Translations under genes and position numbers: made by a program
The notes under the pieces: model-generated
Databases searched by the model: none
Told to the model about the DNA's origin: nothing
What the model saw: only the letters and a program-made list of their open reading frames with translations
Source: a virus
Reading direction: 5' to 3' (one strand)
Length of the DNA stretch: 39,079 nucleotides
IMG/VR virus record: IMGVR_UViG_3300037226_000124
Span: 1 to 39,079 of that record
Shown: piece by piece, positions 1 through 39,079 of the stretch
How the letters are laid out: each line of letters begins with the position of its first letter
How positions within the stretch are numbered: the stretch's first letter is position 1

Positions 1-285
1 GCAGGGTATCCAGGGGGTGGCGGGGCCGACTGGTGCGACGGGTGGGACGGGGACGCAGGGTATCCAGGGGGTGGCGGGGCCGACTGGTGCGACGGGTGGC
101 ACGGGGACGCAGGGTATCCAGGGCATACAGGGCGCGACGGGCGCGACCGGGCCCACGGGCGGCACAGGGACGCAGGGTATCCAGGGCATACAGGGCGCGA
201 CGGGCGCGACCGGGCCCACGGGCGGCACAGGGACGCAGGGTATCCAGGGCATTACCGGCGCGACGGGCGCCACGGGCCCCACGGG
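1..285 (+). repeat. Tandem repeats encoding collagen-like Gly-X-Y units
   Basis: Two ~54-bp units (about 18 residues, [10 protein letters not shown] then TGTQGIQG) are followed by two 63-bp units (21 residues, [13 protein letters not shown] then TGTQGIQG) and a diverged partial unit. Copies within each class are almost identical at the DNA level, including third positions. This points to recent expansion or ongoing recombination rather than old protein-level conservation. Confidence 0.9.
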
Positions 286-685
286 TTGCACGAACTGCGT
301 CAACGGTCCCGGATCGAGCACCGACACCTATGTGCCGCAGTGGAGCGGTACGGCTGGCAACACGCTTACAGCCGGGATCTCCGCCGCGACTTTGACGCGC
401 ACCATTGCGAGCGGCGCCACGGCTCTCGGTACCAGTTCAATTGCCTCGGGAGCATGTGCCAGCGCGATGACGGCGACGGCCACGGGCGTACTGGCGACCG
501 ATGCCATAGTGGCGACCTTTAACGGCGATCCAACCGGAGTGATCGGCTACGTAGCGTCCACGGGTGGAATGCTTGCGATCATTCCGTACCCCACCTCGGG
601 CGTAGTCAACTTCAAGGTCTGCAACAACACGGGAGCGGCCATCACGCCGGGCGCGGTTACAGTGAACTGGAGGGTGACGCGATGA
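2..685 (+). CDS. Collagen-like repeat phage fibre protein (5' partial)
   Basis: The reading frame is open from base 2, so the gene begins outside the window and only its last ~227 codons are seen. The first ~95 residues are Gly-X-Y collagen-like repeats ([17 protein letters not shown]). They are followed by a Cys pair (CTNC) and a ~130-residue Ser/Thr/Ala-rich, probably beta-rich C-terminal domain that ends in NWRVTR. Collagen-like stalks with a globular tip are typical of phage tail fibres and spikes, where the repeats trimerise. The fibre role is an inference from that architecture and from the head module elsewhere in the window. The stop overlaps the next start (ATGA), so the two genes are probably translationally coupled. 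Confidence 0.75.
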
Positions 686-1800
686 GACTTCGCTACGGGT
701 GGCTCCTACTGGCTCTCCTGGCAGTGCCGGCCTGCTGTCAAGGCATTGCTTTCCCCGGCCCCGGAGCGGCCGGCGTGGCTGGCGGGGGAAACGGGTACGC
801 GCATCGATTGCTTTTCACGTTCAACGTGCATCCGAGTTCCAACCTGACCGCATTTCCGAACCTGATTTTGGGGACTTATGCCGGCATGGCGGATACGGGG
901 CATGGCGGATATGTCACGCAAACCACCACCCTGAACGGGCAGACCGTTCCAGCGGATCTGGTCTTCACTTCGGATGCAGCCGGGACTACCTTGCTTTCCT
1001 GGGAAGTGGAGTCCTGGAACAATACGACCGGCGCGATAGTCGCGTGGGTGAAGTCGGACCGTCTGGCGGTGTCGGACACGCTCATTTACGCCTGGGCGGG
1101 AAAATCGAGTGTCACTACGTATCAATGCACCGCGAGCGCAACGTGGAGTGCCTATTCATTGGTTAGCCATTACCCGAACGGCACAACGCTATCGACGGTG
1201 GACTCGAGCGCAAACGCACTGACGCCTTCGAGTTCTTCGGGGGTGACGGCGGGGGCTGGGCAACTTTCAGGCGGCGCGGTGTTTGACGGAAGCCACGGTA
1301 TTGCCTACCCCTCTGAAGCCGCCCTCAATAACTGGACCACGCAGACGATCTCCTTTTGGATGTACGCCGGGTCAAACGGGCAATACCATCGCCTTGCGGA
1401 AAGTGGGGATAACAACGGTTGGGCGATATTGACGAACTTCTATTCCAGTAACGAGATTGATCTGTCCATAGGTGGAATCACTCGACTTAGGAGTACCGCC
1501 TCGCTATTGAACTCGCTAAACTGGCATCACATTGTAGTTGAGATTGCCTCGGACTACTCGGCGAAGCTATACGTTGATGGTGTGCTAGATACCACGTCTT
1601 CGGCAACGAGCGCGCCAGCAAAGACAGTCGCATTCTTTATTGGGCAGTACGGTGGTGGGGGTTACAACTACACTGGAACTCTAGATGAGTTCAGGATTTC
1701 CAGTGGTTCGTGGGTGCCTTCCGCCGACTGGATCGCCCACGAATACACGCAGCAGTCGCAGGCAAGCGCGTGGTACACGGTGGGGAGTTGGACGCCATGA
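682..1800 (+). CDS. LamG/DUF2341-like protein with lipoprotein-type signal peptide
   Basis: This 372-aa protein starts at an ATG that overlaps the fibre stop. Residues 1-20 form a signal peptide ([19 protein letters not shown]); VPAC fits a lipobox loosely, so it may be a lipoprotein. Residues ~45-140 resemble the DUF2341 domain often found before LamG. Residues ~190-345 look like a concanavalin-A/LamG beta-sandwich, with [28 protein letters not shown] and [10 protein letters not shown], the usual LamG signatures. It could be a carbohydrate-binding virion part or a surface lipoprotein made by the lysogen. An export signal is unusual for a structural phage protein. It ends 14 bp before a convergent gene end. 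Confidence 0.75.
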
Positions 1801-1814
1801 GCGGCGCTTATTTC

Positions 1815-2438
1815 TCAGGATTCCGTTCGAGCATCGGTTCCCGGCGCCGCTGGCGCGCTGAACATCCAATCCAACTCTTCCGGGGTAGCTAGTCGGGCCG
1901 GGATGGAGGGCGCGCGGTGCTCGCTGACTTCGGGATCGCACATCTTCCAGAACTCCTCGGGTTCGTGTGCCTCTGCGCAGGCCAGTTTGTAGAGTTTGTA
2001 GGCGAGATCCTTGGCGTCTGAAAATACGATGGTGAGTTTGCCGTCTTCGATTGTCAGGTCCACCAGCTCCTCAAATGTCGTGTACTTGTCGCGAGGCTGC
2101 GCCCTGCCGGCAATCATCTCCCCGAACCGGGTGGACCGCTCCATGACGATAGCGGCTTCCCGGAGCGCTTGGGCCTGCTTTTCCTTGCGCGCTTCCTCGG
2201 CGAGATAGACCGTGGCTTCCGGGCATCGCTCCAGATAGAATCGGAGGTTCTCCCGGCTCACCGTTGCCTCCGCTCCATGGTGGACGGTGGCCCCTGCAAC
2301 CTTCATGAGATCGGTGGCCTGCGACTTGCCGATTATAAACAGCCGCTCCACCTCGGCGCGCGTGTAAAATGCCTGGCCATCCGTCTCCAGATGTTGAAAA
2401 ATAAGCGGGATACGCGCCAACCAGGACTTTGCGCGCAT
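1815..2438 (-). CDS. Hypothetical protein, last gene of the long leftward operon
   Basis: This 207-aa soluble, charged protein is not a family I recognise. Residues ~20-55 (YTRAEVERLFIIGKSQATDLMK) look like a helix-turn-helix of the kind found in site-specific DNA-binding phage proteins, so it may bind DNA (inference). The middle is rich in Glu, Lys and Arg and probably helical. The C-terminal ~40 residues are Pro/Ala-rich. The ATG lies 6 bp after the stop of the upstream zinc-finger gene, so it is probably co-transcribed. It faces the LamG gene tail to tail across 14 bp, with no obvious terminator hairpin between them. Confidence 0.65.
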   Translation of the reverse strand: MRAKSWLARIPLIFQHLETDGQAFYTRAEVERLFIIGKSQATDLMKVAGATVHHGAEATVSRENLRFYLERCPEATVYLAEEARKEKQAQALREAAIVMERSTRFGEMIAGRAQPRDKYTTFEELVDLTIEDGKLTIVFSDAKDLAYKLYKLACAEAHEPEEFWKMCDPEVSEHRAPSIPARLATPEELDWMFSAPAAPGTDARTES

Positions 2439-2444
2439 CTAGGG

Positions 2445-2726
2445 TTACCTGCCCTTCGTTCCCGGCAAGTTGCCAAGCCTGCCAGCGTCGGATTTGGACA
2501 GTTCCCGCGTCCGCGTGGCGCAACCGGCCGCCTCGCACTTCGGGCAGATCCATCCCCAGGCACGCGTAAAGGCCCAGCCATGACGCTTCAATGCCCGTGC
2601 CGCCTGTTTCTTGGTTCCGGCCATTCCCGCCACGCCACTGGAGATGCCGTTGATGGTGTGGCGCGTACACATCCCGCACCGCACGCTGAAGTTCGGAATC
2701 AGCGTCCCCCTGTCGGGCGCGCTCAT
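2445..2726 (-). CDS. Small zinc-finger-like protein
   Basis: This 93-aa basic protein has two Cys pairs, CGMC near residue 17 and CPKC near residue 61, plus a later Cys. The spacing fits a single structural zinc site. The segment between them (TKKQAARALKRHGW, then W) is a helical stretch common in short phage zinc-ribbon proteins. No enzymatic motif is seen. The ATG overlaps the stop of the upstream three-wHTH gene (ATGA), which fixes the start and indicates coupling. A nucleic-acid-binding role is an inference. Confidence 0.65.
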   Translation of the reverse strand: MSAPDRGTLIPNFSVRCGMCTRHTINGISSGVAGMAGTKKQAARALKRHGWAFTRAWGWICPKCEAAGCATRTRELSKSDAGRLGNLPGTKGR

Positions 2727-3412
2727 TTCGCCACCATCGACGATTCTGCCAGCACTGACAGGTTGTCAAGATCGCGTCTAGCCACTTTTATCGCGCGGTC
2801 CCGGACCGCCGGCAACTTCCCGTCGGCGATCAAACGCCTCAGGAAGGCCAGAGACAAGCCTGTGTAGTCGCTGGCCTGCCTAAGGTCGAGGTATAAAGCC
2901 AGAGGCTCTGGCCGCGCCTCGCCGAGTCTGTTTTCGACGGCTGCGGCAATTCGGTCAAGAACCATGGAGAGAGCGTCCGCGGATGTCGGAATTGGCAGGG
3001 GAGATAGCGCCGCGCTTTGCGCCGGCATGACGTGCGCCCGTGGCGCGGCCAATCTCTCCACATCGTCAGGATTGAACACGGGTTCAGGCTTCATGCCGGT
3101 GCGCGACCGTTCGCGCCGCTCCGGGCCTTCGCCAGCATCGCAACGTCGGTCCAGCGTGCGTTCGCTGATTCCCAGGCTGCGCGCCGCATCCGGTTTGGTG
3201 ATCCACCCTGAAAGATCGAGCGCAATCGGAGACAGGCGCAATACGTCTTCTGGATTGAAGACAGGCTCGGGCTTCAGGCCGGGCCGTGGTCGCTCACGGC
3301 GCTCGGGTCCAAGGTTGCCACCGTCGATGGTGCGCCGGTCCAGCGTGCGTTCGCTGATCCCCAGGCGCGCGGCGGCGTCGGGTTTGGTGAGCCAGGTGGA
3401 AAGATCGGTCAT
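2723..3412 (-). CDS. Protein with three wHTH/excisionase-like domains
   Basis: This 229-aa protein has two near-identical modules: WLTKPDAAARLGISERTLDRR at residues ~6-26, and the WITKPDAARSLG version at ~71-91. A third, diverged module follows at ~172-217 (DLRQASDYTGLSLAFLRRLI, then LPAVRD). Each resembles the MerR/excisionase winged HTH (helix-turn-helix plus wing). The first two copies come with matching linkers (RRERPRPGLKPEPVFNPEDV against RRERSRTGMKPEPVFNPDDV), so about 190 bp was duplicated in tandem. It could be an excisionase or a repressor of the integrase region, though the integrase lies over 20 kb away. A GAAGGAG ribosome site precedes the ATG. Confidence 0.75.
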   Translation of the reverse strand: MTDLSTWLTKPDAAARLGISERTLDRRTIDGGNLGPERRERPRPGLKPEPVFNPEDVLRLSPIALDLSGWITKPDAARSLGISERTLDRRCDAGEGPERRERSRTGMKPEPVFNPDDVERLAAPRAHVMPAQSAALSPLPIPTSADALSMVLDRIAAAVENRLGEARPEPLALYLDLRQASDYTGLSLAFLRRLIADGKLPAVRDRAIKVARRDLDNLSVLAESSMVAK

Positions 3413-3427
3413 CGTTGTGTCGCTCCT

Positions 3428-4843
3428 TCAGAGGTCGAATCCATACTCCCTCCCGAGTAAAGTGAAAGCCACCGCAACATCAATCGGCAGGACGCCGTTT
3501 CCCACGCTTCGAATCCGATCCGTTCGTCCGTCGCGGAACTCCAGTTGACGGGCCATCCCATCAGCCATTCGTCGAAATAGATGTTCAGTCTCCGCCTGTG
3601 CGAGGGCAGGTCGCAGCCAGGGGTGAGACACCAGCACGTCTTCCCATCTGTCCCAGTCGCCGGTTCGGTAGGGTGGGAAATAAAGAGGGTGGCTTCCGTG
3701 CTCAATTTCTGCTGATTCTGCCTCGACTTCTTCCCCGCCGGCCGCGACTGATAGCCGAGCCTGGGATCGTGGCCCGATGGCGTGCTCCAGTTCCGTGCCT
3801 GCTGATCCAATCCCTCTTCCGTCACACGGTCTCCGCCCCGGCTCCTGAAGGAGTCGATTCCCGACGTCTGCCAGTTCGTTGCTTGCTCTGCGTGCTCCCC
3901 GCCCGCGCCCTTCTTCCCCGTTCGATCCGTCGCTGAGCCGCCGCCCGGTGTCAGCCAGTTCTGAACCTGATCCTCCAGTCTGCTCGCCCGCGTTGGATTG
4001 TCTTGCCCGAGTCCGTTGTTCGTCCCCGACTCTGGCGTGCCCCAGTTCAGCACCTCTTCGTTCAACGGCCTCGATCCCAAGTGCTTCGCCGCCGTCTCCG
4101 GATCGATCTCCCCGCTTCGCCAGTCTTTGGCCTGGGGAGACTGCCAGTTCTCGGCGTGCTCCTTCAGATTCGCGCCAACCTTCCCCCTCTCCATGCGTTT
4201 GGAGTTCGCCCCTCCGTCCGACGCTCCAGGCGTGCTCCAGTTCTCCGCTTCCTTGCCCAACATCATTCCCGTCCGCTGGTCCCCGTAGATGTAGCGACGG
4301 TTCGAACCCCGTTGCGCGTCCCCACTGTTCGTTGTAGGCCAGAGCGAACAGTCTGACCCTCTCATGCGGCGTGCCCATTTCCTCCGCGCTAAACAGTCCT
4401 GCCCGAGTTTCGTAACCCAGCGTTCGAAGGTCGTAGCAGACCTGTTGGAACCCGTTGCGCAGGTGCGCTCGGACATTTTCGATGAAGGCCAAGGGAGGCT
4501 GGGCCTCGCCAATGATGCGGCGGATGTGCGGCCAGAGGTGGCGTGGATCTTTCCTCCCGAGGCGCTTCCCCGCGCATGAGAACGGCGTACAGGGGTACGT
4601 GGCAACGATGCAATGTATTCGGCCACGCCACGGGCGGCCATCGAAGGTTTTGACATCGCTCCACACAGGCGCTTGAGCCAGGCAGCCTTCTTCCATTGAG
4701 CGAACCAGCGTGGCGACGCAATAAGCTTCTCTCTCCACGTAACAGCGTGTGAGAGCGCCTGGAACCGCCAGTCTGATGCCAAGGTCTCCGGCTCCGGTAC
4801 CCGAGCAGATTGAGATGAGATTGAAGGGGGAAGGTAGATCCAC
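3428..4843 (-). CDS. DNA (cytosine-5) methyltransferase, orphan
   Basis: This C5-methyltransferase shows motif I (SICSGTGAGDLG, residues ~11-22), motif IV with the catalytic Pro-Cys (ATYPCTPFSCAG, Cys85), motif VI (ENV at 122-124), motif VIII (GTPHERVRLF near 158-167) and a C-terminal motif X-like GNGVLPIDV. Residues ~175-380 form the variable target-recognition region, a Gly/Arg/Glu-rich stretch with recurring ELADTG/ELEHA-type units. No restriction endonuclease partner is adjacent, so it is probably a protective phage enzyme. GTG at 4843 is chosen as start because it follows the upstream stop directly and motif I begins 10 residues later. An upstream ATG at 4948 would overlap the ASCH gene by 103 bp. 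The 471-aa length is normal for the family. Confidence 0.88.
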   Translation of the reverse strand: MDLPSPFNLISICSGTGAGDLGIRLAVPGALTRCYVEREAYCVATLVRSMEEGCLAQAPVWSDVKTFDGRPWRGRIHCIVATYPCTPFSCAGKRLGRKDPRHLWPHIRRIIGEAQPPLAFIENVRAHLRNGFQQVCYDLRTLGYETRAGLFSAEEMGTPHERVRLFALAYNEQWGRATGFEPSLHLRGPADGNDVGQGSGELEHAWSVGRRGELQTHGEGEGWRESEGARRELAVSPGQRLAKRGDRSGDGGEALGIEAVERRGAELGHARVGDEQRTRARQSNAGEQTGGSGSELADTGRRLSDGSNGEEGRGRGARRASNELADVGNRLLQEPGRRPCDGRGIGSAGTELEHAIGPRSQARLSVAAGGEEVEAESAEIEHGSHPLYFPPYRTGDWDRWEDVLVSHPWLRPALAQAETEHLFRRMADGMARQLEFRDGRTDRIRSVGNGVLPIDVAVAFTLLGREYGFDL

Positions 4844-4845
4844 AC

Positions 4846-5274
4846 CTATCGCTCCAGTCCCCTGAGTGCCCCCGTGATGCGCCCCCAGTGGATCACGTCG
4901 CCCTCGAAGACGAAAGGGCCTTCCTCCACCGGGTGCACTTTCAACCAATACTCGGCCATCTCGGCGAAGGCGAATCGCTTGCCGTTGCCTCGAAAGCCAT
5001 CGCGCCAGGCGAGAGCATTCTTTTCAGCCACCGATAATTCCACGCCTTCGATTGTGATGCCCAACGTAGCGTCGCCGCGCTCGTAGACGAGAATATCCTC
5101 GACCTTCACGCACGGCCATCGGCCCAGCAGCCGCGCACCCTTGTGCCGCAATCCGGTATAGCAGTGGCAAGTCTCACCCACGCGTGGCCGGGTCTTTCGC
5201 TTGGCGCGGATGGTGTGTGTCTTCGATCCATCCTCGATCATCGGTACGAATCGGGCTTTGAAACCTAGGAGCAT
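4846..5274 (-). CDS. ASCH-domain-like protein
   Basis: From the ATG at 5274 the product is 142 aa. The N-terminal part (MLLGFKARFVPMIEDGSKTH, then TIRAKRK, then PRVGETCHCYTG) matches the start of the ASCH fold: a loop that reads out a nucleic-acid ligand, then a beta-barrel strand with the PRVG turn. ASCH domains are related to PUA, bind RNA or modified bases, and some act as nucleases or amidohydrolases. The partner here is unknown. An open frame extends upstream to 5379, but ATG 5274 overlaps the previous stop by 10 bp and begins just where homology begins. It lies directly upstream of the cytosine methyltransferase, so a link to modified-base handling is possible (inference). Confidence 0.7.
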   Translation of the reverse strand: MLLGFKARFVPMIEDGSKTHTIRAKRKTRPRVGETCHCYTGLRHKGARLLGRWPCVKVEDILVYERGDATLGITIEGVELSVAEKNALAWRDGFRGNGKRFAFAEMAEYWLKVHPVEEGPFVFEGDVIHWGRITGALRGLER

Positions 5275-5492
5275 GTCAGTTCCGATCCTTCTCGGAATGC
5301 AGTAGCGGGCCCAGGATGAGCCGTGATGTACCAGCGGTCGTCCTCGTTTTCGCCCAGCGCCCACAACAGGGCTTTGCACGCCGCGGCCTTGGCAAAGATC
5401 ATTCCTCCAGGGGTCATGCCGGGAGGCTGAATCCTCGCATCAACCTGGAGCATCTCGGAGAGTTTGGCGCGGATTTCCTGTTCGGTTTTCAT
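5265..5492 (-). CDS. Small hypothetical protein (75 aa)
   Basis: The product begins MKTEQEIRAKLSEMLQ and is mainly helical. A conserved-looking segment, FAKAAACKALLWALGENEDD, is the kind seen in short phage early proteins that count or cap helices. No catalytic motif or membrane segment is present. Its ATG overlaps the upstream stop (ATGA) and its 3' end overlaps the ASCH gene by 10 bp, so it belongs to the coupled leftward operon. The function is unknown. Confidence 0.6.
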   Translation of the reverse strand: MKTEQEIRAKLSEMLQVDARIQPPGMTPGGMIFAKAAACKALLWALGENEDDRWYITAHPGPATAFREGSELTCS

Positions 5493-5731
5493 GCGGCCTC
5501 TACGTACGGCGGTGTTGGATCGTCGTCAAGGTGCGCGATGGCTTCCAATACCGCCCTTGCGCAGCACAGATCGACTTTCAGCACCAGATAGCGGCGGTAT
5601 CCGTGGGTCTGTGAGGTGTGGGCCGTGAAGATGATTTCATGCCCCGTGAGCCATCGTTCGAGGGCGAGCTGCTGGCGCACGGCAGCCGCGGGGAGGTCCA
5701 CCAGCTTGCGCCAGCCGGGCTGGGGGGTCAT
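5489..5731 (-). CDS. Small hypothetical protein (80 aa)
   Basis: This 80-aa soluble protein is not recognised. It has a mixed alpha/beta look (ALERWLTGHEIIFTAHTSQ followed by RRYLVLKVDL) and ends in an acidic DDDPTPP segment. The start ATG overlaps the upstream stop (ATGA) and its own stop overlaps the next ATG the same way, which supports a real gene despite the small size. Confidence 0.6.
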   Translation of the reverse strand: MTPQPGWRKLVDLPAAAVRQQLALERWLTGHEIIFTAHTSQTHGYRRYLVLKVDLCCARAVLEAIAHLDDDPTPPYVEAA

Positions 5732-5976
5732 GCGCGACCTTCCTTCACCGCGCGTCCGAATTCGCTCAGTTCGGACTCCAGGTCCGACATGAATTGAAGA
5801 TCGGCTTCCGTTGGCTCCGCATCGGGAGAGAGCGCGATCAGGACTCCGTGGAAAAGCGCTTGCGCTCCAGCGTAGAACGCCCGGCGCATCTCCGTACGCT
5901 GGACCTCGCTAACGTCGGCCGGAAGCACTTGGCGGGCGAATGAATTCCACTGCTCCAATACGAGTTGGCGCTTCAT
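5728..5976 (-). CDS. Small hypothetical helical protein (82 aa)
   Basis: The ATG at 5976 is preferred over one four codons upstream because it makes the ATGA overlap seen through the operon. The protein is almost entirely helical (QWNSFARQVLPADVSEVQRT, then MRRAFYAGAQALFHGVL) with an acidic second half. I have seen this general pattern (QR.EMRRAFYAGA) in phage hypothetical proteins but know of no assigned role. No membrane segment or metal site is present. Confidence 0.6.
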   Translation of the reverse strand: MKRQLVLEQWNSFARQVLPADVSEVQRTEMRRAFYAGAQALFHGVLIALSPDAEPTEADLQFMSDLESELSEFGRAVKEGRA

Positions 5977-6194
5977 GCGTTGCTCCATTTGTGGCGCTCC
6001 GTCGCGTCACACGCGGCATGGAGATCTTCCATGCGTCCCGTCTTAAGGAATCGGGCGAACGCTTCGAACGGTTCCTCGCGGGTGGCTTCCGCTCGGGCCA
6101 GCATGGCGCGCGCGACCTCGCCCTCGGATGGCGTGCCCGGACGCTCAGCGAGATTGCGCAATGCCCGTAATTTTCTCGGCGACATGCGTGGCAT
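5973..6194 (-). CDS. Short DUF2786-like hypothetical protein (73 aa)
   Basis: Residues ~11-34 (LRNLAERPGTPSEGEVARAM) resemble the LA.R.GTP.EGE.A...L motif at the N-terminus of DUF2786 proteins, which are frequent in phages and of unknown function. Only that helical hairpin is present; the rest of a normal DUF2786 protein is missing. The ATG overlaps the preceding stop by one base (TGATG). Confidence in the family link is moderate. Confidence 0.6.
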   Translation of the reverse strand: MPRMSPRKLRALRNLAERPGTPSEGEVARAMLARAEATREEPFEAFARFLKTGRMEDLHAACDATERHKWSNA

Positions 6195-6475
6195 CAGTCA
6201 GCCTCCCCAGTAGCCCGCATCTTGCCGTCGTACACTCCCAGTCCACCAGCGGCGGATTCACCGTCCGGCGCCGGTACGCCATGGCGATTCCGATACCCGA
6301 CTGCCGCCCGGTCGATCCGCTCGGCCTGGTCGCGGGACAATCCCGGTGCAGTGTCTTGCCAGCCGATGATGGAGCCCTCCTGGGTGCGCGCGAACCCCTC
6401 CAGCATCAGCACGGCCTCGCGCCTGGTCATGCCTCGCTGGTGTAAGCGGCTCAAGGCGAGTGTGTGGATGGTCAT
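6194..6475 (-). CDS. Small hypothetical protein (93 aa)
   Basis: Residues ~1-60 are helical and carry GMTRREAVLMLEGFAR and LSRDQAERIDRAAVGYRNRH, two helix-turn segments joined by a short loop. The C-terminal 30 residues are Gly/Ala-rich and probably disordered. It is not recognised as a known family. It is coupled to both neighbours (ATGA at its start, TGATG at its end). Confidence 0.6.
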   Translation of the reverse strand: MTIHTLALSRLHQRGMTRREAVLMLEGFARTQEGSIIGWQDTAPGLSRDQAERIDRAAVGYRNRHGVPAPDGESAAGGLGVYDGKMRATGEAD

Positions 6476-6705
6476 AGGATCAACCTCAGCGGAATCGCGG
6501 CGAGTTCGAACGAAGGTTTCCGTTGCTCCTGTAGCTCTCGTTCGAACTGCGCGCAGTCCTGACTCTCATGCACGCCGATGCGGACGATGTAGCAGTGCAC
6601 CGGAATGCCGCTGGCGGTCTGGCCTTCCCACAGTCGCGCCGGCACGTCGGTGCCGTTGATTTCCAACTCTGCGATTGACGTGGTGTTTGTAATCGTGATC
6701 GTCAT
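6472..6705 (-). CDS. Small hypothetical protein (77 aa)
   Basis: The open frame runs upstream to 6930, but the ATG at 6705 is chosen. It has a GGAGG ribosome site at proper distance and overlaps the previous stop (ATGA). The protein is beta-rich: an N-terminal Thr/Ile strand (MTITITNTTSIAELEINGT), then GIPVHCYIVRIGVH and a helix with CAQFERELQEQ. The function is unknown. Confidence 0.65.
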   Translation of the reverse strand: MTITITNTTSIAELEINGTDVPARLWEGQTASGIPVHCYIVRIGVHESQDCAQFERELQEQRKPSFELAAIPLRLIL

Positions 6706-6875
6706 CGTATAGCCCTCCAGATCAAGACAGCGGTCCAGAAAACCATCCCGGCCGCCACAATGCGCAGCAGCAACGTGCCGCAACCGATAGGGACCTTTGG
6801 CGGCCGGTAATCCGAAGTCCGGATGCGGTAGCCGAACGCGTCGCGGCCTTCTGGAGTTATGCGGTCGGGTTTCAT
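6702..6875 (-). CDS. Small single-pass membrane protein (57 aa)
   Basis: The ATG at 6875 has a strong AACGGAGG ribosome site and overlaps the upstream stop, so longer versions of the frame are rejected. Residues ~31-52 (GCGTLLLRIVAAGMVFWTAV) form one transmembrane helix after a charged cytoplasmic N-terminus. It is a typical tiny phage membrane protein and no function can be assigned. Confidence 0.6.
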   Translation of the reverse strand: MKPDRITPEGRDAFGYRIRTSDYRPPKVPIGCGTLLLRIVAAGMVFWTAVLIWRAIR

Positions 6876-7108
6876 CGACAAACCTCCGTTCGCGGATGCG
6901 ATGGGCAGAAATCGGAATCCGTTCCCACATGCACGGCGCATCTGACGCACAGTGGGCGGTCGCACGTCTTTCCAGCCTTCCCCCCGGTCAAAGGAAAATC
7001 GCACAGCTTCGAGCTGGGGCGCCCGCAGACGATGCATGGTTTGCGCCTATCGCGCCTACAAACGATGGCATAGCCGCCGCCGGGCAGTGCTACGTGATCG
7101 CAGGGCAT
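6872..7108 (-). CDS. Small Cys-rich zinc-binding protein (78 aa)
   Basis: The start is ATG 7108, preceded by AAGGAGG six bases upstream and overlapping the previous stop as TGATG. The protein has paired cysteines (CIVC, a single Cys before DFPLTGG, CDRPLCVRC, and a final FCPSH), enough for one or two zinc sites in a treble-clef or ribbon fold. Similar proteins occur among phage early genes without known role. A DNA- or protein-binding function is an inference. Confidence 0.65.
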   Translation of the reverse strand: MPCDHVALPGGGYAIVCRRDRRKPCIVCGRPSSKLCDFPLTGGKAGKTCDRPLCVRCAVHVGTDSDFCPSHPRTEVCR

Positions 7109-7377
7109 CAAAACCTCCTTTTCGTCTTGGTTCCGAAGTGGCTCACCGCTCGTCGGCGTCCGGTCATTCTGATGGAATCCACGCGGCCCGGTCCCATCAA
7201 CTCATCCGGGTCGGCGTAGGTCTCGCCATGGTTGCCATCCAGTTTCACGCGCCAACCCGTCCACCCGAGGCCGTACTTCTCAAATGCGATCAACTCTCCG
7301 GCATGGCTAAGGTAGGGATGCTTCGGCCCCGTAATAAATACGCGGTCACCGGGTTTCAACGGCCGTGCCGTGGGCAT
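7108..7377 (-). CDS. Small KOW/SH3-like hypothetical protein (89 aa)
   Basis: The ATG at 7377 overlaps the HNH gene stop (TGATG), so the upstream extension is not used. The sequence LKPGDRVFITGPKHPYLSHA, then GELIAFEKYG and WRVKLDGN, has the spacing of a small SH3-like or KOW-type barrel (GD.V.I..G.......G.......W.V..). Such barrels bind nucleic acid or ribosomal components. The assignment is by pattern only. Confidence 0.6.
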   Translation of the reverse strand: MPTARPLKPGDRVFITGPKHPYLSHAGELIAFEKYGLGWTGWRVKLDGNHGETYADPDELMGPGRVDSIRMTGRRRAVSHFGTKTKRRF

Positions 7378-7934
7378 CAGGCAACCTCCGCGATCAGTGG
7401 ACGGTGCGCGTCCTTCCTGTCGCACCTGGTCTCACGGTGATGAGTCTTGTCGTAGTTGCGTTTCCCGCTGAAAGGGCGGATTTCTTTGCCGAATTGCCTG
7501 CATCGCTGCGCTACGCGGTAGCAACTCCGGCACAATCCCTTGACCCAGGCAGCTTTTCCACAACGAGAACACGACGCGCTGACCACCTTCTCGCGCCTGC
7601 CGTCAACCTTGTACGGGCGTTCCACTCCCCGCACAGTGAGATATCGATCACAGGTATGGCATCGCCCATTCCGAAGAGGCTTAATTTTCCTCCCGCAATT
7701 ACGGCAAGGAGTCCGGGGCTTTGGCGCATGGGTGAAACCGATCTGGCTCTTCAATCCGTGCGCGTGCACGTGGCAACGCCGACACAAGAATTCGAGGTTC
7801 ACCCTGTGGTTGTTCTCAGTATTCTCGTCGATATGATGGCGGTCGCAAGCGGGCGCTGTCAGGCAACGCTCGCAACGGCCTATCTCCGGATACAGCCTCT
7901 GCGCCTTTTGTCGATTGGCGTTCTTACCCGGCAT
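7377..7934 (-). CDS. HNH-type zinc-finger protein, copy 1
   Basis: This 185-aa protein begins with CERCLTAPACDRHHIDEN, then LEFLCRRCHVHAH. The Cys pairs flank a DRHHID core, which is an HNH (beta-beta-alpha metal) nuclease or its degenerate relative. Two more Cys pairs (CRNCG with CHTC, and CSRCG with CRSC) form additional zinc knuckles that could bind DNA. The C-terminus HHRETRCDRKDAHRPLI is shared with the next gene. Phage HNH proteins nick DNA during packaging or act as free-standing homing nucleases; either is possible. It overlaps the upstream gene by 11 bp. Confidence 0.75.
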   Translation of the reverse strand: MPGKNANRQKAQRLYPEIGRCERCLTAPACDRHHIDENTENNHRVNLEFLCRRCHVHAHGLKSQIGFTHAPKPRTPCRNCGRKIKPLRNGRCHTCDRYLTVRGVERPYKVDGRREKVVSASCSRCGKAAWVKGLCRSCYRVAQRCRQFGKEIRPFSGKRNYDKTHHRETRCDRKDAHRPLIAEVA

Positions 7935-8370
7935 GGATCGTCTCCCTCAGAAATGGCCGTAAGTTGTCTTTTCGAGTGCAACGTGTTTCCCGGTGGTGAA
8001 GCTTATCGAAATTCAGGTGACACCAGCAGCAGAGCATTCGGAGGTTGTCATCGGCCCCGTTTTCGGGGTCATGATCGAGGTGCGCCATCGTGAGCACCAC
8101 CGTGATGTACCGGGTCCTGTCCGGGATCGGGATCGAGCGAAACTCCTTACCCGATTCGTCGCGCCACGGGCTCCCTGTGTCGCGCCAGAACATGTAAGGA
8201 TGCTGGTTGCCTGGGCCGAATACCAGCATCCCCGAAGTGGTCTCTACTCGTTGGCCGTTCGGCTTGCCGCACTGCTCACAGCACCCCTTCGCGCGCTTCA
8301 TGATGCGGGCGCGCGTGGCCTCGTACTCTTTGCCGCGGTAAAAATGGCGGAGTTCAGCGCGGATGGGCAT
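7924..8370 (-). CDS. HNH endonuclease-like protein, copy 2
   Basis: This 148-aa protein has CEQCG near residue 31, then TMAHLDHDPENGADDNLRML, then CCWCHLNFDKLHH. This is the classic layout of phage HNH proteins: zinc Cys pair, His-Asp-His core, Asn, second Cys pair. The tail HHRETRCTRKDNLRPFL nearly matches that of the adjacent HNH gene. The ATG overlaps the previous stop (TGATG). It is probably a DNA nuclease or a DNA-binding protein derived from one; the metal-binding residues look intact. Confidence 0.78.
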   Translation of the reverse strand: MPIRAELRHFYRGKEYEATRARIMKRAKGCCEQCGKPNGQRVETTSGMLVFGPGNQHPYMFWRDTGSPWRDESGKEFRSIPIPDRTRYITVVLTMAHLDHDPENGADDNLRMLCCWCHLNFDKLHHRETRCTRKDNLRPFLRETIHAG

Positions 8371-8648
8371 CAGGAGATGCTCCTGATGGTGACGCGCTTT
8401 GTCCCGTCCGGCAGGGTTTCAATCGTTTCCGCCATGACAAACGGCTCCTTAGGCTTCAGAAGGTCCAAGGCTTTGTATTGGGCCGCACTTGCGCCGTGGT
8501 CTTCGCGTAGGAGCGCAGAGGTACAGTGGAGATCTTCATCGAGCGCAAAATCAGCCAGCATGGCGATCTTGTGCGCCTTGCAGATTTCGAGGATTGCCGA
8601 CATGAGCGGCGATATTTTCTGGTCGTATACTTCCTCTTTGCTGGGCAT
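8370..8648 (-). CDS. Conserved-looking phage hypothetical protein (92 aa)
   Basis: The product begins MPSKEEVYDQKISPLMSAIL and continues ICKAHKIAMLADFALD, a pattern seen in many phage proteins of ~90 aa. These have an N-terminal helix pair, a cysteine, and a short C-terminal strand (TLPDGTKRVTIRSI). No biochemical role is known to me. It is coupled at both ends by TGATG overlaps. Confidence 0.65.
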   Translation of the reverse strand: MPSKEEVYDQKISPLMSAILEICKAHKIAMLADFALDEDLHCTSALLREDHGASAAQYKALDLLKPKEPFVMAETIETLPDGTKRVTIRSIS

Positions 8649-8905
8649 CAGTCTTTCCTCTCTGTACGTGTTTCTGCATCGGCTTCGAACTCCGCCAACA
8701 CACGCGACACCGCATCGGCAGCCGGCGAATACCCGCGCCTCTTACCTTGCCTCAGAAGTTGAATACATCGCCCAGAATGGACTTCCGGGCCGCCCTCGAC
8801 CAGTCCATACTGACGCGCCGCTTCGAGCACCAGATAAAACCTCGCCAGGTTGACCGCAAGTTGCCACTCTTCTGGTGTTTTGGGATTTTGTGGAGACCGT
8901 TTCAT
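8648..8905 (-). CDS. Small hypothetical helical protein (85 aa)
   Basis: ATG 8905 is used because it overlaps the upstream stop (ATGA); the frame stays open to 8965. The protein (MKRSPQNPKTPEEWQLAVNL, then ARFYLVLEAARQYGLVEGG) is helical, with a Cys in a GRCIQLLRQGKRRGY segment and an acidic C-terminus. It is not recognised. Confidence 0.6.
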   Translation of the reverse strand: MKRSPQNPKTPEEWQLAVNLARFYLVLEAARQYGLVEGGPEVHSGRCIQLLRQGKRRGYSPAADAVSRVLAEFEADAETRTERKD

Positions 8906-9180
8906 CCCCGGCCTCCCCCCAGATACCGGCGCATGGCGGCTTGCTTCTCCGTGGCGCTGGCACAAGTCTCGCTCCCGTCTTTTGTGACCCGGTGGCCCGT
9001 CTCCCTACGCAACGCGTTTTCGACCTGCTCCTCGACGAAGGCCCGTTCCTCGTCCGTGAGCGGACGCGGGCTCCGATAAGCCGTAGCGGCGTTCCCGCCC
9101 AGGACTATCACCGTCGCGGTGACGTCTACCGAGTCTCCCATCTGCACGTTGTAAAGGTGGAACGCCATCTCAATCGTCAT
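8902..9180 (-). CDS. Small hypothetical protein (92 aa)
   Basis: The N-terminal 35 residues form strands (FHLYNVQMGDSVDVTATVIV) and the rest is helical and charged (LTDEERAFVEEQVENALRRE). There is a single Cys near the end and no known domain. Its ATG overlaps the preceding stop (ATGA) and its own end overlaps the next ATG, so it is firmly part of the operon. Confidence 0.6.
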   Translation of the reverse strand: MTIEMAFHLYNVQMGDSVDVTATVIVLGGNAATAYRSPRPLTDEERAFVEEQVENALRRETGHRVTKDGSETCASATEKQAAMRRYLGGGRG

Positions 9181-9398
9181 TCGGAACCTCCCTTTGCGCG
9201 TCCCGCGTGATCGAGCACTGCCCGCGCCATCTCGCGATCCTCATCGTCGTACAGCGGCTGTCCCCAGCGGTCCCGTTCACCCTCTGGCGTCTCCAGGACG
9301 GCTCTGGCATAGGCGCGGCGGCGTGCGTAGTTATCGGCCACTACGACGTCCATGGCACGGCGTTCGGCTGGGGTAAGGAGCGATTCATCGTGGCCCAT
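9177..9398 (-). CDS. Small protein sharing a motif with the operon's largest protein (73 aa)
   Basis: The ATG at 9398 has an AAGGAGAACC ribosome site. The product is helical and contains LETPEGERDRWGQPLYDDED then REMARAVLD. This closely matches the C-terminal end of the 575-aa protein encoded at the head of the same operon (LATPPDARDRHGNAEYDDQD then RDWARRTLN). The shared element may be a common interaction or DNA-binding tail. No function is known. It overlaps the upstream gene by 14 bp. Confidence 0.65.
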   Translation of the reverse strand: MGHDESLLTPAERRAMDVVVADNYARRRAYARAVLETPEGERDRWGQPLYDDEDREMARAVLDHAGRAKGGSE

Positions 9399-9774
9399 GG
9401 TTCTCCTTGTATTCGGTTTCGAAGTACTCCACCACTTCGCGCCATGCCTGCCTCTGCCGGTCGGGCAGTACGTCGAAGGCCCCCGGCGGATTGGGGAGGG
9501 ATCGGTGCGCCCAGATATCGTAGGCGGCGCGGGCGCGGCGGTTGCGTTCGGCGTGGATCTCCTGGCGTTCGAGCGAGTGGATGAAGTCGCGCTGGTTAGC
9601 CGCTTGGGCGAGGTGAAGGCAGCGCGCGCATAAGATGAGGTTTTGCGGCAGTTGTTTAACCGGAAAACTCTTGTATTTGGCGCCGCAGTAAGGACCGCCA
9701 TCGGGTTTGAGTATGTGTACCCGCACCGGGCGGCCGGCGCGTTTGATGGGAATGGGGCTAGGCATGGGCGACAT
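9385..9774 (-). CDS. Hypothetical protein with Cys pair (129 aa)
   Basis: ATG 9774 follows a CAGGAG ribosome site; the longer frame to 9921 is Pro/Arg-rich and is a shadow. The central part, GGPYCGAKYKSFPVKQLPQN then LILCARCLHLAQA, contains YCGA and CARC, which could form one zinc site as in small phage Zn-finger proteins. The C-terminal half is helical and aromatic (REVVEYFETEYKE). The function is unknown. Confidence 0.6.
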   Translation of the reverse strand: MSPMPSPIPIKRAGRPVRVHILKPDGGPYCGAKYKSFPVKQLPQNLILCARCLHLAQAANQRDFIHSLERQEIHAERNRRARAAYDIWAHRSLPNPPGAFDVLPDRQRQAWREVVEYFETEYKENHGPR

Positions 9775-9946
9775 GACTTTTCTCCTGGGATTGGTTCTTG
9801 GCGCGCACTTCGGCGATGTGCGCCTGTTCGGCCTGGGGGCCGCTCCAGCCCTGGCCCTCCTGGTATCCGTGGCCGGCGAGTGGGTGATAGCAGGCGCGCT
9901 CGTCGGGGGAGTGGACGCCATGGGCGATGCAGGCGGGGCAGGTCAT
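9758..9946 (-). CDS. Small Cys/His-rich protein (62 aa)
   Basis: ATG 9946 overlaps the upstream stop (ATGA). The protein starts MTCPACIAHGVHSPDERACY and continues HPLAGHGYQEG. The CPAC, CY and several His residues could form a single treble-clef-like zinc site. The C-terminal third is helical (AEQAHIAEVRAKNQ). It is too short to assign. Confidence 0.55.
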   Translation of the reverse strand: MTCPACIAHGVHSPDERACYHPLAGHGYQEGQGWSGPQAEQAHIAEVRAKNQSQEKSHVAHA

Positions 9947-10272
9947 GGCTTCCCCTCGCCGGGCGCTTTGAAGTGGGCGCCTCCACCAGCGGTACGAGTA
10001 AGGGCGCACGCGCTCACTGGCGCGCAGCGCGGGCAGCGATGCCACTTCTGTTTGATCCCACAGAATAGATCCCATCCATTGAGCCTGGCTGGGAGTCGGC
10101 CGGCGCCGTTGCACTTCGTGCAGCGGATGCCCATCTCACGGTCCCGATAGACCTGCACGCGCGGGGCGAGGAAGCTTCGGAGCATCCCCTCGTCTTCTTT
10201 CAACGGCCGCTGGAGCGCTATCGCCGACAGTTGGCCGTAGGCACGAGCTACGACGTATTCAAGGGCGGTCAT
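9943..10272 (-). CDS. DnaJ-type zinc-knuckle-like protein (109 aa)
   Basis: ATG 10272 has an AGAGGAAG ribosome site six bases away; an ATG eight codons upstream is less well placed. The N-terminal ~50 residues are helical. The second half contains CTKCNGAGRLP and CPRC, the CxxCxGxG type of knuckle found in DnaJ and many phage early proteins. It is probably a small nucleic-acid- or protein-binding adaptor (inference). Confidence 0.62.
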   Translation of the reverse strand: MTALEYVVARAYGQLSAIALQRPLKEDEGMLRSFLAPRVQVYRDREMGIRCTKCNGAGRLPARLNGWDLFCGIKQKWHRCPRCAPVSACALTRTAGGGAHFKAPGEGKP

Positions 10273-10567
10273 GGGGTTCTTCCTCTGGCTTGACATCGTT
10301 GGCTAGATCGTTGCCTAACGCGATCATCTCGGCGTAGGCGGGGAAGCCGTTGGCGCGCAGGCCCTCGATTACGCCAGCGACGAATTGACTGGCAATGTGG
10401 AGGCCTGGGCCATTGTTTTGCGGGTGGCGGCTGGCGAGCTGGAACTGCGCGCACAGGCTAATCAGCGTCATCAGGTCCATATGGACCGGTAGTTGGAAAG
10501 TGGGGTCGTACTCAGCCTGCAAGCGGCGCAAGAGCGAAGGGTCGGGGTGGGATGAGCTTTCAGGCAT
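10259..10567 (-). CDS. Hypothetical protein (102 aa)
   Basis: ATG 10567 overlaps the preceding stop by 8 bp, which makes it more likely than the one 14 codons upstream. The sequence is soluble and helical (MTLISLCAQFQLASRHPQNN, then HIASQFVAGVIEGLRANGFP). The pattern around NNGP...A..F..G.......G.P is typical of short phage proteins of unknown function. There is no metal site or membrane segment. Confidence 0.6.
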   Translation of the reverse strand: MPESSSHPDPSLLRRLQAEYDPTFQLPVHMDLMTLISLCAQFQLASRHPQNNGPGLHIASQFVAGVIEGLRANGFPAYAEMIALGNDLANDVKPEEEPHDRP

Positions 10568-10769
10568 GTGCGATGTTCGATACGGCAACCGGCTGCTGCC
10601 GCTCTTCACGCCTAATGGAAGGCGTCACTAGGATGCGAAACCCACAGGAAGGGCAGGCCACGCTGACAAGCGGCCCGTTCTTTTCGTGGCTGCGGATCGC
10701 CAGCACTTTTGTGTGGCAGGCGTTGCAGTCCCACTGGTAGGTGGACTCGTAGAGGGTTGGATCGGGCAT
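10560..10769 (-). CDS. Small zinc-ribbon protein (69 aa)
   Basis: Two Cys pairs, CNAC near residue 15 and CPSC near residue 39, lie on either side of a short strand-rich loop. FRILVTPS follows. This is a clear rubredoxin-like zinc ribbon. It is the second gene of the operon, immediately after the large 575-aa gene and coupled to it by TGATG. It may act as a DNA- or RNA-polymerase-binding factor (inference only). Confidence 0.65.
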   Translation of the reverse strand: MPDPTLYESTYQWDCNACHTKVLAIRSHEKNGPLVSVACPSCGFRILVTPSIRREERQQPVAVSNIAHA

Positions 10770-12496
10770 CAGGCCACCGCCGTTTTCAGATTAAGAGTGC
10801 GTCTTGCCCAATCGCGGTCCTGGTCGTCATATTCGGCGTTTCCATGCCGGTCCCTGGCGTCTGGGGGCGTCGCGAGTATCTCCGTGGCGCGCGCCACTTC
10901 GCGTTCGCGGTCCTTTCGTTCTTCCGCATGCTCGAGTTCCAATCTGTCAAGCAGCGACGGCCACGCGTCCACAAAGCCTGCAACGTGCATTTCCAGAACG
11001 CCCGGGCCTTTGATTCGCGGCATGGCTTTCTTTAGGTCGGCAAGGAATGCCGCGCGTGCCCATGCGTGGTCTGGCAGCGAGTCGATGACCATGCGGACCT
11101 TGGACGGGGCAGGATGCGGCCGACCGGCATCGACAAACGCGGCAATCAACGCGTGCTTAAATTCGGCGTCGGGCATTCTTTCTGGTTCGTCTCCCGCGAG
11201 GAATGGGCCGCCGGCAGCAGCGGCGTTTTCGCCGTGCGCGGCCGTCTTCGAACTTCGCGGCTGACTGACCAGCTCGGCAACCGGAATCGCTACCGGGGGA
11301 TCGGGATACTTCGCGGGCGGGGCGGATCGGCTGGCCCGGTCGCGTTCCGGGGGAAGGATAGTGCCAGCTTGCCGCCCCTCTGTCGTGGGGGATTTGGATT
11401 CGGCGGCTCTAGCGGCAGAGGCGTGGGGTTTGTCGGGCCCTTGATGCGGCACGCTCTGGCCGTCGGGATTTAGAACCGCCGAAACTTGTGGGGGCGCCGG
11501 CTCCGGCAACTTCCCATCTTTTTTGTAGGTCTCCAAAATAGGTAGCAGGACCCCTTTCAGGTCCTCCTGACGCTGGTGAACGATCTGTCGCGCGTTGACG
11601 ACAGAAACTTCAGCGTTGACCAGGGTGTCGATCCGTTGAACTATGGCTGGAAATTTGGATAGGATTTCGGCAAGACATGGGTCGTTCACGCCTTGGGCCT
11701 GCATGAAGTGAAACACGCGTTGTGCTGCCATCGTCAATTCGGCCGAGGTTTCTTTCGCGCTCTTGGATAGAGTGAGATCCTCGGCGCTGTGGCGCATGAG
11801 TGCGGCTACGGTGGCTGGGCGAGGATGGACGTGGCAATAAAGGAAGGATTTCCCGGCAAGCCGTTTGCGCTCAGTCTTGGATAGTTCGTGAATTGGAGTT
11901 ATGTACTTCTGGTCGTAAGCTTCCTGGAAAGACAAACCCTCGGAAATCTGCACCCATTCCTCTTCTCCGTCCTTTGTTCGCTTCTCAAATAATCCGCAGA
12001 GGCGACTTAAATCGGCCCAGCCAAGCTTTCGAGTGGCTTCGTCGCGCGCCAGAAACTTCCTGATTGTCACGCTGGTGAAAACGCCGTCTTCGCGCTCGAC
12101 GCTCTCGATGACGCGCCGAATATGCTTCGGTTGGATGCGCCGTTTCTTGCGCTCCTCGGCGCTAAGCTCCTTGCCGCTTCGACGGAACTCGACGATATCC
12201 GCGTCGAGCAACTTGGCGCTGATGGCCGAAGGGGTGAGCGGCACGAACTTAGGCCCATCGCCCTTTCGTCCTGGGACCTGCATGATGCAGAATTCGCCGC
12301 CTCCGCCGGGGTAGCCTATCGCATGTTGCTGGGCGAGCACGATAATGCGGACGCGCCAATCCATGCCCGGCCGCAGGAACACGCCGAGCCCGTGCTTCGT
12401 GGCATATTGCCATTCGGAGGCCGTCACGCCGTACTTGCGAAGGTATGGCGGCACGTATCCGCCGTCTGGCGATTTTGGCCCCTTTTTCGTAATCAT
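10769..12496 (-). CDS. Large early protein of unknown function (575 aa), operon head
   Basis: This is the first and largest gene of the leftward early operon, with a GGAGG site 5 bp before the ATG. Residues ~1-215 are ordered. They include TASEWQYATKHGLGVFLRPG, LTPSAISAKLLDADIVEF and TSVTIRKFLARDEATRKLGW, which look like winged-helix DNA-binding units. Residues ~240-330 are a long helical segment. Residues ~330-450 are Pro/Ala/Ser-rich linker. The last ~120 residues are a helical domain that ends in the YDDQDRDWARRTLN motif shared with a small gene downstream. Position, size and domain style suggest a replication initiator or early regulator, but no diagnostic motif (Walker, HUH, primase) is visible. 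Confidence 0.6.
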   Translation of the reverse strand: MITKKGPKSPDGGYVPPYLRKYGVTASEWQYATKHGLGVFLRPGMDWRVRIIVLAQQHAIGYPGGGGEFCIMQVPGRKGDGPKFVPLTPSAISAKLLDADIVEFRRSGKELSAEERKKRRIQPKHIRRVIESVEREDGVFTSVTIRKFLARDEATRKLGWADLSRLCGLFEKRTKDGEEEWVQISEGLSFQEAYDQKYITPIHELSKTERKRLAGKSFLYCHVHPRPATVAALMRHSAEDLTLSKSAKETSAELTMAAQRVFHFMQAQGVNDPCLAEILSKFPAIVQRIDTLVNAEVSVVNARQIVHQRQEDLKGVLLPILETYKKDGKLPEPAPPQVSAVLNPDGQSVPHQGPDKPHASAARAAESKSPTTEGRQAGTILPPERDRASRSAPPAKYPDPPVAIPVAELVSQPRSSKTAAHGENAAAAGGPFLAGDEPERMPDAEFKHALIAAFVDAGRPHPAPSKVRMVIDSLPDHAWARAAFLADLKKAMPRIKGPGVLEMHVAGFVDAWPSLLDRLELEHAEERKDREREVARATEILATPPDARDRHGNAEYDDQDRDWARRTLNLKTAVA

Positions 12497-12531
12497 CGAC
12501 CCTCCGTTTTCAATAGTTTAGGGGCTCCCAA

Positions 12532-12551
12532 TGTTCCCATCCATGGGTACA
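12532..12551. promoter_or_regulatory. Imperfect 20-bp palindrome, candidate operator of early operon
   Basis: Arms TGTTCCCAT and ATGGGTACA are separated by CC, with one mismatched pair. The site lies 36 bp upstream of the 12496 start and 160 bp upstream of the divergent 12712 gene, in the only intergenic region that could drive the 26-gene operon. No convincing -35/-10 pair was found beside it. Confidence 0.4.
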
Positions 12552-12711
12552 TATGCTGAAAAACTAGCAGGTACTTTTGGGGCGATGGAGTGGCATTCTG
12601 GGGAACTCTGCTATGCTCGTTCATTGCCGGGTAGCTCCCGGCGTCTTTTGCGGGCCGGGGCGGGTGACTTTCAGCGCCCGTTCCGACCGCATGCCTTCTG
12701 AAAGGGGCGCT

Positions 12712-13305
12712 ATGAGTAAACGAAAAATAGACGTGTACAGGGTCGCCATGGAGGTTGACATGCTGGAGTTGTTCCGCCATCTCATCACGGAGCGATCCCT
12801 GTTTCCGATCCTTGCGGCTTTCGCGGCGGCTTGCCAGGATCGGGCGCAGATGCAGCGCATGATGTATCGAATGGATGGGCATACCTGTTGGCAGGAAAGG
12901 GCACGCCGCGCTGAACAATTCTTTCAGGAGGCGGCATTCCGTCTGAGTTCCATCGAACCGGCACTGACGAAAACCCATGGTGATGACTTTCCCGTCGGCG
13001 TGCTGAAGCTTAGCCTCATGGAAACGCTTGAACGGTTTGGGACGTCGCCGATTAATGAAGATTGCCCTGGTTGCCACGATGCCATCATGCGCGGCGAAAT
13101 AGTCCGGGTTCCTTCGGCTGATCGAAGCGTCTTGTTTTTTTGGCATTTTCTTTCGCTCTTTTTATCGGGTTACGGTTTTGGGGCTACCGGATTCCGGGAA
13201 CATCAAAGCACGCGGCTTCCAGCCCGATTTCGGCCGTCAACGGAGACACCGGCCGGCGCGCTTTTCGCGCCTTCACATGCCCTCGATATTCTTCGAGCGC
13301 GGTGA
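12712..13305 (+). CDS. Hypothetical protein, divergent from the early operon (197 aa)
   Basis: The ATG at 12712 has a GAAAGGGG site and gives MSKRKIDVYRVAMEVDMLEL. The frame is open further upstream but has no good start there. Residues ~1-125 are helical and aromatic, with a pair CPGC near 122-125. After ~140 the protein becomes hydrophobic (VLFFWHFLSLFLSGYGFG), possibly one membrane segment, then a Pro/Arg-rich tail of weak coding character. The last 122 bp overlap a leftward ORF on the other strand, so its true 3' end may be affected by a frameshift or the opposing ORF may not be real. The function is unknown. Confidence 0.5.
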   Translation: MSKRKIDVYRVAMEVDMLELFRHLITERSLFPILAAFAAACQDRAQMQRMMYRMDGHTCWQERARRAEQFFQEAAFRLSSIEPALTKTHGDDFPVGVLKLSLMETLERFGTSPINEDCPGCHDAIMRGEIVRVPSADRSVLFFWHFLSLFLSGYGFGATGFREHQSTRLPARFRPSTETPAGALFAPSHALDILRAR

Positions 13306-13423
13306 GTGCGGCTTCCTTCAAATCGTGGTGCTCGGTCTCCAGCGCACGAACGATTTCATAGGTTGTGTCGATGACGGATTCAAGGTTGGGGCTTCCGCTC
13401 CGTGATCTCTCTGTACATCTCAA
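13184..13423 (-). CDS. Small hypothetical protein with TTG start (79 aa)
   Basis: The core ESVIDTTYEIVRALETEHHD then LKEAALTALEEYRGHVKARK is helical with well-spaced charges and looks like a real protein. The start is uncertain: a TTG at 13423 is preceded by GAAAGGGG at good distance, while a nearby ATG is out of frame and would give only 12 residues. It overlaps the end of the convergent 12712 gene by 122 bp. No family is recognised. Confidence 0.45.
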   Translation of the reverse strand: MRCTERSRSGSPNLESVIDTTYEIVRALETEHHDLKEAALTALEEYRGHVKARKARRPVSPLTAEIGLEAACFDVPGIR

Positions 13424-13735
13424 GGGAGCCCCTTTCCAGCCGCGCGGGCCAATGAAAATAGGGTGAATAGGTTTGCGTTGAGGTGGGATTTACGGCAGAA
13501 TGGAACTGGCCGTCGCCTCTTCCCGACGCGTTGACTTGTTGCTGCTCCGGTCCGCCAAGATGGAAGCAGTGATGAGAAGCAAAGGGAGGGGGTCGCCCGC
13601 GGCCCGCCTGGTAACGAATATTATGGCGGCGAGGGGAAACCCGAGTTGACATAATATTCGCAATCCGAACCCCGAAAACTGAGCACTCGCCCGACGCGTG
13701 GACGTGTGTGTTATCGGAAGCGGATTGCGAGTTTC
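13424..13735. other. 312-bp gap without a supportable gene
   Basis: No ORF with coding character is seen on either strand; the leftward frame across it is low-complexity and ends in 12 residues out of frame with the neighbouring gene. The gap carries one strong dyad (next entry). It is probably regulatory or the remnant of a lost gene. Confidence 0.5.
13615..13660. promoter_or_regulatory. Perfect 11-bp inverted repeat, candidate operator
   Basis: CGAATATTATG at 13615-13625 and its exact reverse complement CATAATATTCG at 13650-13660 are separated by 24 bp of GC-rich sequence. The A+T-rich arms stand out from their surroundings. The spacing (35 bp centre to centre) would put two half-sites about three helical turns apart, as in looping or paired-dimer operators. 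Confidence 0.5.
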
Positions 13736-13957
13736 TCAACTGGCCTTCTCCTGGATCGCGGATTGCGCAGCCTTGACCGCCTCCGCGATTTTAGCGCGGT
13801 GCCGATCCCAGCGGACTTTGATCGCCTTCTTAGCAATTACCTGCCGTTGTTCGAAAGTCGTTTTTTTCATCCGCGCTTTCGAGGCGAAACGGCCGAGCAC
13901 GGACATCGCCTCTTCGAGGGTGATTCTGTGTTTTTTGGGTTTGCGTGGCGTTGCCAT
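13736..13957 (-). CDS. Small basic protein (73 aa), possible DNA-binding regulator
   Basis: This Lys/Arg-rich protein begins MATPRKPKKHRITLEEAMSV. FEQRQVIAKKAIKVRWDRHR then follows, a motif of the S.EQR..IA.KA...RW type seen in many short bacterial and phage proteins of unknown function. It is all helical and carries no cysteine. The gene starts a few bases downstream of a likely promoter with a dyad over the start codon. Next comes the triple operator, so the protein is a candidate switch regulator by position only; no classical HTH is evident. Confidence 0.6.
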   Translation of the reverse strand: MATPRKPKKHRITLEEAMSVLGRFASKARMKKTTFEQRQVIAKKAIKVRWDRHRAKIAEAVKAAQSAIQEKAS

Positions 13958-13976
13958 GTGTTATGATTTCTAACAC
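13958..13976. promoter_or_regulatory. Dyad overlapping -10 and start of the 13957 gene
   Basis: GTGTTA and TAACAC arms (6 bp, perfect) flank a 7-bp spacer and abut the start codon. A repressor here would cover the -10 element and the transcript start. Confidence 0.4.
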
Positions 13977-13995
13977 AATACCGACCGGCTGTAAA
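13967..13995 (-). promoter_or_regulatory. Candidate promoter for the 13957 gene
   Basis: On the minus strand TTTACA (13995-13990) is followed after exactly 17 bp by TAGAAA (13972-13967). Transcription would begin about 3 nt before the ATG at 13957, so the message would be leaderless or nearly so. No ribosome site lies before the ATG, which fits. Confidence 0.4.
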
Positions 13996-14007
13996 GCCCT
14001 TCTTCAA

Positions 14008-14076
14008 TGTTCTCATCCAGTGAGAACATAATGTACTCCCACACTGAGAACACCATGTTCTCACCCAATGAGAAGC
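14008..14076. promoter_or_regulatory. Three tandem 21-bp operator-like sites at 24-bp spacing
   Basis: Site 1 (14008-14028) is a perfect dyad, TGTTCTCA-N5-TGAGAACA. Site 2 (14032-14052) has one degenerate arm, TGTACTCC-N5-TGAGAACA. Site 3 (14056-14076) has TGTTCTCA-N5-TGAGAAGC. Their centres are exactly 24 bp apart, so three dimers would bind side by side on nearly the same helix face. This is the layout of lambdoid OR1-OR3 switches. A CATAAT hexamer between sites 1 and 2 may be a rightward -10. Confidence 0.75.
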
Positions 14077-14302
14077 GTTGAAATGCTTTCTGAAACTGGG
14101 GGGGGAAACGCCCTCCGGCGCTTCGCTCCGTGGGGCAGATTCATTGGCTCATCGTCGTCGTCGTCTCTTCAGAGAGCACTTACTTTCGACCAAGGGAGCG
14201 CGCCATTCCAACAGGGACGATGACGACGAAGAAACCAAGGTACGGAGTACGTACCAAGCACCAGAGAGGTGAACCCAATTCCCTCCTGAGATCACCATAC
14301 AT

Positions 14303-14839
14303 GTGACCCCCTTCCCCCGAAACACCATCCGTCTGCCCAACACAAGCCCTCAGAACCGACGCTCGTTCACCCACGTCCGAATCCTCACCCAGGTCTCCGC
14401 GGACGCCTGGAGCGCCGCAGGCTTCGAAGGCGCCCTATACCAGCCAGGCGGCAGAATCGCCGCTGAGGTCCTGGGACTGAACCCCATCGCCTTGGAATAC
14501 GCCGGGCCGCAGGGCACCTACAAACAGCGGAGGGAACGGGAGGGGCTGTGGATCTTGTGGCGTTACGACTGGGAAGCCCACAACTGGCGGGAGATTGTAC
14601 GGGCCGTCTCGAGAGATTGGCACTGGGCGCTGGTGCTGAGAGAGCCGGCGATCCGCGCGCTGCGGCCGTTGACGGTGGAAACGCCGGGCGTCGACGCGGC
14701 CGCGCGGGGCAGGGAAGTCGCCGACGAGCTACTGGTGAGGATCGATGCCGCCCTGTCGCCGGAACTGCCGGCGGTGCGCCGGGCAGTCATGTGCGCGGTG
14801 TACGATTCGATGGCTGGGCGGCTGGCGGCGGCGGCGTAG
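14303..14839 (+). CDS. Hypothetical protein (178 aa)
   Basis: The frame opens at a GTG (14303); the true start may lie further in, since the first ~20 residues are low-complexity. The body contains VSADAWSAAGFEGALYQPGG, LWILWRYDWEAHNWREIVRA and DWHWALVLREPAIRALRP. This is a Trp-rich, compact alpha/beta sequence that I cannot place in a family. The C-terminal ~50 residues are helical and Ala-rich. It lies downstream of the triple operator and may be a product of the rightward promoter there. Confidence 0.55.
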   Translation: MTPFPRNTIRLPNTSPQNRRSFTHVRILTQVSADAWSAAGFEGALYQPGGRIAAEVLGLNPIALEYAGPQGTYKQRREREGLWILWRYDWEAHNWREIVRAVSRDWHWALVLREPAIRALRPLTVETPGVDAAARGREVADELLVRIDAALSPELPAVRRAVMCAVYDSMAGRLAAAA

Positions 14840-14914
14840 TGTATGCTGTTTGGGAGGCCCGCGCCGCCGAATACGGAGCGGACCTCAGCACGCAGGCCGA
14901 GAGGTGGCCCAACG

Positions 14915-15427
14915 ATGCAGACCAAACTTAACAGACCGTTGCAGAAAAGCGACATGATCGGACAATCATCCGATGGCGGGGCCATTTTTATGGCCCAACG
15001 CGCGGTTGACGATGCGCTGATTCTGATGCCGAAGATTCGCGCCGCCGATCTCGCGGAAGCACTTTTAAACCAGAGCTTCGATTTCCAGCGGGACCTCAAT
15101 GAGATTCTGGCCCGCAACTTTTACATCGCTGCGTGCAATACCGTAAGACGGAAACAGGCCGCAGAGGCACGCGCTCAACTCCGGCTCCCTGGTTTCGAGC
15201 ACCTACCTGTCAAGATATCGGTCGCCGACGGCAAAAGAATCCGATTGCTCAGTGCTAACCGCGAGGGAGTCAGAGCCTACTACTGGTCGCTGATGAAGAA
15301 ACACTCCGACCGGAAACGAAGCGATCCACAAATTATCGAGGCCAAGGCTCTGCTGGATGAGATGACGAAGCGGGCCCGTACGGAAAAGGGCATCACCGTC
15401 AGGGAAGTTGTCCTAATCGATCGCTGA
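14915..15427 (+). CDS. Hypothetical protein, paralogue of the 18604 gene (170 aa)
   Basis: ATG 14915 follows a GAGGT ribosome site. The N-terminal ~95 residues are helical (DLAEALLNQSFDFQRDLNEI, then ARNFYIAACNTVRRKQ). Next comes LPGFEHLPVKISVADGK, an aromatic YYWSL segment, and a C-terminal helix ending in GITVREVVLID. The order LPGFxxLP, aromatic segment, long helix, G(I/L)TV is repeated in the 196-aa product at 18604, so the two are probably distant paralogues. Length and charge suggest a cytoplasmic regulator or DNA-binding adaptor; nothing specific is seen. Its end overlaps the convergent RMF-like gene by 29 bp. Confidence 0.6.
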   Translation: MQTKLNRPLQKSDMIGQSSDGGAIFMAQRAVDDALILMPKIRAADLAEALLNQSFDFQRDLNEILARNFYIAACNTVRRKQAAEARAQLRLPGFEHLPVKISVADGKRIRLLSANREGVRAYYWSLMKKHSDRKRSDPQIIEAKALLDEMTKRARTEKGITVREVVLIDR

Positions 15428-15599
15428 TGGAGGGCGCTTTCACCGCTGCATCCGGGAGTAGCCGGCCGCGAACCTCGTCCCCTTCGACCCACCCAGCCAA
15501 ATAGTTGAAGGAACACCCAGGGGGCGGAGGCGCTCCGAGCAGCCCGGTGTCGAAGCCGTTGCACCATTCGCGCAGATCGTTGGCCGATGGTTCGTTCAA
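15399..15599 (-). CDS. RMF-like small protein (66 aa), TTG start
   Basis: The segment NGFDTGLLGAPPPPGCSFNY then LAGWVEGDE matches the core of ribosome modulation factor and its many phage relatives (G...G..G......C.F......W..GW..G). RMF dimerises ribosomes in stationary phase; phage homologues are common, but their role is unknown. No ATG exists in a sensible place. A TTG at 15599 overlaps the upstream stop as TTGA, copying the ATGA couplings of the operon, and AGGCAGGG lies just upstream. It is the last gene of the operon and convergent with the 14915 gene. Confidence 0.6.
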   Translation of the reverse strand: MNEPSANDLREWCNGFDTGLLGAPPPPGCSFNYLAGWVEGDEVRGRLLPDAAVKAPSISDRLGQLP

Positions 15600-15775
15600 G
15601 TCGCCCTGCCTAAAATCCACAGTAGCAGCAGCGCCATGGCATCCACAGCCACCAGTCCCCAGAAGCGGCGCCTCCACCGATTCATCTCCCGGTATGGCGT
15701 GAAGCCGTTGTCGCCCTTGCTCTCGAGATGACGGACGAAGGCGCGCTCTTCGTGCTCTTCCCACGGTTGTATCAT
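15596..15775 (-). CDS. Small C-terminal membrane-anchored protein (59 aa)
   Basis: ATG 15775 overlaps the upstream stop (ATGA). The first 38 residues are charged and cytoplasmic (MIQPWEEHEERAFVRHLESK, then a YREMNRWRRRFW basic cluster). One hydrophobic helix (GLVAVDAMALLLLWILG) ends the protein. It is a tail-anchored or single-pass inner-membrane protein of unknown role. Confidence 0.6.
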   Translation of the reverse strand: MIQPWEEHEERAFVRHLESKGDNGFTPYREMNRWRRRFWGLVAVDAMALLLLWILGRAT

Positions 15776-15966
15776 CGTGGGCGCCTGAACCTGGCGGCCA
15801 GTACTTCCTCTTCGGGTGTCAGGTGACTGACCGGCTGCACACACTCGACCTCGCGGTGCTGTTTGCTCACCGCCATTGCCTGGGCCTGCTGCGCCACCAG
15901 GATGCGGTTGGCGTCGCGCGTCGCCTGTTCGTTCACTACCGCGATGCAGAGCAATATCCAGGTCAT
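15772..15966 (-). CDS. Small protein with hydrophobic N-terminus (64 aa)
   Basis: A short hydrophobic start (MTWILLCIAVVN) is followed by a Gln/Ala-rich helix (ANRILVAQQAQAMAVSKQ) and LTPEEEVLAARFRRP. The hydrophobic stretch is short for a membrane span. The start overlaps the upstream HNH gene stop (ATGA) and the end overlaps the next ATG. Together with its neighbour it may form a membrane pair. No function is known. Confidence 0.5.
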   Translation of the reverse strand: MTWILLCIAVVNEQATRDANRILVAQQAQAMAVSKQHREVECVQPVSHLTPEEEVLAARFRRPR

Positions 15967-16325
15967 GCTTCCCTCCTGACGGCCTCAGCCGCGCCTTCCA
16001 TCCCCGGCTGTTTTCGCTCGGGGAACGTTATCGAGTACAGCTCACGATACGTCTGAATCAACCCAGCCACGTCCATGTTGTGCGCCGCCGCGAACTGGAT
16101 CGGATTCCTGTCGAACGCATTGTGACATCGCCGGCACAGCGGGATGCATCGAAGATCGCAACCCTTGGCTCCGTGCGAATGTGGGCCGGTGTGGCACGGG
16201 TCGATGTTCCACCAGACGCCGCAAGCGCAACAGGGGAACGTCTTGACGAACCGCTTGTACAGTTCATCCCGGAAGGGTTTCACCGAATGGAAGAGCTTGC
16301 CGGCGATGCCGTAGATGAGTTCCAT
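15963..16325 (-). CDS. HNH / DUF968-like zinc protein (120 aa)
   Basis: The central motif is CCACG, then IDPCHTGPHSHGAKGCDLRC, then IPLCRRCHNAFDRN. The layout is a Cys pair, an HTGPHS(H)G core, an invariant-looking KG.D....PLC..CH and a final Asn/Asp. It corresponds to the DUF968/Ref-type HNH family found in many phages (the Ref protein of P1 is a RecA-dependent nuclease of this kind). The metal ligands look intact. ATG 16325 overlaps the upstream stop (TGATG). A nuclease role in recombination is an inference. Confidence 0.78.
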   Translation of the reverse strand: MELIYGIAGKLFHSVKPFRDELYKRFVKTFPCCACGVWWNIDPCHTGPHSHGAKGCDLRCIPLCRRCHNAFDRNPIQFAAAHNMDVAGLIQTYRELYSITFPERKQPGMEGAAEAVRREA

Positions 16326-16543
16326 CACGGACGTCCTTTCCGCGCCTGCAACTTCTCACGGCGCTGTTCGTCGGCCTCGCGCTTGACAGCCAGCCATAGG
16401 CAGGCATCGTACGCGATGGTATAGCGCCTCCTGGTGCCCTTCACCCGTACTTCCAGGTGTCGCGGGTGCAAGGTGACGATTAGGGGCACGCCACGGTCAA
16501 GGCAGGCCGATTGGCGGGTGACTGGTTTGGTGAGCACGGTCAT
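16325..16543 (-). CDS. Small hypothetical protein (72 aa)
   Basis: ATG 16543 overlaps the upstream stop (ATGA), so the Gly/Pro-rich extension to 16627 is discarded. The protein has strands (RGVPLIVTLHPRHLEVRVKG, then TRRRYTIAYDACLWLAVK) followed by a basic helix. This resembles small phage proteins that carry a beta hairpin with a K.TR..Y.......L motif. The function is unknown. Confidence 0.62.
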   Translation of the reverse strand: MTVLTKPVTRQSACLDRGVPLIVTLHPRHLEVRVKGTRRRYTIAYDACLWLAVKREADEQRREKLQARKGRP

Positions 16544-17154
16544 AGCTCGCGCTCCGGGCCCGGATCGCCCTTGCCGGCGCGGATAGCCTCGCGGCGGCGT
16601 TCCAGGTCCGCCCACTTCGCAAGCCACGCGTCCACCGTCTCTCGAGATCCCCAGACGGATCGGGGCACTTCGTTGTGCATGAACCTGGCGATGCCCAGGA
16701 TAGCGGCCAGGTTGGCATCGTCGGCCGCCACGACGGCCTCGGCGAAGTCGTTTCGAAGCACGGCTTGAAGAAACTGCCCTGGTGGAACCCCCTGTTCGAT
16801 ATACCGCCGCATCCCGCCGCGCAGGTGCTCGGGTAGCAGCTCGTACTTGATCTCTTCACTCATGGAATTTCTTTTCAGGGCCATCCGGTTCTCCTCTTCC
16901 CAACATGCAGCCGCACCCCGCAACGCAAGGGCGAAATCGACGTCGCGCACAATCTCAGCGCCGGGATCTCCGCCTTCGGTAAACGATTTTGTCGTCACTA
17001 TGACGATCATCGCAAGCGCGTCAACCAGTTCCGCTTCTCCCATACCGCCGCGCGCCAGCGCTATCGCGGAGATCACGGCGGCGTCCCCATCGAGCGAGGT
17101 GTCTTTCGCCCTCAGGATGGCGGTTAGGATGGCGATTATCTGGCGGTTGGTCAT
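16540..17154 (-). CDS. Phage hypothetical protein, two parts possibly fused (204 aa)
   Basis: ATG 17154 overlaps the upstream stop (ATGA). Residues ~1-95 are helical (TNRQIIAILTAILRAKD, GMGEAELVDALAMIVIVTTK). After a MALKRNSMSEEI junction, residues ~105-175 carry LLPEHLRGGMRRYIEQGVPP then GQFLQAVLRNDFAEAVVAAD and an NE.P...WGS motif. That second part matches a stand-alone phage family of ~80 aa (LR.GM.RY.E.G..PG.FL.AVL.NDL..A), whose function I do not know. A second start at the junction could also produce the short protein alone. Confidence 0.65.
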   Translation of the reverse strand: MTNRQIIAILTAILRAKDTSLDGDAAVISAIALARGGMGEAELVDALAMIVIVTTKSFTEGGDPGAEIVRDVDFALALRGAAACWEEENRMALKRNSMSEEIKYELLPEHLRGGMRRYIEQGVPPGQFLQAVLRNDFAEAVVAADDANLAAILGIARFMHNEVPRSVWGSRETVDAWLAKWADLERRREAIRAGKGDPGPEREL

Positions 17155-17339
17155 TGGGCACGCTCCCTTGGGAACTGGAACCGTAATAGCCACGATGGGC
17201 CAAACTGGTTTCGGATCTGCTGTAGCGTGCCGTTCGATTGGCCGTTCATCCAGGCGAGGTTGAGCTTGGATTTCCACGAGCGGCCGTTCTCGGAGGCGTA
17301 ATGGCGGAGGGCGTCGATTTGCTCTTGGGTCGGCTTCAC
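17151..17339 (-). CDS. Small hypothetical protein, GTG start (62 aa)
   Basis: A GTG at 17339 overlaps the upstream stop as GTGA and is preferred to a TTG five codons upstream. The sequence TQEQIDALRHYASENGRSWK then SKLNLAWMNG and LQQIRNQFGPSWLLRF is a compact helical fold. The pattern L..YA..NGR.WK..L...W..G.....L...R...GP.WL..F is one I associate with short phage and plasmid proteins of unknown function. Confidence 0.65.
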   Translation of the reverse strand: MKPTQEQIDALRHYASENGRSWKSKLNLAWMNGQSNGTLQQIRNQFGPSWLLRFQFPRERAQ

Positions 17340-17956
17340 TGGGCACGCTCCCAAGGTCCAATCCTGCCGGTTTTCGCTTCCTGGATCAAGACCGTACAGA
17401 CCATGGCCTGTTGCGCCTCATCGCTCCATTGCAAATCGTTGGCCTTGAGTTCCTTGGCAACCCACGCGCTGGTCTCGCGGAACGCGATGTTCCAGGGGAT
17501 TGTAACCTTCGACGACGGCGGCGTGCGAATGAGGGCGGCCGGCGCCGGCACTGCGGCCGGCCCATACGTTCCCGTACCTGACGCTGGAGTCAACGCAGGC
17601 GCCTGCCGAACCGGTTTCCTTTCGGCGGCAACCACCACCGGCTGCCGAAGCTGCTCCGCCACGGCGTCTTCCTCGGCCGCGGCCCGCGCTTGTTCGGAAT
17701 CCGGGGACAGCCAGACGTTCCACCGTACCGGCTGTTTGCGTTCGCCGTTCCAGTATTTGCAAAGGAAAAACGTCTCGCCTGGCGCAACCTCCATCATGTT
17801 GAGCTTGGCGGCCACGTCGGGCGCCAGGATCAGCGTGCGGCCGTCCACCAGCTCGTAGCGCACCTGGTCGCCGGCACGGCCCGACTCGAATACGCCTTCG
17901 GCCTTGATGGCGAGTTGCTGGGGGACGTTGGGAGCGAACGCAACGGTATTTGGCAT
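17336..17956 (-). CDS. Hypothetical protein with Pro/Ala linker (206 aa)
   Basis: ATG 17956 overlaps the upstream stop by one base (TGATG). Residues ~1-105 are beta-rich (QQLAIKAEGVFESGRAGDQV, RTLILAPDVAAKLN, GETFFLCKYWNGE), a fold that may bind nucleic acid. Residues ~105-150 are an Ala/Pro linker. The C-terminal ~55 residues are helical (WNIAFRETSAWVAKELKAND, LQWSDEAQQAMVCTVLIQEA). Phage proteins of this build often sit beside early regulatory genes, but I recognise no family. Confidence 0.6.
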   Translation of the reverse strand: MPNTVAFAPNVPQQLAIKAEGVFESGRAGDQVRYELVDGRTLILAPDVAAKLNMMEVAPGETFFLCKYWNGERKQPVRWNVWLSPDSEQARAAAEEDAVAEQLRQPVVVAAERKPVRQAPALTPASGTGTYGPAAVPAPAALIRTPPSSKVTIPWNIAFRETSAWVAKELKANDLQWSDEAQQAMVCTVLIQEAKTGRIGPWERAQ

Positions 17957-18336
17957 CACGCCACCTGCCTGATATAAGCCAGCGCTTCCTCGCGCGTGCA
18001 ACCCGCCGCTTTCAACATCGCCATACGCTCGGGAAGCGGCGAACGCATCTCTGACCCCGTGCAGCCAGTCTCCGGGTCGATCCTCGAAAGTTCGGTCCAC
18101 TGCTCTAATAAGGCAGTGGCGGCTTCTTCGGCGCGCAATCGGGCGCATGGTCCACATGCCTTGTCATGCGCCTGGAGCGCGTCCAGGGATTGCGCAGGCG
18201 TGCGTTCGGGCGCCGGACTGAAGATCAGCTCTCGAATAGCGCAAGGATCGGCATCGGCCCGGAAAGCTTCCAGGCTGGGGTCTTCGTCGCGATCCGGTCG
18301 GGCGGCGGGGAAAGGGTCTTCGTTGAATCGGTCCAT
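17956..18336 (-). CDS. Hypothetical protein at operon head, leaderless (126 aa)
   Basis: This first gene of the nine-gene leftward operon begins MDRFNEDPFPAARPDRDEDP. The N-terminus is acidic and disordered. A CGPCARLRAEEAATALLEQW segment follows (Cys pair plus helix), then a C-terminal LPERMAMLKAAGCTREEALA, a helix-hairpin typical of UBA-like or EF-Ts-like N-terminal domains. No ribosome site precedes the ATG. The promoter places transcription start at or one base from this ATG, so it is probably translated from a leaderless message; an ATG five codons upstream would lie inside the promoter spacer. Confidence 0.65.
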   Translation of the reverse strand: MDRFNEDPFPAARPDRDEDPSLEAFRADADPCAIRELIFSPAPERTPAQSLDALQAHDKACGPCARLRAEEAATALLEQWTELSRIDPETGCTGSEMRSPLPERMAMLKAAGCTREEALAYIRQVA

Positions 18337-18341
18337 AATTG

Positions 18342-18370
18342 ATGCTACCATTGAGAGTATTAACTGTCAA
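18342..18370 (-). promoter_or_regulatory. Sigma-70-type promoter of the 18336 operon
   Basis: On the minus strand a perfect TTGACA (18370-18365) is followed, after exactly 17 bp, by TAGCAT (18347-18342). Five or six bases further on is the ATG at 18336, so the transcript should start at the codon itself. The strong -35 and correct spacing make this one of the two best promoters in the window. Confidence 0.75.
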
Positions 18371-18390
18371 GGGAATTTTGGAAAAATTTA

Positions 18391-18399
18391 TGCTATGAT
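18391..18399 (+). promoter_or_regulatory. Extended -10 promoter of the 18408 gene
   Basis: TGCTATGAT is a near-perfect extended -10 (TG-N-TATAAT type) 8 bp before the ATG at 18408. The -35 region is poor, as allowed for extended -10 promoters. The predicted start is within two or three bases of the ATG and there is no ribosome site, so this message also looks leaderless. Confidence 0.55.
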
Positions 18400-18407
18400 T
18401 GTGTGCG

Positions 18408-18593
18408 ATGTCGTTTTCCGAAGAACAGGTTTGCAATTGCGTGCGGTGCGATTATGCCTGGGTGAAGCGCGTTTCCGGCAGGCCGAAACGCTGCCCACAG
18501 TGCAAGCAACCGAACTGGGACGTTCCACCGTTGAAGCGCGGGCCAAAACCAAAGAAGCCGTTGAAGAAGGCGGCGAAGAAGAAGGCGAAGTAG
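18408..18593 (+). CDS. Zinc-ribbon protein with basic tail (61 aa)
   Basis: The ATG at 18408 is chosen because the extended -10 leaves no room for an earlier start. The pattern is CNCVRCDYAWVKR then RPKRCPQCKQPNWD. It is the C..C...W..R...RP..CP.CK...W zinc ribbon common in archaeal, plasmid and phage proteins, usually taken as DNA-binding. The C-terminal ~20 residues are almost all Lys, Pro and Ala (KPLKKAAKKKAK), a nucleic-acid-binding tail. It is divergent from the 18336 operon and may regulate it (inference). Confidence 0.75.
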   Translation: MSFSEEQVCNCVRCDYAWVKRVSGRPKRCPQCKQPNWDVPPLKRGPKPKKPLKKAAKKKAK

Positions 18594-18603
18594 GAGGTTT
18601 GCG

Positions 18604-19194
18604 ATGGACGCAAAGCTGAAGGACTCGATATCCGGTAAAATCAGGCTCGCGCGAAAGGAGCTGGAAGATGATCCCGGACTTAAAGTAAAACTTGAGAAGT
18701 ATGGACAGAAACTGTCCCTATCGGGGGACAGAAAGTGTCCCCAAAATGCTCTCCAAATCCTCGTTGAGCGGAAACTCCGAAAGCAGCGAATTTGGAAAGA
18801 ACTCAGGATCGAGCTGGTCAGCGCCGGCCTCGCCGGGTTCATCCGGGAATTCGAGCACAAGGAATCCGCCGCGGCTGCCAAGATTGAGATCTCCGCCGCG
18901 CGCGCAAAGCAGCTCCTTCTATTTCCGGACTTCCCAAACCTGCCTACCCGGATTCGCAAAGGCAGAAACTTTCAGCAGTTCCCCGAAGTCCAGGTGCCGC
19001 AGTTTCTGGAGTACGCAGGCAAGTACCAAACGCGGGCCCAGCGCGATCAGCAAACAGCGGAGGAACTACAACGCCTTGCCCTGGCGGTCGCGCCGTACAA
19101 GGAAGCGGGCCTCACCGTGGCGGAAGCATTCGAACGGGCGCAGGCGGAGGCCAAGGCATCGGCTGTCGTGGTGATGGTGCCGAGGAAGGCTTAG
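18604..19194 (+). CDS. Hypothetical protein, paralogue of the 14915 gene (196 aa)
   Basis: The ATG follows a strong AGGAGG site. Residues ~1-35 and ~50-100 are helical and charged. Residues ~100-145 hold LLLFPDFPNLPTRIRKGRN and QFLEYAGKYQTRAQRDQQTA, then a long helix with GLTVAEAFERAQ. This parallels the order LPGFEHLP, YYWSL, helix, GITVREV in the 170-aa product at 14915. Residues ~34-48 are encoded by a GGGACA/TGTCCC palindrome pair that interrupts the helical region and looks like an in-frame insertion. The 3' end overlaps the convergent gene by 4 bp. Confidence 0.65.
   Translation: MDAKLKDSISGKIRLARKELEDDPGLKVKLEKYGQKLSLSGDRKCPQNALQILVERKLRKQRIWKELRIELVSAGLAGFIREFEHKESAAAAKIEISAARAKQLLLFPDFPNLPTRIRKGRNFQQFPEVQVPQFLEYAGKYQTRAQRDQQTAEELQRLALAVAPYKEAGLTVAEAFERAQAEAKASAVVVMVPRKA
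18703..18742. repeat. Two adjacent GGACA/TGTCC palindromes inside a gene
   Basis: GGACA-GAAAC-TGTCC (18703-18717) is followed 6 bp later by GGGGACA-GAAAG-TGTCCCC (18724-18742). The two are near copies in the same orientation. Short GGGGACA/TGTCCCC hairpins in pairs are the usual form of REP/REPIN-type intergenic repeats mobilised by IS200-like TnpA proteins. Here they lie within an ORF and keep it open. Confidence 0.6.
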
Positions 19195-19400
19195 ACCCGC
19201 TCCCGGTAGAACGAGCATCCAGGATCGTGCCCCAATCCTCGCCCGTGTCGATCCGCCCGCGTCGCGGCGCGTACCAGCGTCATGGCGCCACAGGGACAGC
19301 GTGGCGCTCCAGACCGCGGCCGGCCGGTCCCGGCGCCGAAGGTCCGGCGCTTTGCGTTCATGCGCTTCGCTGTGCGAGTGGGGAGCGTCTTCCGTCCCAT
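19191..19400 (-). CDS. Small zinc-knuckle protein (69 aa)
   Basis: The ATG at 19400 overlaps the upstream stop (TGATG). The N-terminal ~30 residues are Arg/Lys-rich and unfolded (MGRKTLPTRTAKRMNAKRR). They are followed by RCPCGAMTLVRAATRADRHG then DPGCSFY. CPCG plus a downstream His and Cys could hold one zinc ion, as in many short phage proteins of the CPCG.MTL type. It is the last gene of the 20384 operon. Confidence 0.6.
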   Translation of the reverse strand: MGRKTLPTRTAKRMNAKRRTFGAGTGRPRSGAPRCPCGAMTLVRAATRADRHGRGLGHDPGCSFYRERV

Positions 19401-19603
19401 CAGACCTCTCGCTCTCTACGATACTCCTGGTGCGCGCGGCGGCGCTCCAGATGTTCGCGTAGAGGTTGCGCGCGGTGATCTTCCGGCCCTCTATGCTGCT
19501 GGTGCGCGATGGGGTTGCGGCAGCGCTCGCCGATGGCCGCCCCACAGAGGGGACAGGGAACGGCGGCTATGATTCGCGCGTAGAGGGTTTTGGACTGGGA
19601 CAT
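19400..19603 (-). CDS. Small CPxCG zinc protein (67 aa)
   Basis: ATG 19603 follows a CAGGAGAATT ribosome site; the upstream open frame is Pro/Arg-rich and is rejected. The N-terminal VPCPLCGAAIGERCRNP is the phage motif V.CP.CGA..G..C. followed by a His-rich helix (HQQHRGPEDHRAQPLREHLE). This is the hallmark of small zinc-finger proteins widespread in phages, notably actinophages. Their function is not established. Confidence 0.72.
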   Translation of the reverse strand: MSQSKTLYARIIAAVPCPLCGAAIGERCRNPIAHQQHRGPEDHRAQPLREHLERRRAHQEYRREREV

Positions 19604-19664
19604 TGAATTCTCCTGGGCGGGTTGCGCGCCCGGCCTGGCTGGTCGGGCGCGCGCGGGCTGCCTA

Positions 19665-20069
19665 TCAGACGAGGCGCGAATTGATCGCCGCCTTATCGAC
19701 GCCATTTGCGAGGCATCGCAGCTCTTCGGCCTGCCGATGGATGCGGGCGGCGTGGATAGCATCGTCCCCCGATTTTTTCTGGGCGTCCGCGGTGATCTGG
19801 GCGGCGTGATTGCGTTCGCGTTCCTCGCCTCGGCGCCGGCGCTCGGCGATGAGCCAGACCAGGGCCTTTTCGCCGCTATCCCCAGTGGTCGCGCGGGCCT
19901 CGATGAGCTGCCCTTCCGTGAGCGGATCGCCCCAGGACGAGAGCGCCGGGCGCAAGGAGAATTCCTCGCCCCAGGAAGAGAACTGCATTCCGGCGGATAT
20001 CCAGAGCGCGACGGGTGCGGTGATGCCGCAGTGAGTATAGGGATTTTGAGAAACTTCGTTGAGATTCAT
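19665..20069 (-). CDS. Hypothetical protein (134 aa)
   Basis: The ATG has an AAGGAGCACCGA site. The N-terminus (MNLNEVSQNPYTHCGITAPV) and an FSSWGEEFSLRPALSSWGDP segment containing a repeated SSWG are unusual. A helix of Glu, Arg and Lys follows (IAERRRRGEERERNHAAQ). No family is recognised. It is the second gene of the operon, 63 bp downstream of the hairpin that follows the 20133 gene. Confidence 0.58.
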   Translation of the reverse strand: MNLNEVSQNPYTHCGITAPVALWISAGMQFSSWGEEFSLRPALSSWGDPLTEGQLIEARATTGDSGEKALVWLIAERRRRGEERERNHAAQITADAQKKSGDDAIHAARIHRQAEELRCLANGVDKAAINSRLV

Positions 20070-20113
20070 TCGGTGCTCCTTGTAATAAGGTCCGTTTTCT
20101 GGCTGGACTAAGG

Positions 20114-20132
20114 CCTGCCCGATGGTGTCGGG
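20114..20132. repeat. 19-bp hairpin repeat, copy A (after the 20133 gene)
   Basis: CCTGCCCGATGGTGTCGGG is repeated exactly at 20394-20412. CCCGA and TCGGG form a 5-bp stem with a 5-base loop. This copy directly follows the stop codon and lies between the first and second genes of the operon. Confidence 0.7.
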
Positions 20133-20384
20133 TTAGCTATCCATGGTCCGGTACTCGGCGACGTTTTCATCGGCATCGAGCAACGTTTCAAAGGCCTCGG
20201 CATCCTCGGCGGCAATGTCGATGAGGGCCAGATCCCTGAATTCTCCATCAAAATTGTTGACGGTGCTGACCACCCTGCCAAACTGCTCGGCGAGGGCGCA
20301 TGACATGAATCCTCCGCGATCATTTTTCAATACGACGTTGTAGCGAACGTCTCCCGGTTCGATTCCGTCTAGCGCTGGATTCAT
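20133..20384 (-). CDS. Small acidic protein, first gene of a regulated operon (83 aa)
   Basis: The ATG has a GGAGAAACGAG site. The protein is acidic (EFRDLALIDIAAEDAEAFET, LLDADENVAEYRTMD) and begins MNPALDGIEPGDVRYNVVLK. It reads as a compact alpha/beta protein with no known domain. It is flanked on both sides by copies of the same 19-bp hairpin element, one in its 5' untranslated region and one directly after its stop. It is driven by the strongest promoter in the window. Acidic phage proteins expressed this way are often anti-regulators or nucleic-acid mimics (speculative). Confidence 0.6.
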   Translation of the reverse strand: MNPALDGIEPGDVRYNVVLKNDRGGFMSCALAEQFGRVVSTVNNFDGEFRDLALIDIAAEDAEAFETLLDADENVAEYRTMDS

Positions 20385-20393
20385 CTCGTTTCT

Positions 20394-20412
20394 CCTGCCC
20401 GATGGTGTCGGG
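20394..20412. repeat. 19-bp hairpin repeat, copy B (5' UTR of the 20133 gene)
   Basis: This is an exact copy of the element at 20114-20132, located between the operon's predicted transcription start (~20424) and its ribosome site. It would appear in the RNA as a small hairpin ending 4 bp before the GGAGA ribosome site. Confidence 0.7.
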
Positions 20413-20426
20413 CTTGCTTGGTACTC

Positions 20427-20442
20427 TTCAACTATAGTTGAA
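20427..20442. promoter_or_regulatory. Perfect 16-bp palindrome over the -10 element (operator)
   Basis: TTCAACTATAGTTGAA is an exact palindrome and contains the whole -10 hexamer of the 20384 promoter. Binding there would block polymerase directly. Its sequence is unrelated to the triple operator and the 30494 palindrome. Confidence 0.75.
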
Positions 20443-20459
20443 TACGTTGTTTATGTCAA
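20431..20459 (-). promoter_or_regulatory. Strong sigma-70-type promoter of the 20384 operon
   Basis: TTGACA (20459-20454 on the minus strand) and TATAGT (20436-20431) are separated by exactly 17 bp. Transcription is expected near 20424, giving a ~40-nt leader that contains the hairpin repeat. Confidence 0.8.
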
Positions 20460-20529
20460 TGGTTATTTTGAAGATTTCGCGAAGAGAAAACCGGGGATTC
20501 AAATCGCCGATCCGAGACTTTGCCGCCCC

Positions 20530-20805
20530 TCAGCTCGCCGTTTCGAACGGCAGCACCAGCGCCGATGGAACCGCAAGGCCGCGAACGCACTCGGGATGAG
20601 ACACGATGAAAACCACTAGCTGCGTCTTGTTCAAACCGAGCTTAGATTTCATCCGGTCAATGTGCCGCTTGACAGTGTGCCCGGAGATGTCTAACATGTC
20701 TCCGATGGTCTTATTCGTGAAACCGCGAACCAGCAGCGGCCCGACGTCGCACTCTCGCGGGGAAAGCTGTATCAGCGGACCATGCACGCTCTCAATCGCC
20801 CTCAT
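20530..20805 (-). CDS. Stand-alone LuxR/GerE-type HTH regulator (91 aa)
   Basis: Residues ~12-70 (LSPRECDVGPLLVRGFTNKT, then IGDMLDISGHTVKRHIDRMK then KLGLNKT) match the LuxR C-terminal four-helix DNA-binding domain: L(S/T)PRE at the start, NK.I...L.IS..TVK.H in the recognition region. There is no receiver or autoinducer domain, so activity depends on expression or a partner. The ATG follows AGGTAGGT. It lies between the 20384 operon and the Gam gene and is a prime candidate for controlling one or both. A pair of AGTCCCCTAA repeats just upstream could be its own site. Confidence 0.8.
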   Translation of the reverse strand: MRAIESVHGPLIQLSPRECDVGPLLVRGFTNKTIGDMLDISGHTVKRHIDRMKSKLGLNKTQLVVFIVSHPECVRGLAVPSALVLPFETAS

Positions 20806-20832
20806 ACCTACCTGCCATTCAGCTTATCCCCA

Positions 20833-20882
20833 AGTCCCCTAAGCAGACCAGTCCCCTAAAACGGCCATGGATTTCTGGTCTG
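20833..20882. promoter_or_regulatory. Direct and inverted repeats between the LuxR-type and Gam genes
   Basis: AGTCCCCTAA occurs at 20833-20842 and again at 20850-20859 (17-bp period). CAGACCAG (20844-20851) and its exact reverse complement CTGGTCTG (20875-20882) overlap this pair. The gap is the only place for the promoters of both flanking genes, so these are candidate control sites; no clean -35/-10 pair was identified. Confidence 0.45.
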
Positions 20883-20941
20883 TTTAGACCTCTATCTATT
20901 CCCGCCCATTGAGAGCAGGCTGAAGGTGGAAGTAACAACCA

Positions 20942-21487
20942 ATGGGTCCCTCGCCCTCAGTAGTCCTCGATTCTTTGGCCGCGGTTGACAGCACAATGCA
21001 CAAGCTGTTGCTCGCCACCCTTCGACAGGAAAGCCTGATCGCACTCCGTGACCGCGACATAGCGGACATCCACAAGCGGCGCACTCCCTCGATTGACAAA
21101 GCATCCCTCGAGATAGTCATATTGCAATCGCAGATCCAGCAATACTACCTGGAGAACCAGGAGAGTCTGGAAAAGGAGTCCGGCAAGAAAAGCGTGCAGC
21201 TCGCCAACGGGCTCATGGGGGTATACGCTCCATCGCATCCCGCCCTGGTTCCGCTCAACAATGAGTGGACGTGGGCCAGGGTCGAAAAGAAAATCTTCGA
21301 AGTGTGGAAGAAGAAGTTCTTCCACGCGCCCAAGCCGCCGGCCATCGACAAAGTGAAGTTGAAAAAGGAACTCGACGCGGCGCAGCTCAAAAAGCTCGGC
21401 CTAAAGCTGGACGATTCGGAGACGTTCTATTTGGAATTGAACCGACCAGCGACGCCGGACCCGCTCGAATACGAACAAGCGGCGTAG
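20942..21487 (+). CDS. gam: Gam-like host nuclease inhibitor
   Basis: This 181-aa protein fits the phage Mu Gam family. It has a long N-terminal coiled coil (IVILQSQIQQYYLENQESLE). Then comes KKSVQLANGLMGVYAPSHPA, the beta strand and turn of the DNA-binding arch, then WTWARVEKKIFEVWKKKFFH, a KLKKELDAAQLKKLGLKLDD helix and ETFYLEL. Mu Gam, an orthologue of eukaryotic Ku, binds DNA ends and shields linear phage DNA from RecBCD. The length is close to Mu Gam (~175 aa). No transposase A/B genes are in the window, so this is Gam outside a Mu context. The ribosome site is weak (GGTGGAAG); a later ATG at residue 19 is possible. Confidence 0.82.
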   Translation: MGPSPSVVLDSLAAVDSTMHKLLLATLRQESLIALRDRDIADIHKRRTPSIDKASLEIVILQSQIQQYYLENQESLEKESGKKSVQLANGLMGVYAPSHPALVPLNNEWTWARVEKKIFEVWKKKFFHAPKPPAIDKVKLKKELDAAQLKKLGLKLDDSETFYLELNRPATPDPLEYEQAA

Positions 21488-21602
21488 CGATTTACCTGAC
21501 CGCCATCCGGTCCAACGTTCTCAACCGCACCCTACCCCGCCCTCCAGTGCTTGGGCTCCCATCGAGGCTTGCTCCAGAGTTTCGTCCCACGGTTTGATCC
21601 CC

Positions 21603-22046
21603 ATGCCCCACAATCTTTCAAGAGCCGAGCGCCGGAAGTTGCAGTTCGGGCCCGGCGGCGCGGTGCGGTACCGGAACGAGCGCGGAGAAATGGGCATTAC
21701 CAGCGCCGCCCAAGCGAAGACCTATACTCTATCCGGACGCGCTGCATACGATGCGGATGGCGTGCTGGTATTCCTGCCGCTCGATCACCGCTGCATCGCC
21801 GCCGCCGCATCCGCGCGCCGGCAGCGCTTCGTGAACGGCGACGGCCTGGCGAGCCTGGAAGCGATAGCGGGGCTACCCTGCGTTCAACCGTGGAAAGTAT
21901 TGCTCGGCACGCGTCTCGATTCGCCGCCCCTCGACCGTCCAACAGTGGAGATCAGCCGGCGCGAAATCTACCAAGAGCCGGTGGCGCCCGTGCCCTGGCC
22001 CCTACCGCGCAAGGGCGCGCCCATTCCCGCCGCCATCGTCGATTAG
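21603..22046 (+). CDS. Hypothetical protein (147 aa)
   Basis: ATG 21603 is used; a TTG three codons upstream also exists. The N-terminus is basic (MPHNLSRAERRKLQFGPGGA, VRYRNERGEMG), followed by a mixed region (TLSGRAAYDADGVLVFLPLD, SARRQRFVNGDG) and a Pro-rich end. It is not recognised. A larger overlapping frame in another phase covers it but has the base pattern of a shadow, while its last 75 codons belong to the next gene. Confidence 0.52.
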   Translation: MPHNLSRAERRKLQFGPGGAVRYRNERGEMGITSAAQAKTYTLSGRAAYDADGVLVFLPLDHRCIAAAASARRQRFVNGDGLASLEAIAGLPCVQPWKVLLGTRLDSPPLDRPTVEISRREIYQEPVAPVPWPLPRKGAPIPAAIVD

Positions 22047-22096
22047 TTGGCGGCTCGACTCAACCCGCAACTCCAACCAAAAAGGAAAACCACTCC

Positions 22097-22324
22097 ATGG
22101 ACCTCTCAAGGATTTTGCAGGCGGTAGAAGATTCCCAGACGGCCAAATTGAACGGCGCTTCGAAGCAAGCCATGGATCAAGCCAAGGCGGATGCCATTGC
22201 GGTTACCATCGCTCAGGACGCGGCCGACCAGGTTGCGCTCGTGACGGCGGCCGATGCCGCCATCGACGCCGCAATCACCGTGCTTCAGTCCCTCAAAAGC
22301 ACCGCGACGTCCCCCGTTCAGTAA
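22097..22324 (+). CDS. Small Ala-rich helical protein (75 aa)
   Basis: The ATG follows AAAGGAAAACC. The protein (MDLSRILQAVEDSQTAKLNG, SKQAMDQAKADAIAVTIAQD, then an Ala-rich helix) is predicted all-helical with heptad-like Ala/Ile/Val positions, so a coiled coil is likely. There is no signal peptide. It precedes the run of membrane proteins and might be a structural or scaffold-like helper. The function is unknown. Confidence 0.55.
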   Translation: MDLSRILQAVEDSQTAKLNGASKQAMDQAKADAIAVTIAQDAADQVALVTAADAAIDAAITVLQSLKSTATSPVQ

Positions 22325-22424
22325 TTCTCCATCGAGCCTTTGCCTCTTCCCCGAAGGCCCGAAAAAGGCGCTGGCATACCGCGCCGCGAGGTTGTATGCC
22401 CGGAAACTCGGAAAGGAAACCCGG

Positions 22425-22583
22425 ATGTTGATACTTTTCATCGTGCTCTTCTTGCTCTTCGGCGGCGGGGGCGGATATTACGGCTACGACCGCTGGGGAA
22501 CCGGTGGCGCTCTCGGCATCGTGCTGCTGGTGCTGTTGCTTCTGTTCTTGTTCGGGCATCTCGGCGGCCTGCGCCTGCCCTGA
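22425..22583 (+). CDS. DUF3309-like small membrane protein (52 aa)
   Basis: Two hydrophobic segments (MLILFIVLFLLFG and ALGIVLLVLLLLFLFG) flank GGGGYYGYDRWGTGG. The order hydrophobic helix, GGGG.YYGY..WG.GG, hydrophobic helix is that of DUF3309, a family of ~50-aa bacterial membrane proteins of unknown function. GGAAAGGAAACCCGG precedes the ATG. In a phage it may be a holin-like pore or an acquired host gene. Confidence 0.7.
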   Translation: MLILFIVLFLLFGGGGGYYGYDRWGTGGALGIVLLVLLLLFLFGHLGGLRLP

Positions 22584-22611
22584 AGAGATTTCCGACTCAT
22601 GAGCAAATTCA

Positions 22612-22746
22612 ATGTGGCCCGACGTCGAAGAGGAACCGGACATATCGACCTGGTGGCTGGCCGATTCGACCATGCTGCACTCGCCTATTCCCCATGCGCA
22701 TAAGAAAGTCCATCCCCGCCCTGCTGGTCCTGCTGTTCTGTTGTAG
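22612..22746 (+). CDS. Possible very small gene (44 aa), uncertain
   Basis: The frame MWPDVEEEPDISTWWLADST has acidic and Trp-rich content and is open to 22746, overlapping the start of the 22694 gene by 53 bp. Another tiny frame (22599-22703) overlaps it with a basic product. Neither has a convincing ribosome site, so at most one is real. Confidence 0.25.
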   Translation: MWPDVEEEPDISTWWLADSTMLHSPIPHAHKKVHPRPAGPAVLL

Positions 22747-23398
22747 CGCCTACGCCGACTCAGCGGCGGAGAAAGTACTGGCGGCCAAACTGGCGGCGGC
22801 GCAGGCGGCTCTGGTTGCCGCGGAGCGCGACAAGACCACCATCCGGGACACCGCGGCGCGCGACAAGGCCGCACTGCTGGCGGCGCTCGCCAAATCGAAC
22901 ACGGACGTTGCGAACCGGGCGGCGGCCAGCGTGCAGAGCAACAAATCGATTGCGGCGGTGCAGGCGACGGGCCAAGCCAACGCCACAAGAGAGGCGGCGG
23001 CGGCTGCGGAGAACGCCCAGTACATCGCCGAGCAGAATGGCATCGCGGCGCAGAAAGCGGCCGACGATGCGCGGATCGCGGCGGCGGCGGCGGCCGGAGC
23101 ATCGGCAACCACCCAGAGTCAGAACATCGCGCTGATGATTACCCAGGCGTTCGGATTCCTCGCCGTGCTGGTGGGCCTGCTGTGGAAGGGCTACACCGAA
23201 GGGCGCGACCGCCGTTGGGCCAAGGAAGACGCGGCCACCCATCAAGCCGCCGTGCTGGACAAACTCGGCGAGGTCCAGACCGAAGCGCACAACGCCTACA
23301 AAGAGGCAAACACCGTCAACAACAAAATCGCCAACATCGGCCTAAAGGTAGCCGACGGCCAGCCCCTCGCGCCGCCGAAAGGAGAGTTGAAGTCATGA
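22694..23398 (+). CDS. Secreted/membrane coiled-coil protein, candidate spanin- or holin-like (234 aa)
   Basis: The start at 22694 gives a signal peptide (MRIRKSIPALLVLLFCCSAY then AD). A ~115-residue Ala/Arg/Lys/Glu helical region follows (many NKS, AAA and KAADDARIAAAA blocks, likely coiled coil). Then comes one membrane helix (NIALMITQAFGFLAVLVGLL) and a charged cytoplasmic tail (YKEANTVNNKIANIGLKVAD). The layout of a periplasmic coil and a transmembrane helix is like i-spanin or holin-associated proteins; the identity is uncertain. It is coupled to the next gene by ATGA. Confidence 0.6.
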   Translation: MRIRKSIPALLVLLFCCSAYADSAAEKVLAAKLAAAQAALVAAERDKTTIRDTAARDKAALLAALAKSNTDVANRAAASVQSNKSIAAVQATGQANATREAAAAAENAQYIAEQNGIAAQKAADDARIAAAAAAGASATTQSQNIALMITQAFGFLAVLVGLLWKGYTEGRDRRWAKEDAATHQAAVLDKLGEVQTEAHNAYKEANTVNNKIANIGLKVADGQPLAPPKGELKS

Positions 23399-23688
23399 GC
23401 ACCCCCAAGAAGCCCCACGTCGTGAAACGGATCATTGCCGCGGTCGTCCCGAAGCGCAGCCATCACCGAAAAGTGGCTTCGCACATGTATCCGCCGATCA
23501 TCGACATGCGGGACGAGCCAATTCCGCCCACGGTGAGCGCGAGCCATCCCGATACGGAAGCGTATCTCAAGGCGTTGCGAGAGATCCGCGAACCGGACGC
23601 GGAACCCGCTGAGGTTCTCTTTCTGGAGCCAGTCCCCAAGCGCTCCCGTTCGTGGTGGGACCGATTCCTCGATTGGTTGGCGAAATAA
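23395..23688 (+). CDS. Small basic protein (97 aa)
   Basis: The ATG overlaps the upstream stop (ATGA). The first half is basic and contains MSTPKKPHVVKRIIAAVVPK and MYPPIIDMRDEPIPP. The second half ends RSRSWWDRFLDWLAK, an amphipathic Trp-rich helix that could bind a membrane surface. No family is known. It lies between two membrane proteins and ends one base into the next start (TAATG). Confidence 0.55.
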   Translation: MSTPKKPHVVKRIIAAVVPKRSHHRKVASHMYPPIIDMRDEPIPPTVSASHPDTEAYLKALREIREPDAEPAEVLFLEPVPKRSRSWWDRFLDWLAK

Positions 23689-24074
23689 TGGCTGCCGCGC
23701 TCGTACCACTTCTCGCTCCGCTGCTGCCGCTGATTAGCAACGATGTCATCTCGCTCATCACCGCGCTGACTCACAAGCAAGCCCCGATCGCCGAAGCCAG
23801 TTCTGGCGCCGGCACCGGGCCCGTCAAATTCGCCGACGTGTTCGCATCCGTCATCACGTCGCTCACCGCCGCGGCCGTCGCTGGCACGATCCCCAAAGCG
23901 TTGCCAAGCGATGACGTGGTGAAGGTCGTTATCCAGGCCGTGGTTAGCAGCATGAAGTTGCAAGGACAGCTTGCAAGTCCGCTCGCCCCAATTGCCGCCA
24001 CGGCGGCTTCTACACCCATCGGTACGCCGCTCATTCTGAAGTCCGGGCAGAGCGTAACGATTTCGGTCGCATAG
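23688..24074 (+). CDS. Hydrophobic, Ala/Val/Ile-rich protein (128 aa), possible holin or structural protein
   Basis: The ATG 23688 overlaps the previous stop (TAATG). The N-terminal MAAALVPLLAPLLPLISNDV is a hydrophobic helix, and the rest is helical with Ala/Val/Ile faces (FADVFASVITSLTAAAVAGT, VVKVVIQAVVSSMK) and a Ser/Thr/Pro-rich end. It resembles small phage membrane or core-structural proteins. No lysozyme or endolysin gene is adjacent, so a lysis role remains unproven. Confidence 0.5.
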   Translation: MAAALVPLLAPLLPLISNDVISLITALTHKQAPIAEASSGAGTGPVKFADVFASVITSLTAAAVAGTIPKALPSDDVVKVVIQAVVSSMKLQGQLASPLAPIAATAASTPIGTPLILKSGQSVTISVA

Positions 24075-24120
24075 TTCCGTTCGCAGCCGCGGCCCGGCGG
24101 AAAAGGGCATAGGGAGACGT

Positions 24121-24519
24121 ATGAGCATCGTTCGAGGCAGAGACGGAAATTCTTTAGCAATCAGGATGGCCGACGGAACCCTTGTCGGCCCTTTTCGAAC
24201 CACCGACCCGGAGTACTTCGTCTTGATCGAGACCATCGACGAAATGAACACGGCAGCCATCGCCAACACGCAATCCAAGTCGAACTACGTGAACATCCAG
24301 GTTCCGCAGTGGAACGAGAACCAGGGGCGTCCCGGCTGCCCGCCTGTCCCCACCAAGCCGAAAAAGCAGGTAGTTCTCGATCCGGTGTTTGACGCGGATG
24401 GCGTGCTTCAAATCGGTGTGGTAACCGAGGTGGATTTCTCCCCCGCGCTTCCCGACGTGACGCCGTTCAACATCAAGCCCGGCGCCAGCGTCATGGGCGG
24501 CGGCCCACAGGCGACCTGA
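24121..24519 (+). CDS. Hypothetical beta-rich protein (132 aa)
   Basis: The ATG follows GGGAGACGT. The sequence MSIVRGRDGNSLAIRMADGT, YFVLIETIDEMNTA, then a Pro-rich loop (PGCPPVPTKPKK) and FDADGVLQIGVVTEVDFSPA suggests a beta-barrel or virion-decoration type protein. I recognise no family. It stands alone between the membrane-protein run and the regulator genes. Confidence 0.52.
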   Translation: MSIVRGRDGNSLAIRMADGTLVGPFRTTDPEYFVLIETIDEMNTAAIANTQSKSNYVNIQVPQWNENQGRPGCPPVPTKPKKQVVLDPVFDADGVLQIGVVTEVDFSPALPDVTPFNIKPGASVMGGGPQAT

Positions 24520-24523
24520 TTTT

Positions 24524-24715
24524 ATGATGGGCCGTCGCTCCTTCTCGCTTCGGCCCACCCCTTGCGTAGCTCTGCGCCTGGCGCAACACGAATTGATCGT
24601 CTGCGGCGAATGCATGGAAGTTCAGGCATCGTGCCCGTGTCAGGGCGACTCCTGCGCGCGAAAGACCCACGTGATTACCTGTCGGTTCTGCGCGACGAAA
24701 GCGAGAGCCGCGTGA
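24524..24715 (+). CDS. Small Cys-rich protein (63 aa)
   Basis: The second half has CGECMEVQASCPCQGDSCAR then CRFC, seven Cys in about 35 residues, enough for one or two zinc sites. It starts MMGRRSFSLRP with no evident ribosome site but overlaps the next gene (GTGA at 24712). The pattern suggests an accessory zinc protein translated together with the sigma-like regulator. Confidence 0.55.
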   Translation: MMGRRSFSLRPTPCVALRLAQHELIVCGECMEVQASCPCQGDSCARKTHVITCRFCATKARAA

Positions 24716-25416
24716 AACCCGCGCCCAGCCCACGCCGCCTTGCCAGACCGATCGTCAGGCCAACCCTCGCTCCGGACGGCATAGATCGGGATCTCGACGG
24801 GCTGGAAGTGCTCGGGCTTTCTAATGAATCCTGTAGTCTCTGTGAGGGCAACGGAACAGTCGGCCGCTATGCCGGCGGCCGACCCTGCAACTGCGTTTAC
24901 CGTGCGATTTTCCGCTGCTGCCTCCAGCGTTTCCGGGATTGCGCCGGCAGCGGGACCGGGTTCGGAACGCTGTCCTGGGAGTACTGCTCGCCATCGGGTG
25001 GAGGCCGCGTCTATTCCCGGAAGCAAGAGGAGTACATGGCCGATTTCTGCCTGGTTTCCCAGCGCGTGCTGAGCGCGAAGGACTACCGGCTCTTCCGGGA
25101 CTACTTTTTGCTGGGTGCGGACTGGGACGACGTTGCAGACCGTTTACTGCTGGCACGTGGCAATTTCTTTCACGCGGTGTATCGGATAGAGCGGCAACTT
25201 GGCAGGGCATTCGCCGAGATTCGACCCTACGCGCTCTATCCCCTGGACGAATACTTTGGAGGCACGGTTCGCAAGCGCGCCTCGTCGCCGGCCGGGGGGC
25301 CGCCTGCGGCCGTCCCCGGCGGAAGCGCCGTTGCCCGATCGCGGTTACAAGCTCTGACCGGCTCACCTGGTGAGCCACCGATCTGGCATAACAGCCCGAA
25401 AACGTCCGAGTTGTGA
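24712..25416 (+). CDS. Zinc-finger plus sigma-region-4-like regulator (234 aa)
   Basis: The GTG at 24712 overlaps the upstream stop (GTGA) and is preferred to the long frame from 24562. Residues ~38-65 hold a Cys cluster (SCSLCEGNGTVGRYAGGRPC, then NCVYRAIFRCC), a probable zinc site. Residues ~115-185 contain EYMADFCLVSQRVLSAKDYR, YFLLGADWDDVADRLLLARG, NFFHAVYRIERQLGRAFAEI and YALYPLDEYFGG. The last is a helix-turn-helix resembling sigma-70 region 4. I know this architecture (zinc finger, HTH, then YALYPLDEYF) from bacterial prophages, where it is annotated as a putative transcriptional regulator. A role in late-gene control is an inference. The C-terminal ~40 residues are Pro/Gly-rich. Confidence 0.68.
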   Translation: MKPAPSPRRLARPIVRPTLAPDGIDRDLDGLEVLGLSNESCSLCEGNGTVGRYAGGRPCNCVYRAIFRCCLQRFRDCAGSGTGFGTLSWEYCSPSGGGRVYSRKQEEYMADFCLVSQRVLSAKDYRLFRDYFLLGADWDDVADRLLLARGNFFHAVYRIERQLGRAFAEIRPYALYPLDEYFGGTVRKRASSPAGGPPAAVPGGSAVARSRLQALTGSPGEPPIWHNSPKTSEL

Positions 25417-25484
25417 GTACGGTGAGTTACAGGGTCCGAATAGACCCCGCAAGTCGTTGATTCTTGGTTAAACTGATGACCTGA

Positions 25485-25512
25485 GGTTGTGCCTTTAGGT
25501 GAAGACACAACC
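25485..25512. promoter_or_regulatory. Inverted repeat upstream of the integrase
   Basis: GGTTGTG (25485-25491) and CACAACC (25506-25512) are exact complements with a 14-bp spacer. They would form a hairpin in the integrase leader if the start is ATG 25526; the alternative GTG (25499) lies inside it. It may modulate integrase translation. Confidence 0.4.
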
Positions 25513-25525
25513 CTGGAAACAGACC

Positions 25526-26197
25526 ATGGGAACACTCAATCTAAACGGGTTATCCGAACATCAAAAGACGGTCCTGGCGGGCTTGCTCTCGCAACTGGAC
25601 GGGGCAACCACCCCGGCGGCTCCCGTCCAAGCCCGGAAAAAGGCCCGCAAGCCCGAGACGGTGAAGTACTGGACCGAGGAGGAATGGGAGCGGTTTCTGA
25701 AGCCGATCACCAATCCGATGCACCGGGCCGCCTTCATCGTGGCGTATCATCGCGGCCTGCGCGCCTCGGAAACCCGGAACCTGATGCTCTCGGACCTGCG
25801 GCTGAAAGACGACCGAATCCAGATCAGCCGGCTGAAAGGTTCGGTGTCCGGCGAGTACCATCTGGGATCGGCTGAAAGCCGCGCGCTCAAGATCTGGCTC
25901 AAAGTTCGCGGCACGGAACCCGGCCCGCTCTTCCGAACTCGGACGGGGACGGGAATCAGCCAGCAGATGCAGGACCGGCTGGTGAAGAAATTCGGCAAGC
26001 TCGCCGGCATCGCGCCGGAGAAGTGCCATGTGCATTGCCTGAAGCACAACTGTGCCACCCACCTGCTGGCGCGCGGGGAATCGCTGGAAGATGTCCAGGA
26101 CCATCTCGGCCACCGCAGCATCAAATCAACCGAAATCTACGCCAAATTCACCACGCCTCGCCGGCAAGCGCGCGACAAGCGGCTGAGGGACTGGTAA
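25526..26197 (+). CDS. int: Tyrosine recombinase (phage integrase)
   Basis: This 223-aa protein, short for the family, has an N-terminal SAM-like segment (TVKYWTEEEWERFLKPI) and catalytic residues Arg79 (GLRASETRN), Lys104 (RLKGS), His170 in HCLKHNCATHLL, His196 (GHRS) and Tyr205 (STEIYAKF). The second active-site arginine is replaced by Lys173. Such Lys variants occur in a subset of short integrases, but they are uncommon. The length leaves out most of the usual arm-binding and core-binding domains. ATG 25526 is chosen over GTG 25499, which has no ribosome site. Its place in mid-window, away from both ends, fits an attP on a circular phage. Confidence 0.85.
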   Translation: MGTLNLNGLSEHQKTVLAGLLSQLDGATTPAAPVQARKKARKPETVKYWTEEEWERFLKPITNPMHRAAFIVAYHRGLRASETRNLMLSDLRLKDDRIQISRLKGSVSGEYHLGSAESRALKIWLKVRGTEPGPLFRTRTGTGISQQMQDRLVKKFGKLAGIAPEKCHVHCLKHNCATHLLARGESLEDVQDHLGHRSIKSTEIYAKFTTPRRQARDKRLRDW

Positions 26198-26203
26198 CCC
26201 GAA

Positions 26204-26617
26204 GTGCTGGCTCTGCCTCTCAAGCCGTGCGGATCGTACGGCTGCCGCGAACTGACCATCGACGGACGGTGCGCAGCTCATCGGAACCGGCAACCGGCTC
26301 GAGCCGCCGCAGTTGACCGCGGGTATGACGCGGATCACCGGCGCCTGCGCATCCTCTGTTTCGTGCGAGACGAATGGCGGTGCGTGGTTTGCGGATGGGA
26401 GCCGGAGATTGTCAGGATATTCCGCGAAGCCGGCATCGACTCGCCCTTGCTCGAGCAGGTCGTCGAAGAGCTGCGGTTGGCATTCAACCGCGGCGAACGG
26501 CACCTACACGCCGATCACCGGATACCGATTGAAGTGAGACCGGATCTCAGGCTGGTGTTGAGCAACTACGCGACGCTGTGCGACCGCTGCCACAACCGAA
26601 AGACGGCGACCGAGTAG
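26204..26617 (+). CDS. HNH endonuclease, GTG start (137 aa)
   Basis: CGSYGCRELTIDGRCAAH (N-terminal zinc element) is followed by DHRRLRILCFVRDEWRCVVC, a large insertion, HLHADHRIPIEVRPDLRLVL, SNYATLCDRCHNRKT. This is the intact HNH core: Cys pair, HADH, Asn, Cys pair and CH.RK. It is like packaging-associated phage HNH proteins that act with TerL, although here TerL is ~5 kb away. It starts at GTG 26204 only 6 bp after the integrase stop, so the two are probably co-transcribed. Confidence 0.82.
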   Translation: MLALPLKPCGSYGCRELTIDGRCAAHRNRQPARAAAVDRGYDADHRRLRILCFVRDEWRCVVCGWEPEIVRIFREAGIDSPLLEQVVEELRLAFNRGERHLHADHRIPIEVRPDLRLVLSNYATLCDRCHNRKTATE

Positions 26618-26834
26618 GTTTGGAAAAGCGGTTTCGTCGCCGGAATTTGCATCCGAGCCGTGGGGAAAACAGGCTGCCGGCAAATCGTCCGGCCTCAGGA
26701 TTTTTTCGAAAAATGGGAGCCAACCCGTACCATCTTTTTACGGGCAAATCGGGTTTTCCCTCGCCGCCGGCGGTAACGTTACACGCGTGCCCTGTGACAA
26801 ATCGGCGCCATGGATGGCAGGGGAGTACGGCCGG
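26618..26834. other. Convergent gap with hairpins and a GTAACGTTAC palindrome
   Basis: A GCCGG/CCGGC hairpin (26676-26693) followed by a T-run at 26701-26706 may serve as a weak rightward terminator. CCCGT/ACGGG at 26724-26744 is another hairpin. GTAACGTTAC (26773-26782) is a perfect 10-bp palindrome that resembles the GTAAC/GTTAC cluster at 30656-30674. Confidence 0.45.
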
Positions 26835-27068
26835 TCATTTCGCCCTGCCCTTGGCCCTGGATTTGCCATGGCAATGGATCTTAGCAGCAGCGGCCGACGG
26901 CTGAATCCTACGGCATTTGGGGCATGGAGTCGGGGTCAACGGGCGCCCTGGTCCGGCATGGGGCGTCTGGAGCTTCCCGCGCATGGAACCCACCAGGCGA
27001 TACAGACGGTTCTTGCCCAGCATGTCTATCAGCTCGGAATCGGAATACTCTGTCAGTTTCTTTGGCAT
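26835..27068 (-). CDS. Small zinc-knuckle protein (77 aa)
   Basis: MPKKLTEYSDSELIDMLGKN then RLYRLVGSMRGK is helical. It is followed by PTPCPKCRRIQPSAAAAKIH then CHG, an incomplete C..C...H.C zinc element, and a basic tail (KSRAKGRAK). This looks like a short DNA-binding protein. It lies downstream of the hairpin terminator that closes the clamp operon, so its own promoter or read-through is needed. Its ATG is only 13 bp from that hairpin. Confidence 0.6.
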   Translation of the reverse strand: MPKKLTEYSDSELIDMLGKNRLYRLVGSMRGKLQTPHAGPGRPLTPTPCPKCRRIQPSAAAAKIHCHGKSRAKGRAK

Positions 27069-27081
27069 GGGCCAAACGCAA

Positions 27082-27119
27082 AAACGCCCCGAGACCCATT
27101 CGGGTTTCTCGGAGCGTTT
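27082..27119 (-). terminator. Hairpin terminator of the DUF932/clamp operon
   Basis: AAACGC and GCGTTT, then CCGAGA and TCTCGG, and CCC/GGG form an almost complete 15-bp stem with a 4-base loop. On the minus strand the stem is followed by TTTTT after GCG, as for an intrinsic terminator. It lies 33 bp after the stop of the 56-aa last gene of the operon. Confidence 0.75.
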
Positions 27120-27151
27120 GAAAGTCGGAGCTTTCGGACGTCTCGGGCCTG

Positions 27152-27322
27152 CTATACAGGCCCGTCACGAATATAGGCTAACCACCGTGGTTTGTCAAAG
27201 GTGGAATTGCTGCGCGCGCAGAAATTAGCCAAATGCTCTATTTGCTCTGGTGAAAATGGGTGTCCGGCACGAGCGGCATACCGGATGCAATCGGCCAGAG
27301 CCAGGATGTATTTCAGTTTCAT
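27152..27322 (-). CDS. Small hypothetical protein (56 aa)
   Basis: The ATG at 27322 overlaps the clamp gene stop (ATGA), which argues strongly for a real gene. The product (MKLKYILALADCIRYAARAG, then HPFSPEQIEHLANFCARSN) is helical with two Cys and ends shortly after FDKPRWLAYI. It has no recognised domain. As the terminal gene of the DUF932/clamp operon it may act with the clamp (inference). A GGGCCTG/CAGGCCC hairpin (27145-27163) straddles its stop codon. Confidence 0.7.
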   Translation of the reverse strand: MKLKYILALADCIRYAARAGHPFSPEQIEHLANFCARSNSTFDKPRWLAYIRDGPV

Positions 27323-28653
27323 GCGACGTACCTAGTCCATGCCATGACCCTATCCTCAACCGTGGGCGGCATCCTGGCAATCCGCTCATCGGCATCCTTT
27401 GCCCATTGCAGTTTTTCGTGCTCTCCAGTTGCACAGGGATCGGAGCCACCGTCCATCCTCATCGGCATGAGCACATAGCGCCATCCTGGCGCCGTCCATT
27501 CCGCAGCGTGGGCGCATTTGTTGAAGTGGAATCGGACGTCTGGAACGTCCGCCGATTTTAGGAATTCCGCGACATATTCGGCATTGAAGCCGGCGCCATA
27601 CGGGTAAGCCAGGCCCGATGTCAGAACGTCGTATCCATTTTCCGAATCAAGGCGCCGGATGCAATCGATGGGCACCTTACCGGATGCGGCGCCGCGGCCG
27701 CAGGAATCCGCCGATACAGCCATGGACCCATTGACGCTGAATAGCACGGCGTGCGAACGCTCATCGGCGAATAGCGCCACGCGATCGAGTACTTTCCGCA
27801 AGGGCGCCACTGAAACATCGGTGGCGTATGCCAGGTCCTTCGGCATGACGCGTTCATAATCCGGAAAGTTTCCCGTGAGCTTTCGAGAAACGATTGTACG
27901 GGCGCCCACTGCGAAAAACGCGTGCTTGTCATCCTGGGAGAAAAATGCGCCATCAGACAGGCGAACCAGCTCGGTTAACGCCTTGCGGGGGATCAGGGCT
28001 TTCACGTCCGCCGAATCGTAAGCTATCAGTTCCACCATTGATAGACGGTGGCCGTCCGTAGCGATCAAATGCGCCTGGTTTCCCTGCACTCTAAGCAAGG
28101 CGCCGTTCAAAGTAAATCTTGACACTTCATCCGAAATGGCAATCACGGCGCGAGGTATGGCTGTTTTCAAGCCGCCCAGTTGAAGCAATGTGGGCGGAGT
28201 ACTCGGCAACGTTGGATATTGGAATGCTTCCATGCCAGGTACATTCATGGCGCCATCGGCGCCGTGTTCCAGGCGCAGCGTCACGCTGAGGGTTTGGGGT
28301 TTGAGATTGCAATCGCAGGTTTCCCCGCAGGTTTCAGGATGCGGACCGTAAAACGGCGCCGTCATGATGATTTCGGGGACAAGAAACACCGTGCTTTCAT
28401 CTACTTTTTTCAGATACTTGATTAGCAGGCCCGCCGGCGCCGCTATTTCGAAATCGGGTCCGGCGCCGATTTCCAGACTGGTAACCCCGCCGATTTCCAG
28501 GTCTGTAGCCGTGATATTCAGAAAATCACCACGTTTCTGAAAGAGCACATTTGAAAGCACGGGAATCGTGCTCTTTTTTTCGATAAATCGCGCGCACCAT
28601 TCCAGCTCGGAAAGAAACGCTTTAGTTGGGATTTCGTAACGGTGTTGTTCCAC
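27319..28653 (-). CDS. dnaN: DnaN-like DNA polymerase III sliding clamp
   Basis: This 444-aa protein matches beta clamps: FLSELEWCARFIEKKSTIPV then LSNVLF (domain I entry), ITATDLEIGG, IPRKALTELVRL, NFPDYERVMPKD (domain II/III), and WRYVLMPMRM near the end. The bacterial clamp is ~366-370 aa. Here there are two extras: an insertion with C109, C113 and C115 (TCGETCDC) in domain I, and a ~45-residue C-terminal extension past MPMRM. The clamp tethers polymerase to DNA, and a phage copy would serve phage replication. A GTG at 28653 behind CAGGAG gives the start; the open frame reaches 28791 and would overlap the DUF932 gene. Confidence 0.88.
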   Translation of the reverse strand: MEQHRYEIPTKAFLSELEWCARFIEKKSTIPVLSNVLFQKRGDFLNITATDLEIGGVTSLEIGAGPDFEIAAPAGLLIKYLKKVDESTVFLVPEIIMTAPFYGPHPETCGETCDCNLKPQTLSVTLRLEHGADGAMNVPGMEAFQYPTLPSTPPTLLQLGGLKTAIPRAVIAISDEVSRFTLNGALLRVQGNQAHLIATDGHRLSMVELIAYDSADVKALIPRKALTELVRLSDGAFFSQDDKHAFFAVGARTIVSRKLTGNFPDYERVMPKDLAYATDVSVAPLRKVLDRVALFADERSHAVLFSVNGSMAVSADSCGRGAASGKVPIDCIRRLDSENGYDVLTSGLAYPYGAGFNAEYVAEFLKSADVPDVRFHFNKCAHAAEWTAPGWRYVLMPMRMDGGSDPCATGEHEKLQWAKDADERIARMPPTVEDRVMAWTRYVA

Positions 28654-28748
28654 GTTTTTGTATCTCCTGTTTTTTCGGGGAATTGGTTTCCTCGGACCCA
28701 TCAGGGTTTCGGGCCGGTAACCAGCCGGCCCGTCGTCAGCGAGGGTAA

Positions 28749-29795
28749 TCAGTTCGCGTTTACGATTTGATCGAGGAGAGAAACGCCACATGCTATGGGC
28801 GCCCGCACGTCGGAATAGATCGGCCGCGATGTAGTGACCGTCTGGAGTCCGGCGGCGGTTTCCATCAGAACTTCCATGGCCGTGGTTTTCAGACGGTCAC
28901 CAGACCCAAACATGGCCGATTCTCCCTTGTCATCCTTGCGCGTGCTGCGCACGTGGTCAGTGTATTCGGTTACGGCATTGAGAAGGTTGTACGCCGTTCC
29001 GCGTTGATCGGGGAACGCGTTCGAATCGTTGGATTCGTAGCACCTGAGAACGTCACTCAGGATGTTGTTTCGGCGTGTCGAATCCTGAGGTTTTCCGGCC
29101 GCATCCTTGGATTGCGGAAAGAGCCGATCCAACACGGACACCGTGGTCTCGCGCGTCATTTTCCGGGTTGCCAGCATGTTCAGTTTTTGCTCAATCGTGC
29201 GTACCTCGGCGCCAACAGTGGCAAGCGCGTCATGGGCCTGATTGAGACGCGTTTGGGCGTTCGCGGTATGGCGGACCTTGAACAGACTGGTGGCCTTACT
29301 CGACATCGCAGCATTCAACGTGTTTTGGCATACCACGCGCGTACCCGTGGTTCGGTAGAGATGGGAAAACGTCCCATTGTGCGCGGTGGCGAACAACAGA
29401 TACATGTTCCATTTGTCATCGGCGCCGACGTTGACCGAAAGAGCCAGGTTCGCCAGTCCCCAAACCACTTCGCCTCTCCCCAAAGCACCGGCGGTTTCGT
29501 AATGCGCGCCATTCTGCGAGCCAATCAGGGAATCGATCATACGGAACCCTTGAGCGTGATCGATCACCGTATAGGACTCGCCCACAGCTCCGAGGAAGTC
29601 GCCAGTATCGGGGCGAAACACGCCCCACGCGTCTACCAGTTTTCCCGCTTGGGAGAAGAGCTGTTCTTTGAACGGGACGTAATCGAGTCCGCCATGCGCC
29701 TGGATATCTTCCCAGGTCATGTACTGGCCAGTGACCGTACCTAGTTTGTGCCAGGCGGCTTGACGTCCGATGTAGGAATTGATGTTGTGTGCCAT
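28749..29795 (-). CDS. DUF932 phage/plasmid-type protein (348 aa)
   Basis: MAHNINSYIGRQAAWHKLGT, TWEDIQAHGGLDY, VFRPDTGDFLGAVGESYTVI then DHAQGFRMID, and later RVVCQNTLNAAM and VRHTANAQTRLNQAHDAL are the typical blocks of the DUF932/TIGR03299 family. This family is found on many phages and plasmids, where its function is unknown. The length is near the family norm (~320-350). The ATG has AAAAGGAAC upstream. It precedes the clamp gene by 95 bp and is probably in the same operon, a link that may point to a replication or repair role. Confidence 0.85.
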   Translation of the reverse strand: MAHNINSYIGRQAAWHKLGTVTGQYMTWEDIQAHGGLDYVPFKEQLFSQAGKLVDAWGVFRPDTGDFLGAVGESYTVIDHAQGFRMIDSLIGSQNGAHYETAGALGRGEVVWGLANLALSVNVGADDKWNMYLLFATAHNGTFSHLYRTTGTRVVCQNTLNAAMSSKATSLFKVRHTANAQTRLNQAHDALATVGAEVRTIEQKLNMLATRKMTRETTVSVLDRLFPQSKDAAGKPQDSTRRNNILSDVLRCYESNDSNAFPDQRGTAYNLLNAVTEYTDHVRSTRKDDKGESAMFGSGDRLKTTAMEVLMETAAGLQTVTTSRPIYSDVRAPIACGVSLLDQIVNAN

Positions 29796-29953
29796 GTTCG
29801 TTTGTTCCTTTTGTGGATCTGTCTATCTACCGTTTTTGCTTCCCACCGCAAGACATGCGGCCGTGTAAGTCATCCGCGCGAACCCTAGGGCAAGACTGCC
29901 CAGTAGGACGTGCTGCCAATAGCAGAGCAGTAATGTATGGAGCAGAGTAGCGG

Positions 29954-30124
29954 TCATGCCGCCACCGCCAGTTTGAGGATCACGCGTCCGCAAAGTCGCA
30001 CTGTCAGATTACGCATCCCGAATCCGAGCCAGCAGCGGATGCTGACAACCCTCCACCAGGGACGCGGCGCCACGGTCGGCTTGAATGTCGCGAGATTGAT
30101 GGTGATGGTGTTGATGTTGGTCAT
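29954..30124 (-). CDS. Small basic beta-rich protein (56 aa)
   Basis: The ATG overlaps the upstream stop (ATGA). MTNINTITINLATFKPTVAP then RPWWRVVSIRCWLGFGMRNL is strand-rich and ends RLCGRVILKLAVAA. The Asn/Thr/Ile N-terminus resembles the 77-aa product at 6472. No function can be proposed. 158 bp without a gene follow before the DUF932 gene. Confidence 0.55.
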   Translation of the reverse strand: MTNINTITINLATFKPTVAPRPWWRVVSIRCWLGFGMRNLTVRLCGRVILKLAVAA

Positions 30125-30453
30125 GCCGCCACCGATACCTGGTTGGCTTGCCACTGTGCCAGGAACTCGGCAGCGAGTACGTTGTCGCGTTCGATAGCCT
30201 GGCTGGTGACTCTGGCGCGCGCCATCAGGGCAGCGTGTATGGACCGTGGCCCAGTGCTACGGCTGTATGCTTTACCGATGTAATGTTCGGTCCAGCCGTA
30301 CCTCTCGTAATTGTGCGCGGTCAATGGATGCGAACCCACAGGTTCGGAATCCGCAGACCGCTCTATGACCGTGATATAGCAGTCCGGTCCTGCAAATCCG
30401 CTACGGCCGCGCTTGGCGTGCTGCGATCTAATGATGATTTCGGCGGTTTTCAT
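30121..30453 (-). CDS. Operon-head hypothetical protein (110 aa)
   Basis: ATG 30453 follows AAAGGAAACC. The protein begins MKTAEIIIRSQHAKRGRSGF and contains ERSADSEPVGSHPLTAHNYE, YGWTEHYIGKAYSRSTG and a C-terminal helix. It is a compact alpha/beta sequence of unknown family. It is expressed from the palindrome-controlled promoter immediately upstream, so its expression should follow that switch. Confidence 0.6.
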   Translation of the reverse strand: MKTAEIIIRSQHAKRGRSGFAGPDCYITVIERSADSEPVGSHPLTAHNYERYGWTEHYIGKAYSRSTGPRSIHAALMARARVTSQAIERDNVLAAEFLAQWQANQVSVAA

Positions 30454-30491
30454 GGCTGGTTTCCTTTCGGTCCGCTTTCGAACCTGAATCA

Positions 30492-30520
30492 ATATTAAAC
30501 CACATGCGGTTTAATAGCAA
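30492..30520 (-). promoter_or_regulatory. Promoter of the 30453 (DUF932/clamp) operon
   Basis: TTGCTA (30520-30515 on the minus strand) and TAATAT (30497-30492) are separated by exactly 17 bp. Transcription should begin near 30485, giving a ~30-nt leader that carries the AAAGGAA ribosome site. Confidence 0.7.
30494..30515. promoter_or_regulatory. 22-bp palindrome filling the -35/-10 spacer (operator)
   Basis: Arms ATTAAACC and GGTTTAAT with core ACATGC form a dyad with one mismatched pair in the core. It occupies the whole spacer and reaches into both hexamers, so any bound protein would block the promoter. It is unlike the 20427 and 14008 operators. Confidence 0.72.
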
Positions 30521-30551
30521 TAGGAAAACGAAAATAAGTTGAAAGTATTTT

Positions 30552-30645
30552 CAGGCGCCGGCGAGCTGGGCCACCAGGCGCCGGCGGCGAGCTGGGCCAC
30601 CAGGCGCCGGCGGCGAGCTGGGTTCGAGACCCGAGACCCGAGACC
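30552..30645. repeat. Tandem GC-rich repeats between the clamp operon and the late genes
   Basis: CAGGCGCCGGC starts at 30552, 30575 and 30601, each followed by a GAGCTGGG block. The unit is 26 bp, and the first copy lacks three bases. The heptamer CGAGACC is then repeated three times exactly (30625-30645). The CAGGCGCCGGC core is itself nearly palindromic. Confidence 0.8.
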
Positions 30646-30655
30646 AGGGGTTCCG

Positions 30656-30674
30656 GTAACCGTTACGTGTAACG
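30656..30674. promoter_or_regulatory. GTAAC/GTTAC dyad cluster
   Basis: GTAAC-C-GTTAC is followed directly by GT and GTAACG, so three half-sites alternate in orientation within 19 bp. CGTTAC and GTAACG form the outer dyad (30661-30674). A related palindrome GTAACGTTAC lies at 26773-26782. It is a possible operator for the late genes. Confidence 0.5.
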
Positions 30675-30814
30675 TGGCCTGGCAGGGGGGAGGGCAGGTC
30701 AAATCGCTGCGATCAGCCTCTCTGAGACCGTGCGCTGCATAAGCGCGAAAATCCGCGAAATTGAATTTCGAAAAACTGGGCAAAACGGCGGCAAATCGCC
30801 GAGAAACACCACAA

Positions 30815-31039
30815 ATGATGGGCAGAACACCAGAATCGACCGCGCGCCAGGCTGCCGCGGAGCCGTCCCCTTGCCCGCGCCATCTGAAAGGACGCGCCCG
30901 GCAATTGTGGGAGTTCTGGGCCGAACAATTCGCGGAGATGCGCGCGGATCGGCATGATAGCCACCGCTGGCCGCCCTTCTCCGATCAGGGATTGCTGGCC
31001 GACTGCGAGGCGATAGCCCGCGAAGATGAATTGAAATGA
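30815..31039 (+). CDS. Truncated duplicate of the small terminase N-terminus (74 aa)
   Basis: From ATG 30815 the product begins MMGRTPESTARQ, aligned residue by residue with MKGRKPKPTARQ of the downstream TerS. It shares CPRHLKGRAR followed by (Q/Y).W.FW(A/S)E(Q/E). The similarity extends to DNA (GACCGCGCGCCAG is identical). After ~50 residues it diverges and stops at a start/stop overlap with the real TerS (ATGA). It may be a partial tandem duplication that survives as a short protein. Whether it forms mixed oligomers with TerS is open. Confidence 0.6.
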   Translation: MMGRTPESTARQAAAEPSPCPRHLKGRARQLWEFWAEQFAEMRADRHDSHRWPPFSDQGLLADCEAIAREDELK

Positions 31040-31587
31040 AGGGCAGAAAACCAAAGCCGACCGCGCGCCAGATCTCCGAAGGCGACCCACGGAAAAAGGG
31101 GGTGCGCAAGCTCCGGGAGAAACTCGCCGCCGAGCCGAAAGCCTCCAAGGGCCTCCCGGAATGCCCGCGCCATTTGAAAGGCCGCGCGCGGTATGCGTGG
31201 AAGTTCTGGTCCGAGGAACTGGCGGCCATGGGGCTCGATCGGCGACCGGACGCCATGTCCTTAGAGGGCGCCTGTGTGAACTACTCGCGGGCGGTGCAGG
31301 CCGATCTTGCCATCGCAACCGAAGGTTTGACGGTTGAATGTTGGGACGTGGAACCGGCGACCGCAACCGACCCTGGCCGGCGCTCTCTGCTCGAAGTGAA
31401 AACCAATCCGGCCGTTGCCATCAGCAACGCCGCGTGGCGTCAACTGCGGTTGTTCTGCTCCGAGTTCGGCTTTTCTCCGGTAAGCCGCACGCGCCTGGCG
31501 ATTGAGAAGAAGGACGACGGGGAAGCCGACCTCGCCAAGATGTTGATGACCCCAAGGCAACCGAAGAATACAGCGGTGGTGAATTGA
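31036..31587 (+). CDS. terS: Phage terminase small subunit (P27 family)
   Basis: MKGRKPKPTARQISEGDPRK, then KASKGLPECPRHLKGRAR, WKFWSEELAAMGLDRRPDAM, NYSRAVQADLAIATEGLTVE and NAAWRQLRLFCSEFGFSPVS are the standard blocks of P27-type TerS. The subunit binds pac/cos DNA and hands it to the large subunit. 183 aa is normal. Its ATG overlaps the preceding ORF stop and its own stop overlaps the start region of TerL. A start/stop ATGA and a TTGA-like junction make the module tightly coupled. Confidence 0.88.
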   Translation: MKGRKPKPTARQISEGDPRKKGVRKLREKLAAEPKASKGLPECPRHLKGRARYAWKFWSEELAAMGLDRRPDAMSLEGACVNYSRAVQADLAIATEGLTVECWDVEPATATDPGRRSLLEVKTNPAVAISNAAWRQLRLFCSEFGFSPVSRTRLAIEKKDDGEADLAKMLMTPRQPKNTAVVN

Positions 31588-33250
31588 CCTGGCCTTTTCG
31601 CAACAGCATTCCGATGCAGCCTGCAATTTCTTCGAATGCGTCCTCAAGCACAGCGCGGACGAGTGGTGGGGAAAGCCGTTCCTGCTCAGCCCATGGGAAG
31701 AGGAAGCGCTGTGCGCCATCTTCGGAAACCTGGATGACGAAGGAAATCGAGTAATCGAAATGGCCTATCTCGAAGTGCCGAAAAAGGCGGGCAAAACAGA
31801 GTTCGTCGCCGGCATCGTGCTCCTGGTCCTGATCCTGACCACAACGCCGGGCTGCCAAGTCTATGGCGCCGCCGCGGCCACCAGGCAAGCGCTGAACGTT
31901 TATCGCGCCGCCTGCAAGATGGTCGAGCAGTCGCCGATCCTGAAAAAGCAACTTCGGTTGCTGCGCTCGACCCACGTCATTGTGAAGCGCAGCGACCCCG
32001 ATTCCTTCTACGCGGCCGTCGCGGCGGATGGAGATTTCGGGGATGGCGTCAACCCGGCGTTCGTGGTGGCCGATGAGGTTCACCGCTGGAAAACGCGCAA
32101 GCAACTTGAGAACTGGGACGTGCTTTCGAAGGGGGGCATCACCCGCCGGCAGACGTTGACCATTGCAATCACCACAGCCGGGGTGCAGGACGAAAGCCCG
32201 TTGGCGTGGAAGCTCCACGAAAAGACGCGGAAGATCGCCGCCGGCATCGTGAGCGACTCGCGGTTCTATGGCCGCGTCTATGGCGCGGATAAGACGGACG
32301 ATCCCGCGTTGCCTGCGACCTGGCTCAAGGCCAACCCCTCGCTGATCGAGAATGGCGGCTTCCTCGACAAGGACAAGATCCGCAAGGAATACGAATCGGC
32401 ACTAGCCGAGGGCGACCTCACCAGTTTCAAAAGGTACTTCCTGAACGTCTGGGATCAAAAAGCCAACCAGGCGATTGACATGACGCAGTGGGATGCCAGC
32501 GCGGGCGCGTGGGAATCCCGAGGCCTCGGCGAAGCCACGCCGGAGCACCTAGTGGTATTGCCCGATGGAACCGAGCGCATTGTGCGCCCGCTTCATTCCG
32601 ATCTAACAGCGCGCTTCATTGAGCGGAAATGCTGGGCTGGCGTCGATCTGTCGATGTCGACGGACACCACCTCGGTAGTGTTCGTTTTCCCCTGCGAAGA
32701 GAAAGACACCTACGACGTGCTGCCGTTCTTCTGGCTGCCGGACGCGAAAGTTCGCAAGCTCGAATTGAAACTGAGCGTGCCGCTGGCGCAGTGGGCGCGC
32801 GATGGGTTTCTGGAACTCTGTCCTGGGCCAGTGGTGGACTACCGGGATATCCAGGCGCGGCTGAAGTGGGGCGCGTGCATGTTCGATCTTCAGGAGGTTT
32901 GTTTCGATCCCTGGAACTCGCGCCAGGCCTCCGTGCCGATGGTGGAAGACGGGTTCAGGTGCATCGACGTTCCGCAGGGCTACAAGAGCCTGAACGAGCC
33001 GACCAAGAAAATCCTGGAGTTGGTGGTGCGCGCAGGCCTGCATCACGGAGGGCACCCGGTGCTGCGCTGGCAAGCGGGATGCGTCTGCACGGTGACCGAT
33101 GGCAAGAGCAACCTGATGTTTACCAAGCCGGATCTCAATACGAGTGCCTCCCGCGTTGACGGAATGTCGGCGATGGCCGACGCTTTCTTCCGTGCCATCG
33201 TGCCGGAGGAAACCACCATGACATACACCGGCGTGCGGAGCGTGGGCTAA
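31583..33250 (+). CDS. terL: Phage terminase large subunit
   Basis: The frame encodes GKPFLLSPWEEEALCAIFGN (adenine-binding region), the Walker A-like VPKKAGKTE, VVADEVHRW (Walker B), TLTIAITTAG (coupling motif), and a nuclease domain with WAGVDLSMSTDTTSVV and CFDPWNSRQ. TerL is the ATP-driven packaging motor and the nuclease that cuts DNA into genome lengths. The in-frame ATG at 31760 sits just before Walker A and would delete the N-terminal motif. The homologous region extends back to ~31590, where no ATG, GTG or TTG exists in frame, only ATT (31583) and CTG (31589). So the true start is non-canonical, or there is a frameshift near 31584-31600. Confidence 0.88.
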   Translation: MDLAFSQQHSDAACNFFECVLKHSADEWWGKPFLLSPWEEEALCAIFGNLDDEGNRVIEMAYLEVPKKAGKTEFVAGIVLLVLILTTTPGCQVYGAAAATRQALNVYRAACKMVEQSPILKKQLRLLRSTHVIVKRSDPDSFYAAVAADGDFGDGVNPAFVVADEVHRWKTRKQLENWDVLSKGGITRRQTLTIAITTAGVQDESPLAWKLHEKTRKIAAGIVSDSRFYGRVYGADKTDDPALPATWLKANPSLIENGGFLDKDKIRKEYESALAEGDLTSFKRYFLNVWDQKANQAIDMTQWDASAGAWESRGLGEATPEHLVVLPDGTERIVRPLHSDLTARFIERKCWAGVDLSMSTDTTSVVFVFPCEEKDTYDVLPFFWLPDAKVRKLELKLSVPLAQWARDGFLELCPGPVVDYRDIQARLKWGACMFDLQEVCFDPWNSRQASVPMVEDGFRCIDVPQGYKSLNEPTKKILELVVRAGLHHGGHPVLRWQAGCVCTVTDGKSNLMFTKPDLNTSASRVDGMSAMADAFFRAIVPEETTMTYTGVRSVG

Positions 33251-33253
33251 ATA

Positions 33254-34606
33254 ATGTTTCCAGAAATCAGAGCGCGGGTGAAGGGGTTTCTCGCGCGGCG
33301 CGAAGAGAATTCCCGGATGGTGTCGCTCGAACTAAAGGGCGCGGTTGGCCTGGACCCGTTCGACCCCGGCACGTACGTTCAGAATGGATTCTACCGAATG
33401 GGGGCGGCCTTGAGCGGCGGCCAGTCGGCATGGTCCGGCGAGTCGGTTACTACTGCGACCGCGCTCAATCATTCCGTGGTGTACGCCTGCAATAAGCTCA
33501 TCAGCGAATCGCTGGGCATGTTGCCGCTCAGCATGAAGGTTTCCGCCGGCGCCGCCACGAATGAAGCGACGAATAAGCCCCTGTACCGCTGCCTCCGCAA
33601 CGCGCCCAGCGATGAGATGACGGCCAAGACGTTCAAGGAAACGCTCACCAGCCATCGGCTTCTGTCGGGCATGGGCTACTCCCAGATTCTCCGCCGGAGC
33701 GGAACCGGCGTCGCCGTGGAACTGCATCCGCTCTTGCCGTCCCAGGTCGATCCGGACCGCGAGAAGGAAGGACAGAAACGGCTGGTCTACGTGGTCAAGG
33801 AATCCGGCGTTGCCGACAAGACGTACACCGTGACGCCCGGCAAGCCGCACGACCTCCTGGTTCTGCGCGGCCTCGGCTGGGATGGCATCAAAGGATATTC
33901 GGTCATTCAAATGGGCCGGCAGTCGATCGGAAGCGCCATCGCGGCGGAACGGCATGTTGCGAGGTTCTGGGCGCACGGCGGCCGTTCGCCGTATCTGATC
34001 GAGACGGCGCAGAAATTCAAGACCGACCCGGACTACCAGAAGTGGCGCGCGGACTGGGAAGCTGTTGCAAACGACCCGAATCGCGCTCCGCTCATGGAAC
34101 CTGGCATGGTCTACAAACCGACCTCGGCCAACATGAAGGATTCTCAGGTGCTCGAATCCAGGCTATTCGACATCCACGAAATCTGCCGGTGGTTCCTGGT
34201 CAGTCCCCACCTGGTGGGCGACCTCTCGCGCGCCACGTTCTCCAATATCGAGCAACTCGCCCTCGAATTCGTGAAGATGACCCTCCACACGCATATCACC
34301 ACGTGGGAGCAAGAACTGTGGCGATGCGTGTTGACTCCAGAAGAGAAGAACGAAGGCTATTTTTTCAAGTACAACGTCAACGCCCTGCTGCGCGGCGACT
34401 TCCAGACGCGCATGGCGGGCTATTCGACGATGCTGCAAAACGGCATCGCCTGCGTCGATGAAGTTCGCGAACTGGAGGATTGGAACCCCGCCCCGAACGG
34501 CGCCGGCGAGGGATACCACATCCAACTGAATCAGCAAACTCTCCCGCCGTCTGGCGCCACGCTGACATCGCAGGACGCCGCCCAGGTTCAACAGGGCTCG
34601 GATTAA
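33254..34606 (+). CDS. HK97-type portal protein
   Basis: This 450-aa protein fits the HK97 portal family: VYACNKLISESLGMLPLSMK, LHPLLPSQVDPDREKEGQ, VLRGLGWDGIKGYSVIQMGR, then FWAHGGRSPYLIETAQKFK, KDSQVLESRLFDIHEICRWF then SPHLVGDLSRATFSNIEQLA and LEFVKMTLHTHITTWEQEL. The dodecameric portal forms the DNA entry ring at one capsid vertex. The start lies 3 bp after the TerL stop, so translation is probably coupled. The C-terminal ~30 residues are Gln/Ser-rich and disordered. Confidence 0.92.
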   Translation: MFPEIRARVKGFLARREENSRMVSLELKGAVGLDPFDPGTYVQNGFYRMGAALSGGQSAWSGESVTTATALNHSVVYACNKLISESLGMLPLSMKVSAGAATNEATNKPLYRCLRNAPSDEMTAKTFKETLTSHRLLSGMGYSQILRRSGTGVAVELHPLLPSQVDPDREKEGQKRLVYVVKESGVADKTYTVTPGKPHDLLVLRGLGWDGIKGYSVIQMGRQSIGSAIAAERHVARFWAHGGRSPYLIETAQKFKTDPDYQKWRADWEAVANDPNRAPLMEPGMVYKPTSANMKDSQVLESRLFDIHEICRWFLVSPHLVGDLSRATFSNIEQLALEFVKMTLHTHITTWEQELWRCVLTPEEKNEGYFFKYNVNALLRGDFQTRMAGYSTMLQNGIACVDEVRELEDWNPAPNGAGEGYHIQLNQQTLPPSGATLTSQDAAQVQQGSD

Positions 34607-34642
34607 GACCTTCCGCGCCCACCAAAAGGAAATGGAAATCGC

Positions 34643-35593
34643 ATGAAACTCAAGCAACGCATTCGCATGGAAATCAAAGAGATCTCCGATACGGGGTCCT
34701 TCGAAGGCATTCTCTCGCCGTACAACATCGTCGATCTGGGCATGGATATTGTCGAGCCCGGAGCGTTCACCAAGACCATCCAGGAGCACGGCTCCGTGGT
34801 GCCAATGCTCTGGCAGCATCTGACTGAGGTTCCGATCGGCGATCTCACCCTGGTTGACGGCCCCGACGCGCTGCGCGTCAAGGGACAGCTCTTGATGGAG
34901 CTGCCGAAAGCGCGGGAGGCCTACCTACTCATCAAGTCCCGGATCGTGCGAGGCCTGTCCATCGGCTACGACACGGTGAAGGATTCCGTCGAGGCCGGCG
35001 TGCGACACCTCAAAGAGGTGCGGCTGTGGGAAGGCTCCATCGTGACGTTTCCGATGGCCGAAGCGGCCCTCATCACCAGCGTGAAGCATCGCGGCGAGAC
35101 CAAGGAAGACTTCAACACCGAACTGGCCGAAGTGCAGCTCCAGGACATGGGATACCAGATATTCAGCGCTCTCCGTTCCGCGCTTTGCTCTCTTCCCTGG
35201 GCCTCCGGCATGTCGCGCGACGAAAAGGTGACGGCCGCCGAAGTGACATGCCAGCAGTTCGCCGATGCCTTCCTGGCGTACCTGCCCGCCTACATCGACT
35301 ACCTGACCGAAGAATACGGCGACCTGGAAACCATGAGCCAGGGCCAGATCGAGACCAAGCGCCTCCAGCGCAAGGCCGGCGCCAAAATCAGCGCCGCCAC
35401 GAAAACGACTTTGACCACGGCGCACGATCACCTGAAGAGCGCCACCGATTTATTGTCCGCACTTATCGATCCCGAAGCCGTCGATGACACTTCGGAGGAG
35501 GAAGCCGCGAAAGGAAAGCCCGAGCCGGAACACAAGGACCACTCGGCAGTGTCCAACCTCCTCGATTCGTTGAGGGGCTTGATTCCAGCATAG
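34643..35593 (+). CDS. HK97-type prohead protease
   Basis: The 316-aa product has the protease domain in residues ~1-165: ISDTGSFEGILSPYNIVDLG, FTKTIQEHGSVVPMLWQH (catalytic His), LIKSRIVRGLSIGY (catalytic Ser) and LWEGSIVTFPMAEAALI. The remaining ~150 residues are helical and charged, with KRLQRKAGAKISAATKTTLT, and end in an acidic, Lys/Glu-rich tail. HK97 proteases are usually ~200-230 aa, so this C-terminal part may be a fused scaffold. It would cleave the capsid delta domain. The start has AAAAGGAAATGG. Confidence 0.88.
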   Translation: MKLKQRIRMEIKEISDTGSFEGILSPYNIVDLGMDIVEPGAFTKTIQEHGSVVPMLWQHLTEVPIGDLTLVDGPDALRVKGQLLMELPKAREAYLLIKSRIVRGLSIGYDTVKDSVEAGVRHLKEVRLWEGSIVTFPMAEAALITSVKHRGETKEDFNTELAEVQLQDMGYQIFSALRSALCSLPWASGMSRDEKVTAAEVTCQQFADAFLAYLPAYIDYLTEEYGDLETMSQGQIETKRLQRKAGAKISAATKTTLTTAHDHLKSATDLLSALIDPEAVDDTSEEEAAKGKPEPEHKDHSAVSNLLDSLRGLIPA

Positions 35594-35606
35594 GGAGCAT
35601 TTCCAA

Positions 35607-36794
35607 ATGAACGAACTCGAAAAGAAACTGTTGGACCTTCAGACCGAACTGAAGGGCCATTTTGAAAAGGCCAAGGCACAGGAAACCGAGCACGGCACCA
35701 TCCTGACCGCAACCAAAACCGCAATCGAAACCCTCCAGAAACAGGTGGATGCCATCGACGTGAAAATGGCCGCCCGGCATGCCGCGGACACCCCCGAGAA
35801 GACTCTTGAAGAGACCTTCAAGGAAAACGAAGACATATCCCGCCTCATGAGGGATCACCGCGGACGCGCCGTCATCGAACTGGACAGCAAGACCGCTGGC
35901 AAACTGTTCCAGCGCAAGACGACCTTCTTGTCGTCCGGCGCCGGTTCCCTGCCCGTGACCGGAGTGCTTGCCATCGACCGCCTGCCCGGCATCACCCTGG
36001 AAGCGCGCCAGCAGTTGAGTATCCGCGACCTGCTCACGGCGCGACCGACCAACATGCAGGTGATCGATTACGTTAAGGTCAACGCTCCCCTCGTGATCGC
36101 ATCGCCCCAGGTGGAAGGCAGCAGCAAGGCCGAAAACACGGTGACCTTCAAGTCGGTTTCGGAGCGCGTGAAGACAATCGCCACCTTCCTTCGCGCATCG
36201 CGTCAGATTTTGGAGGACTTTACCGAGCTGCTCGGGTTCCTGCAATCCAGCCTGCCATACTACACGGACCTGGACGAAGAGATTCAGTTGCTGAGCGGCG
36301 ATTCCACGGGCGAAAACCTCAACGGCATGACGACTCAGGCGACCGCCTTCAGTGCCGCTTTACTTTCGGCCACCAAAGGCTGGAACAAGATCGACGTGAT
36401 CGCCCGCACGATCCAACAGGTCCAGGCGGCGAAGGAAGTGGACCCGACTTTCGTGGTTCTGCATCCCAACGACTGGTGGGACATCCGCTTGACCAAGGAT
36501 GGCTATGGCCGTTATCTGCTGGGAGACCCGCAGATCGCGACGCCGCCGATGCTGTGGAACAAGAGCGTGGTCCCGACCACGACCATGGCCGCCGGCACTT
36601 TCCTGGTAGGCAACGGCAATCCGGCCGCCATCGAGATCCGGGACCGGATGGAGACCACGGTGGATATCAGTACCGAGGATGCCGACAACTTCACCAAGAA
36701 TTTGGTGACGATCCGCTGCGAAAAGCGCCTCGCCCTGATTGTGCGCAGGCCCGCTTCGTTCATCACCGGCACGTTCACGAGCAGCCCCGCCTAA
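35607..36794 (+). CDS. HK97-type major capsid protein
   Basis: The N-terminal ~60-75 residues (NELEKKLLDLQTELKGHFEK, then AKAQETEHGTILTATKTAIE) are coiled coil, the delta domain that acts as internal scaffold. The coat domain follows, with YVKVNAPLVIASPQVEGSSK, TFLRASRQILEDFTELLGFL, LDEEIQLLSGDSTGENLNGM, FVVLHPNDWWDIRLTKDGYG and FLVGNGNPAAIEIRDRMETT. The last is a clear HK97 gp5-family signature. It assembles the T=7-type shell after cleavage by the upstream protease. A GGGAG ribosome site lies 9 bp before the ATG. Confidence 0.92.
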   Translation: MNELEKKLLDLQTELKGHFEKAKAQETEHGTILTATKTAIETLQKQVDAIDVKMAARHAADTPEKTLEETFKENEDISRLMRDHRGRAVIELDSKTAGKLFQRKTTFLSSGAGSLPVTGVLAIDRLPGITLEARQQLSIRDLLTARPTNMQVIDYVKVNAPLVIASPQVEGSSKAENTVTFKSVSERVKTIATFLRASRQILEDFTELLGFLQSSLPYYTDLDEEIQLLSGDSTGENLNGMTTQATAFSAALLSATKGWNKIDVIARTIQQVQAAKEVDPTFVVLHPNDWWDIRLTKDGYGRYLLGDPQIATPPMLWNKSVVPTTTMAAGTFLVGNGNPAAIEIRDRMETTVDISTEDADNFTKNLVTIRCEKRLALIVRRPASFITGTFTSSPA

Positions 36795-36826
36795 TTCCCC
36801 TGGCCGGCTCCGGCTTTTGATCGATT

Positions 36827-36858
36827 GAGGGCAGCCACCGGGGTTGCCCTCGTTTTTT
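36827..36858 (+). terminator. Intrinsic terminator after the capsid gene
   Basis: GAGGGCA (36827-36833) and TGCCCTC (36845-36851) form a stem with a ~11-base loop, followed by a six-T run (36853-36858). It lies 33 bp after the capsid stop and before the next gene, so it should reduce expression of the glycosyltransferase cassette relative to the capsid. Confidence 0.75.
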
Positions 36859-36878
36859 CTTCTCTACCCATTTTTCCC

Positions 36879-37223
36879 ATGCGCCTGATATCGAACCGCT
36901 CCCAACTCCACGGCAGCTACGGCACCGTCGTTTTCGGCCAATCGTTCGACGCCGAAGAGGACGTCGCCCGTCAACTGCTCGACTCCGGCGCAGCTCGGCT
37001 CGCCGGGCCGCCGAACGTTCTGTACGAAACCAAAGTCATCGTGCCGGAAGCTCCCGAGGTGGGCGCGCGGCTCCCGTTTCGTGACGTGCCTGTGCCTGAC
37101 CCGCAACCGGCGCCAGTGGCTGCCGAAGGCGATTCAGTGCTATCGGCACCAGACGTATCCCCACCGGGAACTGCTCATCCTGGCGGACGGCGAAAACGTC
37201 AGGGACCTCGTTCCCCACGATGA
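36879..37223 (+). CDS. Hypothetical protein, 3' part overlapping the next gene (114 aa)
   Basis: The first ~67 residues (MRLISNRSQLHGSYGTVVFG, QSFDAEEDVARQLLDSGAAR, then NVLYETKVIVPEAPEV) have normal coding character. They resemble the short beta-rich proteins often found just after the capsid gene (head-tail connector or stabiliser type). The remaining ~47 residues are Pro/Arg-rich and overlap the glycosyltransferase ORF in another phase for 143 bp. The true protein may be shorter, or a frameshift joins it to the following frame. No ribosome site is clear. Confidence 0.5.
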   Translation: MRLISNRSQLHGSYGTVVFGQSFDAEEDVARQLLDSGAARLAGPPNVLYETKVIVPEAPEVGARLPFRDVPVPDPQPAPVAAEGDSVLSAPDVSPPGTAHPGGRRKRQGPRSPR

Positions 37224-37683
37224 CAAATCAATCCGGCTGCTGGAACTCGCCGGAGCGCCGCAAATCGGCGACAAGCGGAACCTGGGATGCGACCGCGCAC
37301 TGGGGGATATCGTCGCGCACTGGGACGATGACGATTGGTCCGCTCCGGAGCGCCTGGCCGATCAGGTAGCCCGGCTGATAGAAACCGGTCTGGCTGTCAC
37401 GGGCTACCGCACCATGCGGTTCACCGATGGCTCCAGGTCATGGCTCTACACGGGCTCGCCGCTCTTCGCTCTGGGGACCTCGCTCTGTTACCTCAGGGAG
37501 TGGTGGCGGGCCCATCCATTCCCGCAGATCCAGATTGGGGAGGATAACGTCTTCGTGGACGCCGCGAACCAGGCGTGGCAACTGGCGACCGTAGATGCCG
37601 GAGAATTGATGTATGCGACGGTCCACGCGACCAATACCAGCCCGCGTTCGTGCAGCGGAAGTAGTTGGGAGGAAATCCTATGA
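37081..37683 (+). CDS. Glycosyltransferase family 2-like protein (200 aa)
   Basis: VTCLCLTRNRRQWLPKAIQC (nucleotide-binding strand and loop), then YRHQTYPHRELLILADGE, IGDKRNLGCDRALGDIVAHW DDDDW, and GYRTMRFTDGSRSWLY plus EDNVFVDAANQAW match GT-A glycosyltransferases. DDDDW is the metal-binding motif for the nucleotide sugar. It is 200 aa, shorter than most (~250), so the C-terminal acceptor part is small. The start is a GTG at 37081, with an overlapping ORF on the left. The product could glycosylate virion proteins or host surface glycans. Confidence 0.75.
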   Translation: MTCLCLTRNRRQWLPKAIQCYRHQTYPHRELLILADGENVRDLVPHDDKSIRLLELAGAPQIGDKRNLGCDRALGDIVAHWDDDDWSAPERLADQVARLIETGLAVTGYRTMRFTDGSRSWLYTGSPLFALGTSLCYLREWWRAHPFPQIQIGEDNVFVDAANQAWQLATVDAGELMYATVHATNTSPRSCSGSSWEEIL

Positions 37684-38399
37684 ACGTTTGGTTCGCCATT
37701 CCTTCGTGTCGCCCCGCCGCCGAAGCTGAGCCCATTCTTGCCAAGTGGCGCGAGCGGGGATACAAGATCGCCCTGTTAAGGCAGGGTGAGCCGTTGGAAG
37801 CGGATCTGACCATTCAGACCGATCATTACCTTGGCTGGGCGCCGTCGATCAACATCCTGGCACGGTTCATCGTGGAGCATGATCCCGATGCGGAGTTTAT
37901 AGTGAGCGGGGGCGACGATACCGAACCCGACACGGATCACGCGGCGGAAAAGATCGGGCGGGAGTGCCGAGAATATTTTGAAGAGCCTGGCGCGCGCAAA
38001 TTCGAATGGATCGGCGCAACCTTCGGCGTGATGCAACCGACCGGGGACTTGAAGCTCTGGCCGGGTTCGGCCATCGACAGATTCGCGGGCAGTCCATGGA
38101 TGGGCCGGGAGTTCTGCCGGCGGATGTATGGCGGCAGTGGGCCGCTCTTCGACGGCTACCACCACATGTTTGCCGACGAAGAGCTTCAGGAAGTCGCGAC
38201 GAAACTGGGCGTGTTCTGGCAGCGTCCGGACCTGATCCACAAGCACATGCACTGGGGACGGCGAGCCGGTGGCGCGCGGCGCGAGGATATCCCGGACTTT
38301 CTCCAGCACGTGAACTCGCGGGAGCACTGGAACGAATCGGAGGCGCTATTCAACGCGCGCAAGGCGGCCGGCTGGCCGGGACATGAGCCAATCGCATGA
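37680..38399 (+). CDS. Second glycosyltransferase-like protein (239 aa)
   Basis: ATG 37680 overlaps the previous stop (ATGA). MNVWFAIPSCRPAAEAEPIL, LGWAPSINILARFIVEHDPD then FIVSGGDDTEPDTDHAAEKI, GATFGVMQPTGDL then WPGSAIDRFAGSPWMGREFC are typical of a phage GT-A family. GGDDTEPD is the acidic metal/sugar-nucleotide motif. HHMFADEELQEVATKLG follows. It is likely an NDP-sugar transferase or a related protein acting with its neighbours; the acceptor is unknown. Confidence 0.72.
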   Translation: MNVWFAIPSCRPAAEAEPILAKWRERGYKIALLRQGEPLEADLTIQTDHYLGWAPSINILARFIVEHDPDAEFIVSGGDDTEPDTDHAAEKIGRECREYFEEPGARKFEWIGATFGVMQPTGDLKLWPGSAIDRFAGSPWMGREFCRRMYGGSGPLFDGYHHMFADEELQEVATKLGVFWQRPDLIHKHMHWGRRAGGARREDIPDFLQHVNSREHWNESEALFNARKAAGWPGHEPIA

Positions 38400-39019
38400 A
38401 GACCGAACTTGGGTGGGCAAAGGAAATCGCGGCAGACGCTTCAGTGATCGTCGAACTCGGCGCGCACCACGGGAACGACACGGTGGAGATCTACGACGCC
38501 TGCACCAGGCCGTGCCGCTACGTTGCCGTCGAAGCCGATCCGCGCAACGTCCCCGTGCTGTGCCAGCGGATCGAGCGACGGAGTGTCGAAGTGCTACACG
38601 CGGCCGTCTGGGACACCTGCGGCGTGATCCCGTTCCATCTGTGCGAGGGCAACGCCAACGGATCGAGCAGTGCGCGGGAGCCGCTGAAGCACCTGGAGCA
38701 CTTCCCGACGATTCCATTCAAGTTGACCGTGCCAGTGCCGTCCTTGACCCTGGACGCGATCACGGACGGCTGCGGTATCGACCATGTGGATTTGATCTGG
38801 TCCGATATCCAGGGGGCGGAAAGGAACATGGTCGCGGGCGGCCGGCGCACGTTGGCGCGCACGTCGTGGCTCCTGACCGAATGCGACCGCGTGGAGATGT
38901 ACGCCGGACAGGCGACGCGCGACGAGCTGCTGGAGATTCTGGGCCCGGACTGGGAACTGGTGGCCGAATGGCCGGCGAACGCCAACCTGCTACTGCGAAA
39001 CCGAAGGCTGTCCGATTGA
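38396..39019 (+). CDS. FkbM-family SAM-dependent methyltransferase (207 aa)
   Basis: ATG 38396 overlaps the upstream stop (ATGA). ASVIVELGAHHGNDTVEIYD is motif I, followed by YVAVEADPRNVPVLCQRI, a VLHAAVWDTCG region, the FkbM-type PVPSLTLDAITDG then VDLIWSDIQGAERNM, and a final helix. These are the standard FkbM blocks (E.G...G..T, then VE.D...V). FkbM enzymes O-methylate sugars and polyketides, so here it probably methylates a glycan built by the flanking transferases. Confidence 0.8.
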   Translation: MKTELGWAKEIAADASVIVELGAHHGNDTVEIYDACTRPCRYVAVEADPRNVPVLCQRIERRSVEVLHAAVWDTCGVIPFHLCEGNANGSSSAREPLKHLEHFPTIPFKLTVPVPSLTLDAITDGCGIDHVDLIWSDIQGAERNMVAGGRRTLARTSWLLTECDRVEMYAGQATRDELLEILGPDWELVAEWPANANLLLRNRRLSD

Positions 39020-39079
39020 AGCTCATCGCCATCATGCCCGTCCGCAACGAGGACTGGGTACTCGGACTGTCGGCACGGG
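39016..39079 (+). CDS. Third glycosyltransferase, N-terminal fragment (3' partial)
   Basis: A TTG at 39016 overlaps the FkbM stop as TTGA. The visible 21 codons read KLIAIMPVRNEDWVLGLSAR. IAIMPVRNE..V is the beginning of a family 2 glycosyltransferase (first strand and nucleotide loop). The rest lies outside the window. Confidence 0.6.
   Translation, partial: MKLIAIMPVRNEDWVLGLSAR

Follow-up and report, generated by a model that had tools for sequence, protein, structure and literature searches.

A regularly spaced dyad array with type-specific sites, a candidate operator array for the leftward early operon of a temperate siphophage group

A 39-kb temperate siphophage record in IMG/VR (IMGVR_UViG_3300037226_000124), all 39,079 nucleotides of which were analysed here and are referred to as the window, carries three 21-bp dyads between two divergent open reading frames (ORFs), at positions 14008–14076. 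This dyad array is real and is kept as a layout across related phages. It is best read as an operator array, specific to each phage type, that controls the leftward early operon, a reading to which we assign a probability of roughly 0.55.

The three dyads of the window are built on the half-site TGTTCTCA and follow one another at start-to-start steps of 24 and 24 bp. Site 1 (TGTTCTCATCCAGTGAGAACA, 14008–14028) is perfect, with 0 mismatches; site 2 (TGTACTCCCACACTGAGAACA, 14032–14052) has two departures, both in its left half, and site 3 (TGTTCTCACCCAATGAGAAGC, 14056–14076) also has two, both at the outer right end (no strand is assigned to any of the three). The earlier note on this DNA had described site 1 as perfect, site 3 as near-perfect and site 2 as weaker; the first part of this grading was correct, but sites 2 and 3 each depart at 2 of 16 positions, and the grading is therefore milder than described. 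The exact 24-bp spacing of three 21-bp dyads, which the same note had reported, was confirmed far beyond chance, as three matches to the consensus were seen in the window compared to 0.08 expected (≤ 3 mismatches allowed). In addition, a motif-blind scan for three regularly spaced dyads (steps of 20–26 bp) ranked the array at 14008 first in the entire window with a score of 60, relative to 40.9 ± 1.5 (maximum 45) in 40 dinucleotide shuffles of the window. No further copies of the consensus were found in the window record, where the nearest was a four-mismatch match at 20897.

The record contains integrase, terminase, portal, protease and capsid genes, and its tyrosine integrase (25499–26197, + strand) points to a temperate lifestyle. 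To the left of the array lies a 73-aa basic ORF (13736–13957, − strand; 20 K+R and 6 D+E), and to the right the first rightward gene, which encodes a 178-aa protein (14303–14839, + strand); neither protein had a family match above the curated cut-off. No match to PF01381 (HTH_3) was obtained anywhere in the window record, which bears out the claim that no CI/Cro-type helix-turn-helix (HTH) gene sits beside the array. Across the five records, PF01381 was absent from G000, G002, G003 and G004, a result that very diverged HTH domains could escape, and the sole match above cut-off in G001 sits far from the array. Other HTH-type proteins of the window are a 91-aa LuxR/GerE-type protein (20530–20805, − strand) and a 229-aa protein with HTH_17 and other HTH-type matches (2723–3412, − strand); the latter had no match in G001 (the record of phage L020), and no relative was matched to it in the comparison of window ORFs. 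The phage also encodes a DNA polymerase III sliding clamp (490 aa) beside a DUF932 protein (27319–29795, − strand). Among sequenced phages there was no match to the array region or its two flanking proteins, and no relative of the 178-aa protein was detectable in the bacterial genome collection.

Relatives were gathered through homologues of the 178-aa protein, which yielded six further contigs representing four distinct phages, L020, L021, L022 and L023 (L019 was identical to L020, and L024 to L023, over their overlaps). Their homologues of the 178-aa protein are 56–68% identical; in L020 (7959–8478) the frame shifts near 8320 and the C-terminal part continues in another frame, so that this gene may be broken or misread. 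All four relatives share the same layout, consisting of a small basic leftward ORF (57–65 aa, in the same place, with the array to its right), a near-leaderless sigma70-like promoter, a regular dyad array, an inverted repeat and the homologue of the 178-aa protein. The half-sites differ from phage to phage (TGTTCTCA, TGTTCC, TGTAGTG, TCGCGCAA and ACTTCGTAC), and the spacing is 24 bp in three records, 23/22 bp in one and 21/22 bp in one. L021 has the sites TGTTCCTTTGCCAGCAGAACA, TGTTCCCCGCCACTAGGAACA and TGTTCCCCCGCCAGAGGAAGC at steps of 24 and 24 bp, its perfect site being the middle one, unlike that of the window, while in L022 two half-conserved copies come after TGTAGTGCGTCAAGCACTACG, again at steps of 24 and 24 bp. 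L023 carries four sites around TCGCGCAA-N6-TTGCGCGA (steps of 23, 23 and 22 bp), and L020 three GTAC-centred sites (steps of 21 and 22 bp), of which the middle one is ACTTCGTACGAAGT.

In the motif-blind scan, the best array of each relative's intergenic region was the one in the homologous position. The scores of the L021, L022 and L023 arrays were reached by 0 of 300 shuffles, each at the best of four window widths, and that of the L020 array by 0 of 300 shuffles at the 14-bp width only; these counts are uncorrected for the choice among four widths. The window, L021 and L022 could be aligned without gaps through three sites at 24 bp (TGTTCTCA, TGTTCC and TGTAGTG, respectively), and the sequences thus indicate that frame and spacing are kept among these three phages and the recognition letters are not. 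In each record the motifs were confined to the array region, except for one perfect copy in L022, which lies ~150 bp further on within the loop of the inverted repeat. An exact-motif scan of IMG/VR returned 15 stretches with single sites only, mostly inside coding frames, which argues that the site sequence itself is not conserved; a search for two sites at 24 bp recovered only L021 and L066, the latter match falling within a coding frame. Conservation in related phages, as raised by the earlier note, therefore applied to the layout (four of four relatives) but not to the site sequence, which was different in each.

The inverted repeat of the window (TCGTCGTCGTC...GACGATGACGACGA, with TCGTCGTC...GACGACGA; 14149–14232, + strand) lies between the array and the rightward gene. 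Its arms are kept in L021 and L022 and are similar in L020, and the loops differ; the copy in the L022 loop is a fourth perfect operator-like site in that phage. The dyads of the array itself could also be stem-loops in a transcript rather than protein sites on DNA. Perfect dyads can fold into hairpins, but the 24-bp phasing and the common frame with different sequences in relatives fit DNA sites better, and we regard RNA hairpins as very unlikely.

The best sigma70-like site of its strand in the region is a predicted leftward promoter with −35 TTTACA (13990–13995, − strand) and, after a spacer of 17, −10 TAGAAA (13967–13972, − strand), the latter 9 nt ahead of the ATG at which the small ORF starts, so that the promoter is near-leaderless. 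A leftward sigma70-like site is present in all five records (window TTTACA-17-TAGAAA, L020 TTGACG-18-TACTAT, L021 TTGCAA-18-TAGTCT, L022 TTGCGC-17-TAGAAT and L023 TTGACT-17-TAATCT), its −10 ending 4–9 nt ahead of the small-ORF ATG, and it ranks best on its strand in four of them and third in L021. The centre of site 1 lies 61, 61.5, 61, 59 and 69.5 nt from the ATG across the five records; the distance from array to promoter is thus nearly fixed in four of five, whereas that from the array end to the rightward gene varies from ~230 to 350 nt. This steady distance amid diverged sequence ties the array to the leftward promoter. If transcription begins at the ATG or close to it, site 1 in the window would fall near −58 to −61, on the upstream side of the −35, where activators typically bind. 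Leaderless transcripts are known for the repressor and cro of PY54 (PMC4488713).

A further 21-bp dyad, TGTGTTA-N7-TAACACA (13957–13977, no strand), lies over the −10; it is unlike the array in sequence and is a possible repressor site. Arms of at least 7 over a random AT-rich hexamer had P = 0.011 in the window, where the dyad was noticed after the fact, and a counterpart with 7-bp arms was present in L020 (P ~0.01, also post hoc) and weak or absent in L021, L022 and L023. To the left of the promoter, a segment at 13465–13610 (+ strand) is kept in L020 and L022, with 85% mean column identity over 13508–13610. A promoter-like TTGCGT-17-CAGAAT, which has counterparts in L020, L021 and L022, precedes the segment. 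Its middle part can pair and shows at least one compensatory change (GCTGC/GCAGT to GCCGC/GCGGT), and it had no Rfam match; possibly it is a small RNA gene facing the 73-aa ORF.

Overall, the kept layout, the adjoining promoter-like site and the presence of an integrase or resolvase in all five records (the window and its four relatives) make the fragment look like a control region, as judged from sequence. Three related dyads between divergent temperate-phage genes are also found in lambda OR (OR1–OR3), N15/phiKO2 and phi11, and the window array shares with lambda-type switches an operator spacing of ~23–24 bp (24 and 23 bp in lambda OR), type-specific sequence and a temperate phage with an integrase. 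Lambda-type switches, however, are flanked by CI/Cro HTH genes and their operators overlap divergent promoters, whereas the window array is without such flanking genes and its sites lie beside the predicted leftward promoter, upstream of it. No convincing rightward promoter, as a lambda-like switch would need for its right half, was found in the region, and none overlapping the sites; a second operator cluster equivalent to OL was also not found in the window, which may be a fragment. The earlier note had proposed a lambda-like genetic switch. The control-region part of this proposal agrees with the layout in four relatives and the promoter-like site, but 'lambda-like' is not supported as worded, given an array upstream of the −35 of the only convincing promoter, no rightward promoter found over the sites and no second operator cluster. 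Triple-operator control regions with type-specific sites are an already known kind; unusual here are that a CI/Cro-type gene is missing and that the sites precede the promoter. Phi11 illustrates that a set of three operators can be read in a way other than that of lambda (PMC3991615).

Under the operator reading, the three sites would bind a dimeric, phage-encoded, sequence-specific regulator, perhaps cooperatively, with neighbouring dimers separated by about two and a quarter turns of the helix. The near-leaderless leftward promoter, from which the operon of the 73-aa protein would be read, lies downstream of the array, and the bound regulator, with site 1 centred ~58 bp before the expected start, would control this promoter. 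Upstream activation would be the simplest mode of control, and repression could act through the other dyad, that over the −10. The site sequence is particular to each phage type within a common frame, as expected for immunity-type specificity. The regulator may be the 73-aa protein (our first choice), or else the LuxR-type HTH protein or another protein.

Dyad arrays are also found in phage origins, and lambda O binds iterons of 19 bp that are imperfect inverted repeats and adjoin an AT-rich region (PMC7466680). Thus, the dyads could instead be iterons for a phage initiator, with the adjacent low-GC stretch as unwinding element. The putative initiator would be a 575-aa leftward protein (10769–12496, − strand), a possible replication protein; since lambda-type origins are arrays of 19-bp inverted repeats, binding by this protein would make the array an origin. 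The window array resembles the lambda ori iterons (PMC7466680) in that its sites are dyads of ~19–21 bp, with a replication-type operon and a low-GC stretch close by. Homologues of the 575-aa protein occur only in L021 and L022, which share the 24-bp spacing, and L020 and L023 have unrelated proteins in its place and unrelated arrays. No other iteron-like array was found inside the leftward genes searched (the 575-aa gene and its counterparts), and the lowest-GC 40 bp near the array is within about the lowest 1% of each record. However, that stretch is just 60–67% AT and lies over the promoter in three of five records, and the 575-aa protein has no Pfam or PHROG match. Furthermore, the spacing of array and promoter is kept in four of five records, and lambda-type iterons lie inside the initiator gene, whereas the window array is intergenic, flanked by divergent genes at a fixed promoter distance and ~1.5 kb away from the gene of the candidate initiator. 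We consider a replication origin the main rival reading, possible at odds well short of even.

Returning to the operator reading, the 73-aa protein is our first-choice regulator of the array, tentatively so, as the overall odds are somewhat against it. A strongly basic small ORF adjoins the array in all five records. The small ORFs of the window and L023 share a core that is 41% identical along half of their length (E = 7e-5), that of L022 has a similar GGR...ARW pattern by eye, and those of L020 and L021 are weakly similar. The 73-aa ORF had no match to a known DNA-binding family or fold, and its predicted structure (three helices, mean pLDDT 70) gave no useful PDB match. Similarity between small ORFs did not track similarity between arrays (rho −0.12; 10 non-independent pairs). 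The highest coefficient was that of the 178-aa protein (0.65, nominal P = 0.04; ten non-independent pairs), which probably reflects general relatedness; the predicted structure of this protein had a pLDDT of 54. The rank test of pairwise similarities, on ten non-independent pairs, separated none of the small ORF, the GerE-type protein and the 575-aa protein.

Within the operator reading, the LuxR/GerE-type protein could bind the array instead of the 73-aa protein. Proteins of this type commonly bind dyads of about 20 bp. A GerE-type domain was found above cut-off in all five records, and its gene directly follows the homologue of the 178-aa gene in L023 and lies near it in L021 and L022; in the window, however, it is 6 kb from the array. 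Moreover, the proteins of the window and L023 share 58% identity and have near-identical recognition helices (GHTVKRH and IHAVKKH), but their arrays are wholly different, and an unrelated phage (record G005, described below) has an array and no GerE domain. The rank correlation between GerE-protein and array similarity was 0.43 (P = 0.22; ten non-independent pairs), and we consider this protein an unlikely binder.

A partition site (centromere) of a phage that persists as a plasmid, bound by a ParG/omega-like protein, would likewise pair a repeat array with a small basic protein whose promoter lies downstream of the repeats. A partition site is disfavoured because a ParA-type ATPase (PF13614) is missing in all five records, which instead have integrase or resolvase genes, and we regard it as extremely unlikely.

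The L023 small ORF had no match among the phages and plasmids compared. Another search with this ORF led to an unrelated phage, L047 (record G005), in which a small ORF with the same GGKARA core lies behind three TACGTGC dyads. These dyads (2875–2957) are at steps of 26 and 41 bp, directly upstream of the small ORF and between divergent ORFs, and their score was reached by 0 of 40 shuffles; G005 had no detectable homologue of the 178-aa protein. Among six further GGKARA-type ORFs, one had a convincing upstream array and the other five had none. Small basic ORFs of the GGKARA...ARW type may conceivably encode switch proteins of a new, non-HTH family in phages, each recognising a dyad array of its own type, a proposal we consider doubtful; if true, a whole group of temperate phages would switch without CI/Cro-type repressors.

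If the array is an origin, the five records would offer several diverged iteron arrays together with a candidate initiator that matches them. If the sites are operators, the records would offer five natural types of site that share a frame and adjoin a single small candidate regulator, and thus a compact test bed for the divergence of phage immunity specificity, in an uncultured phage group otherwise without a recognisable CI-type repressor.
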